The notes beneath the pieces are model-generated. The model was given only the letters and a program-made list of their open reading frames with translations. It did no database searches and was not told where the DNA came from. The position numbers were made by a program, and so were the translations under genes. Shown one piece after another: positions 1 through 64,000 of a stretch of DNA of 64,000 bases. The stretch is from Bacteroidales bacterium (GTDB lineage: Bacteria; Bacteroidota; Bacteroidia; Bacteroidales; UBA932): contig JAEESO010000002.1 in the NCBI GenBank assembly GCA_016286385.1, positions 124,001-188,000 of the forward strand, in the 5' to 3' direction. How positions within the stretch are numbered: position 1 is the first letter of the stretch; each line of letters starts with the position of its first letter.

Positions 1-10
1 TTTTGCGGAA

Positions 11-1264
11 GTGCTGGATGTTGCCTCCGACGCCGGGCACATTCTCCTTGAGAACGGCGCGGAGATTTCCCGCGTAGAGGATATCATGGGAAGGATCTCT
101 GCCCACTTTGGCGTGAGTTCCAGCAATTTCTTCGTGCTCTCCAACGGCATTTTCACAACAGGTCAGGCAGAGAAAGTTTCAAAATCCGGCGGCCAGGCAT
201 CCACTTATGCCAACGTGGCCTTCATCCCCATCCGGAGCGTCCAGCTTTGCAAGGTGACGGCGGTGAACCGCCTGAGCTATGATATATCGGCCGGAAAATG
301 CACTCTTCAGGAGGCTAAGGAAAGGATTGCCCGTATCAAGAATATGCCCGCAAAGCCCTTCTGGGAGCAGTTTGTGGCTACAACCCTGAGCGCGGCTGGA
401 TTCTCCGCAGTGTTTGGTGGCGGTTTCCTGGACTGCACTGCGGCGGGTATTGCAGGGGCCATCCTATTCCTGTTCATGTCCTTCGTGAGTTCCAGATACC
501 TCTCAAAGATAGTTGGCGGCATCTGTAACGCCCTTCTGGTGACTCTTGTCTCCATCCTTTGCTGGAGGGTTGGTATCGGCATATGCCTCAGCAATATAAT
601 AATTGGCGCTGTGATGCCGCTTATTCCGGGAGTGCCTTTCACTAACGGCGTCCGGGACCTTGCAAATTCAGACTACCTTGCGGGTATAACCCGTATGACG
701 GATGCAATGCTTGGCTTTTTCTGCATAGCAATGGGCGTTGCGGCGGCCTTCCTTCTGGACGGAGCCGTATTTGGAGGTATGCTTAAACTCACCGGCTATG
801 AGCCCAATCCTCAGACTCAGAGTTATCTTGCCCAGGCCATTGCCTCATTCATTGGAACGGTAGGTTTTGCTGTACTTTATGGTATTGACAGGCCGCAGTA
901 TCTTACGGCCGGGGCAATTGGCGTGATTGGCTGGCTCACGTATCTTGTGGCATTCAGAATTCTTGGTGTAGGAGCGCCGGTTTCCGCTATGTTTGCGGCG
1001 CTTATGGTGTGCCTGCTGTCACGTTTCAGCGCGGTTCCTACCCGCTGCCCGGCCCAGATCTTCATCATCTGCGGAATCTTTACCCTTGTCCCCGGAGCCG
1101 GTATCTTCTGGTTCTCCTACTATCTCACTTCAGGAGAACTACTGCTGGCGGTCGGGAGCGGCTTCATGGCCATCAAGGTGGCTGTCTCCATAGTCCTTGG
1201 AATAATCCTTGCCATGGAAATTCCCCAGAGGCTTTTCTCCCATCACACTCATAAGGCTCACTGA
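11..1264 (+). CDS. ThrE-family threonine/serine exporter (5' end probably outside window)
   Basis: LLENGAEISRVEDIMGRI motif and about 10 hydrophobic segments typical of ThrE; coding frame appears to extend upstream of base 11. Confidence 0.85.
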   Translation: MLDVASDAGHILLENGAEISRVEDIMGRISAHFGVSSSNFFVLSNGIFTTGQAEKVSKSGGQASTYANVAFIPIRSVQLCKVTAVNRLSYDISAGKCTLQEAKERIARIKNMPAKPFWEQFVATTLSAAGFSAVFGGGFLDCTAAGIAGAILFLFMSFVSSRYLSKIVGGICNALLVTLVSILCWRVGIGICLSNIIIGAVMPLIPGVPFTNGVRDLANSDYLAGITRMTDAMLGFFCIAMGVAAAFLLDGAVFGGMLKLTGYEPNPQTQSYLAQAIASFIGTVGFAVLYGIDRPQYLTAGAIGVIGWLTYLVAFRILGVGAPVSAMFAALMVCLLSRFSAVPTRCPAQIFIICGIFTLVPGAGIFWFSYYLTSGELLLAVGSGFMAIKVAVSIVLGIILAMEIPQRLFSHHTHKAH

Positions 1265-1266
1265 CG

Positions 1267-2220
1267 ATGGTCCTCCTTCTTGGTGCTACCGGTCTTTTGG
1301 GCCGAAACGTCCTCCAGGTGCTTCTGGAGAGGGGAATTGAGGTGCGGGCCCTGGTTCGTTCTTCGCTTGACGTGCCGGGGGTAGACGTTGTCCGGGGGAG
1401 TATCCTCTCAAAAGAGGATCTCATGGCGGCGGCGGGTGGCTGCAGCGCCATAATCAACTGCGCCGGAACTACGGATATGACGCTCCCCTCAGTGGAGGAT
1501 TTCCTTCCAGTGAACAGGGACCTTCCGGCCATGCTTTGTGAGGTTGCTACCAAATCAGGAATCAAGGTCCTTGTACATACAAGCACGGCAAATACCGTTG
1601 TTACAGGTACCCCAGAGCGTCCTTCGGATGAATCGGCCCCCTTCGGCCCGCCTTATGACAAGTCTCCCTATGCCGTAAGCAAGAAGGCAGGGGAGGATGC
1701 CCTCCTTGGATATGCTTCGGAGCATCCTGAACTGAGGATTGTCATTGTGAATCCGGGCTTTATGCTTGGGGCTTATGACTCAAAGCCTTCCTCCGGCCAG
1801 ATGGTTCTCCTAGGATGGAGAAAACCCATTCTGTTTGTCTCCCGCGGTGCCAAGTCCATACTTCACGTGAGGGATGCCGCTACTGCCATTGTAAATGCCC
1901 TGGAACGCGGTGAAGGGAGGTATCTTCTCACCGGAGAGTGTCTTACTCTGAAGGAGTATTTCCGCATTCAGGCCCGCGTGGGAGGATATCGGCAGCTATG
2001 CATAGCGCTTCCAAACTGGATGGCGGGATTTCTAGGCGTTATAGGCTCCACCCTCAGATTCCTCAGGATAAAGACGGAGCTTTACCCTCACAATGTGAAG
2101 CAGCTTCTGTATCATGAGTGGTACAGCTGCGCCCGTGCACGCCGGGAACTTGGGTATACGCTCACTCCAGTTGATGATGCCATCCGTGATTTTGTGGATT
2201 GGTATTATAAAAAATGTTAA
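1267..2220 (+). CDS. NAD(P)-dependent epimerase/dehydratase (extended SDR)
   Basis: N-terminal GATGLLGRNV Rossmann motif, YAVSKKAGE YxxxK catalytic motif. Confidence 0.88.
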   Translation: MVLLLGATGLLGRNVLQVLLERGIEVRALVRSSLDVPGVDVVRGSILSKEDLMAAAGGCSAIINCAGTTDMTLPSVEDFLPVNRDLPAMLCEVATKSGIKVLVHTSTANTVVTGTPERPSDESAPFGPPYDKSPYAVSKKAGEDALLGYASEHPELRIVIVNPGFMLGAYDSKPSSGQMVLLGWRKPILFVSRGAKSILHVRDAATAIVNALERGEGRYLLTGECLTLKEYFRIQARVGGYRQLCIALPNWMAGFLGVIGSTLRFLRIKTELYPHNVKQLLYHEWYSCARARRELGYTLTPVDDAIRDFVDWYYKKC

Positions 2221-2243
2221 TTTTGCAGGTAAATATAGATTAT

Positions 2244-2585
2244 ATGGATAACAACCAGCCCAAACCCCAGAATCAGCTTAGCATAGAGCTCAATCCCCAG
2301 ACCACAAAGGTTTCATACTCAAACCTTGCAATCATATCCCATTCCAGAAGCGAGTTCGTACTGGATTTTGCAACCACGCTTCCAGGCCTTCCCAAGGCCC
2401 TTGTGAGTGACCGCATCATCATGACTCCGGAGCACGCAAAACGCCTTATGAACGCACTCTTTGACAATGTCTCAAAGTATGAGGCCCAGTTTGGCGTGAT
2501 TGATCTTGGCGGCAAGGGCCCCCAGCAGGGCGGCGGCACCTTCAATCTGGCCGATTTCGGCCCCTTCGGCGGAGGTAAGAACTAA
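2244..2585 (+). CDS. DUF3467 family protein
   Basis: Short protein with YSNLAIISHSRSEFVLDFA...RIIMTPEHAKRL pattern; ATG at 2244 preferred over ORF-track start. Confidence 0.75.
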   Translation: MDNNQPKPQNQLSIELNPQTTKVSYSNLAIISHSRSEFVLDFATTLPGLPKALVSDRIIMTPEHAKRLMNALFDNVSKYEAQFGVIDLGGKGPQQGGGTFNLADFGPFGGGKN

Positions 2586-2586
2586 T

Positions 2587-3108
2587 ATGGATCTATCTAA
2601 GATCAAGGCATTTGCCTTTGATATAGACGGGGTAGCCACTGACGGCGGAGTTTTCTGCTTCAGTGACGGGGATCTTCTCCGCACATACGACGCCAAGGAC
2701 GGTTTTGCAATAAGGATGGCCGTGATGAACGGCTATCCCGTTGCGGTGATTACGGGCGGAAGCTCCGAGAGCATACGTAAGCGTATGATTACCAGCGGAG
2801 TAAAGCCTGAGGATGTGTTCCTTCACTGCCGTGACAAAAGGGAGCAGTTCCATCAGTTTGCGCAGCGTTACGGCCTGGATCCCTCTGAGATAATGTACTT
2901 CGGGGACGACGTCCCGGACATTGACTGCATAGTTATGAGCGGCTGCGGAGTATGCCCTTCTGATGCAGTGGATGAGGTTAAGGCCGTTGCCGATTACATT
3001 ACCTCCCGTCCCGGCGGCAGGGGATGCCTCAGGGAGGCCATTGAAAGGACCCTCCGGGAGCAGGGGAGATGGGACTTTAACGCCGGTACTTACAAGAAAC
3101 TGTTCTAG
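2587..3108 (+). CDS. kdsC: KdsC-like HAD-family phosphatase (3-deoxy-manno-octulosonate-8-phosphatase)
   Basis: AFDIDGVATDG, VITGGSSESIRKR, YFGDDVPD motifs; ATG at 2587. Confidence 0.8.
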   Translation: MDLSKIKAFAFDIDGVATDGGVFCFSDGDLLRTYDAKDGFAIRMAVMNGYPVAVITGGSSESIRKRMITSGVKPEDVFLHCRDKREQFHQFAQRYGLDPSEIMYFGDDVPDIDCIVMSGCGVCPSDAVDEVKAVADYITSRPGGRGCLREAIERTLREQGRWDFNAGTYKKLF

Positions 3109-3111
3109 GAA

Positions 3112-3708
3112 ATGAACCTTCACGGTAAAAGGATAATCCTTGCAAGCGGCTCCCCCAGAAGAAGGGAGCTGCTTAAGGGTTTGGACATAGACTTTACGGT
3201 AGATACCGGCAATAATTTCAAGGAATGCTTTAGCCCTGATACTCCCGCAGAGGATGTCCCTGTCCTTATGTCTGAAGGGAAGTCTGCGGGGTTCCATCGG
3301 CCCCTGGAGGCCGATGAAATCCTCATCACCGCTGACACTATGGTAATCCTCCCTCCGGAGGGTGGACGGCCAGGGGAAATCCTTGGAAAACCTAAGGACG
3401 CCGAGGATGCTGCCCGTATGCTCCGTGACCTTTCAGGCCGAAAGCACCACGTCACTACTGCCGTCACCATCCGCTCCAATTCCCAGAAGGACACCTTCAC
3501 GGCTACAACGGAGGTCTGGTTCAAGGTCCTATCGGAGGAGGAAATCTCCTATTACATAGATACTTACAAGCCCTTCGACAAAGCCGGGGCATATGCCATC
3601 CAGGAGTGGATCGGCCACGTGGGCATCACCCGCATCGAGGGCTCCTATTTCAACGTTGTGGGCTTCCCGGTCCAGAGGGTCTGGGAGCATCTGCAGGCTT
3701 TTTTGTAG
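3112..3708 (+). CDS. maf: Maf-like nucleoside triphosphate pyrophosphatase
   Basis: ILASGSPRRRELL, ITADTMV, DKAGAYAIQ motifs. Confidence 0.93.
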   Translation: MNLHGKRIILASGSPRRRELLKGLDIDFTVDTGNNFKECFSPDTPAEDVPVLMSEGKSAGFHRPLEADEILITADTMVILPPEGGRPGEILGKPKDAEDAARMLRDLSGRKHHVTTAVTIRSNSQKDTFTATTEVWFKVLSEEEISYYIDTYKPFDKAGAYAIQEWIGHVGITRIEGSYFNVVGFPVQRVWEHLQAFL

Positions 3709-3720
3709 TACTGGGCTAGT

Positions 3721-4401
3721 TTATCCCATTTCCCTGTAATCCTCCTCCATATCCCATTCGCGTTCCTGTTCTATTCCCTCTGCCTCCGGGATGTCGAACT
3801 CCTGGACGGGGGACAGCAACTCCGATGAGGTCATCTCCTCGATGATCTCCTGAAGGTGCGAAGGAAGACCCGGGAAGAAATCGTATCCCGTCATATGCTC
3901 CAAACGGTTGACACTCATCGAGTACCTGTAGATACTTACGCCCTTGACAACTCCCCCTTCCGGGATGAGGAAGCAGATGGATTTCCAGCCAAGGCTCTTG
4001 GTTGATTTCCTGCAAAGCGCTACGTAAGTACCCCTCCATAAAGGGCCGAAGACGATGGAGAGTCTGCCTTTGGGACTCTCCGAGAGCCACTGTTGGCATA
4101 TTTCAGCGACCTCTCCGGGGACACCTGCCGGAATCATACTCCCAGGTCTAAGCTCACACATATTCCAGTTGGGTGTGGCTTTTACATCCTCCCTTCCTGT
4201 CCATATCGGGATGTCATATCTGATGAGCCTGTCAATGCCGCCATCGGCCCTTCGTGGAAGACCAAGGGAGGGGAGATAACGCCGTGCTCCTTTGGCTTCT
4301 ATCCTCGAGGCCTTCAGAGTCTCCTGCGCCCGCAAGGGGGAGGCCGACAGCAGAGCGGTCAGCAGCAGGAGTGAAAGGATATGTAACCTCTTGACAGACA
4401 T
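3721..4401 (-). CDS. Hypothetical secreted protein
   Basis: Signal peptide MSVKRLHILSLLLLTALLSASPLRAQ; ATG at 4401 chosen because the longer ORF runs into the valS promoter. Confidence 0.65.
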   Translation of the reverse strand: MSVKRLHILSLLLLTALLSASPLRAQETLKASRIEAKGARRYLPSLGLPRRADGGIDRLIRYDIPIWTGREDVKATPNWNMCELRPGSMIPAGVPGEVAEICQQWLSESPKGRLSIVFGPLWRGTYVALCRKSTKSLGWKSICFLIPEGGVVKGVSIYRYSMSVNRLEHMTGYDFFPGLPSHLQEIIEEMTSSELLSPVQEFDIPEAEGIEQEREWDMEEDYREMG

Positions 4402-4535
4402 TGAGGTTACAAAAATATAAAATAATAAGGAATAATCCTTCTTTGCGTTTTGGGTTTTAAGCGGCGGCTGCAGAGAGTATGATGATGTGTCAAAGATAGA
4501 TAACTCTTCCACTTGTAATCCACGGAAAAAATCGC

Positions 4536-4543
4536 TATTTTTG
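4536..4543 (+). promoter_or_regulatory. Bacteroidota -7 promoter box (TATTTTTG) for valS
   Basis: Matches TAnnTTTG consensus; 86 bp upstream of valS ATG. Confidence 0.5.
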
Positions 4544-4556
4544 TAGGATAAATGAG

Positions 4557-4577
4557 ATGCCCGATCAGGTCGGGCAT
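4557..4577. repeat. Perfect palindrome ATGCCCGA-TCAGG-TCGGGCAT in valS leader
   Basis: 8-bp perfect inverted repeat with 5-nt loop. Confidence 0.7.
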
Positions 4578-4629
4578 GACGTAGGGAAGGGAGCCGGGAA
4601 AGAAAGAAGAGAAAACCAGAAAACAAGAT

Positions 4630-7281
4630 ATGAAAGAACTTGCCGCAAAGTACAGCGCAGCACAGGTGGAGGACAAGTGGTATGCCTATTGGCTGGACCA
4701 TAAGTTCTTCCACAGCGAACCTAATGAAAAACAGCCTTATACCATAGTGATTCCGCCGCCCAACGTGACGGGAATCCTCCATATGGGCCACGTGCTCAAC
4801 AACACCCTCAACGACGTCCTTATCCGCAAAGCCCGTATGGACGGAAAGAATGCCTGCTGGGTGCCAGGAACGGACCATGCATCAATTGCAACCGAATCAA
4901 AGGTGGTGGCAAAGCTGAAGGCCCAGGGCATAAACAAGGAGGATATCGGCCGAGAGGAATTCCTGAGGCATGCCTGGGAGTGGAAGGAAGAGCACGGAGG
5001 GATCATCCTCCAGCAGCTCCGTAAGCTTGGCTGCTCCTGCGACTGGGACCGCACCCGCTTCACCATGGAGCCTGCCCTCAGCGAGGCCGTTATCAATACC
5101 TTCGTGTATTTCTACAAGAAGGGCTGGATCTACAAGGGCGTGAGGATGGTTAACTGGGACCCAGAGGCCCTTACCGCCGTCTCAGACGACGAAGTTATCC
5201 ACAAGGATACCAAGAGCCATTTCTATCATCTGAGGTACTACATCTCCGACGGCAACGGAAACCCCACTGACAAGTTCCTTGTCATAGCCACAACGCGTCC
5301 AGAGACCATTATGGCCGATGCAGCAATATGCGTGAACCCCAAGGACGAGCGTCATTTCTGGCTCAAGGGGAAGAAAGTCCTGATTCCGCTCATCAACCGT
5401 GAGATCCCCGTTATCGAGGACGACTACGTGGAGATGGACTTTGGAACCGGTTGCCTGAAGGTAACCCCCGCCCACGACGTTCATGACTATGAAATCGGCC
5501 TCAGGCATAACCTTCCCGTGCTGGAAATCATTGACGACCACGGAAAGCTCAATGAGAAAGCCCAGATCCTTGTGGGCGAGGACCGTTTTGTGGCCCGTAA
5601 GAAGATAGTGAAGATGCTGGAAGAGGCCGGAAACCTTGTGAAGGTAGAAGACTACACCAGCCCCGTGGGCTATTCAGAGCGCACTGACGCCGTCATTGAG
5701 CCAAAGCTCAGCGCCCAGTGGTTCCTGAAGATGGAGGAGCTTGCAAAGACCGCCCTTGAAACCGTCGAGAGCGGCCGCACCAAGTTTATCCCGGAAAAAT
5801 ACGTGAACACATACCGCCACTGGATGGAGAACGCCCGTGACTGGTGCATATCCCGTCAGCTGTGGTGGGGCCAGCGCATCCCCGCATACTATCTGCCAGA
5901 TGGCTCATACGTGGTTGAGGCTACCCCTGAGGCAGCCCTTAAGGCCGCCCAGGCCATAAATCCGGCCCTTACCATGGCCGATCTAAAGCAGGACGAGGAC
6001 GTCCTTGACACCTGGTTCAGCTCCTGGCTCTGGCCCATCTCCGTCTTTGACCCCGAAAAGCCCGGCCATCCTGACCACAAGCCAAACAAGGACCTTTCCT
6101 ACTATTATCCCACCAACGACCTTGTGACAGGCCCGGACATCATCTTCTTCTGGGTGGCCCGCATGATCATGGCAGGTGAGGAGTTCATGGGAAGGGAGCC
6201 CTTCTCCAATGTGTACTTCACGGGTATCGTGAGGGATAAGATAGGCCGGAAGATGTCAAAGACCCTTGGCAACAGCCCCAACCCTCTTGACCTCATTGAG
6301 AAATACGGGGCCGATGCCGTGAGGATAGGCATGCTCCTTTGCTCCAGCGCCGGCAACGACATCTTCTACGACGAAGCCCAGATCCAGCAGGGCGCCGCTT
6401 TCTGCAACAAGATATGGAACAGCTACCGTCTAGTCAAAGGCTGGGAGGTGGATGCCGCCGCAGCTCAAGGAGCATCGGCCCGTCTTGCTGTTGAATGGTT
6501 TGCCGCAAAACTCTCCGACATAGTTGCCGCCGTAGAGGACCATTACTCCAAATTCCGCATCTCAGATGCCCTCATGACCATCTACAAGCTCTTCTGGGAC
6601 GACTACTGCTCATGGTATCTTGAGGCCATCAAGCCCGCATACGGCCAGCCCATTGACCCCGCAACCAAGGAGGCTACGCTGGAATACTTTGAGGCTCTCC
6701 TAAAACTCATCCATCCCGTCATGCCCTTCATCACGGAGGAACTGTGGCAGGACATTGCAGAGCGTAAGGAAGGGGAGACCATCATGTACGCTCCCACTCC
6801 AAAGGCCGCTTCATTTGATCCCAAGACCCTAGAGGACTTTGCCCTTGCCCAGGAGGCCGTGAATGGCGTCCGTGGCGTGCGCAGCCAGCGTAACATTGCC
6901 CCCAAGGAGGTCCTGAAACTCCATATCAAGGGTGCTGGATTCCCTCAGGCGGTGATTCCTGTAGTGGAGAAACTTGCAAACGCAGAGGTCTCCATAGTGG
7001 ATGCATTCGGCTCACAGGGCGTCGGATTCATGGTGCGTACCATAGAGATGCAGGTTGAGATGGAAGGCCTCATCAACGTGGAAGAGGAACTGGACAAGGC
7101 ACGCAAGGAACTTGAGCACCAGGAGAAATTCCTTGCAGGCGTACGTGCAAAGCTTTCCAACGAGCGCTTTGTGAATAACGCCCCTGCCGCCGTAGTTGAG
7201 GTTGAGAGAAAGAAGGAGGCCGATTCCCTCTCAAAGATTGAAAGCCTCAAGGCAAAGATAGAGGCACTTGAAAACAACTAG
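4630..7281 (+). CDS. valS: Valyl-tRNA synthetase
   Basis: PPPNVTGILHMGH and KMSKTLGNS class I motifs, C-terminal coiled coil. Confidence 0.98.
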   Translation: MKELAAKYSAAQVEDKWYAYWLDHKFFHSEPNEKQPYTIVIPPPNVTGILHMGHVLNNTLNDVLIRKARMDGKNACWVPGTDHASIATESKVVAKLKAQGINKEDIGREEFLRHAWEWKEEHGGIILQQLRKLGCSCDWDRTRFTMEPALSEAVINTFVYFYKKGWIYKGVRMVNWDPEALTAVSDDEVIHKDTKSHFYHLRYYISDGNGNPTDKFLVIATTRPETIMADAAICVNPKDERHFWLKGKKVLIPLINREIPVIEDDYVEMDFGTGCLKVTPAHDVHDYEIGLRHNLPVLEIIDDHGKLNEKAQILVGEDRFVARKKIVKMLEEAGNLVKVEDYTSPVGYSERTDAVIEPKLSAQWFLKMEELAKTALETVESGRTKFIPEKYVNTYRHWMENARDWCISRQLWWGQRIPAYYLPDGSYVVEATPEAALKAAQAINPALTMADLKQDEDVLDTWFSSWLWPISVFDPEKPGHPDHKPNKDLSYYYPTNDLVTGPDIIFFWVARMIMAGEEFMGREPFSNVYFTGIVRDKIGRKMSKTLGNSPNPLDLIEKYGADAVRIGMLLCSSAGNDIFYDEAQIQQGAAFCNKIWNSYRLVKGWEVDAAAAQGASARLAVEWFAAKLSDIVAAVEDHYSKFRISDALMTIYKLFWDDYCSWYLEAIKPAYGQPIDPATKEATLEYFEALLKLIHPVMPFITEELWQDIAERKEGETIMYAPTPKAASFDPKTLEDFALAQEAVNGVRGVRSQRNIAPKEVLKLHIKGAGFPQAVIPVVEKLANAEVSIVDAFGSQGVGFMVRTIEMQVEMEGLINVEEELDKARKELEHQEKFLAGVRAKLSNERFVNNAPAAVVEVERKKEADSLSKIESLKAKIEALENN

Positions 7282-7286
7282 GAGCT

Positions 7287-7706
7287 ATGGCGGTTTTCAA
7301 GACTACATTCCCTGTAAGGTACTATGAGACAGACCAAATGGCCGTTGTCCATCACTCCAACTATATACGCTATTTTGAACTGGCGCGCGACGAGATGATG
7401 GTCCAGCTGGGCTTTCCCATTGAAAAGTGCGAGGCAGAGCTAGGTGTACTGGTGCCAATAGTATCCGTAGAATGCCATTTCAGGCATCCTGCAAGGATGG
7501 GTGATGTCCTCACTGCATCGGCCCAGGTAGACAGGGCCCCTATGGCAAAGATGCGTATCCACCAGGAGGTTGTAAACCAGGACGGAGTGCTTTGCGCTGA
7601 AGGAGAGGTGGTCCTTGGCTTCCTGGACAGGAAAACCTTCACCCCGGTGCGCTGCCCGGAGGTGATCTGCGATCTTTTTGAAAAATTCACTCAAAATAAC
7701 AGTTAA
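7287..7706 (+). CDS. Acyl-CoA thioesterase, YbgC/4HBT family
   Basis: [22 protein letters not shown] hot-dog signature. Confidence 0.9.
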
Positions 7707-7707
7707 T

Positions 7708-7902
7708 ATGCTTCCTCTTGTAATAGGTCATTGGGAGATTATCGCAATTGTGCTGGTAATCCTTCTCATTTTTGGCGGAAAGAAGATTCCTGAACTTATG
7801 AAGGGCCTTGGAAAAGGCGTAAAGAGCTTTAAGGAAGGGGTGAATGAGGTTGAGAAGGAGATAGACTCTGCTCCCAAGGATAAACCGGACACCAAGGAAT
7901 AG
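7708..7902 (+). CDS. tatA: Twin-arginine translocase subunit TatA/E
   Basis: N-terminal [26 protein letters not shown]. Confidence 0.92.
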
Positions 7903-7905
7903 AAA

Positions 7906-8643
7906 GTGGTTCCCGGAGGTGATGAAATGTCCTTCTGGGACCACCTTGAGGCACTGAGAGGCACTATCTGGCGCTCGGTGCTTGGTGTTTTGCTGGCTTC
8001 GGTAGCATTTCTGTGCTTTCCCAAGGCGCTTTTCAAGGCCGTTCTGTGGCCTACCCAGGCCGATTTCCCGCTTTACAGGCTTCCGGGCGTAGGCTTTTCG
8101 ATGGAACTTATAAACATCGAGTTGTCGGCCCAGTTCTTCGTTTATCTGAAGGTTTCCGTCCTCTGCGGCCTTGTGGTGGCTTTCCCGTATGTGATATGGG
8201 AGATATGGAAGTTTGTGGCTCCGGCCCTCTATGAGAACGAGAAAAAGGCGGTGAGGGGAGCATTCTCCCTTTCATCGGCCCTTTTCTATCTTGGCGTGGC
8301 GGTAGGATACTTTGTGGTGCTCCCGGTTTGCCTGATGTTCTTTGTGAACTTCTCCGTGAGCGATGCCATAGTGAACACCATCTCCCTGAGTTCCTACATG
8401 TCCCTTTTCACCTCCATGGTGTTTCTCATAGGGATACTCTTCGAGTTCCCGTCCGTAATCCTGGCACTGTCTTCCATTGGCGTTATTTCCCGTTCCCAGC
8501 TTAAGGGCTGGCGGAAATACGCTATCGTGGTGGTGCTCATCCTTGCCGCCCTCATTACACCCAGCGACCCTTTCTCCATGTTTGTTCTGGCCATACCGCT
8601 TTACGGCCTCTTTGAACTGTCTGTCCTTCTCTGCAAGAAATGA
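7906..8643 (+). CDS. tatC: Sec-independent translocase TatC
   Basis: MSFWDHLEALR start and TatC hydrophobic profile; adjacent to tatA. Confidence 0.95.
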   Translation: MVPGGDEMSFWDHLEALRGTIWRSVLGVLLASVAFLCFPKALFKAVLWPTQADFPLYRLPGVGFSMELINIELSAQFFVYLKVSVLCGLVVAFPYVIWEIWKFVAPALYENEKKAVRGAFSLSSALFYLGVAVGYFVVLPVCLMFFVNFSVSDAIVNTISLSSYMSLFTSMVFLIGILFEFPSVILALSSIGVISRSQLKGWRKYAIVVVLILAALITPSDPFSMFVLAIPLYGLFELSVLLCKK

Positions 8644-10562
8644 TTTCCGTCAGTAACGTCACGGTATCCTTCGGGAGCTTCAACCTTCTTGACTGTATAA
8701 GCTTTCACATAAGCGAGCAGGACAAGATAGGCCTGGTGGGTAAGAACGGGGCAGGGAAGAGCACGCTCATGAAGCTCATAACAGGTGAGCAGTCTCCTAC
8801 ATCCGGCAGCATTGAGATGCCCTCAGGGCTCAACATCGGCTATCTTCCCCAGATAATGGAGCACCACCGTGGCAGGACAGTGATTGAGGAGGTCATGACG
8901 GTTTTCGACCACCTCCGGGCAATGGAGGAGGAACTGGAAAGCCTCACGGCTCAGCTGGGGGAGAGAACAGACTATGAATCGGCCTCCTACGAAGCCCTCA
9001 TTACCCGTCTTAACGAGCTGAACGACCGCCTGGCCCTGGAAACCGGCGAATCCCCGCTGGTGCAGGCAAAGAAGGTTCTCTACGGCCTTGGATTCAAGGA
9101 GGATGAGCTTTCCCGCAATACGGAAACCTTCAGCCAGGGCTGGAACATGCGCATTGAGCTTGCGAAGATCCTTCTCTCAAGGCCGGATGTCCTCCTTCTT
9201 GACGAGCCCACAAACCACCTTGACATAGAATCCATCGAGTGGTTTGAGGACTATCTGAAGGGCTTCAGGGGCTCTATTATGATGGTTTCCCATGACCGCA
9301 AGTTCCTGGATAACGTTACCACCCGCACAGTGGAGATACTTCTTGGGCATATTCACGACTACAAGGTACCGTACAGCCAGTATGTCACGCTTCGCGCGGA
9401 GAGGATTGCCCAGCAGACTGCCGCCTATGAGAACCAGCAGCGCATGATAGAGAAGACGGAGGATTTCATAAACCGCTTCCGCTACAAGCCTACAAAGAGT
9501 AATCAGGTACAGTCCCGCATAAAGGCGCTTGAAAAGCTTGAAAGGATAGAGATAGATGAGACGGAAAACGCTTCAATCAATCTCAAATTCCCGCCCGCGC
9601 AGCGCTCCGGAGACGTGGTGTTCAAGGCCACGGATATCACCGTAGGATATCCTCAGAAGGTGGTTTTCTCCCATGCCGATATTGAGATAAAAAGGGGAGA
9701 GAAGGTAGCGCTCATCGGCCGTAACGGCGAGGGAAAGACTACCCTCATGAGGGTAATAATGAAGGAACTCTATCCTCTTGAAGGAGAGGCTAAGACGGGT
9801 CACAACGTAAGCATCGGCTATTATGCCCAGAATCAGGAGGATATCCTGGATCCGTCAGAGACAGTTTTCGGGACACTTGACAGAATAGCTGTAGGCGATA
9901 TCAGAACCCGCCTCAGGGATATCCTGGGGGCATTCCTTTTCAAGGGAGAGGACATTGACAAGAGGGTATCCGTCCTTAGCGGAGGAGAGCGTGCCAGGCT
10001 TGGAATGGCAAAGCTCATGCTGTCCCCGTACAACGTCCTTGCGCTGGATGAACCCACCAACCATATGGATATCAGGTCAAAAGATATCCTCAAGCAGGCC
10101 CTCAAATCCTTCGACGGTACGCTTATTGTTGTATCCCATGACCGTGACTTCCTGGATGGCCTTGTGGATAAGCTCTATGAATTCCGTGACGGAAAGGTAA
10201 CGGAGCACCTTGGGACGGTGGCCGATTTCCTCCGGAGGCGCAAACTTGAGAGCCTTCAGGAACTTGAAAGAAAGGCCCCGGTACAGGAAAAAGCTCCAGC
10301 CCAGCCTTCTGAGGGCGTGAAAGAATTCCGTAAGATGAAGGCTGTGTCAAAGGAGGAGAGGAAGATACGTAACAGGATTGATTACCTGGAAAAGCAGATA
10401 TCGGCCCATGAGGAGAAGATGGCGGAAATAGAGAAAATCCTTGCTAATCCGGGAAATAATGACGATATTTTGGACCTCACAAGGGAATACCTGGAACACA
10501 AGAGGACTATGGATGAGCAGACGCTGGAGTGGACTTCCCTTATGGAGCAGATAGATAATTAA
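8640..10562 (+). CDS. ABC-F family ATP-binding protein
   Basis: Two ABC cassettes (GKNGAGKST, GRNGEGKTT; LLLDEPTNHLD, LALDEPTNHMD), no TM segments. Confidence 0.95.
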   Translation: MISVSNVTVSFGSFNLLDCISFHISEQDKIGLVGKNGAGKSTLMKLITGEQSPTSGSIEMPSGLNIGYLPQIMEHHRGRTVIEEVMTVFDHLRAMEEELESLTAQLGERTDYESASYEALITRLNELNDRLALETGESPLVQAKKVLYGLGFKEDELSRNTETFSQGWNMRIELAKILLSRPDVLLLDEPTNHLDIESIEWFEDYLKGFRGSIMMVSHDRKFLDNVTTRTVEILLGHIHDYKVPYSQYVTLRAERIAQQTAAYENQQRMIEKTEDFINRFRYKPTKSNQVQSRIKALEKLERIEIDETENASINLKFPPAQRSGDVVFKATDITVGYPQKVVFSHADIEIKRGEKVALIGRNGEGKTTLMRVIMKELYPLEGEAKTGHNVSIGYYAQNQEDILDPSETVFGTLDRIAVGDIRTRLRDILGAFLFKGEDIDKRVSVLSGGERARLGMAKLMLSPYNVLALDEPTNHMDIRSKDILKQALKSFDGTLIVVSHDRDFLDGLVDKLYEFRDGKVTEHLGTVADFLRRRKLESLQELERKAPVQEKAPAQPSEGVKEFRKMKAVSKEERKIRNRIDYLEKQISAHEEKMAEIEKILANPGNNDDILDLTREYLEHKRTMDEQTLEWTSLMEQIDN

Positions 10563-10577
10563 TAATAGTATTGTAAT

Positions 10578-11579
10578 ATGAAAGCGCTGATTAACAAGAT
10601 GTTGATTCTTGCTATTGCAAGTGTCACTTTACTTTTAGCGGCACCTGCTGCACGTGCCCAGTACACTTCCCAGCTGGAAGAGAAGACCATCCCTGTAGGG
10701 GAGTTCTCCGGCATTGAGGTAGCCGATGACTTCGAGGTCACCCTCTCAAACGGTCCCTGTGTAGCCAAGGTTACGGTAGACAAGATGCTGTCTCCTTACG
10801 TGCAGGTTTATGTACGCGGAAAGGTGCTTCACATTACTTATGACGGCAAAGCCGTCCCCAAGGACGTAAGGCAGTTGTATAAGGGCCGGAATGCCCCCAA
10901 GCCCGTTTTCAGGGCAAGCATTTCCATGCCGGAGCTGTCGTCCCTCTTCCTAGGAGGCAATGCAATCCTTAACTGCGGAGATGTCCTTGAGTGCAAGCTC
11001 ACAACGGATATAGATATTCAGGACAAGGCTCAGCTGAAGAACCTTAATATAAAGGCCGGCTCTGTCAATGTCAATATGAAAAAGCAGGCCCAGGCGGCCT
11101 TGAGCATAGATGCCGTGAATAAGGCCGAATTAAAGACAGAGGGCAACGCAAACCTCAGGGCCACCGTCAACGCCCATGACATCATCTCCGCTGCTGCCGG
11201 TTCTTCAGAGATTGCCATCACCTCCAAGGGTGAAGATGCAACAATATCCGGCACAAGCGGATCAAAGTCTGTCATAACATTCGAGGGAGAGAAGGCCGTG
11301 GTAAATATTTCAGGATCGGCCAGTATCAACCTCTCAGGTAAGGGTGAAGCTCTTTCCGTTCGCGGTGAGAGGAGCGCCAACCTTGAGGCCGCTGCTTTTG
11401 ATACCAAGACTGCGACCGTAGACCTTAACGGTTCCGTGAAAGCTAATATCACCGTCTCAGAGAGCCTGGACGCCAATCTTGTGGGCGGCAGCACGCTCTA
11501 TTATACCGGTGATCCCGTGTTCAAAATCGGCAAAGTTGTTCGTTCTACCCTCGCTCCTTACGGCTCAAGCACAAGATAA
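10578..11579 (+). CDS. DUF2807 (auto-transporter adhesin head GIN) domain protein
   Basis: Signal peptide, GEFSGIEVADDFEVTLSNGP pattern, beta-rich repeats. Confidence 0.8.
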   Translation: MKALINKMLILAIASVTLLLAAPAARAQYTSQLEEKTIPVGEFSGIEVADDFEVTLSNGPCVAKVTVDKMLSPYVQVYVRGKVLHITYDGKAVPKDVRQLYKGRNAPKPVFRASISMPELSSLFLGGNAILNCGDVLECKLTTDIDIQDKAQLKNLNIKAGSVNVNMKKQAQAALSIDAVNKAELKTEGNANLRATVNAHDIISAAAGSSEIAITSKGEDATISGTSGSKSVITFEGEKAVVNISGSASINLSGKGEALSVRGERSANLEAAAFDTKTATVDLNGSVKANITVSESLDANLVGGSTLYYTGDPVFKIGKVVRSTLAPYGSSTR

Positions 11580-12670
11580 TGATTTACGATTCCCATATGG
11601 ATACCCCCTCCCAGCTTCTGAGGCTGAGGAATGTGGATATAGACAATAAATACGGCCATGTAGACTTCCCTAAACTCATCAGAGGGGGAGTGGACGGTGT
11701 TTTCTTTGCGCTTTATACGCCGCCCCAGATGGCCCCGGACGCCGCTACAAGATACGCCCTGGAGATGTTGTCCGCAACATATGATGCCGTTGAGCGTAAT
11801 TCGGAGCTATCGGCAATAACCTTCAGTCCGGAAGAGGCCACAAAGAACCGCAAGGACGGCCTTATTTCCATTTTTATAGGTATGGAGAACGGATCTCCCA
11901 TCCAGGAGAATCTGTCGCTCCTCAGGACTTTCTACCGCCTTGGTGTGAGTTATGTCACCCTTACACATAACGGGGACAACGCTATTGCCGATGCAGCGTC
12001 TGAAGGGAAGAAATGGAACGGGCTCAGCCCCTTCGGCCGGGAGGTTATTGCGGAAATGAACCAGCTTGGTATGATGATAGACCTTTCACATGCCTCGGAC
12101 AAAACCTTCTGGGACTGCATAGAGGCCTCAAAGGCTCCAATCGTAGCCACGCACTCCTGCTGCCGCAGTCTCTGCGGCCACAGGCGCAACCTTACGGATG
12201 ATATGCTGAAGGCGCTGGGGGAGAAGGATGGATATGTGGGGATAAACTTCTATCCTGCATTCCTCAGTGACCGCTTTGGCAAAGATCCCGCTGAGGCTGC
12301 GCTTCTTGACGAAGCCGAGAAAACGGACCAATACTGGAGGCAGTGCCCGTCAGACATTGAACGCACGGAAGCCTGGCATATAATCCAGGACCGCCTGAAA
12401 GAAGAGATCTGGCGTCCCGGCGTGAAGGAAGTGGTGGACCATATAGATTATGCTGTCAAGTTGGCGGGCATAGACCATGTTGGACTTGGCTCCGATTTTG
12501 ACGGAATATGTGTTGGTCCGGAGGGGCTTGAAGATGTCTCAAAGATTGGTGCCGTAGCGGTGGAAATGCGCCGCCGCGGATACTCTGAGAAGGACATTGA
12601 GAAGGTTTCCGGCAAGAATTTGATGGATGTGTTCCAACGAGTTGTAAACTGCTCTGAATTAGAGCATTAA
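11579..12670 (+). CDS. Membrane dipeptidase (peptidase M19)
   Basis: YDSHMDTP, DLSHASDKTFWD, ATHSCCRSL, HVGLGSDFDGI motifs. Confidence 0.92.
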   Translation: MIYDSHMDTPSQLLRLRNVDIDNKYGHVDFPKLIRGGVDGVFFALYTPPQMAPDAATRYALEMLSATYDAVERNSELSAITFSPEEATKNRKDGLISIFIGMENGSPIQENLSLLRTFYRLGVSYVTLTHNGDNAIADAASEGKKWNGLSPFGREVIAEMNQLGMMIDLSHASDKTFWDCIEASKAPIVATHSCCRSLCGHRRNLTDDMLKALGEKDGYVGINFYPAFLSDRFGKDPAEAALLDEAEKTDQYWRQCPSDIERTEAWHIIQDRLKEEIWRPGVKEVVDHIDYAVKLAGIDHVGLGSDFDGICVGPEGLEDVSKIGAVAVEMRRRGYSEKDIEKVSGKNLMDVFQRVVNCSELEH

Positions 12671-12673
12671 GCC

Positions 12674-12720
12674 TAAAAGTAACAAAGATGTTAGTAAATC
12701 TAACATCTTTGTTACTTTTA
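12674..12720. terminator. Bidirectional terminator between convergent M19 peptidase and cinA
   Basis: Perfect 21-bp inverted repeat TAAAAGTAACAAAGATGTTAG-TAAAT-CTAACATCTTTGTTACTTTTA, A/T-rich at both ends. Confidence 0.85.
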
Positions 12721-12733
12721 TTGTGTATCAGTA

Positions 12734-13975
12734 CTATAACTGTTTTTCTATGTAAAGCCTCAAGAAATTGAGTGCAGAGGCCGCGAAGCGTTCAATATTG
12801 CGCGCGCGGTCATTTTTGTAACAGTATTTTACGGTCCGTGTACCGCGTGGTCCGCTCACCCCAATCCATACTGTTCCGCCAGGATTTTTCCCGTCTCCGT
12901 CTTTATCGGCCAGCCCAGTGGTGGCAACGGAATATGTGCTTCCGGTAAGGCGCCTCACGCCCTCTGCCATGGCGGCCGCAACCTCTGAACTTACCACTCC
13001 GTTCTCCGTTATGACGCTCTCCGGAACTCCAAGCACATTCTCTTTTACGGAAACTGCATAGGAGGTGACGGAGCCAATGAAATAGGCCGATGATCCGGAA
13101 ACAGAAGTGAAGAGGTGGGCAATCTCGCCGCCGGTGCAGGATTCTGCAGCCGACACTGTTTCCCCGTGTTCCTTCAGAAGCTTTCCTACAGCTGCCTCAA
13201 GGGTGGTGTCATCCGATGCATAGACAAGGGAGCCAAGCAGGCCCTTAAGCGCTTCCAGCTGCGCCTCCAGGCTCTTTTCATCTCCTCCATAGGAGGACAG
13301 GCGCAGCCTTATCCCAGTAAGGGTATTGGGGAGATATGCAAGGTGCATATTGGAAGGAAGGGCGTCTTCCCATTTTGCAATTTTCTCTGAGAGGGCCGAT
13401 TCTGCCATGCCGTACACCATAATATTACGGTGTACTATGCTCCCTGGCTTGAAATGGGCCAGAATGTCCCCTAAAACGGCCGGAATTGCCCCTACTGCCT
13501 CATGTGGTACTCCTGGAAGGGCATAGAGCGTAGCTTTGTCCAGAAGGCTTCTGAACACCATTATGGGTGCAGTGCCAAGCTTATTGACTATAACCTCCGC
13601 CTTTTCCGGCACCTGTGCCTGCGCAAGATTGATGGGGAGTACGTCCAGGCCCCTTCCTTTCAGGATCTTATGAACCATCTCAAGCTGCCCAGGGTCCTCC
13701 CTGTAGCCGTTACTGCCGGAAAAACGCGCCAGGACAGCCTTGGTTATATCATCTTTGGTGGGCCCCAGACCTCCTGTAGTAATTACAATGTCACTAAGGC
13801 CGATTTCCCGCCTCAGGGCATCCTCGATGGCCTCTGGGGCATCTCCTACGGAGACCATGCTCCTGACGTGGATTCCGGCCTCTTCCAGAGCCCTGGCAAT
13901 GTTGCTGGAATTGGTATCCGTAACCTGGCCGATGAGAATCTCATCGCCAATTGTACATATACTTGCGGTAAGCAT
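12734..13975 (-). CDS. cinA: CinA family nicotinamide-nucleotide amidase
   Basis: IGDEILIGQVTDTNS, TTGGLGPTKDD, AESCTGGEIAHLFTSVSGSS. Confidence 0.96.
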   Translation of the reverse strand: MLTASICTIGDEILIGQVTDTNSSNIARALEEAGIHVRSMVSVGDAPEAIEDALRREIGLSDIVITTGGLGPTKDDITKAVLARFSGSNGYREDPGQLEMVHKILKGRGLDVLPINLAQAQVPEKAEVIVNKLGTAPIMVFRSLLDKATLYALPGVPHEAVGAIPAVLGDILAHFKPGSIVHRNIMVYGMAESALSEKIAKWEDALPSNMHLAYLPNTLTGIRLRLSSYGGDEKSLEAQLEALKGLLGSLVYASDDTTLEAAVGKLLKEHGETVSAAESCTGGEIAHLFTSVSGSSAYFIGSVTSYAVSVKENVLGVPESVITENGVVSSEVAAAMAEGVRRLTGSTYSVATTGLADKDGDGKNPGGTVWIGVSGPRGTRTVKYCYKNDRARNIERFAASALNFLRLYIEKQL

Positions 13976-13976
13976 A

Positions 13977-14630
13977 TTATTTGTTCAGTGATTTAAGTAT
14001 TCTGATGCGCTGGAGGTGCCCTAGGGATGTTTCTACTGGGATTCCGCGGCTGCAGAAATCAAGCGCTTCCTGTGGAGAATCCGTGTTGAAGATAAGGGGA
14101 AGTCTCCCTTGCGTGGCGCTTTCAACATATTCAAAGCGCTTTACCCCATGGATTATGACTCCGTCAATACCGGAGAGGCGGCAATAGTCCAGAAGGGGGC
14201 CGATTTCATCCTTAGTAAGGCCGTCAGTGATGCGTACAAGAACGCGCGTATAGCGCTCATAGCAGAGCCGGAGGCTCAGGAGTTCATCCAGGAGCACTGT
14301 AATGTCAGGGACTTCCTGAGTGCCTTCTTCCCAGCCGGTATCTATAATGAGGAAATCCACAAAGTCATATAGCAGGGCAAAGGAACGCTGGGTGTCACGC
14401 TTAAGATTGACTGCAAGTACGGTTTCCTTCCTCAGGGACTGCAGGCTGGATATCCATTCCAGGATTCCGTCCTTTGGTGGAGTAAGGGTAAGAAAACCGG
14501 GTGCGGGATGCGGTATCCTATATGATTTAGAGCTGTTTACGCCCTCATAGGCACCAAGTGGATTCCCCAGTGTAACGCCTGAGAATTCAATTTTGGGGAC
14601 TTTGTCCAGTTTTTTCTTGAAAAACAGCAT
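13977..14630 (-). CDS. Short dihydroorotate-dehydrogenase-like TIM-barrel protein (probably not a functional PyrD)
   Basis: IEFSGVTLGNPLGAYEG and VLVRITDGLTKDEIGPLLDYCRLSGIDGVIIHG resemble PyrD, but only 217 aa. Confidence 0.6.
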   Translation of the reverse strand: MLFFKKKLDKVPKIEFSGVTLGNPLGAYEGVNSSKSYRIPHPAPGFLTLTPPKDGILEWISSLQSLRKETVLAVNLKRDTQRSFALLYDFVDFLIIDTGWEEGTQEVPDITVLLDELLSLRLCYERYTRVLVRITDGLTKDEIGPLLDYCRLSGIDGVIIHGVKRFEYVESATQGRLPLIFNTDSPQEALDFCSRGIPVETSLGHLQRIRILKSLNK

Positions 14631-14666
14631 CCTTGCGATTATCTATACGGATGCAAAAATAATAAA

Positions 14667-15014
14667 TTATTCTTCAGGATGGAACTCTTCAAAGGTATTG
14701 TCCGAGTAAAAAACAAGGATTCTATTCACTTTACGGCCGGAATCTGCAGTCTTCTGAGGGAAAAGATCCATCATGATACTGCCCTCAGCGTCCTCTGAGG
14801 CCGCATCCTTGTACATTTTGCCTCTTCCTGTGAGAAGCCATTCAAGGTTAAGGGCGGGGTAGTGAAGCATGAGGCTCTCCAGGAAATCATAGCCGGGCTT
14901 GTTGCGGCCGGACAGGATATGGGAGACACTTCCGCGTGCAACGGACAGAGTATCTGCAAACTGAGTCTGCGTGAGATTTTCCGCCTGCAAAAACTGTAAA
15001 AGACGCCGATTCAT
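14667..15014 (-). CDS. XRE-family helix-turn-helix regulator
   Basis: ENLTQTQFADTLSVARGSVSHILSGRNKPGYDFLESL; ATG at 15014. Confidence 0.87.
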   Translation of the reverse strand: MNRRLLQFLQAENLTQTQFADTLSVARGSVSHILSGRNKPGYDFLESLMLHYPALNLEWLLTGRGKMYKDAASEDAEGSIMMDLFPQKTADSGRKVNRILVFYSDNTFEEFHPEE

Positions 15015-15481
15015 ATTCCTGAATTTTGTTATCACAAATATACACACTAAATGTGAAACATCCAAATATGGTTCCTGAGGAACATTTGGAAAGGGGTAGG
15101 GTAAATGGAATAAATAATTATATGAAATTTAATTTAAGTAATAATATATAAATAACTGATTATTACTAATATAGTATTAAATATAATGCCAGTTAAAAGG
15201 CTTTTTGCAAGCCGGCCGGTTTTATATTATGGATTCTGTTAAAGTAATATAGAATATAAATATATATAAAACACTGATTTTCCGATAGTTAAATTTAAAA
15301 CAACAAAAGGTGTGGAACACTTTTGCAAGAAAGTATCAGTGCCCTTTTCGAAATGTTAAACAAGTGATGGATTATTTACAAATGTTAACAAATGGCGTGT
15401 TGGTAATATTTCACATATGTATAATCATGTTGCGCTCAAAAACTGATTTACGTGATATTTCACAATTTGTGATTAATAGTG

Positions 15482-15489
15482 TAACTTTG
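15482..15489 (+). promoter_or_regulatory. -7 promoter box (TAACTTTG) for queA
   Basis: TAnnTTTG match 19 bp before the ATG. Confidence 0.5.
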
Positions 15490-15508
15490 CCCCGAAAAAC
15501 GAATTCTG

Positions 15509-16717
15509 ATGATACCTGAAATTCATATAGAGGATTACAATTATGGCCTGGAAGACTCCAGGATAGCAAAATACCCTCTTCCGGAGCGTGACGCATCAAA
15601 ACTCCTCCACTACAAGAACGGTGAGGTCTCGCATACCATTTTCCGCAATTTACCCAATCTTCTCCCTGAAGGGGCAATGATGGTATTCAACGAGACTAAA
15701 GTTGTACCGGCCCGCCTCCATTTCAGGCGTGAAAGCGGTGCGCATATTGAGATATTCTGCCTGGAACCCATTGCTCCTGTGGAATACAACCTGGCCTTTG
15801 CCGCTACTACGGAGACCACTTGGAAATGTGTTATCGGCAATGCTAAAAAGTGGAAAGAGGACATCTTGAGGCTGTATAATCCAAATGACGATGCCGTGAT
15901 TGGCGCCATGGACCTGAGGGCAGAACTTACCGGCCGGGACGGTCAGACAGGGCAGGTGAGATTTACCTGGAAGGACGGCAGCCCGTTCTCAAGGGTACTT
16001 GAAGTTGCCGGAACCGTTCCAATTCCACCGTACCTTAACAGGGAATCAGAGGCTATTGATGTGCAGCGGTATCAGACCCTATACGCACGCATCAGGGGCT
16101 CCGTAGCAGCACCTACGGCCGGTCTCCACTTTACCGACAGGGTCCTTGAGGGAATCAAGGCAAAGGGTATAGATATGGAGAAAGTGTGCCTCCACGTAGG
16201 CGCCGGTACTTTCCTTCCGGTCAAGAGTTCCCTGGTTTCAGAGCATCCCATGCACCGTGAACCGTTTGTTGTCACAAGGGATCTTTTGGTGAAGCTAAGG
16301 GACAGGAAAGTGCCCCTCATTGCAGTAGGAACCACTTCCGTAAGGACTCTCGAATCCCTTTACTATGTAGGCGTAAGCTGCATTGAGGAAGGGGAACCCC
16401 GTGACGTAGCCCAGTGGGCTCCGTATGAAAGGGAGTACACCTATTCAACTCAGGAAGCCATCCAGGCCATCATAGACTGGCTGGACAAAAACGGAAAGAG
16501 GGAAATCAGCGCCGGAACCCGCATTATCATCGTACCGGGCTTCAAATTCCGCATCGTAGACCTTCTTGTGACAAATTTCCATCAGCCGGAAAGTACCCTT
16601 ATCCTTCTTGTATCGGCCTTTGTAAACGGCAACTGGAGAGCCATTTACAATTATGCGCTGGACAATGATTTCCGTTTTCTGAGCTACGGAGACTCCTCTT
16701 TGCTTGAAAGGGCATAG
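15509..16717 (+). CDS. queA: S-adenosylmethionine:tRNA ribosyltransferase-isomerase
   Basis: YPLPERDASKLL, AAPTAGLHFT, HVGAGTFLPV, NFHQPESTLILLVSAF motifs. Confidence 0.97.
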   Translation: MIPEIHIEDYNYGLEDSRIAKYPLPERDASKLLHYKNGEVSHTIFRNLPNLLPEGAMMVFNETKVVPARLHFRRESGAHIEIFCLEPIAPVEYNLAFAATTETTWKCVIGNAKKWKEDILRLYNPNDDAVIGAMDLRAELTGRDGQTGQVRFTWKDGSPFSRVLEVAGTVPIPPYLNRESEAIDVQRYQTLYARIRGSVAAPTAGLHFTDRVLEGIKAKGIDMEKVCLHVGAGTFLPVKSSLVSEHPMHREPFVVTRDLLVKLRDRKVPLIAVGTTSVRTLESLYYVGVSCIEEGEPRDVAQWAPYEREYTYSTQEAIQAIIDWLDKNGKREISAGTRIIIVPGFKFRIVDLLVTNFHQPESTLILLVSAFVNGNWRAIYNYALDNDFRFLSYGDSSLLERA

Positions 16718-16765
16718 GTTAATCCAAAAATTTGGCTTAAATTTGTAGGAAGAATTGATTTGAGT

Positions 16766-17920
16766 ATGGACCTCACTGAATACATGGACATTGCTCCTTT
16801 CAATGACGAGGAAGCATCGGCCGCCCTTACGCGCCTGTCCAATCATCCAAATACCAAGTGGATATCCAAGAGGATATTCCCGGACCAGCCCGATACCCTT
16901 CTAGGGGAGATTCTCCGTAACATCCACACCGTGGACGAATTCCAGTCCATAGTGATGACAAAGGCCATCCAGTGGGTCATAGACCATTCCGTGAAGGAGT
17001 TTACGTATGGCGGCCTTGAGAATCTTACATCCATTGAGGGCAAGTATCTGGCAATGTCCAATCACAGGGACATCATACTGGATCCGGCATTCCTCCAGCT
17101 CATTCTCCTTAAGAACGGCCTTCCGGACACCCAGATCTGCGTAGGGGACAATCTCCTTAAGCAAAAGAGCGTGGAGCTACTCATCCGCTCAAACCGCATG
17201 ATCAAGGTCATCAGGGGAATATCGGCCCGTGAACTGTATCTGTCTTCCCAACTGCTTTCCAAATACATCCGTGAGGTCATAACCTCCGGCACCAGCTCTG
17301 TCTGGATTGCCCAGCGTCAGGGACGTACCAAGGATGGCCTGGATACCACCGAGCAGGGCCTCCTCAAGATGTTCGACATGTCCGGTACCAAGGATTTCAC
17401 CCAGAATTTCAAGGAACTGAACATCATTCCCATAAGCATCTCCTATGAGTATGAACCCTGCGATATCCTGAAAGCTAGGGAAATCCTTATCTCACGCACC
17501 CAGAAGTACGTGAAAACTGAGACTGAGGACCTTGAGAGCATTATCCAGGGCATCATGCAGCCCAAGGGGAATGTCCATATCCAGTTTGGGAAACCCCTTA
17601 CTGATCAGGAGATTGAGGAAGCATCTCTCTGCGACAAGAACGACCGCTACCAGAGCATCCGTCATGCAATGGACGTAAGGATCATTGAAGGCTACAAGCT
17701 TTGGAAAACCAATTACATGGCCTACGACATTGTGACAGAAGGCTCAAAGTACTCTTCAGAATATTCTCCGGAAGAACTCAAGGCTTTCAAAGGCTACATA
17801 GAAGCCCTGCTTGGAAAGGTAGAGCCTGAACTGGACAAGGATGAACTGAGGGATATCCTCCTTCACATCTACAGCAATCCCGTCCTTTCAAAGGAAAACC
17901 TCCTTACAGATTCACAATAA
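16766..17920 (+). CDS. PlsC-like glycerol acyltransferase family protein
   Basis: MSNHRDIILDP (HxxxxD-like NHRDxxxD) and WIAQRQGRTKDG. Confidence 0.8.
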   Translation: MDLTEYMDIAPFNDEEASAALTRLSNHPNTKWISKRIFPDQPDTLLGEILRNIHTVDEFQSIVMTKAIQWVIDHSVKEFTYGGLENLTSIEGKYLAMSNHRDIILDPAFLQLILLKNGLPDTQICVGDNLLKQKSVELLIRSNRMIKVIRGISARELYLSSQLLSKYIREVITSGTSSVWIAQRQGRTKDGLDTTEQGLLKMFDMSGTKDFTQNFKELNIIPISISYEYEPCDILKAREILISRTQKYVKTETEDLESIIQGIMQPKGNVHIQFGKPLTDQEIEEASLCDKNDRYQSIRHAMDVRIIEGYKLWKTNYMAYDIVTEGSKYSSEYSPEELKAFKGYIEALLGKVEPELDKDELRDILLHIYSNPVLSKENLLTDSQ

Positions 17921-18860
17921 GCCAGGCCATATAGCCGGCCCACAGAAGAAGGAACAGCGCACCGTCCAGACGGTCCAGGCTGTTCTTTTTTCCTATATGG
18001 CAACTTGTCAGAAGCGCCAGGGCGCTTGCGAGGAGTATTCCAAGGTCAATGTAGGAGATATCGGCAAAACTAAGCGGATTGATAAGGGCCGATCCTCCAA
18101 GGATAAGCAGCACGTTGAAGATGTTGGAGCCGATAATATTTCCAAGTGCAAGCTGGCCTTTTTTCTTTACTGCCGCTGCAACGCAGGTGGCAAGTTCGGG
18201 CATGGATGTGCCGCCAGCGAGGATGGTGATGGCTATGAATTTGTCACTTACTCCAAGGGTGTGCGCAATTGAAACGGCCGAATTCACAAAGAGGCGGCCT
18301 CCGAATATAAGAGCCGCAATGCCTCCGATGATGAATAGTATGGCAAGCCAGATGTTGAGCTGCTTGGTCTCTGTGGAGGAATTCTCATCTGGGGAGGAGG
18401 TCTTGAAACTGAGCCACATATACCCTAAGAAAAGGGCCAGGAGGATGCCTCCGTCAAGGCGTGACAGGCCGTCCATGCCGGCTCCGAAGATAGTGTGCTC
18501 AAGCCCCAGAAGGATGAGGACCACCACCGTGACGATATTCATGGGGATATCCCTGCGCCTGTTTTCTTTTGTAATGGCCATGGGGAGGATGAGCGCGGTG
18601 ATACCAAGGATGAGGAGGGTATTGAAGATGTTGGAGCCCACCACGTTTCCAAGTGCGATATCGGCATTGCCCTGAGCGGCGCCGATAAAGCTTACTACCA
18701 TTTCAGGGGCCGATGTTCCCATGCCCACGATGGTAAGGCCGATTACAAATTCGCTGAGTCCGAATTTCCTTGCAAGGGCCGATGAACCTTCCACAAGGTA
18801 ATCGGCGCCAAACACCACAAGCGCAAGGCCTGCAAGGAACAATATGATCTGAAGTAACAT
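17904..18860 (-). CDS. Calcium/sodium antiporter, YrbG family
   Basis: Two alpha repeats GMGTSAPEMVVS...GNVVGSNIFN and AGGTSMPELATC...GNIIGSNIFN. Confidence 0.94.
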   Translation of the reverse strand: MLLQIILFLAGLALVVFGADYLVEGSSALARKFGLSEFVIGLTIVGMGTSAPEMVVSFIGAAQGNADIALGNVVGSNIFNTLLILGITALILPMAITKENRRRDIPMNIVTVVVLILLGLEHTIFGAGMDGLSRLDGGILLALFLGYMWLSFKTSSPDENSSTETKQLNIWLAILFIIGGIAALIFGGRLFVNSAVSIAHTLGVSDKFIAITILAGGTSMPELATCVAAAVKKKGQLALGNIIGSNIFNVLLILGGSALINPLSFADISYIDLGILLASALALLTSCHIGKKNSLDRLDGALFLLLWAGYMAWLIVNL

Positions 18861-18929
18861 TATGTCTCTTTAAAATTGAGCACAAAATTAGCAATTATCT
18901 CCTATTTTTACTACATTTGTTAACTAAAT

Positions 18930-19385
18930 ATGACTCTGAAAAGGCTCATATCCGTGTCTGTGCTTGCCGCAGCGTTTGTCTGCTCCTGCATCCCCAAGAC
19001 GCCGGACAGGCCCACTCCGCCCGCTCCAAACCCTCCCGTCCCGGAAGATCCGGATCCCATAACCATGATAACAACCCCCGGCGCATACGGCGTAGAGGGT
19101 GGGGATGTGTTATTTGACCTTTCCTATAACCAACTCAGCGTGGTGGAGTATAAGGGCGGCTGCTCATACCGCATCTTAAATCCTGAAAAGGTAAGCGTAG
19201 TAAGCGTGTCGGGCCTTCCGCAGGTTCTCACTCAGGGTGAAAGTGTGTCTTTCCTTTACAGAGTTCTGGAGCATGGTCACAGCACTGTGAGCAAAAGATA
19301 TGACATGACAGTCCTCCAGATTAAGGACGGAAAGGCCTGGCTCAAGCAGGACAACACCACCTTCTTTGTCATAGCCCTCCTATGA
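18930..19385 (+). CDS. Putative lipoprotein
   Basis: Signal peptide ending FVCSC followed by Pro-rich linker; similar in layout to 21604..22092. Confidence 0.65.
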   Translation: MTLKRLISVSVLAAAFVCSCIPKTPDRPTPPAPNPPVPEDPDPITMITTPGAYGVEGGDVLFDLSYNQLSVVEYKGGCSYRILNPEKVSVVSVSGLPQVLTQGESVSFLYRVLEHGHSTVSKRYDMTVLQIKDGKAWLKQDNTTFFVIALL

Positions 19386-21607
19386 TACTCCCGGCCCTCA
19401 TACTGTCTGCGGTCCTCAGTGCATGGACGTCCCTTGATACCCTCAAGGTTCCATGCGTCCTTGTGGAATTCTCGGACGTAAAGTTTGACGGAGATGCCCC
19501 TTCAGATTATTTTGATGCCCTTCTCAATGAGGAGGATTATTCTGAGGGATTTGCCACGGGGTCAGTAAGGGATTATTTCCAGGACAACTCCCTAGGTGCA
19601 TTCACACCCGTCTTTGATGTCTACGGCCCCGTGACTCTTTCAAGATACCGTGCCTATTATGGACGGGATGTCATCATAGACGGAGTCAGGGCCGATGCCG
19701 CAGCTGACGAAGCCATCGCAGAGGCATGTGTGGCCCTTAAGGACGATGTGGATTTCTCTCAGTACGACTCTGACGGAGACGGTGTGCTGGATATGATCCT
19801 TTTCATCTACGCCGGCCATGACCAGTCTCAGGGAGGCCCACAGGACGCAATCTGGGCTCATCACTGGAACATGAGTAAATCGGCCAATCCCGATCTTCAT
19901 GACGTTGAAATAGACGGCGTCAGGCTGGACAGCTATTTCTGTGCGTCGGAACTCAGAGGCAGAGACGGTAAGGACCTTTCTGGCATCGGCATCATTTCCC
20001 ATGAATTCGGGCACGCCCTTGGCTTGCCGGATTTCTATGACCAGGTTGGGTCCGGTTCCGGGAAGGCCCCGGATCTTGGGGAGTTCGCCCTCATGTGTTA
20101 TGGCTACAACAACAATTTCGGGTTCACTCCGCCTTTCCTTAACGCAGAGGAACGCATGATGCTGGGCTGGATGCAGTGGGATGGGCTTCAGGCACTTCAG
20201 CCTGGCAGGCAGGTCATGTCGGCCATAGAGCATAATACAGCTTATGTTATTCCCACTGACAATGAAGGGGAGTACTTCATCCTTGAATACAGGGATTCCA
20301 GGGGATGGGATTCTACTCTTCCGGAAGGTATGGTGCTGTATCACGTGGACAAGTCTCAGGAATATGCTCCAAGGTGGGAAAACTGGATCTATCCCGGTTC
20401 AGGTATCAACGACGATCCTTCCCACCCATGTTTCTACATTGTCCCGTCATATAACGGCGTGAGGGATGCCGGAAACATGGTTTTTCCCGGTATTTCCATG
20501 ACATCCGCGGTTGAACCAAAGGACTGGGCGGGTAACTATGTATCCTGTCAGCTGACCAATATAGAGCTTACACCGGATGGCCTGAGCTTGTATGCGCAGT
20601 TTGACGCGGGGACCAATGTGAACGGCTATGTAAGGGACGTATACGGCTACCCTGTAGAAGGCGCATCCGTGTCCATCGGTGAGGAGGAAACCATATCGGA
20701 CAATGACGGTCATTTCCTTGTTCCCGTGGAGGACGGAAAGAGAGGGTCAATGCTTCTCAATGCATCGGCCCCTGGTTACAGGCCTTTCAGCACCAGGGTC
20801 TCCCTTGGCAATTCAAGGGTGATTTCCGTCCCCGTGATCCTTAGACGGGACTCTGAGGGAGATGACAGCACACTGTCCAAGTATGACTCCCATTTAAGGC
20901 GCGGCTATTACAATAAGGCGGGCATTGGGGCTGTTAGGTTTACGGCCGATGATCTTGCTTCCTATGCCGGCAGTCTCCTTATGCAGATTATCTTCTATCC
21001 GTATCTTCTGAATTCATTTCTGGGAGAGATATATGTGACGGTGGATATCGGCCGGGAAAGAGTGCTTACAAGGCTGGTTGAAACGCCGGTCTATGGCATG
21101 TATTTCAAGAATACGGTGGATGTGAGCGATGCCGGGATAGTGATTCCGGAAGGCGAGGATGTCTACATTGGATATGGCAGCGCAGAAAGCGGGAACGGCA
21201 GTTTCTACCTTGGAACTGTGTATCCCGGGGAAAAGAACAACAGTTACTGGGCACCGTTCAGCGTGGAAAGATCCTCTTGGAGTCCCCTCTATGTAGAGAG
21301 GGCCGACATAACCATGAATCTGATGCTGGAGGCTCAGGTTCAGGAGCAGGTGGGGGCAGGGGACTTGTCGGCCCTTGGTTATTTCTATATCAGTTCAGGT
21401 AAGGGAAACTGGCAGGAGGGAGACACCTTCCCGCTGGAGCTTGTAAGTCCGGAAAACTGGCCTCAGGTAGATGTGACATGGTTTTATGATGGAAGCAAGG
21501 TGCGTGGTAACGTTGTCCTTGAGAGTGGTTATCACGTACTGGAGGCGGTTCTTGAATACAGTTCAGGTGTAGAGGAAACTATCAGGAAAGAATTCAATAT
21601 AAAATGA
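19382..21607 (+). CDS. M6-family metalloprotease with carboxypeptidase-regulatory-like domain
   Basis: HEFGHALGLPDFYD zinc motif; VNGYVRDVYGYPVEGASVSIG domain. Confidence 0.88.
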   Translation: MILPALILSAVLSAWTSLDTLKVPCVLVEFSDVKFDGDAPSDYFDALLNEEDYSEGFATGSVRDYFQDNSLGAFTPVFDVYGPVTLSRYRAYYGRDVIIDGVRADAAADEAIAEACVALKDDVDFSQYDSDGDGVLDMILFIYAGHDQSQGGPQDAIWAHHWNMSKSANPDLHDVEIDGVRLDSYFCASELRGRDGKDLSGIGIISHEFGHALGLPDFYDQVGSGSGKAPDLGEFALMCYGYNNNFGFTPPFLNAEERMMLGWMQWDGLQALQPGRQVMSAIEHNTAYVIPTDNEGEYFILEYRDSRGWDSTLPEGMVLYHVDKSQEYAPRWENWIYPGSGINDDPSHPCFYIVPSYNGVRDAGNMVFPGISMTSAVEPKDWAGNYVSCQLTNIELTPDGLSLYAQFDAGTNVNGYVRDVYGYPVEGASVSIGEEETISDNDGHFLVPVEDGKRGSMLLNASAPGYRPFSTRVSLGNSRVISVPVILRRDSEGDDSTLSKYDSHLRRGYYNKAGIGAVRFTADDLASYAGSLLMQIIFYPYLLNSFLGEIYVTVDIGRERVLTRLVETPVYGMYFKNTVDVSDAGIVIPEGEDVYIGYGSAESGNGSFYLGTVYPGEKNNSYWAPFSVERSSWSPLYVERADITMNLMLEAQVQEQVGAGDLSALGYFYISSGKGNWQEGDTFPLELVSPENWPQVDVTWFYDGSKVRGNVVLESGYHVLEAVLEYSSGVEETIRKEFNIK

Positions 21608-22092
21608 AAAGGATATTATACTACGCACTGGCACTGGCTATCCTTGGCGCAATGCTGTACGGATGCCAGATTGTGCTTTTCACGGAGCCTCAGAAAGAGG
21701 ATCCCAGCGGGCAGCAGAATCAGACTCCAGATGATGACCCCAAGGAGGAAGAAGACCCTATCCTAAAGGTCAGAACCCTTGGAGTATATAATATGGACGG
21801 CTTGGATTATTCGTACAGGAGGGGGGAGTGGCAGCTTTCCAGGCACTATTCGGCCGATTCCAGGACAATTGCATTCAGCATGGTGGATCCGGAGAATAAG
21901 ACTGTGTACACCGTGTCCGGGATAAAGTCTTCGGTTTCTCAGGTTGGTCATAGTATTTATCTCACATTTACGGCCAAAACGCCGGAAAAGGAACTCAAGA
22001 GCTTCTCTTCTACGGCCCGGGTGCTGAAAGTGAGCGGAGACACACTGTGGCTTAAAAGCACCCAGGGACCTTATTACGTGATAAAAAAGTAA
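21604..22092 (+). CDS. Putative lipoprotein
   Basis: Lipobox LYGC after signal peptide. Confidence 0.65.
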   Translation: MKRILYYALALAILGAMLYGCQIVLFTEPQKEDPSGQQNQTPDDDPKEEEDPILKVRTLGVYNMDGLDYSYRRGEWQLSRHYSADSRTIAFSMVDPENKTVYTVSGIKSSVSQVGHSIYLTFTAKTPEKELKSFSSTARVLKVSGDTLWLKSTQGPYYVIKK

Positions 22093-22097
22093 GAGCT

Positions 22098-24698
22098 ATG
22101 AAAAGGTTACTCACTACAATAGCAGCGTTATCTATCATAGCTCTGAGCGCATACGCAATACCGGCAAAGCCCGGTTTCCGTTCATATACCCAGCCTGACG
22201 GAAGGACTCTGGTCCTTGAGCAAAAGGGAGACGAATTTGGCAGTTGGTTCAGGGATAAAGCCGGGAACAGATACATAATGGATGGGAAAGGGTATTTCCT
22301 TCCGGTTACGGATATCAGGGTACGCAAGATGTCACGTAATGCGTCATTAAAGCGCGTCCGTGCAAACAACCTCAGGACAAGTGACTACACGGACATGACC
22401 CACGGCACCAGGCGTATTCCTGTGGTACTGGTAGAGTTCTCAGATGTCAAGTTCAAGATTAACTCGCCGGCCCAGAGTTTTGATGCCCTTCTCAACGAGC
22501 AGGGATATAACGGGTACAACGGGGTAGGCGCTACGGGATCTGTGAGAGATTTCTATCTGGACAACTCCCACGGTGCCTTTGAACCTGTTTTTGATGTCTT
22601 TGGGCCGGTCTCCCTGGATAATCCCATTAAGTATTATGGAGAGCAGATAAAGAATTCTGATGGTACCGTAGACCATGAAGACAAACAGCCGGAACTGGCG
22701 CTGTACCATGCCTGCCTGAAACTTGACGGAACAGTTGATTTCTCTCAGTATGACTACGACTCAAATGGCCTTGTGGATATGGTCCTGTTCTATTATGCCG
22801 GTGGATCACAGGCCGAAGGATGGCCTGTAGATCACATTTGGCCGCATTCCTGGAGTGTCCAGGGATCTTCCTCTTCAGATGCCCGAAGTCACAAGTTTGA
22901 CGGGAAAAAACTTGGAAATTACTTCTGCTCGTCAGAACTCAAAGGCTTGGGAGTTTCCGAGACCATGTGCTCCATAGGTGTTACGTGTCATGAGTTTGCC
23001 CATTCTCTGGGTCTCCCAGATTTCTATGATGCGGACTATGATGAGAACGGTTCCAATGAAGGACTATACTCTTTTTCAACCATGTGTGCAGGTTCCTATA
23101 ACGACTTATCCCGAACTCCGCCATACTTTAATACGGAGGAAAGGATAATGCTTGGGTGGATGGAAGAGAGTGACATAAAGATGATTAAGGCAGGGGAGAA
23201 TGTGCTCCCGTTCATAGATAACAATGTTGCTTTCAAGACACTTGCAACCGCGGAAGGGGAGTATTTCCTTTATGAAAAGAGGGGTGGTGAGGGCAACAAA
23301 TGGGATGCTCCTCTTCATGAAGGCATGGTTGTCTATCATGTGGATAAATCCCCGTCCCACACTATTGTGGGAAGTATTTCAGCACAGTATATCTGGAGGA
23401 CCAATACCATCAATAATTACGGCGGCCACCCATGTTTTTACGTAGTCGCTCCGCCGGATCAGGAGTCAACAAGCTTTCAATCCACCAAACTTGATTGTTC
23501 CGACCTCGTATTCCCTGGATTCTACGGGATTGATTCATATTGTGCCAAGGACTGGGACGGCAACGATTCCTCATACATTCTCTCAGATATACACGTGAGC
23601 GGCAATGAAGTCCATTTTACGGCCACCACGGACTCTGATGCAAGGTTCCTTGAAGGAACAGTGAAAGATACATCCGGAAAGCCCCTGGAAGGCGTTTCAG
23701 TTGCCTTAAATCCATATACTGAAGCAGCTCCAAGCACCAGTGGGATTGTGATAAGGAAGCTTCTTTCCGCCGGTGGGCAGAAGACATTTACTGATGCCAC
23801 CGGCCGGTTTTCCTTTGAAATCGGCCCGGATGCTCCGGAGAATTATTCGTTGAGTGCCAGCCTTGAGGGCTATGTAGGGCAGTCCGTTACCGTCCGGATA
23901 AACAAGAAGGTTACTACAACTGATTTCACCTTGAGGGCCATGGGAGAGTTTGGGATGACGGGAGATTTCCCATTCTGGGATATCATGGAAAAGGATATTG
24001 AAGCGATGGAATTCTATGCCGTAGGGTCAATTGACGACAAATCCTTGATGGTTGGCGCAAAATGTTCCAGGGATATTTGGGGCGCATATGAGGGCCTCCT
24101 TGTGAAGAGTGTAAATTACTTCACATACTATGATGCAGACGCCTATTATTTCATACTGGATTCGGCCGATGGATTGTCGGCTGTTAAATCCCCCAGAGTG
24201 AACAAAGAGTCATATGCCATTTATGATATTTCTGACAATGGCATTCATATACCATCCGGAGATTTCTATTTAGGGTTTGCCATAGAGAATGTCAAGGCCA
24301 ACAAAGAAAATAGCCTTATTGTACTACCTACAGGTGGTGGATGCTACAGCGCACCCCTGAATTTTCAGGGGCATGCTGATTGGAAGTATCTTGGCACTTA
24401 TGACGTCCCCATAATAATCACTCTCTCTGATGAAGATTACGTTCCGGGCCTTCCGGATATCGGCCAGCCTTACATAGATATTGCTCCAGGTGCCTTGAGG
24501 GCAGGGGAAAAGGTAGAGTTGAGGATTGCTACGTCTCCAGACCTTAATATCAAATCCATAGTCTGGGCTTTCGACGGTACAGAAACCCTTGACGGCAGTA
24601 TCATCACCCTTACGGCCGGATGGCACACCGTGAGTGCCGAGGTCACTTATTTGGACAATACCAGGGATATCCTTGAAAGGGAGATAGAAGTTAAATAA
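22098..24698 (+). CDS. M6-family metalloprotease with carboxypeptidase-regulatory-like domain
   Basis: HEFAHSLGLPDFYD zinc motif; N-terminal PAKPGFRSYTQPDGRTLVLEQKGDEFGSWFRDKAG propeptide-like region. Confidence 0.9.
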   Translation: MKRLLTTIAALSIIALSAYAIPAKPGFRSYTQPDGRTLVLEQKGDEFGSWFRDKAGNRYIMDGKGYFLPVTDIRVRKMSRNASLKRVRANNLRTSDYTDMTHGTRRIPVVLVEFSDVKFKINSPAQSFDALLNEQGYNGYNGVGATGSVRDFYLDNSHGAFEPVFDVFGPVSLDNPIKYYGEQIKNSDGTVDHEDKQPELALYHACLKLDGTVDFSQYDYDSNGLVDMVLFYYAGGSQAEGWPVDHIWPHSWSVQGSSSSDARSHKFDGKKLGNYFCSSELKGLGVSETMCSIGVTCHEFAHSLGLPDFYDADYDENGSNEGLYSFSTMCAGSYNDLSRTPPYFNTEERIMLGWMEESDIKMIKAGENVLPFIDNNVAFKTLATAEGEYFLYEKRGGEGNKWDAPLHEGMVVYHVDKSPSHTIVGSISAQYIWRTNTINNYGGHPCFYVVAPPDQESTSFQSTKLDCSDLVFPGFYGIDSYCAKDWDGNDSSYILSDIHVSGNEVHFTATTDSDARFLEGTVKDTSGKPLEGVSVALNPYTEAAPSTSGIVIRKLLSAGGQKTFTDATGRFSFEIGPDAPENYSLSASLEGYVGQSVTVRINKKVTTTDFTLRAMGEFGMTGDFPFWDIMEKDIEAMEFYAVGSIDDKSLMVGAKCSRDIWGAYEGLLVKSVNYFTYYDADAYYFILDSADGLSAVKSPRVNKESYAIYDISDNGIHIPSGDFYLGFAIENVKANKENSLIVLPTGGGCYSAPLNFQGHADWKYLGTYDVPIIITLSDEDYVPGLPDIGQPYIDIAPGALRAGEKVELRIATSPDLNIKSIVWAFDGTETLDGSIITLTAGWHTVSAEVTYLDNTRDILEREIEVK

Positions 24699-26097
24699 GT
24701 TCCAGCGCCACAACGTTCTCCACATGCATGGTGTGGGGGAACATATCCACGGGCTGCACAGCGGTAATGCGGTATTTCTCAGAGATAATTGCAAGGTCCC
24801 TGGCCTGTGAAGCAGGGTTACAGCTCACATACACCATTCGGCCCGGGGCGGCACCAAGGATTACCTTTGCTACGTCAGGGTGGATACCTGCTCGGGGGGG
24901 ATCCAGGATTATTACATCCGGCCTTCCGTGTTTTGCGATAAACGCCTCATTCAGAACATCTTTCATGTCTCCTGCAAAGAAGCTGCAGTTTGTGATTCCG
25001 TTGCGTTTTGCGTTATCCTTGGCATCTTCTATGGCCTCCGGGACGTACTCGATTCCAACCACTTTAGCGGCCTTTGCACTTACAAACTGTGCAATGGTGC
25101 CCGTGCCGGTATAGAGGTCATAGACAACCTCATTGCCGGTAAGAGCAGCAAAGTCCCTGGCTACGCTGTAAAGCCTGTAGGCCTGCTCAGAGTTTGTCTG
25201 ATAGAAGGATTTGGGGCCGATCTTGAAGCTCAGGCCTTCCATTGTCTCATATATGGCGTCTTCTCCTTTGTAGAGGACGGGGGACTGGTCAGATATAGAG
25301 TCGTTGAGTTTTTCGTTAACTATGTACCAAAGGCTTGAAATCTCAGGAAAACGGGCGCTCACGGCATCCAGGAGGGCTTTTATATCTTCCATACGGGGCT
25401 GAGCGAAGCACAGGATGAGCATGACGTCTCCCTTGTCATTTGTCCTGACAAACATATTGCGGAAAAAGCCCCTGTTTTCACGGATATTGTAAAACTCGTA
25501 GCCGTGGTCAAGGCAGAACTGCTTCACAAAGAGGCGGATGGCATTTGATGGCTCTTTCTGAAGGTGGCACTCCTTGATATCCAGCACTTTATCAAAGAAT
25601 TTACTCACGTGGAAGCCAAGGCCCACGCGATCATCGGCCGATAGTGCATCAGGATTCTCTCCATTGAGGATCCAGCGAGACGCTGAAGCGCTGAATTCCA
25701 ATTTGTTACGATAATATTCTGTATGTGGAGAGGGGAGTGTAGGCCTTATTTCCGGTACGTCAAGATGGCCGATACGTACCAGCTGGTCTTCCACCTGCTG
25801 TCTCTTGGCTTCAAGCTGCATGCTGTAAGGCAGCGGCTGCCATCGGCACCCGCCGCAAACTCCAAAATGCGGGCAGAAAGGTTCCAGACGGTGCTCTGAA
25901 GGCTTTACAATACGTTTTATCCAGCCTTCCATGTAGTTTTTCTTCTTTTTGAAGACCTGGATGTCCACAACGTCTCCGGGAACGGCAAAATCCACAAAGA
26001 CAACCATTCCGTCCACGTGCGCAAGTGCCTTGCCCTCGGCCGCCACGGCCTCAATGGTAACGTTCTCCAGCAGGAGATCAACTCTTTTTCTTGACAT
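24691..26097 (-). CDS. rlmD: 23S rRNA (uracil-5-)-methyltransferase, RlmD/RumA family
   Basis: TRAM region, CPHFGVCGGC, LYTGTGTIAQFVS, DPPRAGIHPDV, YVSCNPASQARDL. Confidence 0.93.
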   Translation of the reverse strand: MSRKRVDLLLENVTIEAVAAEGKALAHVDGMVVFVDFAVPGDVVDIQVFKKKKNYMEGWIKRIVKPSEHRLEPFCPHFGVCGGCRWQPLPYSMQLEAKRQQVEDQLVRIGHLDVPEIRPTLPSPHTEYYRNKLEFSASASRWILNGENPDALSADDRVGLGFHVSKFFDKVLDIKECHLQKEPSNAIRLFVKQFCLDHGYEFYNIRENRGFFRNMFVRTNDKGDVMLILCFAQPRMEDIKALLDAVSARFPEISSLWYIVNEKLNDSISDQSPVLYKGEDAIYETMEGLSFKIGPKSFYQTNSEQAYRLYSVARDFAALTGNEVVYDLYTGTGTIAQFVSAKAAKVVGIEYVPEAIEDAKDNAKRNGITNCSFFAGDMKDVLNEAFIAKHGRPDVIILDPPRAGIHPDVAKVILGAAPGRMVYVSCNPASQARDLAIISEKYRITAVQPVDMFPHTMHVENVVALELI

Positions 26098-26101
26098 GTT
26101 G

Positions 26102-26109
26102 CAAAATTA
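26102..26109 (-). promoter_or_regulatory. -7 box (TAATTTTG) 4 nt upstream of rlmD start
   Basis: TAnnTTTG match on minus strand, CAAC spacer, then ATG. Confidence 0.45.
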
Positions 26110-26247
26110 GTCAAAATTGAGAGGGGAGACAAATTTATTTCCGTAACTTAACATAATATAAATTGTATAACATAGTGCAAAATAATTATTTTGAGGTGTT
26201 TTATGCCCTTTTTGCAGTTCGATGCAACGTTTTACCAAAAAAATGCA

Positions 26248-26255
26248 TATATTTG
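26248..26255 (+). promoter_or_regulatory. -7 promoter box (TATATTTG)
   Basis: TAnnTTTG match 27 bp before ATG at 26283. Confidence 0.5.
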
Positions 26256-26282
26256 TAGAGTTAGTAAATTAAAACACTACCT

Positions 26283-27218
26283 ATGAAAAAGACTTTTGCC
26301 CTTTTCCTTGCACTTACGGCTTTCGCCCTCATCAGCGCCAGGGCCCAGGAAATTGATCCGGTAGAACCCGCTCAGGACACCGTTGCAGTTGCAGAGCCCG
26401 CTCCTGTGGTGGAAGAACCGCTTCCTCTTTACACGGATGCTCCCAAGGTAGACAAGCAAATCTTCAATCACCTCTCCGTTGGTGTTGAGTTACTTGGCCT
26501 TGAGGGCGCCGGCGTTCAAGTGGCAACTACTCTTACCCCTCACGTGCAAATCCGTGCCGGTTATTCCATATTCCCTTACTCTCACAAGCAGTCCGTTAAT
26601 TTGGGCCAGTATAAAGTCACAGATGAACGTACTATAGATCTTACCAATACTCCTGTCAAAGCTACTCTTTGGGATGGAGGTCTGGGTAACCTGATGTTCG
26701 ATATCTTCCCCGGAAAGCATCTGGCTTTCCATTTCACAGTTGGTATGTATATCGGCACAGGAAAATTCCTTTCAGGCCAGGTAGACGCTCGTGAGCCCAT
26801 CCTTCGCAAGGATGAGTATGCATCACTCGCCATTTCTTACGGAGACGCCAAAATCTCCTCAGATGAAAACGGCCAGATCTATGCAGATGTGGGATTTGGC
26901 ACTCCCGGACAGGAAGGTTTCAACAATATATTCCCTTATGCCGGTATCGGATTCGGCCATGCCGTTGGCGTCAACAAGAGAGTCGGCGTTACATTTGACA
27001 TGGGTGTTATCTACACAGGCGGTATCAAGGCCCAGGCTTATAATTTCCACACCCTTGACCCTGTAACAGACCAGCACGTCAAGAAAACCTGTGTGGTTAC
27101 CTCACAAACACTCACAGATGATGACGGAAAACAGATGGACAGCGGCATGATTGACAAGATTGGGCAAATCCCTGTGTTCCCTATGATGAGGCTCACATTG
27201 GTTGTTCGCATTTTCTAG
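26283..27218 (+). CDS. Hypothetical outer-membrane beta-barrel protein
   Basis: Signal peptide MKKTFALFLALTAFALISARAQ, alternating beta pattern, C-terminal MRLTLVVRIF. Confidence 0.7.
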   Translation: MKKTFALFLALTAFALISARAQEIDPVEPAQDTVAVAEPAPVVEEPLPLYTDAPKVDKQIFNHLSVGVELLGLEGAGVQVATTLTPHVQIRAGYSIFPYSHKQSVNLGQYKVTDERTIDLTNTPVKATLWDGGLGNLMFDIFPGKHLAFHFTVGMYIGTGKFLSGQVDAREPILRKDEYASLAISYGDAKISSDENGQIYADVGFGTPGQEGFNNIFPYAGIGFGHAVGVNKRVGVTFDMGVIYTGGIKAQAYNFHTLDPVTDQHVKKTCVVTSQTLTDDDGKQMDSGMIDKIGQIPVFPMMRLTLVVRIF

Positions 27219-27242
27219 TAAGTACTTAAAAATCAATAAATT

Positions 27243-28169
27243 ATGAAAAAAGTTCTGTTTTTCGCAGCAATTGCTGCACTTATCTCAGTAGTTGTTTCTT
27301 GTAACAACAAACCTGCCGCTGGTGGTGAGGAAGCTAAATCCGTAAAGCAGCAGGATGCCATTTCCAAGGACGTTGCCAAAAACATCGTCTTCTCTCCGAA
27401 GGTTGAGAATATGCCTATTGTCAAAGTCCCTATTACCGGCGCTCCTGAGAAAGAGACTAAAGCTGTTAAGCAGATTGTATTCACAGAGGGCGGACGCTTT
27501 ATCATGACTGTAGTAGACGCTCCCCTTCCTAAGGCCGATGACGGTGAAGAAGTTATCGTAGGTCCCTTCACTTACAAGGATGGCGTTTACACCCTTGAGG
27601 GCGTTGGTTCCGTGAAGATTGACGGTAAAGGCATTACCATCACTCCCCTCACAGGCGATGCTGTAGAGGCTATTGCTGAAGTTGTAGAGGCTATCGAGTC
27701 TGGCAGTGATGCAGAGGCCAACGCCGCTCGTGTATGGAAGATTAAATCTGTCGTTATCGCCATCAAGGGCGGTGACCTGGACAAGGCAGGCATCGAGAAG
27801 TCTTTCGATAATGGTCTTGATCTCAAGGCTGTCGCAGACTATGCAAAGAGCAATGGCGTACAGTTCACAGAGGAGCAGCTCAATAAGTTCATGGGCTACA
27901 GCGTGAAGGAAATCATCTTCTCCGGTTCAGATACCTTTGCTATCACCTTTACCGATGCAAAGCCTTTCTATGGCCAGTTCAAGATTGAATCTACTTCATT
28001 CGAGTGGGATCTTGCCAGCGTAGGCAATGAATTCCTTAACGGTAAGGCTACCGGTACCATCAGCTTCCCTGCTCAGGGCCGTTGCCAGCTCATCGTAAAG
28101 GCCAAGATCAATGCTCAGGGCAAGGATTATGACGGAACTCTGAACTTTGTTCTTGAGGAAGTGAGATAA
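27243..28169 (+). CDS. Hypothetical lipoprotein
   Basis: Signal peptide ending VVSCNNKP. Confidence 0.7.
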   Translation: MKKVLFFAAIAALISVVVSCNNKPAAGGEEAKSVKQQDAISKDVAKNIVFSPKVENMPIVKVPITGAPEKETKAVKQIVFTEGGRFIMTVVDAPLPKADDGEEVIVGPFTYKDGVYTLEGVGSVKIDGKGITITPLTGDAVEAIAEVVEAIESGSDAEANAARVWKIKSVVIAIKGGDLDKAGIEKSFDNGLDLKAVADYAKSNGVQFTEEQLNKFMGYSVKEIIFSGSDTFAITFTDAKPFYGQFKIESTSFEWDLASVGNEFLNGKATGTISFPAQGRCQLIVKAKINAQGKDYDGTLNFVLEEVR

Positions 28170-28188
28170 TCATTCTCTCCCCTATTTT

Positions 28189-28216
28189 ACCGCGCTCTTT
28201 CGGGCGCGGTTTTTTT
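28189..28216 (+). terminator. Rho-independent terminator
   Basis: ACCGCGC...GCGCGGT stem followed by T-run. Confidence 0.9.
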
Positions 28217-28236
28217 ATGTTTCCGTAAAAAATTGC

Positions 28237-28244
28237 TATATTTG
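28237..28244 (+). promoter_or_regulatory. -7 promoter box (TATATTTG)
   Basis: TAnnTTTG match 27 bp before ATG at 28272. Confidence 0.5.
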
Positions 28245-28271
28245 TGATTGCTAAAATTTAAACCTTAACCA

Positions 28272-29405
28272 ATGTCTGTAATTGTTAAGACAGTAAGCAC
28301 CAAAAGGGAACTGAAAGCCTTTGTGAAGTTCCCGCTTGAACTATATAAAAACTGTCCCTATTATGTTCCAGGGCTGTTTCTTGATGAAATGGCCACTCTG
28401 GATCCAGCAAAGAATCCAATGTCCAAGTATGCCAAATTCAGGCTTTTTCTGGCATACAAGGACGGAAAGATAGCCGGCCGTGTGGCAGCTATCATCAATG
28501 AGATTGCAAACCGCAACTGGCAGCACCAGGAGGTTCGTTTTGGCTGGATAGACTTCATAGACGATATGGAGGTTTCCAAAGCCCTCATTGAGGCTGTATC
28601 GGCCTACGGTAAGGAAATGGGCATGACCCAGGTTACCGGCCCCCTTGGCTTCACTGATTTTGACAACGAAGGCTGCGTAGTGGAAGGCTTCGACCAAATT
28701 TCTACCTATGCCCTCAGGTTCAACTATGAATACTACGGCCGCCATTTTGAAGCTCTTTCAATGACAAAGGCCAATGACTGGCTGGAGTACAGGATTTACG
28801 TGCCTAAGGCCCTTCCTGAAAAGGTTACACGCATAGCAAACCTCATCAGCCAGCGTTATAACCTCAGCGTCAAGAAACTCTCCAAGCGTGACGTTACAAA
28901 GGGAGGCTACGGCCAGAAACTCTTTGACCTTGTAAACCGCACATACAACCAATTGTATGATTTCACGGTCCTTCCGGAGGATGTTATGGACAAGTACGTG
29001 GACTCATATCTGGGCCTTCTGGATATGAATTACGTCACGGCAATCGAGGATGCAGAAGGTAAACTTGTAGCGCTTGCCGTTGCCATGCCGTCCATTGCCA
29101 AGGCTGTTCATAAGTGCCGCGGTTACCTGTTCCCGTTCGGGTGGTGGCACCTTGTAAAGGCAATGTATCTGAAACACGACCCTGCAATTGAGCTTATGCT
29201 CATCGGCGTAGACCCTGAATACCGCAACAGGGGCGTCCATGCAATGCTTTTCAACCAGTTCATAGGGAATCTCATAAAGGGCGGCTTCAAATACGGCGAA
29301 TCCAACGCTGAGATGGAAACCAACACCTCCGTCCAGAATATCTGGAACGACTACGAGAAAGATTTTGTACGCCGCAGAAGAGTCTTTTCTAAACCAATAG
29401 AATAG
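28272..29405 (+). CDS. GNAT-like N-acetyltransferase family protein
   Basis: PYYVPGLFLDEMATLDP N-terminus and ELMLIGVDPEYRNRGVHAMLF acetyl-CoA-binding-like motif. Confidence 0.7.
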   Translation: MSVIVKTVSTKRELKAFVKFPLELYKNCPYYVPGLFLDEMATLDPAKNPMSKYAKFRLFLAYKDGKIAGRVAAIINEIANRNWQHQEVRFGWIDFIDDMEVSKALIEAVSAYGKEMGMTQVTGPLGFTDFDNEGCVVEGFDQISTYALRFNYEYYGRHFEALSMTKANDWLEYRIYVPKALPEKVTRIANLISQRYNLSVKKLSKRDVTKGGYGQKLFDLVNRTYNQLYDFTVLPEDVMDKYVDSYLGLLDMNYVTAIEDAEGKLVALAVAMPSIAKAVHKCRGYLFPFGWWHLVKAMYLKHDPAIELMLIGVDPEYRNRGVHAMLFNQFIGNLIKGGFKYGESNAEMETNTSVQNIWNDYEKDFVRRRRVFSKPIE

Positions 29406-29409
29406 ATAG

Positions 29410-30711
29410 ATGAGTGCATCTTCCGTAATGCTTCCTCCCCTTCCGGAGAGAATGAGACCAAGGACGCTGGATCAGTATGTGGGCCAGCGTCATCTGGTTG
29501 GTGAGGGATGCGTGTTAAGGAAGATGATAGAAAGCGGAAATCTCTCCTCTTTCATACTCTGGGGCCCTCCCGGAGTGGGTAAAACCACCCTGGCTCATAT
29601 CATTGCAGAAACCCTGGACAGGGATTTCTATACCCTCAGTGCGGTTACGGCAGGCGTAAAGGATGTGAGGGATATCTTTGAAAAGGCCTCAAAGTCATCC
29701 CTTTTCAACCAGAAAGGCGCTCCAATCCTCTTTATTGATGAGATCCACCGCTTCAACAAAGCCCAGCAGGATGCACTCCTTGGGGCAGTTGAAACTGGCA
29801 CCATAGTCCTTATCGGTGCAACTACGGAAAATCCCTCCTTTGAGGTTATCACTCCCCTTCTGTCCCGCTGCCAGGTTTTTGTCCTTAAATCCCTTGAGCA
29901 GAATGATTTGCAGGCTCTTCTGGACCGCGCTCTAAGGGAAGATGTCCTCCTGAAGGACAAAAAGATCGAGGTCAGGGAAACCCAGGCCCTCATGCGTTAC
30001 AGCGGCGGTGACGCCCGCAAGCTCCTCAATGTGCTGGAACTAGTCATAGATGCCCAGCCTGGCACCTCCCCCATCGTCATAGACAACGCCACGGTAACCG
30101 CCTCCATCCAGGAGAATATGGCCATCTATGACAAGGACGGAGAGATGCACTATGATATTATATCGGCCTTCATAAAGAGCATCAGGGGCTCGGATCCCAA
30201 CGCTGCCATTTATTACCTGGCAAGGATGATTGACGGAGGTGAGGATCCTCTTTTCATTGCCAGGAGGCTATGCCTGAGTGCATCGGAGGACGTGGGCCTT
30301 GCAAATCCCAACGCCCTTCTTCTTGCCAACGCCTGCTTTGAAGTGGTTTCAAAGATCGGCATGCCTGAAGGCAGGATTCCCCTTGCCGAAACAACCGTGT
30401 ATCTGGCTTCATCGCCCAAGAGCAACGCCTCATATATGGCCATAGAAAAGGCCCTGGCTCAGGTTAAAGAAAGCGGAAACCTCCCTGTCCCCCTCCCTAT
30501 CAGAAACGCTCCTACAAAGCTTATGGAGGAACTTGGGTACAGCGACGGCTACAAGTACGCCCACGACTACCCCGGTCATTTTGCCGATATGGAATTTATG
30601 CCTGACGCCCTGAAGGGCAAGGTTTTCTATGAACCGGCGGAGAACCGCCACGAGAACGTCCTCAAAGCCTATCTTGAGGCCTGCTGGCCCAAATATTATC
30701 CTAAAGGCTGA
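29410..30711 (+). CDS. rarA: Replication-associated recombination protein A (RarA/MgsA AAA+ ATPase)
   Basis: PLPERMRPRTLDQYVGQRHL, GPPGVGKTTLA, FIDEIHRFNKAQQDALL. Confidence 0.96.
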   Translation: MSASSVMLPPLPERMRPRTLDQYVGQRHLVGEGCVLRKMIESGNLSSFILWGPPGVGKTTLAHIIAETLDRDFYTLSAVTAGVKDVRDIFEKASKSSLFNQKGAPILFIDEIHRFNKAQQDALLGAVETGTIVLIGATTENPSFEVITPLLSRCQVFVLKSLEQNDLQALLDRALREDVLLKDKKIEVRETQALMRYSGGDARKLLNVLELVIDAQPGTSPIVIDNATVTASIQENMAIYDKDGEMHYDIISAFIKSIRGSDPNAAIYYLARMIDGGEDPLFIARRLCLSASEDVGLANPNALLLANACFEVVSKIGMPEGRIPLAETTVYLASSPKSNASYMAIEKALAQVKESGNLPVPLPIRNAPTKLMEELGYSDGYKYAHDYPGHFADMEFMPDALKGKVFYEPAENRHENVLKAYLEACWPKYYPKG

Positions 30712-30750
30712 ATCAAAGGATTAAGCGCCGTAGGCGCCGGGGGTGGGGCG

Positions 30751-32964
30751 TCAAAACGGATAACCTACTCCAAAATGTATTGCGTAAGCGCCTCCTCCGA
30801 ACCAATCGGCGGGGCCCAGCCAGCGGTATTGCTGCTCCCTTCCGGGATCGTGAATACGGAAGCCGCCGTCAAGGCGTACCAGGATTAGTCCGAAGTTCAG
30901 GCGGATACCAAGTCCCCAGTCAAGGCCGATTCCTTCCAGCGTTTCCTTTGTGAATCCGAAGACACTTTTCGCAAGATCATCCTCTATGGTGATGCCGGGC
31001 TTGGGAAGGTCCCAGATATTGCCGGCATCGGCAAAAAGTGCCCCCTCAATCTTCCAGAATATGGGGAAACGGTATTCTACGTTGGCTTCAAGTTTCATTT
31101 CTCCAACGGAACTGGGAATGGTGAAGAACTCTGAGTACAGGGTGCTTGTGCCAGGCCCAAGGGTCCTTGCCTGCCAGCCGCGCATGGAATACGCACCGCC
31201 AGCATAGAAGAGCTTTTCCAGTGGAACCGTGGAGGTTTTTGAATTGCCGTACGGGAAAGCGGCGCCTGCATTGAAATGGAGCGCCAGTGCGTGCTTGTCC
31301 TGTTTCCCGAAGCGGAATGTCTTTCCAAGGTGGACTTCCGCCCTCACGTACTGGGCATATGGAATGGTCCAGATAGTCCTTTCCTCGAACTCATTTTGAG
31401 GAAGAAGGTTGTTGAACAGGCTCAGAGTGTTTCCGGAAAGGTCAAAGTTGAGCCTGGCATAGTGGTATGGCCTGGTAGGTACCACGGAGTTGTCAGTGGT
31501 ATAATAAAGCATGGTGCTTATACCCATATCGAACTTGTCCATATAGGCACCAGACAGGATTATGTTATCGAATAACTTCTCCACAAATGCCTCAGATGCG
31601 CCGAACAGCCTTGTGACATTCACTCTTATTGGGGTGAACTTATATGAGAACTGGGAATTGAACCTTCCGGTATAACTGAACTCCCCTGCAATTGCCTGGC
31701 GCTTGAATTCCGGGCGGTCCTGATAATTGTACGCAAGTGAGACCTCCGTCTTTGGGATGTATTTCCCCTTGAAGAACTTGGTGGGAAGGCCGATAAACTT
31801 GGGAAACAGGATGCTTCCCGTGGCACTTACCTCCGTGGAGTAGGCGTCTGACTTGGGACGGAACTGGAAGTTGCCCTTTACACCAAGGTTTAGCACCTCT
31901 CCACCATGGAAAATGTTCCTGTGGTAGTATGTGAGCTGGGGTGAAATGCCAAACAGGGCGGTAGAGTTTACAGATGCCTCCAGGTTTACCTTGAAGCCCT
32001 GAAGGCCTGAGTTCCTCAGGGCAATGTTGCAGTCCACTTTCTCCCCCGGAGCTTCTGACGTAGTGATGTTTACGCCTGTAAGCATACCCACGTTGGAGAA
32101 ACGGGAGTAGGTGGTGTTGATCACTTCCTCGTTGTAGAGGTCTCCGGGTCTTATGAGATTAAGCGTTTCAATGACGCCGGGGCGTATTTTGAGCCTTCTT
32201 GGCTTGGAGACGGTAAGCTCTCCGATAGAGTATTTCTTATGCTCCTGGGCCGATGCAGGGCTGTCTCCCAGGGCATAATCGCGGATGCTCATGGTGAGCT
32301 TGGCGTTGCCGTCGCCGGCAAGGGTATCGGCCTCAAAGAGATAGAAACTCTTGCTGAAACCGTAGTAGCCTTTGGTGCGGAAGTGAGCGGCGCTTCTGTC
32401 GGCCTCCTTCTCTATGACTTCCTCAGAGAGGTACATGCCTTCCTTTAGGGAAACGTTCTCAAGGTCCTGCTCCCAATCCTGCTTGAAAGTGCCGTAGGAT
32501 GGGATGTCGTAGTCTATTGCGCTTATCTTGTAGCGCTTCCCAAGGGCCACGTAATAAGTAACGTAAACCATTCTCTTGCTAACCCGCACGTTACTTTCTA
32601 CCACGGAACCGTAATAGCCGGTGAAACGGAGATGGTTGGCTATGTTGTCTATTGTTTCGTCAACCTTTGACGCGTCATACACAACAGGAGGGGCGCCAAG
32701 TTTACGGAAAAACCTCTGGAAGCCGGTTTTCCCCTCCCCGCCCCAGTTGTACACAACAAGGGAGGGACTGGTGCCAAGCATCCAGGCATTGGGCTTCTGA
32801 AGGAGGTATGCACTGAGGTCTCCGGCGTTGTAAGTTTTGTCGTTGACCCTTATCTTGTTGGAGCGAAGAAGATACTCACCGTCACGCAGTGTGCTGGTGG
32901 TACTGCACGATGCTACGGCCAGTGCGGCAGCCAGTGCAATAAATATTGTGCTCCTTGATTTCAT
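30751..32964 (-). CDS. BamA/TamA-family outer-membrane protein
   Basis: Lipoprotein-like N-terminus ASCSTT, POTRA-like region, C-terminal barrel with YSMRGWQARTLGPG. Confidence 0.88.
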   Translation of the reverse strand: MKSRSTIFIALAAALAVASCSTTSTLRDGEYLLRSNKIRVNDKTYNAGDLSAYLLQKPNAWMLGTSPSLVVYNWGGEGKTGFQRFFRKLGAPPVVYDASKVDETIDNIANHLRFTGYYGSVVESNVRVSKRMVYVTYYVALGKRYKISAIDYDIPSYGTFKQDWEQDLENVSLKEGMYLSEEVIEKEADRSAAHFRTKGYYGFSKSFYLFEADTLAGDGNAKLTMSIRDYALGDSPASAQEHKKYSIGELTVSKPRRLKIRPGVIETLNLIRPGDLYNEEVINTTYSRFSNVGMLTGVNITTSEAPGEKVDCNIALRNSGLQGFKVNLEASVNSTALFGISPQLTYYHRNIFHGGEVLNLGVKGNFQFRPKSDAYSTEVSATGSILFPKFIGLPTKFFKGKYIPKTEVSLAYNYQDRPEFKRQAIAGEFSYTGRFNSQFSYKFTPIRVNVTRLFGASEAFVEKLFDNIILSGAYMDKFDMGISTMLYYTTDNSVVPTRPYHYARLNFDLSGNTLSLFNNLLPQNEFEERTIWTIPYAQYVRAEVHLGKTFRFGKQDKHALALHFNAGAAFPYGNSKTSTVPLEKLFYAGGAYSMRGWQARTLGPGTSTLYSEFFTIPSSVGEMKLEANVEYRFPIFWKIEGALFADAGNIWDLPKPGITIEDDLAKSVFGFTKETLEGIGLDWGLGIRLNFGLILVRLDGGFRIHDPGREQQYRWLGPADWFGGGAYAIHFGVGYPF

Positions 32965-32969
32965 TCTTA

Positions 32970-32977
32970 CAAAATTA
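32970..32977 (-). promoter_or_regulatory. -7 box (TAATTTTG) 5 nt upstream of BamA-like start
   Basis: TAnnTTTG match on minus strand. Confidence 0.45.
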
Positions 32978-32990
32978 ATACTTTTTTCCG

Positions 32991-32998
32991 TATATTTG
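32991..32998 (+). promoter_or_regulatory. -7 promoter box (TATATTTG) for arginine decarboxylase gene
   Basis: TAnnTTTG match 33 bp before ATG. Confidence 0.5.
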
Positions 32999-33031
32999 CA
33001 TTCACTATTCTAAAGGCAAAACCAAAAGCGG

Positions 33032-34429
33032 ATGAAAAACAAGTACATTGACCTTATAGATCAAACCTTCGACTTCCCCCAGGACGAATTCATGGTGGTG
33101 GACGGCAATCTGATGTTCAATGACATTGACCTTATGGAAATCATTGAGAAGTACGGTACTCCCCTCAAGATTACCTATCTTCCCAAGATCTCTTCCCAGA
33201 TCCAGAGGGCAAAGCGCCTTTTCAAGGTGGCCATGGCCAAAGCGGATTATCAGGGAAAGTACCATTACAGCTACTGCACCAAGAGTTCCCAGTTTGCCTT
33301 TGTGGTGCATGAGGCGCTTAAGAATGACATCCACCTGGAAACATCATCGGCCTATGACCTGGACCTCATGCAGGCCCTGGAAAAAGATGGTTCCGTGGAC
33401 AAGAGCAAGATCTATGTCATCTGCAACGGCTTCAAGCGCCCGCAGTACGTGGAGAATATAGCAAAACTCCGCAAGGACGGCTGGGTGAACATCATCCCCG
33501 TCCTTGACAACAAGAATGAGTTTGAAGACCTGGCCGATCTTATTGAGGAGGAGACCATGATGGGTATCCGCATTGCCTCCGAGGAAGAGCCCAACTTCGA
33601 TTTCTACACTTCCCGCCTTGGTATCCGTTATTCGGATATAGTGAAGTTCTACAAGGACACGGTGGCAAAGTATCCCAACTTCCACCTCAAGATGCTGCAT
33701 TTTTTCATCAACACGGGTATCCGTGACACGGCATACTACTGGAATGAGCTTTCAAAGTGCGTGAAGGTTTACTGTGAGCTCAAGGCCATCTGCCCGGAGC
33801 TGGACAGCCTTAACATAGGCGGCGGCCTTCCCAACAAGACTTCCCTGGCCCAGGACTTCGACTATGAATACATGGTGGAGGAAATCATCAACCAGATCAA
33901 GGTCACGTGTAATTCATACGGGGTTCCGGAGCCCGATATCTTCACGGAGTTCGGCAGCTTTACCGTTGGAGAGAGCGGCGCAACCATCTTCAAGATCCTG
34001 GACATCAAGCAGCAGAACGACCGCGAGAAGTGGTACATGATAGACAACTCCTTCATGACCTGCCTCCCGGATACATGGGGTCTTAACCAGCGTTTCATTC
34101 TCCTCCCCGTGAACAAGTGGAACGATGAATACCAGAGGGTGTTCCTGGGCGGCCTCACCTGCGACAGCCAGGACTTCTATAATGCCGATTACCACGCCAA
34201 CGCAATCTTCCTGCCCACCATCCGCAGCCGCAGGGAAAACCTCTACATCGGCTTTTTCCACACTGGAGCATACCAGGAGGCCATTTCCGGCTACGGCGGC
34301 ATCAAGCACTGCCTCATGCCTTCCCCGAGGCACATTCTCATAGACCGCGACAAAGAAGGCAACCTGGTCACTTCCGTCTTTGCTGAAGAACAGACCGCCG
34401 AATCAATGTTAAAAACTCTAGGTTATTGA
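33032..34429 (+). CDS. speA: Arginine decarboxylase (short Bacteroidota form, PLP fold III)
   Basis: YHYSYCTKSSQFAFVVHEAL, LHFFINTGIRDTAYYWNEL, TEFGSFTVGESGA. Confidence 0.85.
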   Translation: MKNKYIDLIDQTFDFPQDEFMVVDGNLMFNDIDLMEIIEKYGTPLKITYLPKISSQIQRAKRLFKVAMAKADYQGKYHYSYCTKSSQFAFVVHEALKNDIHLETSSAYDLDLMQALEKDGSVDKSKIYVICNGFKRPQYVENIAKLRKDGWVNIIPVLDNKNEFEDLADLIEEETMMGIRIASEEEPNFDFYTSRLGIRYSDIVKFYKDTVAKYPNFHLKMLHFFINTGIRDTAYYWNELSKCVKVYCELKAICPELDSLNIGGGLPNKTSLAQDFDYEYMVEEIINQIKVTCNSYGVPEPDIFTEFGSFTVGESGATIFKILDIKQQNDREKWYMIDNSFMTCLPDTWGLNQRFILLPVNKWNDEYQRVFLGGLTCDSQDFYNADYHANAIFLPTIRSRRENLYIGFFHTGAYQEAISGYGGIKHCLMPSPRHILIDRDKEGNLVTSVFAEEQTAESMLKTLGY

Positions 34430-34565
34430 TGATGAAGGGTATATATCTCTAAACCCGTGGCCACCCTCGGCCGCGTAAGAGGGAGGGGCCCAAAGTCCGC
34501 GCGTAGCGCGGGCGCCTGGGAGGGGTCGCGAAGCGACGGTTTAGAGATATATACCCTTCATCATC
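34428..34565. repeat. Structured inverted-repeat element, copy 1 (28-bp perfect arms, 82-nt core)
   Basis: Arms 34428-34455 and 34538-34565 are perfect reverse complements; core about 88% identical to copy 2. Confidence 0.9.
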
Positions 34566-34577
34566 TGAAGAATAGCA

Positions 34578-35276
34578 ATGATTACAGCAGCAGAAATAAA
34601 GTTCATCAAGTCACTGTCACAGAAGAAGTTCCGGGACAGTGAGGGACTTTTTGTGGTGGAAGGTGAGAAGATGGTCCAGGAGGCATTGAAATCCGGTTTT
34701 GAGGTTGAGAAAGTGTATAGGAAGGAGGAGTTAGGTGAAGCTGCAATGGAGCGGATATCGGCCCTTTCGTCCCCTTCCCCGGTGCTGGCACTGGTGAAAA
34801 AGCCTGATGTGGCGTTCAAGGCTCCTTCGGAGGGTCTATACCTGGCGCTGGACGGCATCAGGGACCCCGGTAATCTTGGAACAATCCTGAGGATTGCCGA
34901 CTGGTTTGGAATTGATGCCGTATATGCCTCTGAAGATACCGTAGAGCTGTATAATCCCAAGGTTGTGCAGTCCACTATGGGCGCAATTTTCCGTATACCG
35001 TTCTACACTACCAATATTCCTTCGCTGTGTTCTTCTTATCCCGGCAAAGTGTACGGTACCTTCCTTGACGGGGAGAATATGTACAGGAAGGAACTGTCGG
35101 CCACCGGAATCATTGTTATCGGCAACGAGGCAAATGGCATATCAAAGGAAACGGCCGCCTGTGTAAGCGACCGTCTCTATATTCCTCCCTATCCGGCCGA
35201 TGACCCCGGCTCCGAATCCCTAAACGCCGCCGTCGCCACTGCCATCACCGTTGCGGAGTTCCGCAGGAGGGGTTAA
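34578..35276 (+). CDS. TrmH/SpoU-family RNA methyltransferase
   Basis: DGIRDPGNLGTILRIADWFG, IVIGNEANGIS, PGSESLNAAVA. Confidence 0.93.
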   Translation: MITAAEIKFIKSLSQKKFRDSEGLFVVEGEKMVQEALKSGFEVEKVYRKEELGEAAMERISALSSPSPVLALVKKPDVAFKAPSEGLYLALDGIRDPGNLGTILRIADWFGIDAVYASEDTVELYNPKVVQSTMGAIFRIPFYTTNIPSLCSSYPGKVYGTFLDGENMYRKELSATGIIVIGNEANGISKETAACVSDRLYIPPYPADDPGSESLNAAVATAITVAEFRRRG

Positions 35277-36676
35277 TCTACTTTAATTACGTTATAGCCA
35301 AACGCTTTCACCGATACGCTGTAGACGGTGCGGACGGCCTTGATGCCAAGATAGTCCAGCGCTTCCGGGGGGATGCGGAGGGTAATATCCGCCTCAGGGC
35401 CGAAGTTGGCCACAAGAAGGTAGCACTCCTTGCCGTCTGAGCGGAGCCAGGCAAAGTGGCGGTTGGGGTTGAAAGCTCCGTCCTGGCAGTAGCAGAGATC
35501 ATAGCTGAGGCCCTCAGAAAATGCCGGCTTCCCAGCCAGGGCAAGCAGCTCACGGTATGCCTCCAGCACCTTTCCTGGGCCGAAATGCTTTGCGGCCCAG
35601 TCAAAGATGGAGGTGCGGCCGTCAAGGCCGCTGAAGCCTTCCTTGTCCATTCCTCTCTCCCCTGCTTCCTGCCCAAAATAGAGCATAAACGGGGCGGTGT
35701 TCCAAAGGAGGGAAACAGCCAGAGCCGCGTAGCCTCTTTCCGGGCTGCCGCAGAAGAAATCCGATGCAAGGCGCTGCTCGTCGTGGTTCTCCAGGAAATT
35801 GAGCATATGCGGCTGGAGATCCCCCAGGAACTGCCAGTCACGGGTGATTCCCGTGGCCGATGCTCCGCAGCACGAAACGGCCCTCAGGGTATCGTAGAGG
35901 CCGCATTTATCATAGAGGAGGTCAAACCCCACCTCTTCCACATACATGCGGTATTTATCCTTCTGGTAAACCTCCGCGATGAAGATGATCTGCGGGAATT
36001 CCTGCTTGATTTTCCCTATGAGCCACTTCATGAACTCTGGCGGCACCATCTCCACCATGTCGCAGCGGAAACCGTCAACGCCTTTCCCTGCCCAGAAGCG
36101 GACAATATCATACATCTTGTCCCAGGTGCGGGTGTGGAAGTCGCAGTAGTTTATGCGCACGGTTTCCCACCAGTCATTGATATTCGGGGCCGATGTAAAC
36201 GCGTTGCCGGATGCCTTGGCCGGAGACTCCTTGTATCCCTTGCAGGGAGCGGGAAGTTTCAGGGCCTCTCCGGGATAATAGAAGAAGTCGTTTTCCGCTT
36301 TCCAATGGACGGTTTTGTCGTCTTCCTTTCCAAGGTTCACATTCTCCCTTGCAACGTGGTTTGGGACAAAGTCTATGACTACTTTGAGGCCAGCTTTATG
36401 AGTCCTTTCAACCAGTTCAAGGAATTCTTGCATTCTACTTGCAGAATCATCTGCAAGATAAGCATTTACATCATAGTAATCCACTATGGCGTAAGGGCTC
36501 CCGGCATCTCCTTTCACCACCTTTTCTGTGGAAGATGTAGCGTGGCGTATTATACCCGTGTACCAGATATAATTGGCACCGAGCCCCTTGACGTATTCAA
36601 GGGACCCGGCGTCAATTGATGAGAATTTACCATTCCCCCAAAGCCTTGGGAGCATCTGGTAAATGATGGACTTCAT
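35273..36676 (-). CDS. Alpha-amylase family glycosyl hydrolase (GH13)
   Basis: VIDFVPNHV, GFRCDMVEMV, FIAEVY, NFLENHDEQR conserved GH13 regions. Confidence 0.93.
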   Translation of the reverse strand: MKSIIYQMLPRLWGNGKFSSIDAGSLEYVKGLGANYIWYTGIIRHATSSTEKVVKGDAGSPYAIVDYYDVNAYLADDSASRMQEFLELVERTHKAGLKVVIDFVPNHVARENVNLGKEDDKTVHWKAENDFFYYPGEALKLPAPCKGYKESPAKASGNAFTSAPNINDWWETVRINYCDFHTRTWDKMYDIVRFWAGKGVDGFRCDMVEMVPPEFMKWLIGKIKQEFPQIIFIAEVYQKDKYRMYVEEVGFDLLYDKCGLYDTLRAVSCCGASATGITRDWQFLGDLQPHMLNFLENHDEQRLASDFFCGSPERGYAALAVSLLWNTAPFMLYFGQEAGERGMDKEGFSGLDGRTSIFDWAAKHFGPGKVLEAYRELLALAGKPAFSEGLSYDLCYCQDGAFNPNRHFAWLRSDGKECYLLVANFGPEADITLRIPPEALDYLGIKAVRTVYSVSVKAFGYNVIKVD

Positions 36677-36677
36677 A

Positions 36678-37907
36678 CTACCAGTTCAGGATCTTGCGGA
36701 AGTCGTATTCCTCAGGATTGGGAACGTACTTCTTTGCAGCCTCATAGTCTGCGGGAGTGATGAAGTGGCAGAGGTGGTTGAAGTAGTTCTGGGCGATGCC
36801 GCCGTCAATTGCTACCCTGCGCGGAGGAATCTTTCCGTCTGCGCCCTGGAGGTCCTTGAGGTACAGGGGTTTTGCCTCGCCGAAGGCGTCTACATATACC
36901 ATGCAGCCTGTTTCACCCTTCTTGAAGAGCTCATAGGCACCCATTGCAAGCTCACTGCAGTAAGTGAGGTCAAATGCGATGGGATCCTGGCAGCGTACGT
37001 CATATCCAATCTCCACGGGACGGGTCTTGACCTTGAGGCCGATAGCTTTGAACTTCTTCTCAAGGATGTCATTGAAAAGGACTGCCTTGGAGATCTTGCC
37101 AAGCTCAGGGTGACCGTGCTCATCATAGGTCATGGAAACGCCGGCGTTCTTGATTTCCTGAGGGTCAAGGTCATGGAAAACGCCTTCTGCAACCACCACG
37201 GTGCCGTAAGGGATACCAAGGATGTTGCGCTTGAGGATGGCGGAAAGTGCAAGGTTGACAATTTTGTCAAGGGTGATTTCCGTCTTGTTGAACATCTCAG
37301 GGATGATGGTCATGGGGCAGTGCGTGGCCTCACCGATACCAAGGGCAAGGTGACCGGCGCTGCGGCCCATTGCGCTGATGATGAGCCAGTTGCCGCTGGT
37401 GCGGGCATCCTCATACACGGTGCGTGCAAGGTGTGCACCTTCATCCTTTGCGCTGTTGAATCCAAACGTGGGGGTATTGTTAGGCAGAGGAAGGTCATTG
37501 TCTATGGTCTTGGGCACGTGGATATTGTGGATGGGATACTGCTTTGCCTCAAGGAACTTTGCAATGCGGTTTGCGGTGGAAGCTGTATCATCACCGCCAA
37601 CGGTAACCAGGAGCTTGATGTTGTTGTCCTGGAAAAGGCCCAGGTTGAAATTCTCTTCAAAGTCTTTGTCCGTGGGTTTGAAACGGCTCATCTGGAGGTA
37701 GGAACCGCCACGGTTGAAGTAAGCATCTGCTTTGAAGAAATCTATGTCCTCAGTGCGGGGGCTCTTGGAGAAAAGCCCGCTGTAACCGCCGTGAAGGCCG
37801 ATTACACGGTAACCGTTTGAAAGGAAAGTCTTTGCTACAGACATTACGACGGTGTTCATGCCCGGGGCCGGGCCGCCGCCACAAAGGATAATGATAGAAT
37901 CTTTCAT
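36678..37907 (-). CDS. 6-phosphofructokinase, predicted PPi-dependent
   Basis: GGGPAPGMN, VGGDDTAST, PKTIDNDLPL, MGRSAGHLAL. Confidence 0.92.
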   Translation of the reverse strand: MKDSIIILCGGGPAPGMNTVVMSVAKTFLSNGYRVIGLHGGYSGLFSKSPRTEDIDFFKADAYFNRGGSYLQMSRFKPTDKDFEENFNLGLFQDNNIKLLVTVGGDDTASTANRIAKFLEAKQYPIHNIHVPKTIDNDLPLPNNTPTFGFNSAKDEGAHLARTVYEDARTSGNWLIISAMGRSAGHLALGIGEATHCPMTIIPEMFNKTEITLDKIVNLALSAILKRNILGIPYGTVVVAEGVFHDLDPQEIKNAGVSMTYDEHGHPELGKISKAVLFNDILEKKFKAIGLKVKTRPVEIGYDVRCQDPIAFDLTYCSELAMGAYELFKKGETGCMVYVDAFGEAKPLYLKDLQGADGKIPPRRVAIDGGIAQNYFNHLCHFITPADYEAAKKYVPNPEEYDFRKILNW

Positions 37908-37977
37908 AAGTGCGATTTATGTTTTGTAAATAGTTTCTTTAAATCATACAAAGATAGTAAGAATTAACGTGATTTGA

Positions 37978-40173
<2,196 letters not shown>

Positions 40174-40175
40174 TG

Positions 40176-41210
40176 ATGTTCAAGAAATTGTGGCATAAGA
40201 TTCAGGTGATTATCAGGTGGGCTTCCATCTGGATATACCGGATTACGCGGTTTCTGACTCACGATATTTTCTATCTGAGGGAAGAGGATTTCTCACGGTG
40301 GAAAGGGCGCCTTGTGAAAGATGCAAAGACCGTGATCCTTATGCTCACGACGTTCAGCGCCCAGAAGATTGGGTACCAGGTGACCGCCCTGGCATACAGG
40401 AGCATGATGAGCGTTGTGCCGGCAATAGCAATTGCATTCTACCTCACTTCAGGTGTGGGCCTCAAGGATATGTTCAAGGACATCCTCCTGACAAATCTTG
40501 GAGACATCCGTCTCACGGAGGTCCTCATGAATGCCGCCGACAATATAGTGGACGTAGCCCAGAGCGGCCTCTTCGGTTTCATCTCCATGGCATCCTTCCT
40601 GTGGATAGTCCTGTCACTGATGATAACCGTGAGAAGCGTTTTCAACAATGTGTGGAAGGTGGATAAGGAGAGGAACTTCCTGAAGATGATAGGTGTCATA
40701 ATCGGCATAACCATAATGGCCCCGTTTGTGGTGATCATCTTCTTCTCAGGATCCGTGGTGTATTCCCATATCCTGGACGTGCTATTCCCCGGCACGGAGA
40801 TTATCTACTCCACTATTAAGAGTTTCATGTCCTGGCTGCTCTTTGCAGGCGCCAGCATACTTATAATGTCGGCCATGTACAAGTTCATCCCTGGAACAAA
40901 GGTCAGGTTCCGCTACGCCATCAAGGCTGCCCTGATCTCCGGCCTTCTGTTCACGGGAGTGCAGTACCTGTACCTTGAAACCCAGATGATGGTGGCCAAG
41001 GTAAGTGCCGTATACGGTGTCCTGGCGGCCCTTCCGCTGTTCATGGTGTGGCTTAACCTTGGATGGACAATCATCCTTTACGGGGCAGAGCTTTCCTTTG
41101 CCTTCCAGAACGTTGACAGGATGGGTATAACCAACGAGCAACTTGACAAGATGTATGCAGAAGCCATCCGTGAGAGGAAGGAGAGGCATCAAAAAGGTTT
41201 AGAACTATGA
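40176..41210 (+). CDS. YihY/BrkB-family inner-membrane protein
   Basis: Multiple TM segments, ALAYRSMMSVVPAIAIAFYL, YGVLAALPLFMVWLNLGWTIILYGAELSFA. Confidence 0.92.
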   Translation: MFKKLWHKIQVIIRWASIWIYRITRFLTHDIFYLREEDFSRWKGRLVKDAKTVILMLTTFSAQKIGYQVTALAYRSMMSVVPAIAIAFYLTSGVGLKDMFKDILLTNLGDIRLTEVLMNAADNIVDVAQSGLFGFISMASFLWIVLSLMITVRSVFNNVWKVDKERNFLKMIGVIIGITIMAPFVVIIFFSGSVVYSHILDVLFPGTEIIYSTIKSFMSWLLFAGASILIMSAMYKFIPGTKVRFRYAIKAALISGLLFTGVQYLYLETQMMVAKVSAVYGVLAALPLFMVWLNLGWTIILYGAELSFAFQNVDRMGITNEQLDKMYAEAIRERKERHQKGLEL

Positions 41211-43453
41211 GTTTTTCAGAGTTTACACAGAAAGATTACGACTGGATAAGGCGTGACTACGAGGTCCTCAGGGCATCGGCCGAGAAACGGTGCGCCAACG
41301 AGAAGGAACTTGCGGTGGTGGAGAAGGCCTTCGAGTTTGCAAACAACGCCCATCGTAACGTGAGAAGGCGCAGCGGAGAGCCGTATATGCTCCATCCTAT
41401 CGCTGTAGCGCAGATTGTTGTAGACAATATCGGCCTTGGATACAAGTCAATATCGGCCGCACTCCTCCACGACGTAGTAGAAGACACGGATTATACCGTG
41501 GAGGACCTCAGGGCGGAATTCGGGGACAAGATTGCAACGCTTGTGGATGGCCTTACCAAGATCAAGAATGTCCTTGATACGGAGCAGAAGACTCATGGTA
41601 CGGACATTTCCCAGCAAAGTCTCCAGGCAGAAAATTTCAAACGTATCCTGCTTACTCTCAATGATGATGTCCGCGTCGTTCTCATAAAACTGGCCGATCG
41701 CCTTCACAACTGCCGCACCATTGAGCATATGCCGGAGCATAAGAGGGATAAGATCCTCTCTGAGACCATGTTCATCTTCATTCCCCTTGCCCACAGGCTT
41801 GGCCTTTACGGGATAAAGAGTGAACTTGAGAATATATGGCTTCGTTATAAGGAACCTGATGCCTATGAGGAGATAAAGCAGCGGATAGACAAGAGAGTTG
41901 AGGAGAAGGGTTCTGAGATGGATGAATTCGTCCTTCCAATTGAGAAGGCTCTCTCCGAGGCCGGTTTCAAATACACCATCAAGAAGCGCATTAAAACGCC
42001 TTATTCCGTATGGCGTAAGATGGAGGAGAAGCAGATTCCCTTTGAGGAGGTATATGACCTCTACGCCATCAGGATAATCTTTGAACCCACGGAGAATTCC
42101 CGTGAGACGGAACGTGACCAGTGCTACCACATATTCTCCACTATCACAGGTATTTACCGATATATGCCGGAAAGGCTCCGTGACTGGGTGAGGCATCCCA
42201 AGAGCAACGGTTATGAGGCACTTCACTGTACGCTCCTGAGTAACAGCGGCGTTTGGGTGGAGGTCCAGATCCGCACCCGCAGGATGGACGATATCGCGGA
42301 AAAAGGTATCGCCGCCCACTGGATGTACAAGCGCAACGGCTTTGTGGGAGAAGGAGACAACGAGATGGACCTCTGGCTCACCCGTATCAAGGAAATCCTT
42401 GTGAATCCGGATGTAAATGCCCTGGAACTTCTGGATATCATCCACAATGACCTTACATCGGCCGAGATATATGTGTTTACTCCCCGTGGAGAGCAGCGTA
42501 CAATCCAGAAGGGTGCAACCGTGCTGGACTTTGCGTATCTTATTCATACTGAAATTGGCAACAAGGCCATTGCAGCCAAGGTGAACCAGAAACTGGTGAG
42601 CCTGAATCACGTGATTAAGACCGGGGACAAGATAGAGATCATTACCGCCGAGGAAGCAAAGCCGCAAGCCGAATGGCTGCAGTTCCTTGTCACCCACCGT
42701 GCCCGTACGCTTGTGCAGGACTACTTCAAGACTCAGAGGCGTCAGGTACTGGATTCCGGACGGAGCATCCTTGAAGATAGGGTCCAGCAACTGGGCTTCA
42801 CCCTTGATGAAACTACTCTCCAGCGCATCGAGGTGGCTTATCACTCTGAATCAAGGGATGAGCTGTTCTATAATATCGGCCTTGGAAACCAGAGCCTTGA
42901 GAACCTGGAAGAGGTGCTTAAGAAGGCTACCGGCAACAGGATTTCCTGGCTCAGGAGGGTTCTCCACCTGGAGGATAAACCCGAAGAAACTAAGGCTGAA
43001 ACCTTTATCATCGGCTCTTCAGATCCCAATGCCCCCCGTTTCTCCATTGCTACCTGCTGCAACCCCATCCCCGGAGACCCCGTTATTGGTTTCAAGGCCC
43101 CGGATGGCGTTGTTACCGTGCATAAGAAGAGCTGCCGCGTGGCAGAGCGCATTGCAGCATCCCACGGAGACTGGGTGGTTGTTCCAAAGTGGCTTGACCA
43201 GGCCGAAGACCGTTCCTTCCTTGTGAGGATTTCCCTCAAGGGAATAGACCGTATGGGTCTTCTCAATGAGATTTCCCGCTATGTTTCCCTGGTTATGGGC
43301 GTTAATATGAGAAAACTGTCCCTGCAGGCCGAAGGCGGCATATTCGAAGGCTTCATTGACCTTTATGTGCCCACCAAGGAAACCCTCGAGGAGATGATGA
43401 AGAACCTTCAGGCCATCGATGGCATAGAAAATGTGACCAGAACGGAAATATGA
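41207..43453 (+). CDS. Bifunctional (p)ppGpp synthetase/hydrolase RelA/SpoT
   Basis: HD domain ALLHDVVEDTDYT, synthetase YDLYAIRIIF, TGS and ACT regions. Confidence 0.96.
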   Translation: MSFSEFTQKDYDWIRRDYEVLRASAEKRCANEKELAVVEKAFEFANNAHRNVRRRSGEPYMLHPIAVAQIVVDNIGLGYKSISAALLHDVVEDTDYTVEDLRAEFGDKIATLVDGLTKIKNVLDTEQKTHGTDISQQSLQAENFKRILLTLNDDVRVVLIKLADRLHNCRTIEHMPEHKRDKILSETMFIFIPLAHRLGLYGIKSELENIWLRYKEPDAYEEIKQRIDKRVEEKGSEMDEFVLPIEKALSEAGFKYTIKKRIKTPYSVWRKMEEKQIPFEEVYDLYAIRIIFEPTENSRETERDQCYHIFSTITGIYRYMPERLRDWVRHPKSNGYEALHCTLLSNSGVWVEVQIRTRRMDDIAEKGIAAHWMYKRNGFVGEGDNEMDLWLTRIKEILVNPDVNALELLDIIHNDLTSAEIYVFTPRGEQRTIQKGATVLDFAYLIHTEIGNKAIAAKVNQKLVSLNHVIKTGDKIEIITAEEAKPQAEWLQFLVTHRARTLVQDYFKTQRRQVLDSGRSILEDRVQQLGFTLDETTLQRIEVAYHSESRDELFYNIGLGNQSLENLEEVLKKATGNRISWLRRVLHLEDKPEETKAETFIIGSSDPNAPRFSIATCCNPIPGDPVIGFKAPDGVVTVHKKSCRVAERIAASHGDWVVVPKWLDQAEDRSFLVRISLKGIDRMGLLNEISRYVSLVMGVNMRKLSLQAEGGIFEGFIDLYVPTKETLEEMMKNLQAIDGIENVTRTEI

Positions 43454-45249
43454 ATCTAAAGAAGTTCATACCGCTGATACCCGTAGCCTTCATCCTCGGG
43501 AGCCTGATGTTCCCCTGGGGCTGCGCAAACACCACTACGCCTCCTTCAGGCGGAGACAAGGACACCATCCCCCCGGAGATGGCTAAGATATCCCCTCTTC
43601 CCGGTACCGTGAATGTGAATCCGCATAGGACCAAGCTGGTTTTCACTTTCAACGAGTATGTGAAGATAAAGGATGCTAACGGAATATTCCTCTCTCCTCC
43701 CCTTGAGAAGAAGCCCAAGGCCGTAATCAAGGGAAAGTCCGTGGTCGTGAGCTTTGAAAGTGACCTTGACACCAACACCACTTATACCCTGGACCTTACC
43801 GGCGCCATTGCCGATAACAACGAGGGCAATCTTTTCCCGGGCTTTACCCTGGTGTTCTCTACGGGCCCCCAGATTGATTCCATGTGCCTGACCGGCCTTG
43901 TACAGGATTTCCAGACCCTCAAGCCCATGAAGGCCGTCACCGTGATGCTGTATAAGGATCAGGCCGATTCTGCCGTGTTCCTGAATCGTCCATATGCGGC
44001 TGCCAAAACCGATGACTGGGGCTTTTTCAGCATACGTAACATCAAGGATACTGTTTACAGGGTATATGCCGTCAAGGATGAGAACAACAACAATATGTAT
44101 GACCCTGAGACGGAGCGTATAGCCTTCCTGGATTCCCTGTTCAGGCCGTCAACCGTCTATAATGATTCCATATATGAGCTCAAGAAGTTTGATATGAAGG
44201 ATACGGCCCTGTGTCTTGCCAGAAAGACGGACTTTGAGCTCAATATGTTCCGTGAGAAGCCTTCCAAGCAGCTGATTGTGAAAAAGGAAAGGGTTGGAGT
44301 GCGCACGGCTTATCTCACGTTTATGGCACCTGATGCCGTTATTCATGATATGAGGATAAAAGGCCTTCCCCGTGAGAAACTCATTTCCCAGTTCAATCCC
44401 CAGAAGGACTCCCTGGAGCTTTGGGTCAACGACCAGAGGAAGATGCCGGATACCCTGCAGCTTGTGATCAAATACGACAAGACGGATACCACCGGAACCC
44501 TTGTCCCCACTGAGGAGACCGTAAGGCTGGCCCTTGACAAGAAAGTAAGGGCTGAACTTATGAAAAAGGCCAATGATATCCGCAGCCGAAAGCACGAGGA
44601 CACCATTGCCGTAATGAAGACCACGGCCGATGCTACAACCGTAGAGCAATATGGTTATCAGATAGAGTTCCAGTACCCTCTCATAGAGCAGGCATGGGAT
44701 TCTCTAACCATGAGAAGCGTGAACCCGCGTCAGCAGGAGGCAAAGATGGAGTTTGTCCTGGAGAAGGATTCCACCAACCTCAGGAAGTTCTCTGTCAAAC
44801 CCGCTACGCCATTCCAGCAGGGTTTTGACTATTTCCTCAAAATCCCCCACCGTAAGTTCAGGGATGTCAACGGATATTATAATGACAGTACCGAGCTGAA
44901 GGTGACCCTCCCCAAGGACGACAAACTGAGCAGCATTACGCTGGAACTCTCAGGCGTGCACAATAAGTACATCATAGACCTTCTCACAGAGAAACGGGAC
45001 AAGGTAATCCGCAGTTTCATTGTTGAATCTGACGGTCCCCTGCTGTTCCCTTACCTCAAGGCCGGAAAATACTGTATAAGGATCACTGAAGACCTTAACC
45101 GCAACAATATTGTTGATACCGGTAACCTCCTTGAGCACCGTCAGCCAGAGAAAGTGCGCTTCTTCAAGGTAGAAGACCAATTCCTCATCCAGGTGCTTGA
45201 AAGAAGCGAAATGGTATGGACTCTTGATATAGAAGAGATGTTCAGATGA
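43450..45249 (+). CDS. Ig-like (SbsA-type) domain lipoprotein
   Basis: WGCANTTTPPSGGDKDTIPPEM...NVNPHRTKLVFTFNEYVKI. Confidence 0.82.
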   Translation: MNLKKFIPLIPVAFILGSLMFPWGCANTTTPPSGGDKDTIPPEMAKISPLPGTVNVNPHRTKLVFTFNEYVKIKDANGIFLSPPLEKKPKAVIKGKSVVVSFESDLDTNTTYTLDLTGAIADNNEGNLFPGFTLVFSTGPQIDSMCLTGLVQDFQTLKPMKAVTVMLYKDQADSAVFLNRPYAAAKTDDWGFFSIRNIKDTVYRVYAVKDENNNNMYDPETERIAFLDSLFRPSTVYNDSIYELKKFDMKDTALCLARKTDFELNMFREKPSKQLIVKKERVGVRTAYLTFMAPDAVIHDMRIKGLPREKLISQFNPQKDSLELWVNDQRKMPDTLQLVIKYDKTDTTGTLVPTEETVRLALDKKVRAELMKKANDIRSRKHEDTIAVMKTTADATTVEQYGYQIEFQYPLIEQAWDSLTMRSVNPRQQEAKMEFVLEKDSTNLRKFSVKPATPFQQGFDYFLKIPHRKFRDVNGYYNDSTELKVTLPKDDKLSSITLELSGVHNKYIIDLLTEKRDKVIRSFIVESDGPLLFPYLKAGKYCIRITEDLNRNNIVDTGNLLEHRQPEKVRFFKVEDQFLIQVLERSEMVWTLDIEEMFR

Positions 45250-46130
45250 CGGCTAAGAAACTCATACTCATAGGTATATTGCTTCTTGCAGGCATTACTT
45301 CCAGGGCTCAGGTAGACCTGGATGCGGAGTTTTTCTCCCTGCCTGACGAGATTACCGGGGAGTATCTTGACAGTGTAACCGTCCAGAAGATGTCTCCAAA
45401 CAATTACTGGGCGGCCGGCGTTTTTGGCGGCGTCACTTTCAATTACGGAATGTTCAACCCCACCAGGTACACCAGATGGATGGTTCAGTACCCGGCGTAT
45501 GGATTTTCCATAATCCGCCACTACACCATGTTCAATATGTTTCCAAACATGGCGCTGGAATTTGGCGCCCAGATGGGACATGAGGGGTATGAGTTCAAGA
45601 TTAATAAGGAAACCGGCGTGAGGACCAACGTAGAGCCCGGGACAGGTGCCTATAAGATATATATGAAGGTTCCCGAGGTATTCTTCCTCACTCATTTCCA
45701 CGGGGATCTTACGGACCATTTCAAATTGATGCTTAAGATCGGCATCTACGGCGGTTACCGCCTTGACATCAAGCGTGACATAGACGAGAGATATGCTGCA
45801 TATGATCAGTATATGTCCACCCAGTACAAGTTCATGGACTATGACCGCAGGCCATCATTTGGTGTGCGAGGTGGCGTTGGCTTCGGCCTTATGTTCGACC
45901 CAATAGAGGTGCATGTGATGGTGCAGGGTAAATGGGGATGGAATTCCTTCTGGAATCCGGATTATACCAACAAGTTCTACTACCGCTTTGGATATCCGCT
46001 TGATGCAGGCCTCACTATTGGCGTTTATTATCAGTTAACTCCAAGGTTTGGTCACACCGGTTCCCAGCTCCGGAAGCTGGCAAAGAAGATAGTTGAAGAA
46101 GAAAACAAGGCAAGAGATGCTTCAAACTAA
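45246..46130 (+). CDS. Hypothetical secreted/outer-membrane protein
   Basis: Signal peptide and barrel-like alternating pattern. Confidence 0.65.
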   Translation: MTAKKLILIGILLLAGITSRAQVDLDAEFFSLPDEITGEYLDSVTVQKMSPNNYWAAGVFGGVTFNYGMFNPTRYTRWMVQYPAYGFSIIRHYTMFNMFPNMALEFGAQMGHEGYEFKINKETGVRTNVEPGTGAYKIYMKVPEVFFLTHFHGDLTDHFKLMLKIGIYGGYRLDIKRDIDERYAAYDQYMSTQYKFMDYDRRPSFGVRGGVGFGLMFDPIEVHVMVQGKWGWNSFWNPDYTNKFYYRFGYPLDAGLTIGVYYQLTPRFGHTGSQLRKLAKKIVEEENKARDASN

Positions 46131-47388
46131 GACTGTCCGCGTTGGATCCAACGTGTTAATTGGAAGCGGCCACCCTATTGTGGTCCAGACAATGTGCAAC
46201 ACACATACCTCAGACGTAGAGGCAACGGTGGCCCAGTGCCGCCGTCTTGCTGCGGTGGGGTCTGAACTCATCCGCATCACCGTCCCTTCCATGAAGGATG
46301 TCCCGTGCCTTGAGGAGATAAGCAGGAGGCTTCGCGCGGAGGGTATCGGCACTCCCCTTGTGGCCGATATCCACTTCTCCCCCGAGATAGCAATGGCCGT
46401 GGTGCCTATTGTTGAGAAAATTCGCATCAATCCCGGAAACTTCCACCCGGACCATGAGAAAGCGCGTGAACTCTTTGGGAAGTTCATTGAAAAGTGCAAG
46501 GAGTACGGAAGGGCCATACGCATCGGCCTCAATCATGGCTCTCTTGGAAAGTACATCATAGATAAGTACGGAAACACCCCGGAGGCCATGGCACTTGCCG
46601 CCTTTGAGTGGGTTAAGATGTGCCAGGAGGCCGATTTCCATAATGTAGTGGTCTCCCTGAAGGCATCCAATACCGTGGTGATGGTCCAGGCGTACCGCCG
46701 CCTTGCCGCCATGATGCAGGAATCCGGCGTGGTGTATCCCCTCCATGTAGGCGTTACCGAGGCCGGCAATGGAGACAGCGGCCGCATAAAGTCATGCGTT
46801 GCCATCTCTACCCTGCTTTCTGAGGGTATCGGCAACACTATCCGCGTTTCCCTTACGGAAGATCCCGCCAATGAGATTCCCGTTGCGCAATACCTTGCGC
46901 ACAGGTTCTCATCGGCCCCGGCTCCTATTGGAATGAGTGAGAGGGAGGAGACCATCCTCAAGGCGGCCTGCGACTGGGGCGCTCCCCTTCTGAATCATGA
47001 GATTGATGACATTCCCATTGAGGACGAATACCTCAAGGATGAGATCCTGCAGGCGTGCAGGCGGCGTTTCTACAAGCCGGAGTACATTGCCTGCCCCGGC
47101 TGCGGAAGGACGCTCTATGACCTTGAAAACACCTTCAACAAGGTAAAGGAGCGTACCTCCCACTTCAAGAATGTCGTCATTGCCGTAATGGGCTGCATCG
47201 TGAACGGCCCCGGAGAGATGGCCGATGCCGATTACGGATATGTGGGAGAGGGTTTTGGCAAGGTGACGCTGTACCGTAAAAAAGACCCCGTCCTGAGGCA
47301 TATACCTGAGAACGAGGCTGTTGATAAGCTTGTCGAGCTAATTCGAAGGGATTCGGAGCAAAGCGACGCAGGGGGTCTGGGGGATTAG
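46117..47388 (+). CDS. ispG: 4-hydroxy-3-methylbut-2-enyl diphosphate synthase
   Basis: IRINPGNF, IACPGCGRTLYDLE, VAVMGCIVNGPGEMADADYG-type cluster motif. Confidence 0.96.
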   Translation: MLQTKTVRVGSNVLIGSGHPIVVQTMCNTHTSDVEATVAQCRRLAAVGSELIRITVPSMKDVPCLEEISRRLRAEGIGTPLVADIHFSPEIAMAVVPIVEKIRINPGNFHPDHEKARELFGKFIEKCKEYGRAIRIGLNHGSLGKYIIDKYGNTPEAMALAAFEWVKMCQEADFHNVVVSLKASNTVVMVQAYRRLAAMMQESGVVYPLHVGVTEAGNGDSGRIKSCVAISTLLSEGIGNTIRVSLTEDPANEIPVAQYLAHRFSSAPAPIGMSEREETILKAACDWGAPLLNHEIDDIPIEDEYLKDEILQACRRRFYKPEYIACPGCGRTLYDLENTFNKVKERTSHFKNVVIAVMGCIVNGPGEMADADYGYVGEGFGKVTLYRKKDPVLRHIPENEAVDKLVELIRRDSEQSDAGGLGD

Positions 47389-47396
47389 TCCCCCAG
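47377..47396 (+). terminator. Hairpin CTGGGGGA-TTAG-TCCCCCAG overlapping ispG stop codon
   Basis: 8-bp perfect stem; TAG stop lies in the loop. Confidence 0.6.
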
Positions 47397-47413
47397 TCAG
47401 TGAAACTGATATT

Positions 47414-48088
47414 CTAGCTATCCGGCAGGATAGCAAGGATAGATTCCACAGCCCTTACCTTATCACCTACCTTTACTTTTACATCGGCTTCAAGAGGGAC
47501 AAATAGGTCTATCCTGGAGCCGAATTTTATTACGCCGCACTGGTCTCCGCGGTACTCTATCTTGCCGGGCTCACTGTAGCATACTATGCGGCGGGCGAAG
47601 GTTCCTGCGATCTGCTTGAAGAACACTGAACCATACTCGTTTTCCATACAGGAAGATGAATGCTCATTGAGCTCAGAGGCTTTTTCATGGAATGCCAGGA
47701 TGTATTTTCCGGGATGGTACTGGTAATAGGTTACCCTGCCGGTTATGGGCCAGAAGTTGCAGTGTACATCGAAGAAATCCATATATACGGATATCTGGAT
47801 GCATTCCTTCTTCAGGTACTCCTTCTCAAACACTTTATCTACAATGACTACCTTGCCGTCTGCCACGGAAGTGACCAGATGGTGGTTACCTTCGTCCGGG
47901 GCATTCCTGTTAGGAACCCTGAAGAACCAGGTAATGAATATCATGAACACCACCATGACGGCGCACAGCGGGATGCTGATCCACAGGATTGGGATGAAAC
48001 GCGCGGCGAGGAAAATGAGCACCGCGCAGATGCACCACGATGTCAGGATTGTCCCGTAGGAATCTTCATCAATCTTAATCCACTTCAT
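47414..48088 (-). CDS. psd: Phosphatidylserine decarboxylase family protein
   Basis: FFRVPNR, SVADGKVV, IKFGSRIDLFVP with LGST/FGSR-type cleavage region. Confidence 0.9.
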   Translation of the reverse strand: MKWIKIDEDSYGTILTSWCICAVLIFLAARFIPILWISIPLCAVMVVFMIFITWFFRVPNRNAPDEGNHHLVTSVADGKVVIVDKVFEKEYLKKECIQISVYMDFFDVHCNFWPITGRVTYYQYHPGKYILAFHEKASELNEHSSSCMENEYGSVFFKQIAGTFARRIVCYSEPGKIEYRGDQCGVIKFGSRIDLFVPLEADVKVKVGDKVRAVESILAILPDS

Positions 48089-48092
48089 AGCC

Positions 48093-48929
48093 TTAGACTA
48101 ATTCAAATAAAAGAAGGTAGATATAACCGGTAGGAATGGCAAACAGGGCGCTGTCAAAGCGGTCCATAAGGCCGCCATGACCGGGAATGAGGTTGCCGGA
48201 ATCCTTGATGCCGGCCGCGCGTTTCCACAGGGATTCAAACAGGTCTCCGAATACACCTGCAACGCTCATGAGGGCAGCCATGATGAGGCAGTGCCATATG
48301 GGGAAAGAGAAGAGCCCGGTCCAGTTTAGGATAGCTCCTGCAAGGACTGATGTAAGGAGACCGCCGATAAAGCCCGCCCAGGATTTCTTGGGAGAAATGG
48401 AGGGACAGAGCTTTGCCGGCCATATTTTCTGGCCAAAAAGCATTCCGAAGCAGTATGCGCCGGTATCAGATGCCCAGATGATGATAAAGAATGCCACCAT
48501 CAGAAGGCCGCTGAACGTGCCATTGCTGTAAACTACCACATTAGACAGGGCAACGGGAATGCCGATATAAAGAAAACCCGCATACAGATACCCTGTTTTA
48601 AGGAAGTCCTTGTGATCCTTCTGGAAAATTGACCATATCATTATGGCTCCCGTTAGGATGAGAAGGCAGGGAAAAAACGTTTCTGATAAGGATTCACCCC
48701 TGTAAATGGAACTCCCTGTTATCCACACAAGGGCTGCGCCCATGCAGCCTGCAAAATCCTGGAGTACCCTGTAGGAATTACCCATTGTCATGCGGTAAAA
48801 CTCACTGAGCATTATGTAGGAGATAAGTGAGAACAGGATTATGAACACTATCCTATTAATAAGGAGCCCTCCCAGCATTACTGCAAGGAAAAGGACTCCG
48901 AATATGGTGCGTTTTACTGTAGGGTTCAT
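48093..48929 (-). CDS. cdsA: Phosphatidate cytidylyltransferase
   Basis: SPKKSWAGFIGG, GDLFESLWKRAAGIKDSGNLIPGHGGLMDRFDS. Confidence 0.95.
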   Translation of the reverse strand: MNPTVKRTIFGVLFLAVMLGGLLINRIVFIILFSLISYIMLSEFYRMTMGNSYRVLQDFAGCMGAALVWITGSSIYRGESLSETFFPCLLILTGAIMIWSIFQKDHKDFLKTGYLYAGFLYIGIPVALSNVVVYSNGTFSGLLMVAFFIIIWASDTGAYCFGMLFGQKIWPAKLCPSISPKKSWAGFIGGLLTSVLAGAILNWTGLFSFPIWHCLIMAALMSVAGVFGDLFESLWKRAAGIKDSGNLIPGHGGLMDRFDSALFAIPTGYIYLLLFELV

Positions 48930-50884
48930 TCAGCGGGTGTCGTTTGAGTTTTCTCTTCCTCCTGAGGGAACCTGTCGTCTGCTTCAGGTTTTACCTTGGG
49001 CCCCAGTATCTTCTCAATATCCTCTGCAAAGATAACTTCTTTTTCAAGAAGGAGAGCACCCAGGCTCATAAATTGGTCCTTGTGCTGCTCAATTAATTTG
49101 CGGGTGCGGTCATGGACATCTTTCACAATAGACTTCACCTCCTTGTCCATAAGCTCTGCCGTTTTCTCTGAGTAAGGCTTCACAAGGTTGTAGCCGCGGG
49201 CACCGCTGGAATCGTAGAAAGAGAGGGCCCCTACATTATCCGACATTCCGTAGTACTGGACCATGGCGTAGGCCATTCCGGTCATGCGCTCAAGGTCATT
49301 GAGGGCACCTGTGGAGGGCTCTCCGTTAAGGATTTCCTCTGCTACGCGGCCGCCAATGAGAACGCTCATCTGATCCATCATGATGGAACGTGACCAGTTC
49401 TTGCGCTCCTCCGGGAGGCTCCAGGTGAGGCCCAGGGCGTTTCCGCGCGGGATAATGCTTACCTTGAACACGGGATCTGCGTAAGGAAGGAGCCAGCCAA
49501 CAAGGGCATGACCGGCCTCATGATATGCCGTGGTGCGTTTTTCGGCGGGAGTCATGATGGTGTTGGACTTTCTTTCAAGACCGCCGATTATACGGTCTAC
49601 GGCATCCAGGAAGTCCTGCTGCAGCACGGCGCTGTGCCCGCGGCGGGCAGCCGTGAGGGCGGCTTCGTTGCAGACGTTGGCTATATCGGCCCCGGAGAAG
49701 CCAGGGGTATGCTTGGCCATGAATTCCACGTTGAAGTCCTCTCCCAACTTGATACCCTTCAGGTGTACCTGGAATATTTCCTCGCGTTCCTTAAGTTCAG
49801 GAAGCTCCACGTGAATCTGGCGGTCAAAACGGCCGGCACGCATGAGGGCCTGGTCAAGGATGTCCGAGCGGTTGGTTGCAGCAAGCACTATTACGCCGCT
49901 GTTGGTTCCAAAGCCGTCCATTTCAGTGAGGAGCTGGTTAAGTGTGTTCTCCCGTTCGTCGTTGGAGGAAAAGCCGCCGTTTTTGGCCCTTGCGCGGCCC
50001 ACGGCGTCAATCTCATCTATGAATACGATGCACGGGGCCTTCTCCTTTGCCTGGCGGAAGAGATCCCTCACTCGGGATGCACCTACGCCCACGAACATCT
50101 CAACGAAGTCTGAGCCGGAAATGGAGAAGAATGGAACGTTGGCTTCCCCTGCCACCGCCTTTGCAAGCAGGGTTTTACCGGTACCGGGAGGGCCCACCAG
50201 AAGTGCTCCCTTGGGGATTTTGCCGCCAAGTGCCGTGTACTTTGAAGGGTTCTTGAGGAAATCCACAATCTCCATCACTTCCTCCTTGGCGCCATACAGG
50301 CCCGCTACGTCCTTGAAAGTGACGTTCACCTGGCCTTTCTCTGCTTCCTTTGCGGTGGATTTACCGGTGTTGAAGGGATTAAAACCGCCGCCTCCCGGGC
50401 CACCTGGGCCGCCCGCACCGCGGTTCATGCCACGGAACATAAGCACCCAGAAAACCACCAGGATAAGTAGCGGAAGGATCATCTGGAGGATATCCATCCA
50501 TACGCGCTCCTGATTTTTCATTATCACCTTGAACTGGTCCTGGGGCACAAGTTTGGAGTTTAATTCCTGGAACTGGACTTCAGGGTCAAATTTGGTGGAA
50601 ACCAGGAAATAGAAGTGCGGGGCGCGTCTTGGGGGCTGCCCGCCGTGGAATTTGTCAGAATACTTGGCAAGGCGTTCAGGACGTACCTTCACCTCACCCT
50701 TGAAGTCGTTGCGGATGAACGTGATCTCTGCCACATCACCGCTTTCAATCATATTCTGGACATCCGTCCACTCAATCTTTTCCGGCGCAGCGGTGCGCTG
50801 GTTGGAAAACAGCATGTAGCCTATTCCAATAAGCAGCAGGACGTAGAACCAGGAAAAGTTGAAACTTATAGTCTTCTTTGCCAT
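48926..50884 (-). CDS. ftsH: ATP-dependent zinc metalloprotease FtsH
   Basis: [16 protein letters not shown] region, [14 protein letters not shown]. Confidence 0.98.
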
Positions 50885-51262
50885 TTAGTCCTCTTTTTTT
50901 GCCGATTTTGTGCTTTTGCGGAGCTGGTACTCCTTGCGGGGGACATCGGCCCAAAGGTCTTCCAGGCGGTAGAAATCCCTGTATTCCTTAAGGAAGATGT
51001 GAACCACTATGTTGCCGTAGTCCTGGATGATCCAGAAGTTGTTGCCTTCTCCCTGGGAGCGGAGTAGCCTGTGCCCCTCTTCCCTCATCTTTTCCTCTAT
51101 ATTGTCGGATATGGCACCAACCTGGGTGGTGTTTGAACCGCTGCACACCACAAAATAATCCGTGATGGCGCCGTCAATTGCCCTAAGGTCCAGGGACACT
51201 ACGTCCTCCCCTTTCTTGTCCAGGATTGCGTCTGCAATAAGCCTCAGATCGTGTGTAATCAT
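50885..51262 (-). CDS. rsfS: Ribosomal silencing factor RsfS
   Basis: DLRAIDGAITDYFVVCSGSNTTQVGAISDNIEE, WIIQDYGNIVVHIF; ATG at 51262. Confidence 0.93.
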   Translation of the reverse strand: MITHDLRLIADAILDKKGEDVVSLDLRAIDGAITDYFVVCSGSNTTQVGAISDNIEEKMREEGHRLLRSQGEGNNFWIIQDYGNIVVHIFLKEYRDFYRLEDLWADVPRKEYQLRKSTKSAKKED

Positions 51263-51359
51263 ATATATGTTTTTCCTTTTATCATACAAAGATAATCAAA
51301 AAAGCGGCCATATCAAACCATCTGCCAAAATGACATATTGGACATAGGCCGATTTTGCT

Positions 51360-51367
51360 TATATTTG
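51360..51367 (+). promoter_or_regulatory. -7 promoter box (TATATTTG) for priA-like gene
   Basis: TAnnTTTG match 84 bp before ATG at 51452. Confidence 0.5.
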
Positions 51368-51451
51368 TATCTGGAAGCCGCCTCAAAGGCCGGTTTTGAG
51401 GTTGTAACAAAAATGTTACCAAACATAACTATTTTGTTATATTGATTGAAA

Positions 51452-53116
51452 ATGAGCGCAAGAAACCATATTCAGGTGATAGTCCCGCTAAAACTGGACT
51501 GGGAGCCTGTTTACTCTGTCCCGGAGGGCATGGAACTGGCAGAAGGAGACAGAGTGAGCGTCATTTTCTCCGGAAAAGAGTACATTTCCGTTGTCAGTAG
51601 AACAGGTGTCACTCCTGATCCCGCCATTAGGGAAGATTCCATACGCCCTATATTGGACAAGGTGGCCCAGCTGCCTCCAATCTCACATCTGGAACTCAAG
51701 TTTTGGCGTACCATCGCAGGTTATTATCTTTGCACGGTGGGGGAAGTTTACAACAGCGTTTACTTCAGGGATCGAATCGCTCCCAAAAAGTGGACTGCAA
51801 AAGACAGAGGCGCCATCACTTCAGAACCAATTCTCTCCCCTTCCCAGGAAACGGTTTACCACGCTGCCCTTGATGCTTTTGATGTCGGCAAAACCGTACT
51901 GCTTCAGGGAGTAAGCGGGAGCGGGAAAAAGGAAGTGTACCTGAAATTGGCCGCTAATACAATAAGGCAAGGCAAGTCGGTCTTGTATCTGGTTCCGGAT
52001 ATCTCGGTTTCCATGGCTCTGGAGGAACGTGTTGCATCTGTTTTCCCTGATGTTATGCCCTATCACAGCGGTCTTACCGCTGCAAAGAGACGGGACGTAA
52101 TCCTGGAAGCCAGAACCGGAAACCCCTTGTTTGTCCTTGGCACCAGAAGCGCCTTGTGGATACCATTTGAAAAACTTGGTCTTATCATAGTGGACCAGGA
52201 GCAGGACAGCTTTTACAAACAGGATTCCCCTGCACCCAGATACCACACTCGGGAAACCGCAATTATGCTTGCTTCAATATATGGCGCAAAGGTAATATTA
52301 GGCAGCAGCTGCCCGTCTTTGGAATCTATATATAATTCTGAAACAGGCTTGTTTATAAGGCTTGAGCTAAACCAACGCTTTAATAATTCCCCGGAGCCGG
52401 AAGTTATGCTTGTGGACATATCGGCAGAGAAAAAGAAAAGAGGTATGTCCGGCAGTTTCTCCTTAAAGCTTCTTGCCCGTCTGAAGGATGCAGTGGATGG
52501 TGGGAAAAAGGCTCTTGTAATATGCCGGGCAATGGCAGCTGTTGAACAGGTCAGAGAAGAATTAGAAAACATTTTCCCGGGAGCATTGGACAAAAGCATA
52601 ATGCTGGACACTCCTTTTGCCGTAAAGACAGTACCTTATGGAGAGTATGCCGTCATAGCAGTCCTCCTGGCCGATGGTCTTCTTGGTCGTGAGGATTTCC
52701 GCAGTGATGAACGTGCCATGCAGATGTTTACTCAACTCAGGGGCAAAACCGGCCTTCTGGTTATTCAGACAAAGGAATCAAGGCACCCTGTGTTCTCACA
52801 GGCTTTTGCCGATACCCTTCTTGCTGAAAGAAAAGCAGTGGGCTATCCCCCGTTCACCCGTATGGTCAAACTGGAACTGAAAGATTCAGATGAAAACCGG
52901 CAGAAACTCCGCGCCCGTTTCCTTGGAAACAGGATCAGGGAGGTCCTGAGGCCGTTTTCCGATCCCCTTATCCTGGGACCTGAAAAGGGTGAAATCCGTA
53001 TTTTCTTCAAACGTGATAAAAATCTCGCGGCCGGAAAGCAGGCCCTTTATAAAGAAGTCACTTCTTTTGAGCAGCAGTACTCCTGCCACATTATTATTGA
53101 TGTAGATCCTATTTAG
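51452..53116 (+). CDS. Degenerate PriA-like (primosomal protein N') protein lacking helicase motifs
   Basis: PriA colinearity (FWRTIAGYYLCTVGEVYNSV, GTRSALWIPFEKLGLIIVD, GSSCPSLES, LLADGLLGREDFRSDERAMQMFTQL, YPPFTRMVKLELK, DVDP) with GSGKK, DQEQD and no Zn-binding Cys clusters. Confidence 0.85.
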   Translation: MSARNHIQVIVPLKLDWEPVYSVPEGMELAEGDRVSVIFSGKEYISVVSRTGVTPDPAIREDSIRPILDKVAQLPPISHLELKFWRTIAGYYLCTVGEVYNSVYFRDRIAPKKWTAKDRGAITSEPILSPSQETVYHAALDAFDVGKTVLLQGVSGSGKKEVYLKLAANTIRQGKSVLYLVPDISVSMALEERVASVFPDVMPYHSGLTAAKRRDVILEARTGNPLFVLGTRSALWIPFEKLGLIIVDQEQDSFYKQDSPAPRYHTRETAIMLASIYGAKVILGSSCPSLESIYNSETGLFIRLELNQRFNNSPEPEVMLVDISAEKKKRGMSGSFSLKLLARLKDAVDGGKKALVICRAMAAVEQVREELENIFPGALDKSIMLDTPFAVKTVPYGEYAVIAVLLADGLLGREDFRSDERAMQMFTQLRGKTGLLVIQTKESRHPVFSQAFADTLLAERKAVGYPPFTRMVKLELKDSDENRQKLRARFLGNRIREVLRPFSDPLILGPEKGEIRIFFKRDKNLAAGKQALYKEVTSFEQQYSCHIIIDVDPI

Positions 53117-53122
53117 CATTTC

Positions 53123-53285
53123 AGCACGGCTTGAGGCCCGGAAATGGGCAAAACAGGTCCTGGTCACGTGCTGGAGCACGGCTTGAGGCCCGGAAATGGC
53201 TGAAACCGGTCCTGGTCACGTGCCGGAGCACTGCTTGAAGCCCGGAAATGGCGTAAACCGGTCCTGGTCACGTGCTGGAGCACGG
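53123..53285. repeat. Three 52-bp direct tandem repeats plus partial fourth, upstream of parA
   Basis: AGCAC[G/T]GCTTGA[G/A]GCCCGGAAATGG...GGTCCTGGTCACGTGC[T/C]GG starting at 53123, 53175, 53227; partial at 53279. Confidence 0.93.
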
Positions 53286-53344
53286 AGATAACAATTCTGT
53301 GGAACTTTGTGGAACAATTGCAAGGAAATCTAAAGATTTCTTTG

Positions 53345-53352
53345 TAATTTTG
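53345..53352 (+). promoter_or_regulatory. -7 box (TAATTTTG) 6 nt upstream of parA start
   Basis: TAnnTTTG match. Confidence 0.45.
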
Positions 53353-53358
53353 CAATCT

Positions 53359-54129
53359 ATGGGAAAAATTATTGCAATAGCCAACCAAAAGGGCGGAGTG
53401 GGAAAAACCACTACCGCAATCAACCTGGCCGCATCTCTTGCGGTCCTGGAGAAAAGAGTACTCATCATTGACGCGGATCCTCAGGCAAACACCACCTCCG
53501 GCCTGAACTTTGATCCGGAAAACAGTGACCACCGTACCCTGTATGAGATTCTCATCGGAAAATTATCGGCCAGTGACGCCCTTATCCAGACAGAGCTTCC
53601 AAAGCTCCATATGATTCCCTCCCACATCAACCTTGTGGGTGCGGAAATAGAGCTCCTGAACGTCCCGGACCGTGAATCCGTGCTCAAGCAGGCTCTTCAG
53701 CCCATAAGGGACAACTATGATTTCATAATCATTGACTGCTCCCCTTCCCTTGGCCTCATCACCGTGAACTGCCTTACCGCGGCAGATTCCGTAATGATTC
53801 CCGTGCAGCCGGAATTCTTTGCCCTGGAAGGCCTTGCAAAGCTTATCCAGACAATCCGCCTGGTCCAGAACGGAATCAATCCCGCACTTACCATAGAAGG
53901 TTTTGTGGTCACTATGTTTGACGGCCGCACAAAGGTTCACAACCAGGTTGTGGCACAGCTCCGTGACCATTTCCAGGATATGGTGTTCAATACAGTAATC
54001 CAGAGGAGCATCCGCCTCAGCGAAGCTCCCTCATACGGCAAACCCATCATCCTCTACGATGTAATGAACAACGGTACATCCAACTACATGAACCTGGCAA
54101 AGGAAGTACTGGACAAGAACAGCAAGTAA
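53359..54129 (+). CDS. parA: ParA/Soj chromosome-partitioning ATPase
   Basis: KIIAIANQKGGVGKTTTAINLAASLA; ATG at 53359. Confidence 0.96.
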   Translation: MGKIIAIANQKGGVGKTTTAINLAASLAVLEKRVLIIDADPQANTTSGLNFDPENSDHRTLYEILIGKLSASDALIQTELPKLHMIPSHINLVGAEIELLNVPDRESVLKQALQPIRDNYDFIIIDCSPSLGLITVNCLTAADSVMIPVQPEFFALEGLAKLIQTIRLVQNGINPALTIEGFVVTMFDGRTKVHNQVVAQLRDHFQDMVFNTVIQRSIRLSEAPSYGKPIILYDVMNNGTSNYMNLAKEVLDKNSK

Positions 54130-54130
54130 T

Positions 54131-55054
54131 ATGGCAGCAAAGAATCAATATGGCCTTGGAAAGGGACTTGGAGCCCTTCTGGGCGGTGAAGACCTCTCTG
54201 AACTGAGAAAACCCGTTGGTTACATCAACAAGGAAGTTGTTTCCACTGAGGGCAAACCCCAGGACACCTCCGACGTCCTCCGTATTCCCATAGACCTCAT
54301 AGAGCCCAATCCCTACCAGCCCCGTATGACATTTGCATCGGAGGCCATGCAGGAGTTGGCCGATTCAATCCGTACCTTCGGCCTTATCCAGCCCATTACC
54401 GTGCGCCGCAAGGGGGACAAATACCAGATAATAAGCGGAGAACGCCGTTATCGTGCCTCCATAATGGCAGGCATGGACATGATTCCCGCCTATATCAGGG
54501 ATGCCTCTGAGCAGGGAATGCTTGAAATGGCAATTGTGGAGAATATCCAGCGGGAGAATCTGGACCCCATCGAGGTTGCAATGAGCTACCAGCGCCTTAT
54601 GGACGAGTGCTCCCTTACCCAGGAGCAGATGGCAGACCGTGTTGGCAAGAAGCGCGCCTCCGTTGCCAATCAACTGAGGCTCCTCAAGCTCCCCGCAAAG
54701 GTCCAGCATGACCTAAAAGTGGGGCTTGTGAGCGTTGGCCATGCAAAGGTCCTCCTTGGCGTAGAAGATGCCGGAACGCAGGAGATGCTCTGCGACATGA
54801 TTGTGAAAAACGGCCTCTCAGTGCGTCAGCTTGAGGAAAAGATAAAGGCCATGGGCAAGAAGAAGGACCCTGCCCAGGAAGACGGTGCCCAGGAACTTCC
54901 GGAAATGTACTACAGGCTCCTTGAGAACGTGGGTAAGTATTTTGGAGAGAATATCTCCCTCAAGCGTACCCGTGACGGCAAGGGCACCATGACCATCAAG
55001 TTTGAGTCTGACGCCCAGATGGAGCAGTTCCTAAAAGCCCTGGATGCCAGATGA
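54131..55054 (+). CDS. parB: ParB/Spo0J partition protein
   Basis: GLGKGLGALLG, PNPYQPR, ISGERRYRAS, AIVENIQRENLDPIE. Confidence 0.96.
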   Translation: MAAKNQYGLGKGLGALLGGEDLSELRKPVGYINKEVVSTEGKPQDTSDVLRIPIDLIEPNPYQPRMTFASEAMQELADSIRTFGLIQPITVRRKGDKYQIISGERRYRASIMAGMDMIPAYIRDASEQGMLEMAIVENIQRENLDPIEVAMSYQRLMDECSLTQEQMADRVGKKRASVANQLRLLKLPAKVQHDLKVGLVSVGHAKVLLGVEDAGTQEMLCDMIVKNGLSVRQLEEKIKAMGKKKDPAQEDGAQELPEMYYRLLENVGKYFGENISLKRTRDGKGTMTIKFESDAQMEQFLKALDAR

Positions 55055-55971
55055 GGGGTTTCCGCCTCATAGCACTCCTTACAGCACTGACGTTGTGTTT
55101 TCCCCTGGCCGCGCAGTACCGCGACGACCAGTTCAAACGCGACGCCTTTACCCAGACCTATGCCGATACTACGGAAAAGACAAAGACTGATACCACCAAG
55201 CTCTTCGATTTCAAGGAGTTTTTCGGCGGGTTGGCCCATAAGCGCACCGCATCACTGAAAACCCTCACCATGGGTTCCACCATATTCATCGGCGGCAACC
55301 AGATCTATCACAAGCAGTACTGGAAACTGCCCATTATCTATGGCGGGATAGGCGCGGGAGTCTACGGAGGTATTCATTTTGGGAATCTCTACAAGAGCAC
55401 TGGTGACACCCGTTTCCAGACATACAGCACCCTCTCATATGTAGGCGCCGGTCTTGTATGGTGGGGGTCCCTCATGGACGGAGCCGTGTGCTTCAAGAGT
55501 GATAAGCACCCAGAGCCTGCCCGCTCTACGGTGTATTCCCTGCTTCTGCCCGGACTTGGCCAGATTTATAATGGGGAGTTCTGGAAAGTGCCGCTATACC
55601 TTGGCATAATGGCCGGATCCCTCAATTTTGTGGTAGACAACAACCAGCAGTACAACCGTTGGAAAACGGTATATGACATGGCCACGTCTGAGGATCCTGA
55701 AGTGGAAAAGCCTCCATACAGTGCAGAGAACGCAAAATATTTCAGGGATCTTTACAGAAGGTACAGGGATTACTCCATCCTTGCCGTTGCCCTCACCTAT
55801 CTTATCCAGGTGATTGATGCCAACGTGTTTGCCTACATGCAGGACTTTGAAGTGAACGATGACATTTCCATGCACATAGAACCGGCCGTAACCCCCGTCC
55901 AGTTCGCTACCACCGGAGGTGTTCCCCAGGCCGGGATGTCCGTTGGAATGTCCGTAGGGTTAAGATTTTGA
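55051..55971 (+). CDS. DUF5683-like membrane protein
   Basis: SLLLPGLGQIYNGEFWKVPLYLG motif, TM segments. Confidence 0.78.
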   Translation: MRGFRLIALLTALTLCFPLAAQYRDDQFKRDAFTQTYADTTEKTKTDTTKLFDFKEFFGGLAHKRTASLKTLTMGSTIFIGGNQIYHKQYWKLPIIYGGIGAGVYGGIHFGNLYKSTGDTRFQTYSTLSYVGAGLVWWGSLMDGAVCFKSDKHPEPARSTVYSLLLPGLGQIYNGEFWKVPLYLGIMAGSLNFVVDNNQQYNRWKTVYDMATSEDPEVEKPPYSAENAKYFRDLYRRYRDYSILAVALTYLIQVIDANVFAYMQDFEVNDDISMHIEPAVTPVQFATTGGVPQAGMSVGMSVGLRF

Positions 55972-57191
55972 TTATGAGAAGATTGTTTTTTGCCGCACTG
56001 AGCCTTTTCATTTCAGTGGGCTTCCTATATTCACAGGACAAGGATACCCTCCTCCAGAGATGGTATCTTCACCGCCAGTCAAAGCAGCAGTCCCCCGATG
56101 CCGGATACGATATGGACTCCGTGAGGTTTGACACCAACGTCCCGGATTCCGTCCTGATGGCACGCCTGGAAAAGATGCACAGTTTCATCACCCTCCCGTA
56201 TAATGAGACGGTGAAAAACTATATGGTCCTGTACAGCGAGAAGATGCCTAAGAGAATGGCAGAGATTCTCTCTCTCAGTGAGTATTATTTCCCCATATTT
56301 GAAGAGACGCTTGACCGTTACGGGCTGCCACTGGAACTGAAGTATATGGCTGTCATAGAAAGCCATCTGAACCCGCGTGCAGAGTCCATTTATGGAGCCA
56401 AGGGTTTGTGGCAGTTCATGTACCGCACCGGCCTCAGTTACGGCCTCAGGGTGAATTCCTACATTGATGAGCGCATGGATCCAATCCTTTCCACTGATGC
56501 TGCCTGCAGGTACCTAAAGGACGCCTACGCCATCTTCGGCAGCTGGCCTCTTGCAATATCGGCCTACAACTGCGGCAGCGGAAACGTCAACAAAGCCATC
56601 AAAAGGGCCGGAGGAAGCACTGATTACTGGAAGGTGTATGATTACCTCCCCCGTGAGACCAGAGGCTATGTACCTGCCCTTGTTGGCGCCATGTATGCCA
56701 TCAACTACGCAAAGGAATATGGTATTAGGCCTGATCCCGCCGCCGTTCCGGAGTACGTGGACACATTCCACGTGCACAGGAATATCCACCTGAGGCAGAT
56801 CTCAGAGGTAATGGGCATCCCCATGGACGACATCCGTGACCTTAACCCGCAGTATTTCAAGGATTACGTCCCCGCCGCCGGGGCCGATGAAGTGATCCGC
56901 CTCCCCTTTGCATACAGCGGCACTTTCATGGACATGCAGGACTCTATAGTAAGGTATAAGGCCGATGTCCTCCTTGGCGGCAAGATCACCGACGGCCGTG
57001 AAGTTGTGAACGGCCGCCCCGTCCAGACTACGGCCGGCACCTCATGGGTGTATTACAAGGTGAAGTCCGGAGATACCCTCAGCCACATTGCAAAGAAATA
57101 TCACTGCACCGTAAAGCAGCTTAAATCCTGGAATAACCTCAGGAGTGACCGCATCTCCATCGGCCAGCGCCTGAAGGTTGGGAAGCGCTAG
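55968..57191 (+). CDS. Lytic transglycosylase with LysM domain (MltD-like)
   Basis: AVIESHLNPRAESIYGAKGLWQFM, AYNCGSGNVNKAI, C-terminal YKVKSGDTLSHIAKKYHCTVKQLKSWN. Confidence 0.95.
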   Translation: MIMRRLFFAALSLFISVGFLYSQDKDTLLQRWYLHRQSKQQSPDAGYDMDSVRFDTNVPDSVLMARLEKMHSFITLPYNETVKNYMVLYSEKMPKRMAEILSLSEYYFPIFEETLDRYGLPLELKYMAVIESHLNPRAESIYGAKGLWQFMYRTGLSYGLRVNSYIDERMDPILSTDAACRYLKDAYAIFGSWPLAISAYNCGSGNVNKAIKRAGGSTDYWKVYDYLPRETRGYVPALVGAMYAINYAKEYGIRPDPAAVPEYVDTFHVHRNIHLRQISEVMGIPMDDIRDLNPQYFKDYVPAAGADEVIRLPFAYSGTFMDMQDSIVRYKADVLLGGKITDGREVVNGRPVQTTAGTSWVYYKVKSGDTLSHIAKKYHCTVKQLKSWNNLRSDRISIGQRLKVGKR

Positions 57192-58777
57192 ATATCCATC
57201 ATAAGCTGAAGATTCAGGACGGGGGCTGGTTTGCTCCCGTTTTTGAATGTGTATGCTCCTCTTAAATAAAACTTTAAGGTAAAATATTTAAACCGGTGCT
57301 TTATATTTCCTGTGGTCGATATTGAAGCTCCTCTCCCATAGTATGCAGGCACGGAGAAACTGCCAGGAGCGTCGCGTTCATAGACATATATCCGGTCTGG
57401 CCACCTGTCAATGAAAAAGCCTGTCAGTCTGAGCCAGGCTGTAAATACCTCACCCTTGTATCCGGACTCCAGGTATGAGAGAAATCCAGTTTTCTCACAG
57501 AACACCACCTCTCCCCTTAGATTGGCATTCCAGGGACCCTGGAGACGGCTTAGATGTAGCCTTACGGCCGTTCTTGGCGCTTCATAGTTACGGTATCGTT
57601 CAGTAACCCTCCCTTCCAGGGACCATATATCCGATATGTTCCAGAGCGAGCGCGCGTAAATCCGAAGCTGAAAACGGTCAGGATCCTTGTATGGGATGGG
57701 AAGCATTGATGCATCGGCAGTGAGGGAAGCCAGAACCTTGCGGTTGTTAAACTCCAGTCCTGCCGCCACGGCGTACTCCCCGTTCTTTTTCCCGGAGTAT
57801 CTGACGGGAATGACCCTCCCCTGCACCGCAAGGCGGAAATATTCCCCGAGGGATGCCTTAAGGGCCGATTTCCCCGCGAATGACCCATTCCTGAAAGCCA
57901 CTTCCCCGCTTATTATCACGCCCCTCAGATTTACCTTGGCATCGGCCGATAACAAAAGCCCCGAGGCAGCGGTAAAACCCGCTTGAAAATGCTTTCCAAG
58001 GTATTCTCCCCGAGCCCCGAAAGTTCCGTCAAAGGAGCCGAACGCCTGAGCCCTCCAGTGCCTGGAAGAGTACTCATAGGCAAGTCCTCTCTCAACTCCG
58101 GAACTGGAGAATGACCACGCCGGAGATACGCCCTGGGCACGTTTCAGGAAGGCATCCACTGTTGATAGGTTATCCATCGAGAAGCCGGTCCACAGACCCA
58201 GACCCTCGGCAAAACGGACCTTGTAATCCCCTGCCACTATGCGGTGGTTATGGAGTGTGGCTTCCCCATAGAACGTCCCGTCCCATTTCCTAAATCCGTC
58301 TCCGCATCTTACAGCTCCGCCTGCCCTCCATGTACGCCCGGTCATCTTCACTTTCCCGCCGGCAGAATTAAGCGTTCCCCGAAGGAGTGCCTGGCCTTTT
58401 ATCTTCACGGTATCGGCCGCCCCGGGAAGGCGTGAGGATTCAAGGGAGAGGAAGGGCCGTAGAACTTCTACATCGGCCTCGGTAAATCCTTCTAAGAGAG
58501 AGAGTTCCGTCCAGGAAAGGATATCCCCGGAGGTGGCCCTGTAATCCCTTATAACCGCCACCTGGTAATCGCTCAGGATGGCCGATGCACGCAGATGGTC
58601 CGAGTTCACCCTCACGCGCCTTCCGCGAAGGGCTTCCAGCTGGTCCACTAGAGACTCGTCTACTTCCTCTTCAGAACTGGCCCCGCCAAGCAGCATGGCT
58701 GCCTTCAGGACCTCCTGATCCTGCGCCGCGACGGGGAGCGCAAACAAGCACAGAACTATGCTCAACAGCTTTCTCAT
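57188..58777 (-). CDS. Secreted helix-hairpin-helix (ComEA-like) protein with predicted outer-membrane beta-barrel
   Basis: Signal peptide; VNSDHLRASAILSDYQVAVIRDYRATSGDILSWTELSLLEGFTEADVEVLRPFL; alternating beta pattern in remainder. Confidence 0.7.
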   Translation of the reverse strand: MRKLLSIVLCLFALPVAAQDQEVLKAAMLLGGASSEEEVDESLVDQLEALRGRRVRVNSDHLRASAILSDYQVAVIRDYRATSGDILSWTELSLLEGFTEADVEVLRPFLSLESSRLPGAADTVKIKGQALLRGTLNSAGGKVKMTGRTWRAGGAVRCGDGFRKWDGTFYGEATLHNHRIVAGDYKVRFAEGLGLWTGFSMDNLSTVDAFLKRAQGVSPAWSFSSSGVERGLAYEYSSRHWRAQAFGSFDGTFGARGEYLGKHFQAGFTAASGLLLSADAKVNLRGVIISGEVAFRNGSFAGKSALKASLGEYFRLAVQGRVIPVRYSGKKNGEYAVAAGLEFNNRKVLASLTADASMLPIPYKDPDRFQLRIYARSLWNISDIWSLEGRVTERYRNYEAPRTAVRLHLSRLQGPWNANLRGEVVFCEKTGFLSYLESGYKGEVFTAWLRLTGFFIDRWPDRIYVYERDAPGSFSVPAYYGRGASISTTGNIKHRFKYFTLKFYLRGAYTFKNGSKPAPVLNLQLMMDI

Positions 58778-58865
58778 ATCTGCCAAATTACCAAAGAAAT
58801 AGCGTATTTTAAAGGGGGTGTTGATAACTTGTGTTGTTTCACGTGTTTTTTTTGATGTTTTTTGT

Positions 58866-58873
58866 TAAATTTG
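58866..58873 (+). promoter_or_regulatory. -7 promoter box (TAAATTTG) for hpt
   Basis: TAnnTTTG match 21 bp before ATG. Confidence 0.45.
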
Positions 58874-58894
58874 CAAAACGTACTGATTTTTCCT

Positions 58895-59449
58895 ATGGAA
58901 AAAAAGATCACTTTACAGGACAAAACGTTCAAAATCTTTATTCCCAACTCGGAAATAGAGAAGGCCATTGACCAGGTGGCCGCCCGTATGAACAAGGATT
59001 TCTCCTCTTACACAGACTCCAATCCCCCCGTTATGCTGTGCACCCTCAACGGTGCCGTGATGTATGCGGCAGAGCTTCTCAAGCGTCTCACCTTCCCTCT
59101 GGAATTCAAGGCCCTCAAGCTCACGTCCTATCAGGGCACCAAGTCAACCGGTGAAGTAAAGGCTGAACTCCCGCCCAGTATAGCCAATTTCAAGGGCAGG
59201 GATGTCATCGTGGTGGAAGACATCGTTGATACCGGCAACACCATCGTCACCCTTAAAAACCTGCTGGAGGATCTTGGAGCGGCAAAAATCTTTGTCACCG
59301 CCCTTCTCCTCAAGCCGGAAGTCTACAAGAAAGACGTCAAGCTGGATTATGTGGCAATGAGCATCCCCAATCGTTTCATCGTGGGGTTCGGCCTGGATTA
59401 CAATGAGCTTGGAAGAAATACAGAAGACATTTACGTACTAGACTCATAG
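58895..59449 (+). CDS. hpt: Hypoxanthine phosphoribosyltransferase
   Basis: VIVVEDIVDTGNTI PRPP-binding motif; ATG at 58895. Confidence 0.94.
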   Translation: MEKKITLQDKTFKIFIPNSEIEKAIDQVAARMNKDFSSYTDSNPPVMLCTLNGAVMYAAELLKRLTFPLEFKALKLTSYQGTKSTGEVKAELPPSIANFKGRDVIVVEDIVDTGNTIVTLKNLLEDLGAAKIFVTALLLKPEVYKKDVKLDYVAMSIPNRFIVGFGLDYNELGRNTEDIYVLDS

Positions 59450-59451
59450 CC

Positions 59452-60024
59452 ATGAAATACTTTGTTCTTTTCGGCCCTCCCGGAGCAGGCAAGGGCACAC
59501 AGGCCGGTGCAATGGTAGAACGCTATAACCTTTGCCACCTTTCCACCGGAGAACTCCTCCGTGCAGAAATTGCGGCAGGAACTCCCCTGGGTCTTCAGGC
59601 AAAGAGCCTCATTGAGGCCGGAAACCTTGTCCCGGATTCTGTAGTGGAAGGTATGATAGAGGCTAAATTCCGTGACACAAAGGGTGTGGACGGTTTCCTC
59701 CTTGACGGTTTCCCCCGTACAATAGCCCAGGCCCAGGCTCTGGATTCTATGCTTTCAAAAAGATCAGAATCTGTCACAGGATGTGTCTCGATAATGATTC
59801 CGGATTCACTTATCCAGGAACGCATAGCCCATAGGGCCAACATTGAAGGCCGCGCCGATGACGCCAGGCCGGAGGTCGTAGAGAACCGAATCCGCACTTA
59901 TCACGCAAAGACGGAGCCCCTTATAGATTTCTACCGCAAAGCGGATAAATACTATGAGATAGACGGCACCGGAACCATAGAGGAAGTCCGCAAAAGGATT
60001 TTCACCGCTATGGATAAACTCTGA
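59452..60024 (+). CDS. adk: Adenylate kinase
   Basis: FVLFGPPGAGKGTQA, DGFPRTIAQAQ, ENRIRTYHAKTEPLIDFY. Confidence 0.97.
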   Translation: MKYFVLFGPPGAGKGTQAGAMVERYNLCHLSTGELLRAEIAAGTPLGLQAKSLIEAGNLVPDSVVEGMIEAKFRDTKGVDGFLLDGFPRTIAQAQALDSMLSKRSESVTGCVSIMIPDSLIQERIAHRANIEGRADDARPEVVENRIRTYHAKTEPLIDFYRKADKYYEIDGTGTIEEVRKRIFTAMDKL

Positions 60025-60035
60025 ACCCAAACTAG

Positions 60036-62525
60036 ATGCACAGGATTTTTCTCCCAATTTACCATTTCTTCAAGGCCCACAAGGCCCTGATGTATATTCT
60101 GATGATAGCCTCGGCGGTTGTGTTCGCCTACTTCGGCTTCAAGCTTCGCTTTGAGGAAGACATCATCAAACTCCTCCCCCACAGCGTCACCTCAAATGAG
60201 ATGGCTTTCACGGATATGAGCCTTAAGGATAAGGTTTTCCTCCAGCTCACATCGGCAAATCCGGAAGATCCCGTAGACCCTCTCCGCCTTGGGGAATGTA
60301 TGGAGGAGTATTGCAACATAATCCTTGAAAGGGACAGTTCAACCCATTTCATAAACAATCTCCTGTGCACCCTTGAGGCCGATATGGCATTATCGGCCAT
60401 GGACTTCGCCCTTTCATATCTTCCTACCTTCGTGGATCCTGCGTGGTATCCATCCATAGAGGAATCCCTCTCCAGGGAAAGGATAGATTCCGTCATGGCC
60501 GTCAACTATGAGATGGTGATGGAAGATGAAACCGGAGAACTGTCCCAGATGGTTGCCATGGATCCCCTGAGCCTCAGGGACATCCTTCTTCCGGGCATTA
60601 TGGGAGAAGATTCTGCCATGGGCGGCTTCGCCATAGAAGACGGGCACCTTTTCTGCCCGGACAAAACCGTGGCCCTGGCCTTCCTCTCCCCCTCCTTCGG
60701 TTATACGAATTCCGGCGTTGCTACAAAATTCAATAATCTCCTCACAAGGGCTGCAAAGGATTACTGCCAGGAGAATCCGGATGTAAGGATCCTTATTCAC
60801 GGCAATCCTCAGGCAAGTTACTCCAATGCCAGCACCATCAAGATGGACCTTGTGTGGACGGTGGGCCTGTCCCTCCTGGTGATCCTCATAATGATGATCC
60901 TGAGTTTCCACTCCTTCAGGTTTGTGTGGCAGCAGGTGGTGCCCGTGGTGTACGGAGCTCTGTTCTCCCTTGCCTGCATTTACTGGATTAAGGGTTATGT
61001 ATCCCTTATGGCCCTGGGCTTCGGTGCTATCATCCTTGGCGTTGCAATCAGTTACTGTCTGCATATTCTCATTCATTTCTATTACGTAGGCAGCGTAGAA
61101 ACCATGCTCAGGGAAGAGAGCACGCCCGTCTTCCTTGGTATGCTCACCACCATCGGCGCTTTCATGGGCCTCCTCTTTACTGAGAGTGACCTTCTAAGGG
61201 ATTTCGGCCTGTTTGCAACCTTCTCCCTCATCGGCAGCACCCTTTTCGCCCTTATCTTCCTGCCTCACTTCATGAGCGCAGACCAGATCCATTTCAAGAA
61301 GGTAAAGGGATTCCCGCTTGTGGACAAGATCAATAATCTGCCCTGGGACAGCAATAAATGGATTATCGGCACGCTTATCCTCTTCATAATCGTAGGTGTA
61401 GCCCTTAGCCCTCGCGTGAAGTTTGACTCAGACCTCCGTAATCTGGATTACGATGATCCCGCCCTCACGGAAAGCCAGGACCTCTACAATGCAAAGAATG
61501 CGGACGGTTATTCCCACCAGTACTTCGCCGCTTATGCCGATAACCTTGACGATGCCCTGGAATACAACAAGGGAATGTTCAAGACCCTTGATTCCCTCAA
61601 AGAAGCGGGTGTGGCCAAATCCTGGTCCACTGTCACAGGCCTTCTCTTCCACTCTACCAAGGACCAGGAAGAAAGGATAGCCGCCTGGAACGCCTTCTGG
61701 ACAAGGGGCAAGGTGGCCAAATTGAAGAGGGATCTCAGGGAATCCGGCGTGAAGCACGGCCTCCCTGGAGATATGTTCGACACATTCACCTCCCTTCTGG
61801 AAGCCAAATACGAACCCGGAAATCTCTTTGAATCCGGAATCATTCCGCCGGGCCTTATGTCCAACTACATTGAGCGCCAGGAAAGTGGCCGATATATGGT
61901 GTTCACGGACGTCTCATATCCCGAGCCTGTGAGGGACGTCGTGTGGGGGACCCTTGCAAAATGCCCCAACGTGATAGTTCTGGAGCCCTTCTTCTATTGC
62001 CGTGACATGGTGGAGATCGTTCACGACGACTTCAATACCACCGTATGGATATCCTCCCTGTTTGTGCTCATAGTGCTCCTTATCAGCTTCAGGAACCTCT
62101 GGATTGCGCTCATCGCGTTCTTCCCCATGTTCATAAGCTGGTTCGTGATGCAGGGCTTCATGTCCATATTCGGTCTTGAGTTCAACCTCATAAACATCGT
62201 TATCGCAACGTTTATCTACGGTATCGGCGTAGATTACAGCATATTTGTGATGGAGGGCCTTCTGAAGGAAGCGCGTACGGGCCAGCGGGATATGCTGGAA
62301 TTCCACAAGGTGGCCATCTTCTACAGTGCAGCCGTTCTGGTGATAGTGGTGACATCCCTTATCTTTGCAAAACACCCCTCAATCCATTCAATCGGCATTA
62401 TTACTCTCATCGGTATGGCCTCCACCATACTGATTACATACTCCCTGCAGCCCTGGGCCTTCCGCCTCCTTTGCAAGGTGCCCGCCCTCAGGCGCAGGTT
62501 CAGAATACCTGACGAGGAAAAATGA
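60036..62525 (+). CDS. MMPL/RND superfamily exporter
   Basis: Two MMPL-type TM bundles, ALGFGAIILGVAISYCLHI and FIYGIGVDYSIFVMEG. Confidence 0.9.
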   Translation: MHRIFLPIYHFFKAHKALMYILMIASAVVFAYFGFKLRFEEDIIKLLPHSVTSNEMAFTDMSLKDKVFLQLTSANPEDPVDPLRLGECMEEYCNIILERDSSTHFINNLLCTLEADMALSAMDFALSYLPTFVDPAWYPSIEESLSRERIDSVMAVNYEMVMEDETGELSQMVAMDPLSLRDILLPGIMGEDSAMGGFAIEDGHLFCPDKTVALAFLSPSFGYTNSGVATKFNNLLTRAAKDYCQENPDVRILIHGNPQASYSNASTIKMDLVWTVGLSLLVILIMMILSFHSFRFVWQQVVPVVYGALFSLACIYWIKGYVSLMALGFGAIILGVAISYCLHILIHFYYVGSVETMLREESTPVFLGMLTTIGAFMGLLFTESDLLRDFGLFATFSLIGSTLFALIFLPHFMSADQIHFKKVKGFPLVDKINNLPWDSNKWIIGTLILFIIVGVALSPRVKFDSDLRNLDYDDPALTESQDLYNAKNADGYSHQYFAAYADNLDDALEYNKGMFKTLDSLKEAGVAKSWSTVTGLLFHSTKDQEERIAAWNAFWTRGKVAKLKRDLRESGVKHGLPGDMFDTFTSLLEAKYEPGNLFESGIIPPGLMSNYIERQESGRYMVFTDVSYPEPVRDVVWGTLAKCPNVIVLEPFFYCRDMVEIVHDDFNTTVWISSLFVLIVLLISFRNLWIALIAFFPMFISWFVMQGFMSIFGLEFNLINIVIATFIYGIGVDYSIFVMEGLLKEARTGQRDMLEFHKVAIFYSAAVLVIVVTSLIFAKHPSIHSIGIITLIGMASTILITYSLQPWAFRLLCKVPALRRRFRIPDEEK

Positions 62526-64000
62526 TACTTGACGCAGAAACCTACCTAAACCTTATACGCGGCGGTGCCGCCCGTCTGTCGGAAAACCGCCAAACCATCA
62601 ATGACCTCAATGTCTTCCCTATCCCTGATGGGGATACGGGAGACAATATGCTTATGACTATGGAGGCCGGAACTTCCGCCACCGGTGCCACAATTGGAGA
62701 GATGGCAAAGGCTGTATCGGCCGGGATGCTACTTGGCGCACGCGGAAATTCGGGCGTTATCCTCTCCCGAATATTCGCCGGCATATCCAAAGGCCTGGAC
62801 GGGCTTAAAAAGGCCGATATAAAGGAGTTTACCTCTGCAATGCGCTCCGGTGTCAAAGAGGCTTATACTGCCGTTTCCCAGCCCGTAGAGGGCACCATCC
62901 TCACCGTGATGAGAGAGGGTGTTGATGCTGCAGAAGGATCCTCCACCCTTGAAGAATTCCTGGACCTCTGGATTGCCGGAATGGACCTCAGCCTCCAGCA
63001 CACTCCGGAACTTCTTGACGTCCTCAAGAAGGCAGGAGTTGTGGACAGCGGCGGCGCGGGCCTTCTTTGCATAGGTGAAGGTATGAGGGCCGCCCTTAAG
63101 GGTGAGATTGTTTTTGAGAACATTCCTTCCTCCCAGGGTGTTCCTGCCGCAAAGGTGGATTTCAATGCCTTTACTGAGGACAGCGTCCTTGAGTTTGGCT
63201 ACTGCACGGAGTTTCTCCTCAGGCTCCAGCGCTCCAAAGTGGACCTTGACACTTTTGACGAATCTGTTATCCATGACTGGCTGGCTGCTCAGGGAGATTC
63301 CCTGGTGTTTTTCCGTGACGGCAGCATCATAAAGGTACACGTCCACACAAAGGACCCCGGAGCTATCCTTTCAAAGTGCCGTGAGTGGGGCGAATTCCTT
63401 ACCATAAAGGTTGAGAATATGACACTCCAGCACCACGAGAACCATATGGACGAGCGTTTCAAGCGCACCCGTAAGGCTCTTGGAATTGTTACCGTAGCGG
63501 CCGGTAAGGGCCTCACGGACAGTTTCAGGGAAATGGGGGCCGATTCCGTGATAGAGGGCGGCCAGACTATGAATCCTTCCGTGGAGCGTTTCCTGGAGGC
63601 CTTTGACTCCGTGGATGCAGAAACCATATTTGTATTCCCAAATAACTCCAATATCATCCTAACGGCAAATCAGGCAAGTACCCTATATGAGAAGTCTAAT
63701 ATTGTGGTAATCCCTACCAAGACTATCTCTGAAGGCTATTATGCCCTTGCAAACCTTGACCCGGAACTTCCTTTGGAAGACCTTAAGTCCACCCTTGAAG
63801 GGGCTGCGGCATCGGTTACCACCGGAATGATATCAAGGGCCATCCGTGATACGGAGATAGCCAAAACCGGAGACTATGTGGGCTTCAGCGGAAAAGAACT
63901 TCTCACAGGCTCCCCTTCCCGCCCTGATGCCCTCAAGGAACTTGCGGCAAAACTAAATGCCGGACAGGCCGATATCTTCATCATCTTCAAGGGCGAAGAT
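62522..64000 (+). CDS. DAK2/DegV-type fatty acid kinase-like protein (FakA/YloV family), truncated by window end
   Basis: NDLNVFPIPDGDTGDNMLMTM, LLGARGNSGVILSRIFAG; frame open to 64000 and absent from ORF track because no stop is reached. Confidence 0.9.
   Translation, partial: MILDAETYLNLIRGGAARLSENRQTINDLNVFPIPDGDTGDNMLMTMEAGTSATGATIGEMAKAVSAGMLLGARGNSGVILSRIFAGISKGLDGLKKADIKEFTSAMRSGVKEAYTAVSQPVEGTILTVMREGVDAAEGSSTLEEFLDLWIAGMDLSLQHTPELLDVLKKAGVVDSGGAGLLCIGEGMRAALKGEIVFENIPSSQGVPAAKVDFNAFTEDSVLEFGYCTEFLLRLQRSKVDLDTFDESVIHDWLAAQGDSLVFFRDGSIIKVHVHTKDPGAILSKCREWGEFLTIKVENMTLQHHENHMDERFKRTRKALGIVTVAAGKGLTDSFREMGADSVIEGGQTMNPSVERFLEAFDSVDAETIFVFPNNSNIILTANQASTLYEKSNIVVIPTKTISEGYYALANLDPELPLEDLKSTLEGAAASVTTGMISRAIRDTEIAKTGDYVGFSGKELLTGSPSRPDALKELAAKLNAGQADIFIIFKGED

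Follow-up and report, generated by a model that had tools for sequence, protein, structure and literature searches.

The window, a 64,000-nucleotide stretch of a Bacteroidales contig, carries two copies of a palindromic element, one between the genes for arginine decarboxylase and a TrmH-like rRNA methyltransferase and the other inside the gene for DNA ligase LigA (Table 1). An earlier note on this DNA had described copy 1 as a perfect inverted repeat around a short core, and our measurements bear this out: the arms of 28 nt are 100% complementary and the spacer is 82 nt long. Copy 2 (40007-40144) is also as described, with a core of the same length, 82 nt, between arms that are 96% complementary, and the two cores differ at 10 of 82 positions. 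Copy 1 indeed starts within the arginine decarboxylase stop codon and ends 12 bp 5' of the TrmH-like start (34578). The compensatory C-G to G-C swap that had been pointed out between the two copies is genuine and is part of the third hairpin, P3 (34489..34520). The outermost pair of stem S1 is also swapped, being G34457-C34474 in copy 1 and C-G in copy 2, which the earlier note did not mention. The RNA fold has a z-score of -10 on the + strand.

Table 1 The two copies of the palindromic element and the neighboring genes (positions within the window)
Feature	Position	Strand	Remarks
Arginine decarboxylase ORF	33032..34429	+	Stop codon overlaps copy 1 left arm
Copy 1 left arm	34428..34455	+	28 nt, locus-specific; perfect complement of 34538-34565
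Copy 1 pseudoknot stem S1, 5' strand GTGGCC	34457..34462	+	S1 covariation, 201 distinct cores
Copy 1 pseudoknot stem S2, 5' strand CCCTC, within S1 loop	34464..34468	+	S2 covariation
Copy 1 S1 3' strand GGCCGC	34469..34474	+	S1 covariation
Copy 1 linker GTAA	34475..34478	+	RTRA in all copies; partly set by search pattern
Copy 1 S2 3' strand GAGGG	34479..34483	+	S2 covariation
Copy 1 variable hairpin P3 (CCC...GGG), flanked by two G-rich motifs	34489..34520	+	Closed hairpin in 209/217 distinct copies
Copy 1 tail hairpin P4 GTCGC-GAA-GCGAC	34525..34537	+	Tail hairpin of at least 4 bp possible in 196/217
Copy 1 right arm	34538..34565	+	Complement of left arm
TrmH-like rRNA methyltransferase ORF	34578..35276	+	Start 12 bp after copy 1
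DNA ligase LigA ORF	38020..40173	+	C-terminal end encoded in frame by copy 2
Copy 2 left arm	40007..40034	+	Encodes 10 residues in frame in LigA ORF
Copy 2 core (pseudoknot, P3, P4)	40035..40116	+	From sequence and genome search
Copy 2 right arm	40117..40144	+	96% complementary to left arm

Read from its 5' end, the element consists of the left arm, the S1 5' strand, one base, the S2 5' strand, the S1 3' strand, RTRA and the S2 3' strand, followed by AGGGG, P3 (CCC...GGG), AGGG(G), the tail hairpin P4 and the right arm. Clear compensatory changes argue that S1 and S2 form an H-type pseudoknot, which together with two hairpins makes up the fold of the core. The S2 pairing CCCTC/GAGGG, for example, is replaced in other copies by CCCGT/ACGGG, CCCTT/AAGGG or CCCCC/GGGGG. 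Across 201 distinct cores, pair 3 of S1 occurs as GC, TA, AT or CG (88% paired, 47% when shuffled) and pair 4 of S2 as TA, GC, AT or CG (87% paired, 45% when shuffled), statistics that ignore kinship among the copies. Both hairpins recur in most of the distinct copies (Table 1). The GGG motifs and RTRA were partly set by the search pattern, and thus their conservation is no independent evidence. In 11 pairs of sites shared between species, the core and tail are 93% identical and the flanks, coding for the most part, 85% (p = 1e-5, with pattern-fixed positions excluded and pairs that are not all independent). At these sites, changes in the 5' core are chiefly compensatory and fall in the outer S1 pairs. 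The higher identity of the core implies either that the fold is selected or that copies convert each other. The core of two copies (L222, L022) contains, nested between S1 and S2, a hairpin repeat that is shorter and C/G-rich (CCCC..AGGGCAAAT.TCCC..GGGGGA..AATAGGGGG).

Within the host genome, 25 matches to copy 1 correspond to about 22 distinct copies of the element, numbers that are based on pattern and BLAST searches. A pattern scan of GTDB species genomes retrieved at least 119 further stretches carrying the element pattern, and among the matches listed all are from Bacteroidales metagenome-assembled genomes (MAGs), for the most part from gut and rumen. When genomes were drawn evenly across the order Bacteroidales, the pattern was present in 4 of 393, from three families; in the host's own family it was present in 24 of 150, with 1 to 22 exact matches per genome. 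The reversed pattern, used as a control, had no match in either the 393 or the 150 genomes. Given this result and a core that recurs about 22 times in one genome, we conclude that the copies are not due to chance. Plasmid and phage collections contained no match to the element; the sole match to a viral contig (L145), which lacks the rest of the core and has no convincing arms, was rejected as chance. No Rfam 15 family reached the gathering threshold anywhere in the whole window, a further search gave chance-level matches only, and text searches of the open-access literature found no description of such a family. This is a large, apparently undescribed family of mobile palindromes of about 140 bases in gut and rumen Bacteroidales. 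In one genome (G064), several contigs start within near-identical copies (L256, L260, L263). Assemblies thus break at the element, and the copy numbers are probably too low. In another assembly (G000), contigs C57 and C51 hold two variants of the MurE locus (L013, L014), both with the element and with arms that differ in concert; these probably represent two strains within the MAG.

Many copies lie within genes. In the host genome, the insert has one open frame, continuous with that of the protein, in DapF, MurE, a CYTH-domain protein, YgiQ and YggS, and further in-frame copies occur in TruB, an MFS transporter and a THUMP-like protein, each gene having been compared with an element-free relative. 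All intragenic copies checked in conserved genes of this genome are in frame. Elsewhere, in-frame copies are found in DnaX, RNase R, RibF, RsmH, TruA, TilS and others (names inferred from Pfam domains). Overall, 88 of 138 copies are in open-through ORFs, some of which may be spurious antisense ORFs. The insert would add about 45 residues to the host protein, and many of the proteins so extended are housekeeping enzymes. Genic copies occur in either orientation and in several frames. Their open frames in variable regions suggest that they are translated and located in surface loops of the proteins.

Comparison of filled and empty orthologous sites bears on how the element arrives. At the start of the thiamine pyrophosphokinase gene (L004), the sequence of empty congeners is AAGATGAATAGCATC, in which a stop and a start codon overlap, and that of the host genome is GAAGATGAATAG-(arm-core-arm)-CTATGGATAGCATC. 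Both arms are therefore within the insert, and about 8 bp are apparently duplicated. Neither arm is present in host DNA at the empty sites of congeners at L006 and L010 or at the empty genus-g220 sites of L306 and L323, and alignments with empty homologues of DapF, TruB, YgiQ, RNase R and others have a gap opposite each arm. As judged from genomic sequence, these orthologous empty sites show that the core came in together with both arms, without duplication of the flank. Evidence for a target-site duplication is no more than suggestive: it is clear by eye at L004 (8-9 bp) and L313 (10 bp), and direct repeats across all copies are in slight excess (p = 3e-5), with a small effect.

The earlier note had offered an inverted duplication of the flank as one possible origin of the arms. 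In such a process each insertion would make its arms from the target, with some 25 nt of host DNA on one side of the core and their inverted copy on the other. Some observations fit. The 18 copies of one genome (G476) combine similar cores with unrelated, self-complementary arms of up to 34 nt (L322), the right arm of the YggS copies L245/L138 matches an element-free G019 gene at 18 of 21 nt, and at MurE there is a match between the left arm and IPEGVxxP of G034. At these two genes a duplicated host flank at first seemed persuasive, but congener YggS loops and the other empty sites led us to reject it as a general origin. In most other congeners read at this locus, the YggS loop is plain and short and lacks the motif of G019, and two congeners have remnants there: extra arm-like residues in G028 (VCEHIPSGL, resembling the right arm; L421) and a fragment reading like the core in G034 (GRGREAT; L422). 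Thus, the G019 sequence is most likely the scar of a lost element. The trmH-side sequence of G005 (L147) and a G600 footprint at the L306 site (L351) are also scar-like, and loss of the element seems to leave one-arm scars. In addition, some copies at different loci have common arms (G162, G473/G438). We therefore consider arms made from the target unlikely.

The arms, typically 26-30 nt long and different in sequence from copy to copy, are self-complementary in 129 of 138 copies, with complementarity scores of at least 12, compared with a maximum of 11.5 for swapped partners. With S1 and S2 pairs that covary and empty orthologous sites at hand, this speaks against the chance duplication of a terminator-like sequence that the earlier note had weighed. 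What consensus the arms have is weak: AAACC innermost, pyrimidines from -8 to -10 and, around -16 to -20, GGG(T)A. Identity is 0.6-0.7 at the inner end and declines outward to 0.25. Among the G476 copies, arm identity drops from 0.66 over the inner 10 nt to 0.24, the random level, past 25 nt, whereas a 35-nt core is 0.94 identical in the same copies. Near-constant cores with random outer arms are at odds with the idea that the arms are plain drifting terminal repeats.

At sites shared between species, there are 46 double, paired arm changes and 16 one-sided changes, from pairs that overlap in species and are not fully independent. In an eight-pair subset, 19 of the double changes are transitions and 18 are transversions. 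If mismatches were repaired step by step by way of G-U pairs, transitions should predominate; because transversions are equally common, copying from arm to arm is the simpler account. The orientation of the core, as read from assemblies, is opposite between species at the CYTH-domain gene (L003/L130) and DapF (L008/L237) and, from a reading of four species, at the YgiQ sites. Template switching between inverted repeats is known to homogenize arms and invert spacers (PMC8604942, PMC8794818), and we infer that the concerted arm changes and core inversions are its signature. The copying mechanism of the earlier note is supported, by the concerted changes, as a process between the two arms. As strong arm covariation can stem from a mutational process, it is not in itself proof of a functional RNA.

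Arm mismatches reveal which strand folds. Relative to the core, G-T mismatches outnumber A-C mismatches by 84 to 39 (p = 6e-5) and G-A mismatches outnumber C-T mismatches by 74 to 7 (p = 3e-15) in 161 non-redundant copies. Since A-C and C-T are the G-T and G-A of the other strand, the asymmetry indicates that the + strand of the element folds. P3 has a strand asymmetry too (89:26). Copies antisense to the host ORF are biased in the same direction (GT:AC 14:5, with p = 0.06 for G-T taken alone; GA:CT 15:2), and the bias therefore does not come from a fold of the host mRNA. A folded + strand in the form of either single-stranded DNA or an element-borne RNA could explain the bias. No replication-strand preference was detected by GC skew (38 versus 41 copies). 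Over all copies, the purine-purine G-A mismatches cluster between positions 4 and 6 of the arm, counted from its inner end, where the closing helix may have a conserved internal loop.

The other idea of the earlier note, selection on folding, is upheld by the covarying pseudoknot and hairpins, the strand-specific wobble bias and the conservation of the core beyond its flanks at shared sites. The same three features might be expected if the element were a structured RNA or regulatory element that benefits the host and owes its retention at each site to an effect on the neighboring gene. However, it is inserted in both orientations and inverted at the same site, the host genes are a random mixture, the corresponding site is empty in many congeners, and Rfam offers no match. 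We find such a host function quite improbable.

Strand-specific folding would also suit the single-stranded DNA substrate of a Y1 transposase (RAYT/IS200-type) that moves a REP-like element, and Y1 domain proteins are encoded in many of these genomes. In contrast, G162 has six copies and no Y1 match, and Y1 genes are present in genomes without copies. Only 1 of 20 Y1 loci has a copy of the element nearby, the 20 regions read gave no association, and the element is without the GTAG/CGTC tag. Movement by such an enzyme is accordingly very unlikely. A phase-variable inverton, in which a site-specific invertase recombines the arms and the core is the segment that flips, would account for the inverted arms and for the opposite core orientations at three sites. 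Yet the core has a conserved fold, not a promoter or coding switch, and the arms of one genome's copies share almost no sequence and hence no common recombinase site, which makes an inverton scarcely credible. Least plausible of all is a reverse-transcribed element that owes its mobility to a reverse transcriptase of the retron, group II or DGR type: the element resembles a compact folded RNA, but a search with the RVT_1 model, which a divergent enzyme could escape, found no reverse transcriptase in the copy-rich genomes G000, G005, G476 and G162. Between the two enzyme classes examined (Y1, RVT_1), no transposase or reverse transcriptase linked to the element was found.

We favor, with a probability of roughly 60%, the reading that both copies in the window belong to a non-autonomous, mobile, structured palindromic element that inserts whole, folds as its + strand and has arms kept alike by template switching. 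Empty and filled orthologous sites show that the arm-core-arm unit of about 140 bp inserts between genes or, in frame and in either orientation, into genes, where it probably lies in surface loops of the proteins. Its working form is probably the folded + strand, as single-stranded DNA or as its own RNA, with a 27-bp closing helix, the H-type pseudoknot and two hairpins set apart by GGGAGGG(G) motifs. Once the element is in place, template switching at replication would copy one arm onto the other, as the concerted double changes suggest. This copying would keep the stem near perfect while its sequence drifts, and would sometimes invert the core. The core may stay near constant because it is needed for mobilization, because the fold has some other activity or because copies convert each other. 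Several points count against this favored explanation: no mobilizing enzyme was found among the two classes examined, target-site duplication is only suggestive, the G-T bias of antisense copies taken alone has p = 0.06, and the arm change in G476 exceeds simple drift after copying, unless the core is converted or strongly selected. A further step, which we put forward as a tentative and rather doubtful extension, is that the element represents a new mobile class whose folded + strand is recognized by shape. Only the pseudoknot core and a few junction bases would be kept, and a stem of any sequence would be rebuilt at or after insertion by arm copying. Under shape recognition, such a stem would make the in-frame element tolerable in many proteins.

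The closest known kind are the Rickettsia palindromic elements (RPE), mobile palindromes of about 105-150 bp that occur in frame in genes for conserved proteins as well as between genes, and whose families have a conserved sequence and, according to a review, a conserved encoded peptide (PMC10969869, PMC2229807). The Bacteroidales element shares the in-frame insertion into conserved protein genes. Compared with RPE as described, its stem has another sequence at almost every locus, it is apparently translated in both orientations and in several frames, its core has a covarying pseudoknot and its hosts are Bacteroidales. As it lacks an RPE-type conserved sequence and encoded peptide, we do not assign it to the RPE. 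Bacterial MITEs (Correia/NEMIS, RUP, ERIC) are likewise short and non-autonomous, with inverted-repeat ends, a stable stem-loop and both intergenic and intragenic locations, but the Bacteroidales element is without conserved terminal inverted repeats, no parent IS was found for it and its target-site duplication is weak at best. The GTAG- and CGTC-tagged palindromes of the REP/RAYT system are similarly dispersed and fold on one strand, but are much shorter, tagged and associated with Y1 transposase genes, a link that the present element does not have.

Two known phenomena resemble the behavior of the arms. Coding palindromes in the mitochondria of Nematomorpha are long inverted repeats in coding sequence with concerted arms, for which template switching was proposed (PMC6649704). 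They share the coding location and concerted arms with the Bacteroidales element, but originate in native sequence and have no mobile core in common. Hairpins homogenized by template switching (PMC8604942, PMC8794818) have the same arm homogenization, multi-base compensatory changes and spacer inversion; they reflect a mutational process on existing repeats, whereas the Bacteroidales element is a mobile family. As judged from the open-access literature, this would be the first in-frame palindromic family of such a kind in Bacteroidales. It provides a natural series of paired sites at which template switching can be watched as it keeps a helix perfect amid sequence change. Should the folded strand prove to be what moves, it would point to a hitherto undescribed structure-recognizing mobilization system in abundant gut and rumen bacteria.

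The same permissive sites hold different palindromes in other species (L235, L252, L229). At the MFS transporter site of G005 (L235), a different palindromic insert (GGGCAAATTGGTTTTTCGAG ... CTCGAAAAATAATTTGCCC) is in frame where the host genome has the element. A second dispersed palindrome, of the CGTCATTCCCGGCTTGACCGGGAATC type and similar to CGTC-tagged REPs, is common among these genomes (L252, L229, L355, L359 and the flank of L012). It shares some insertion sites with the element and is in frame within MurE of G003.
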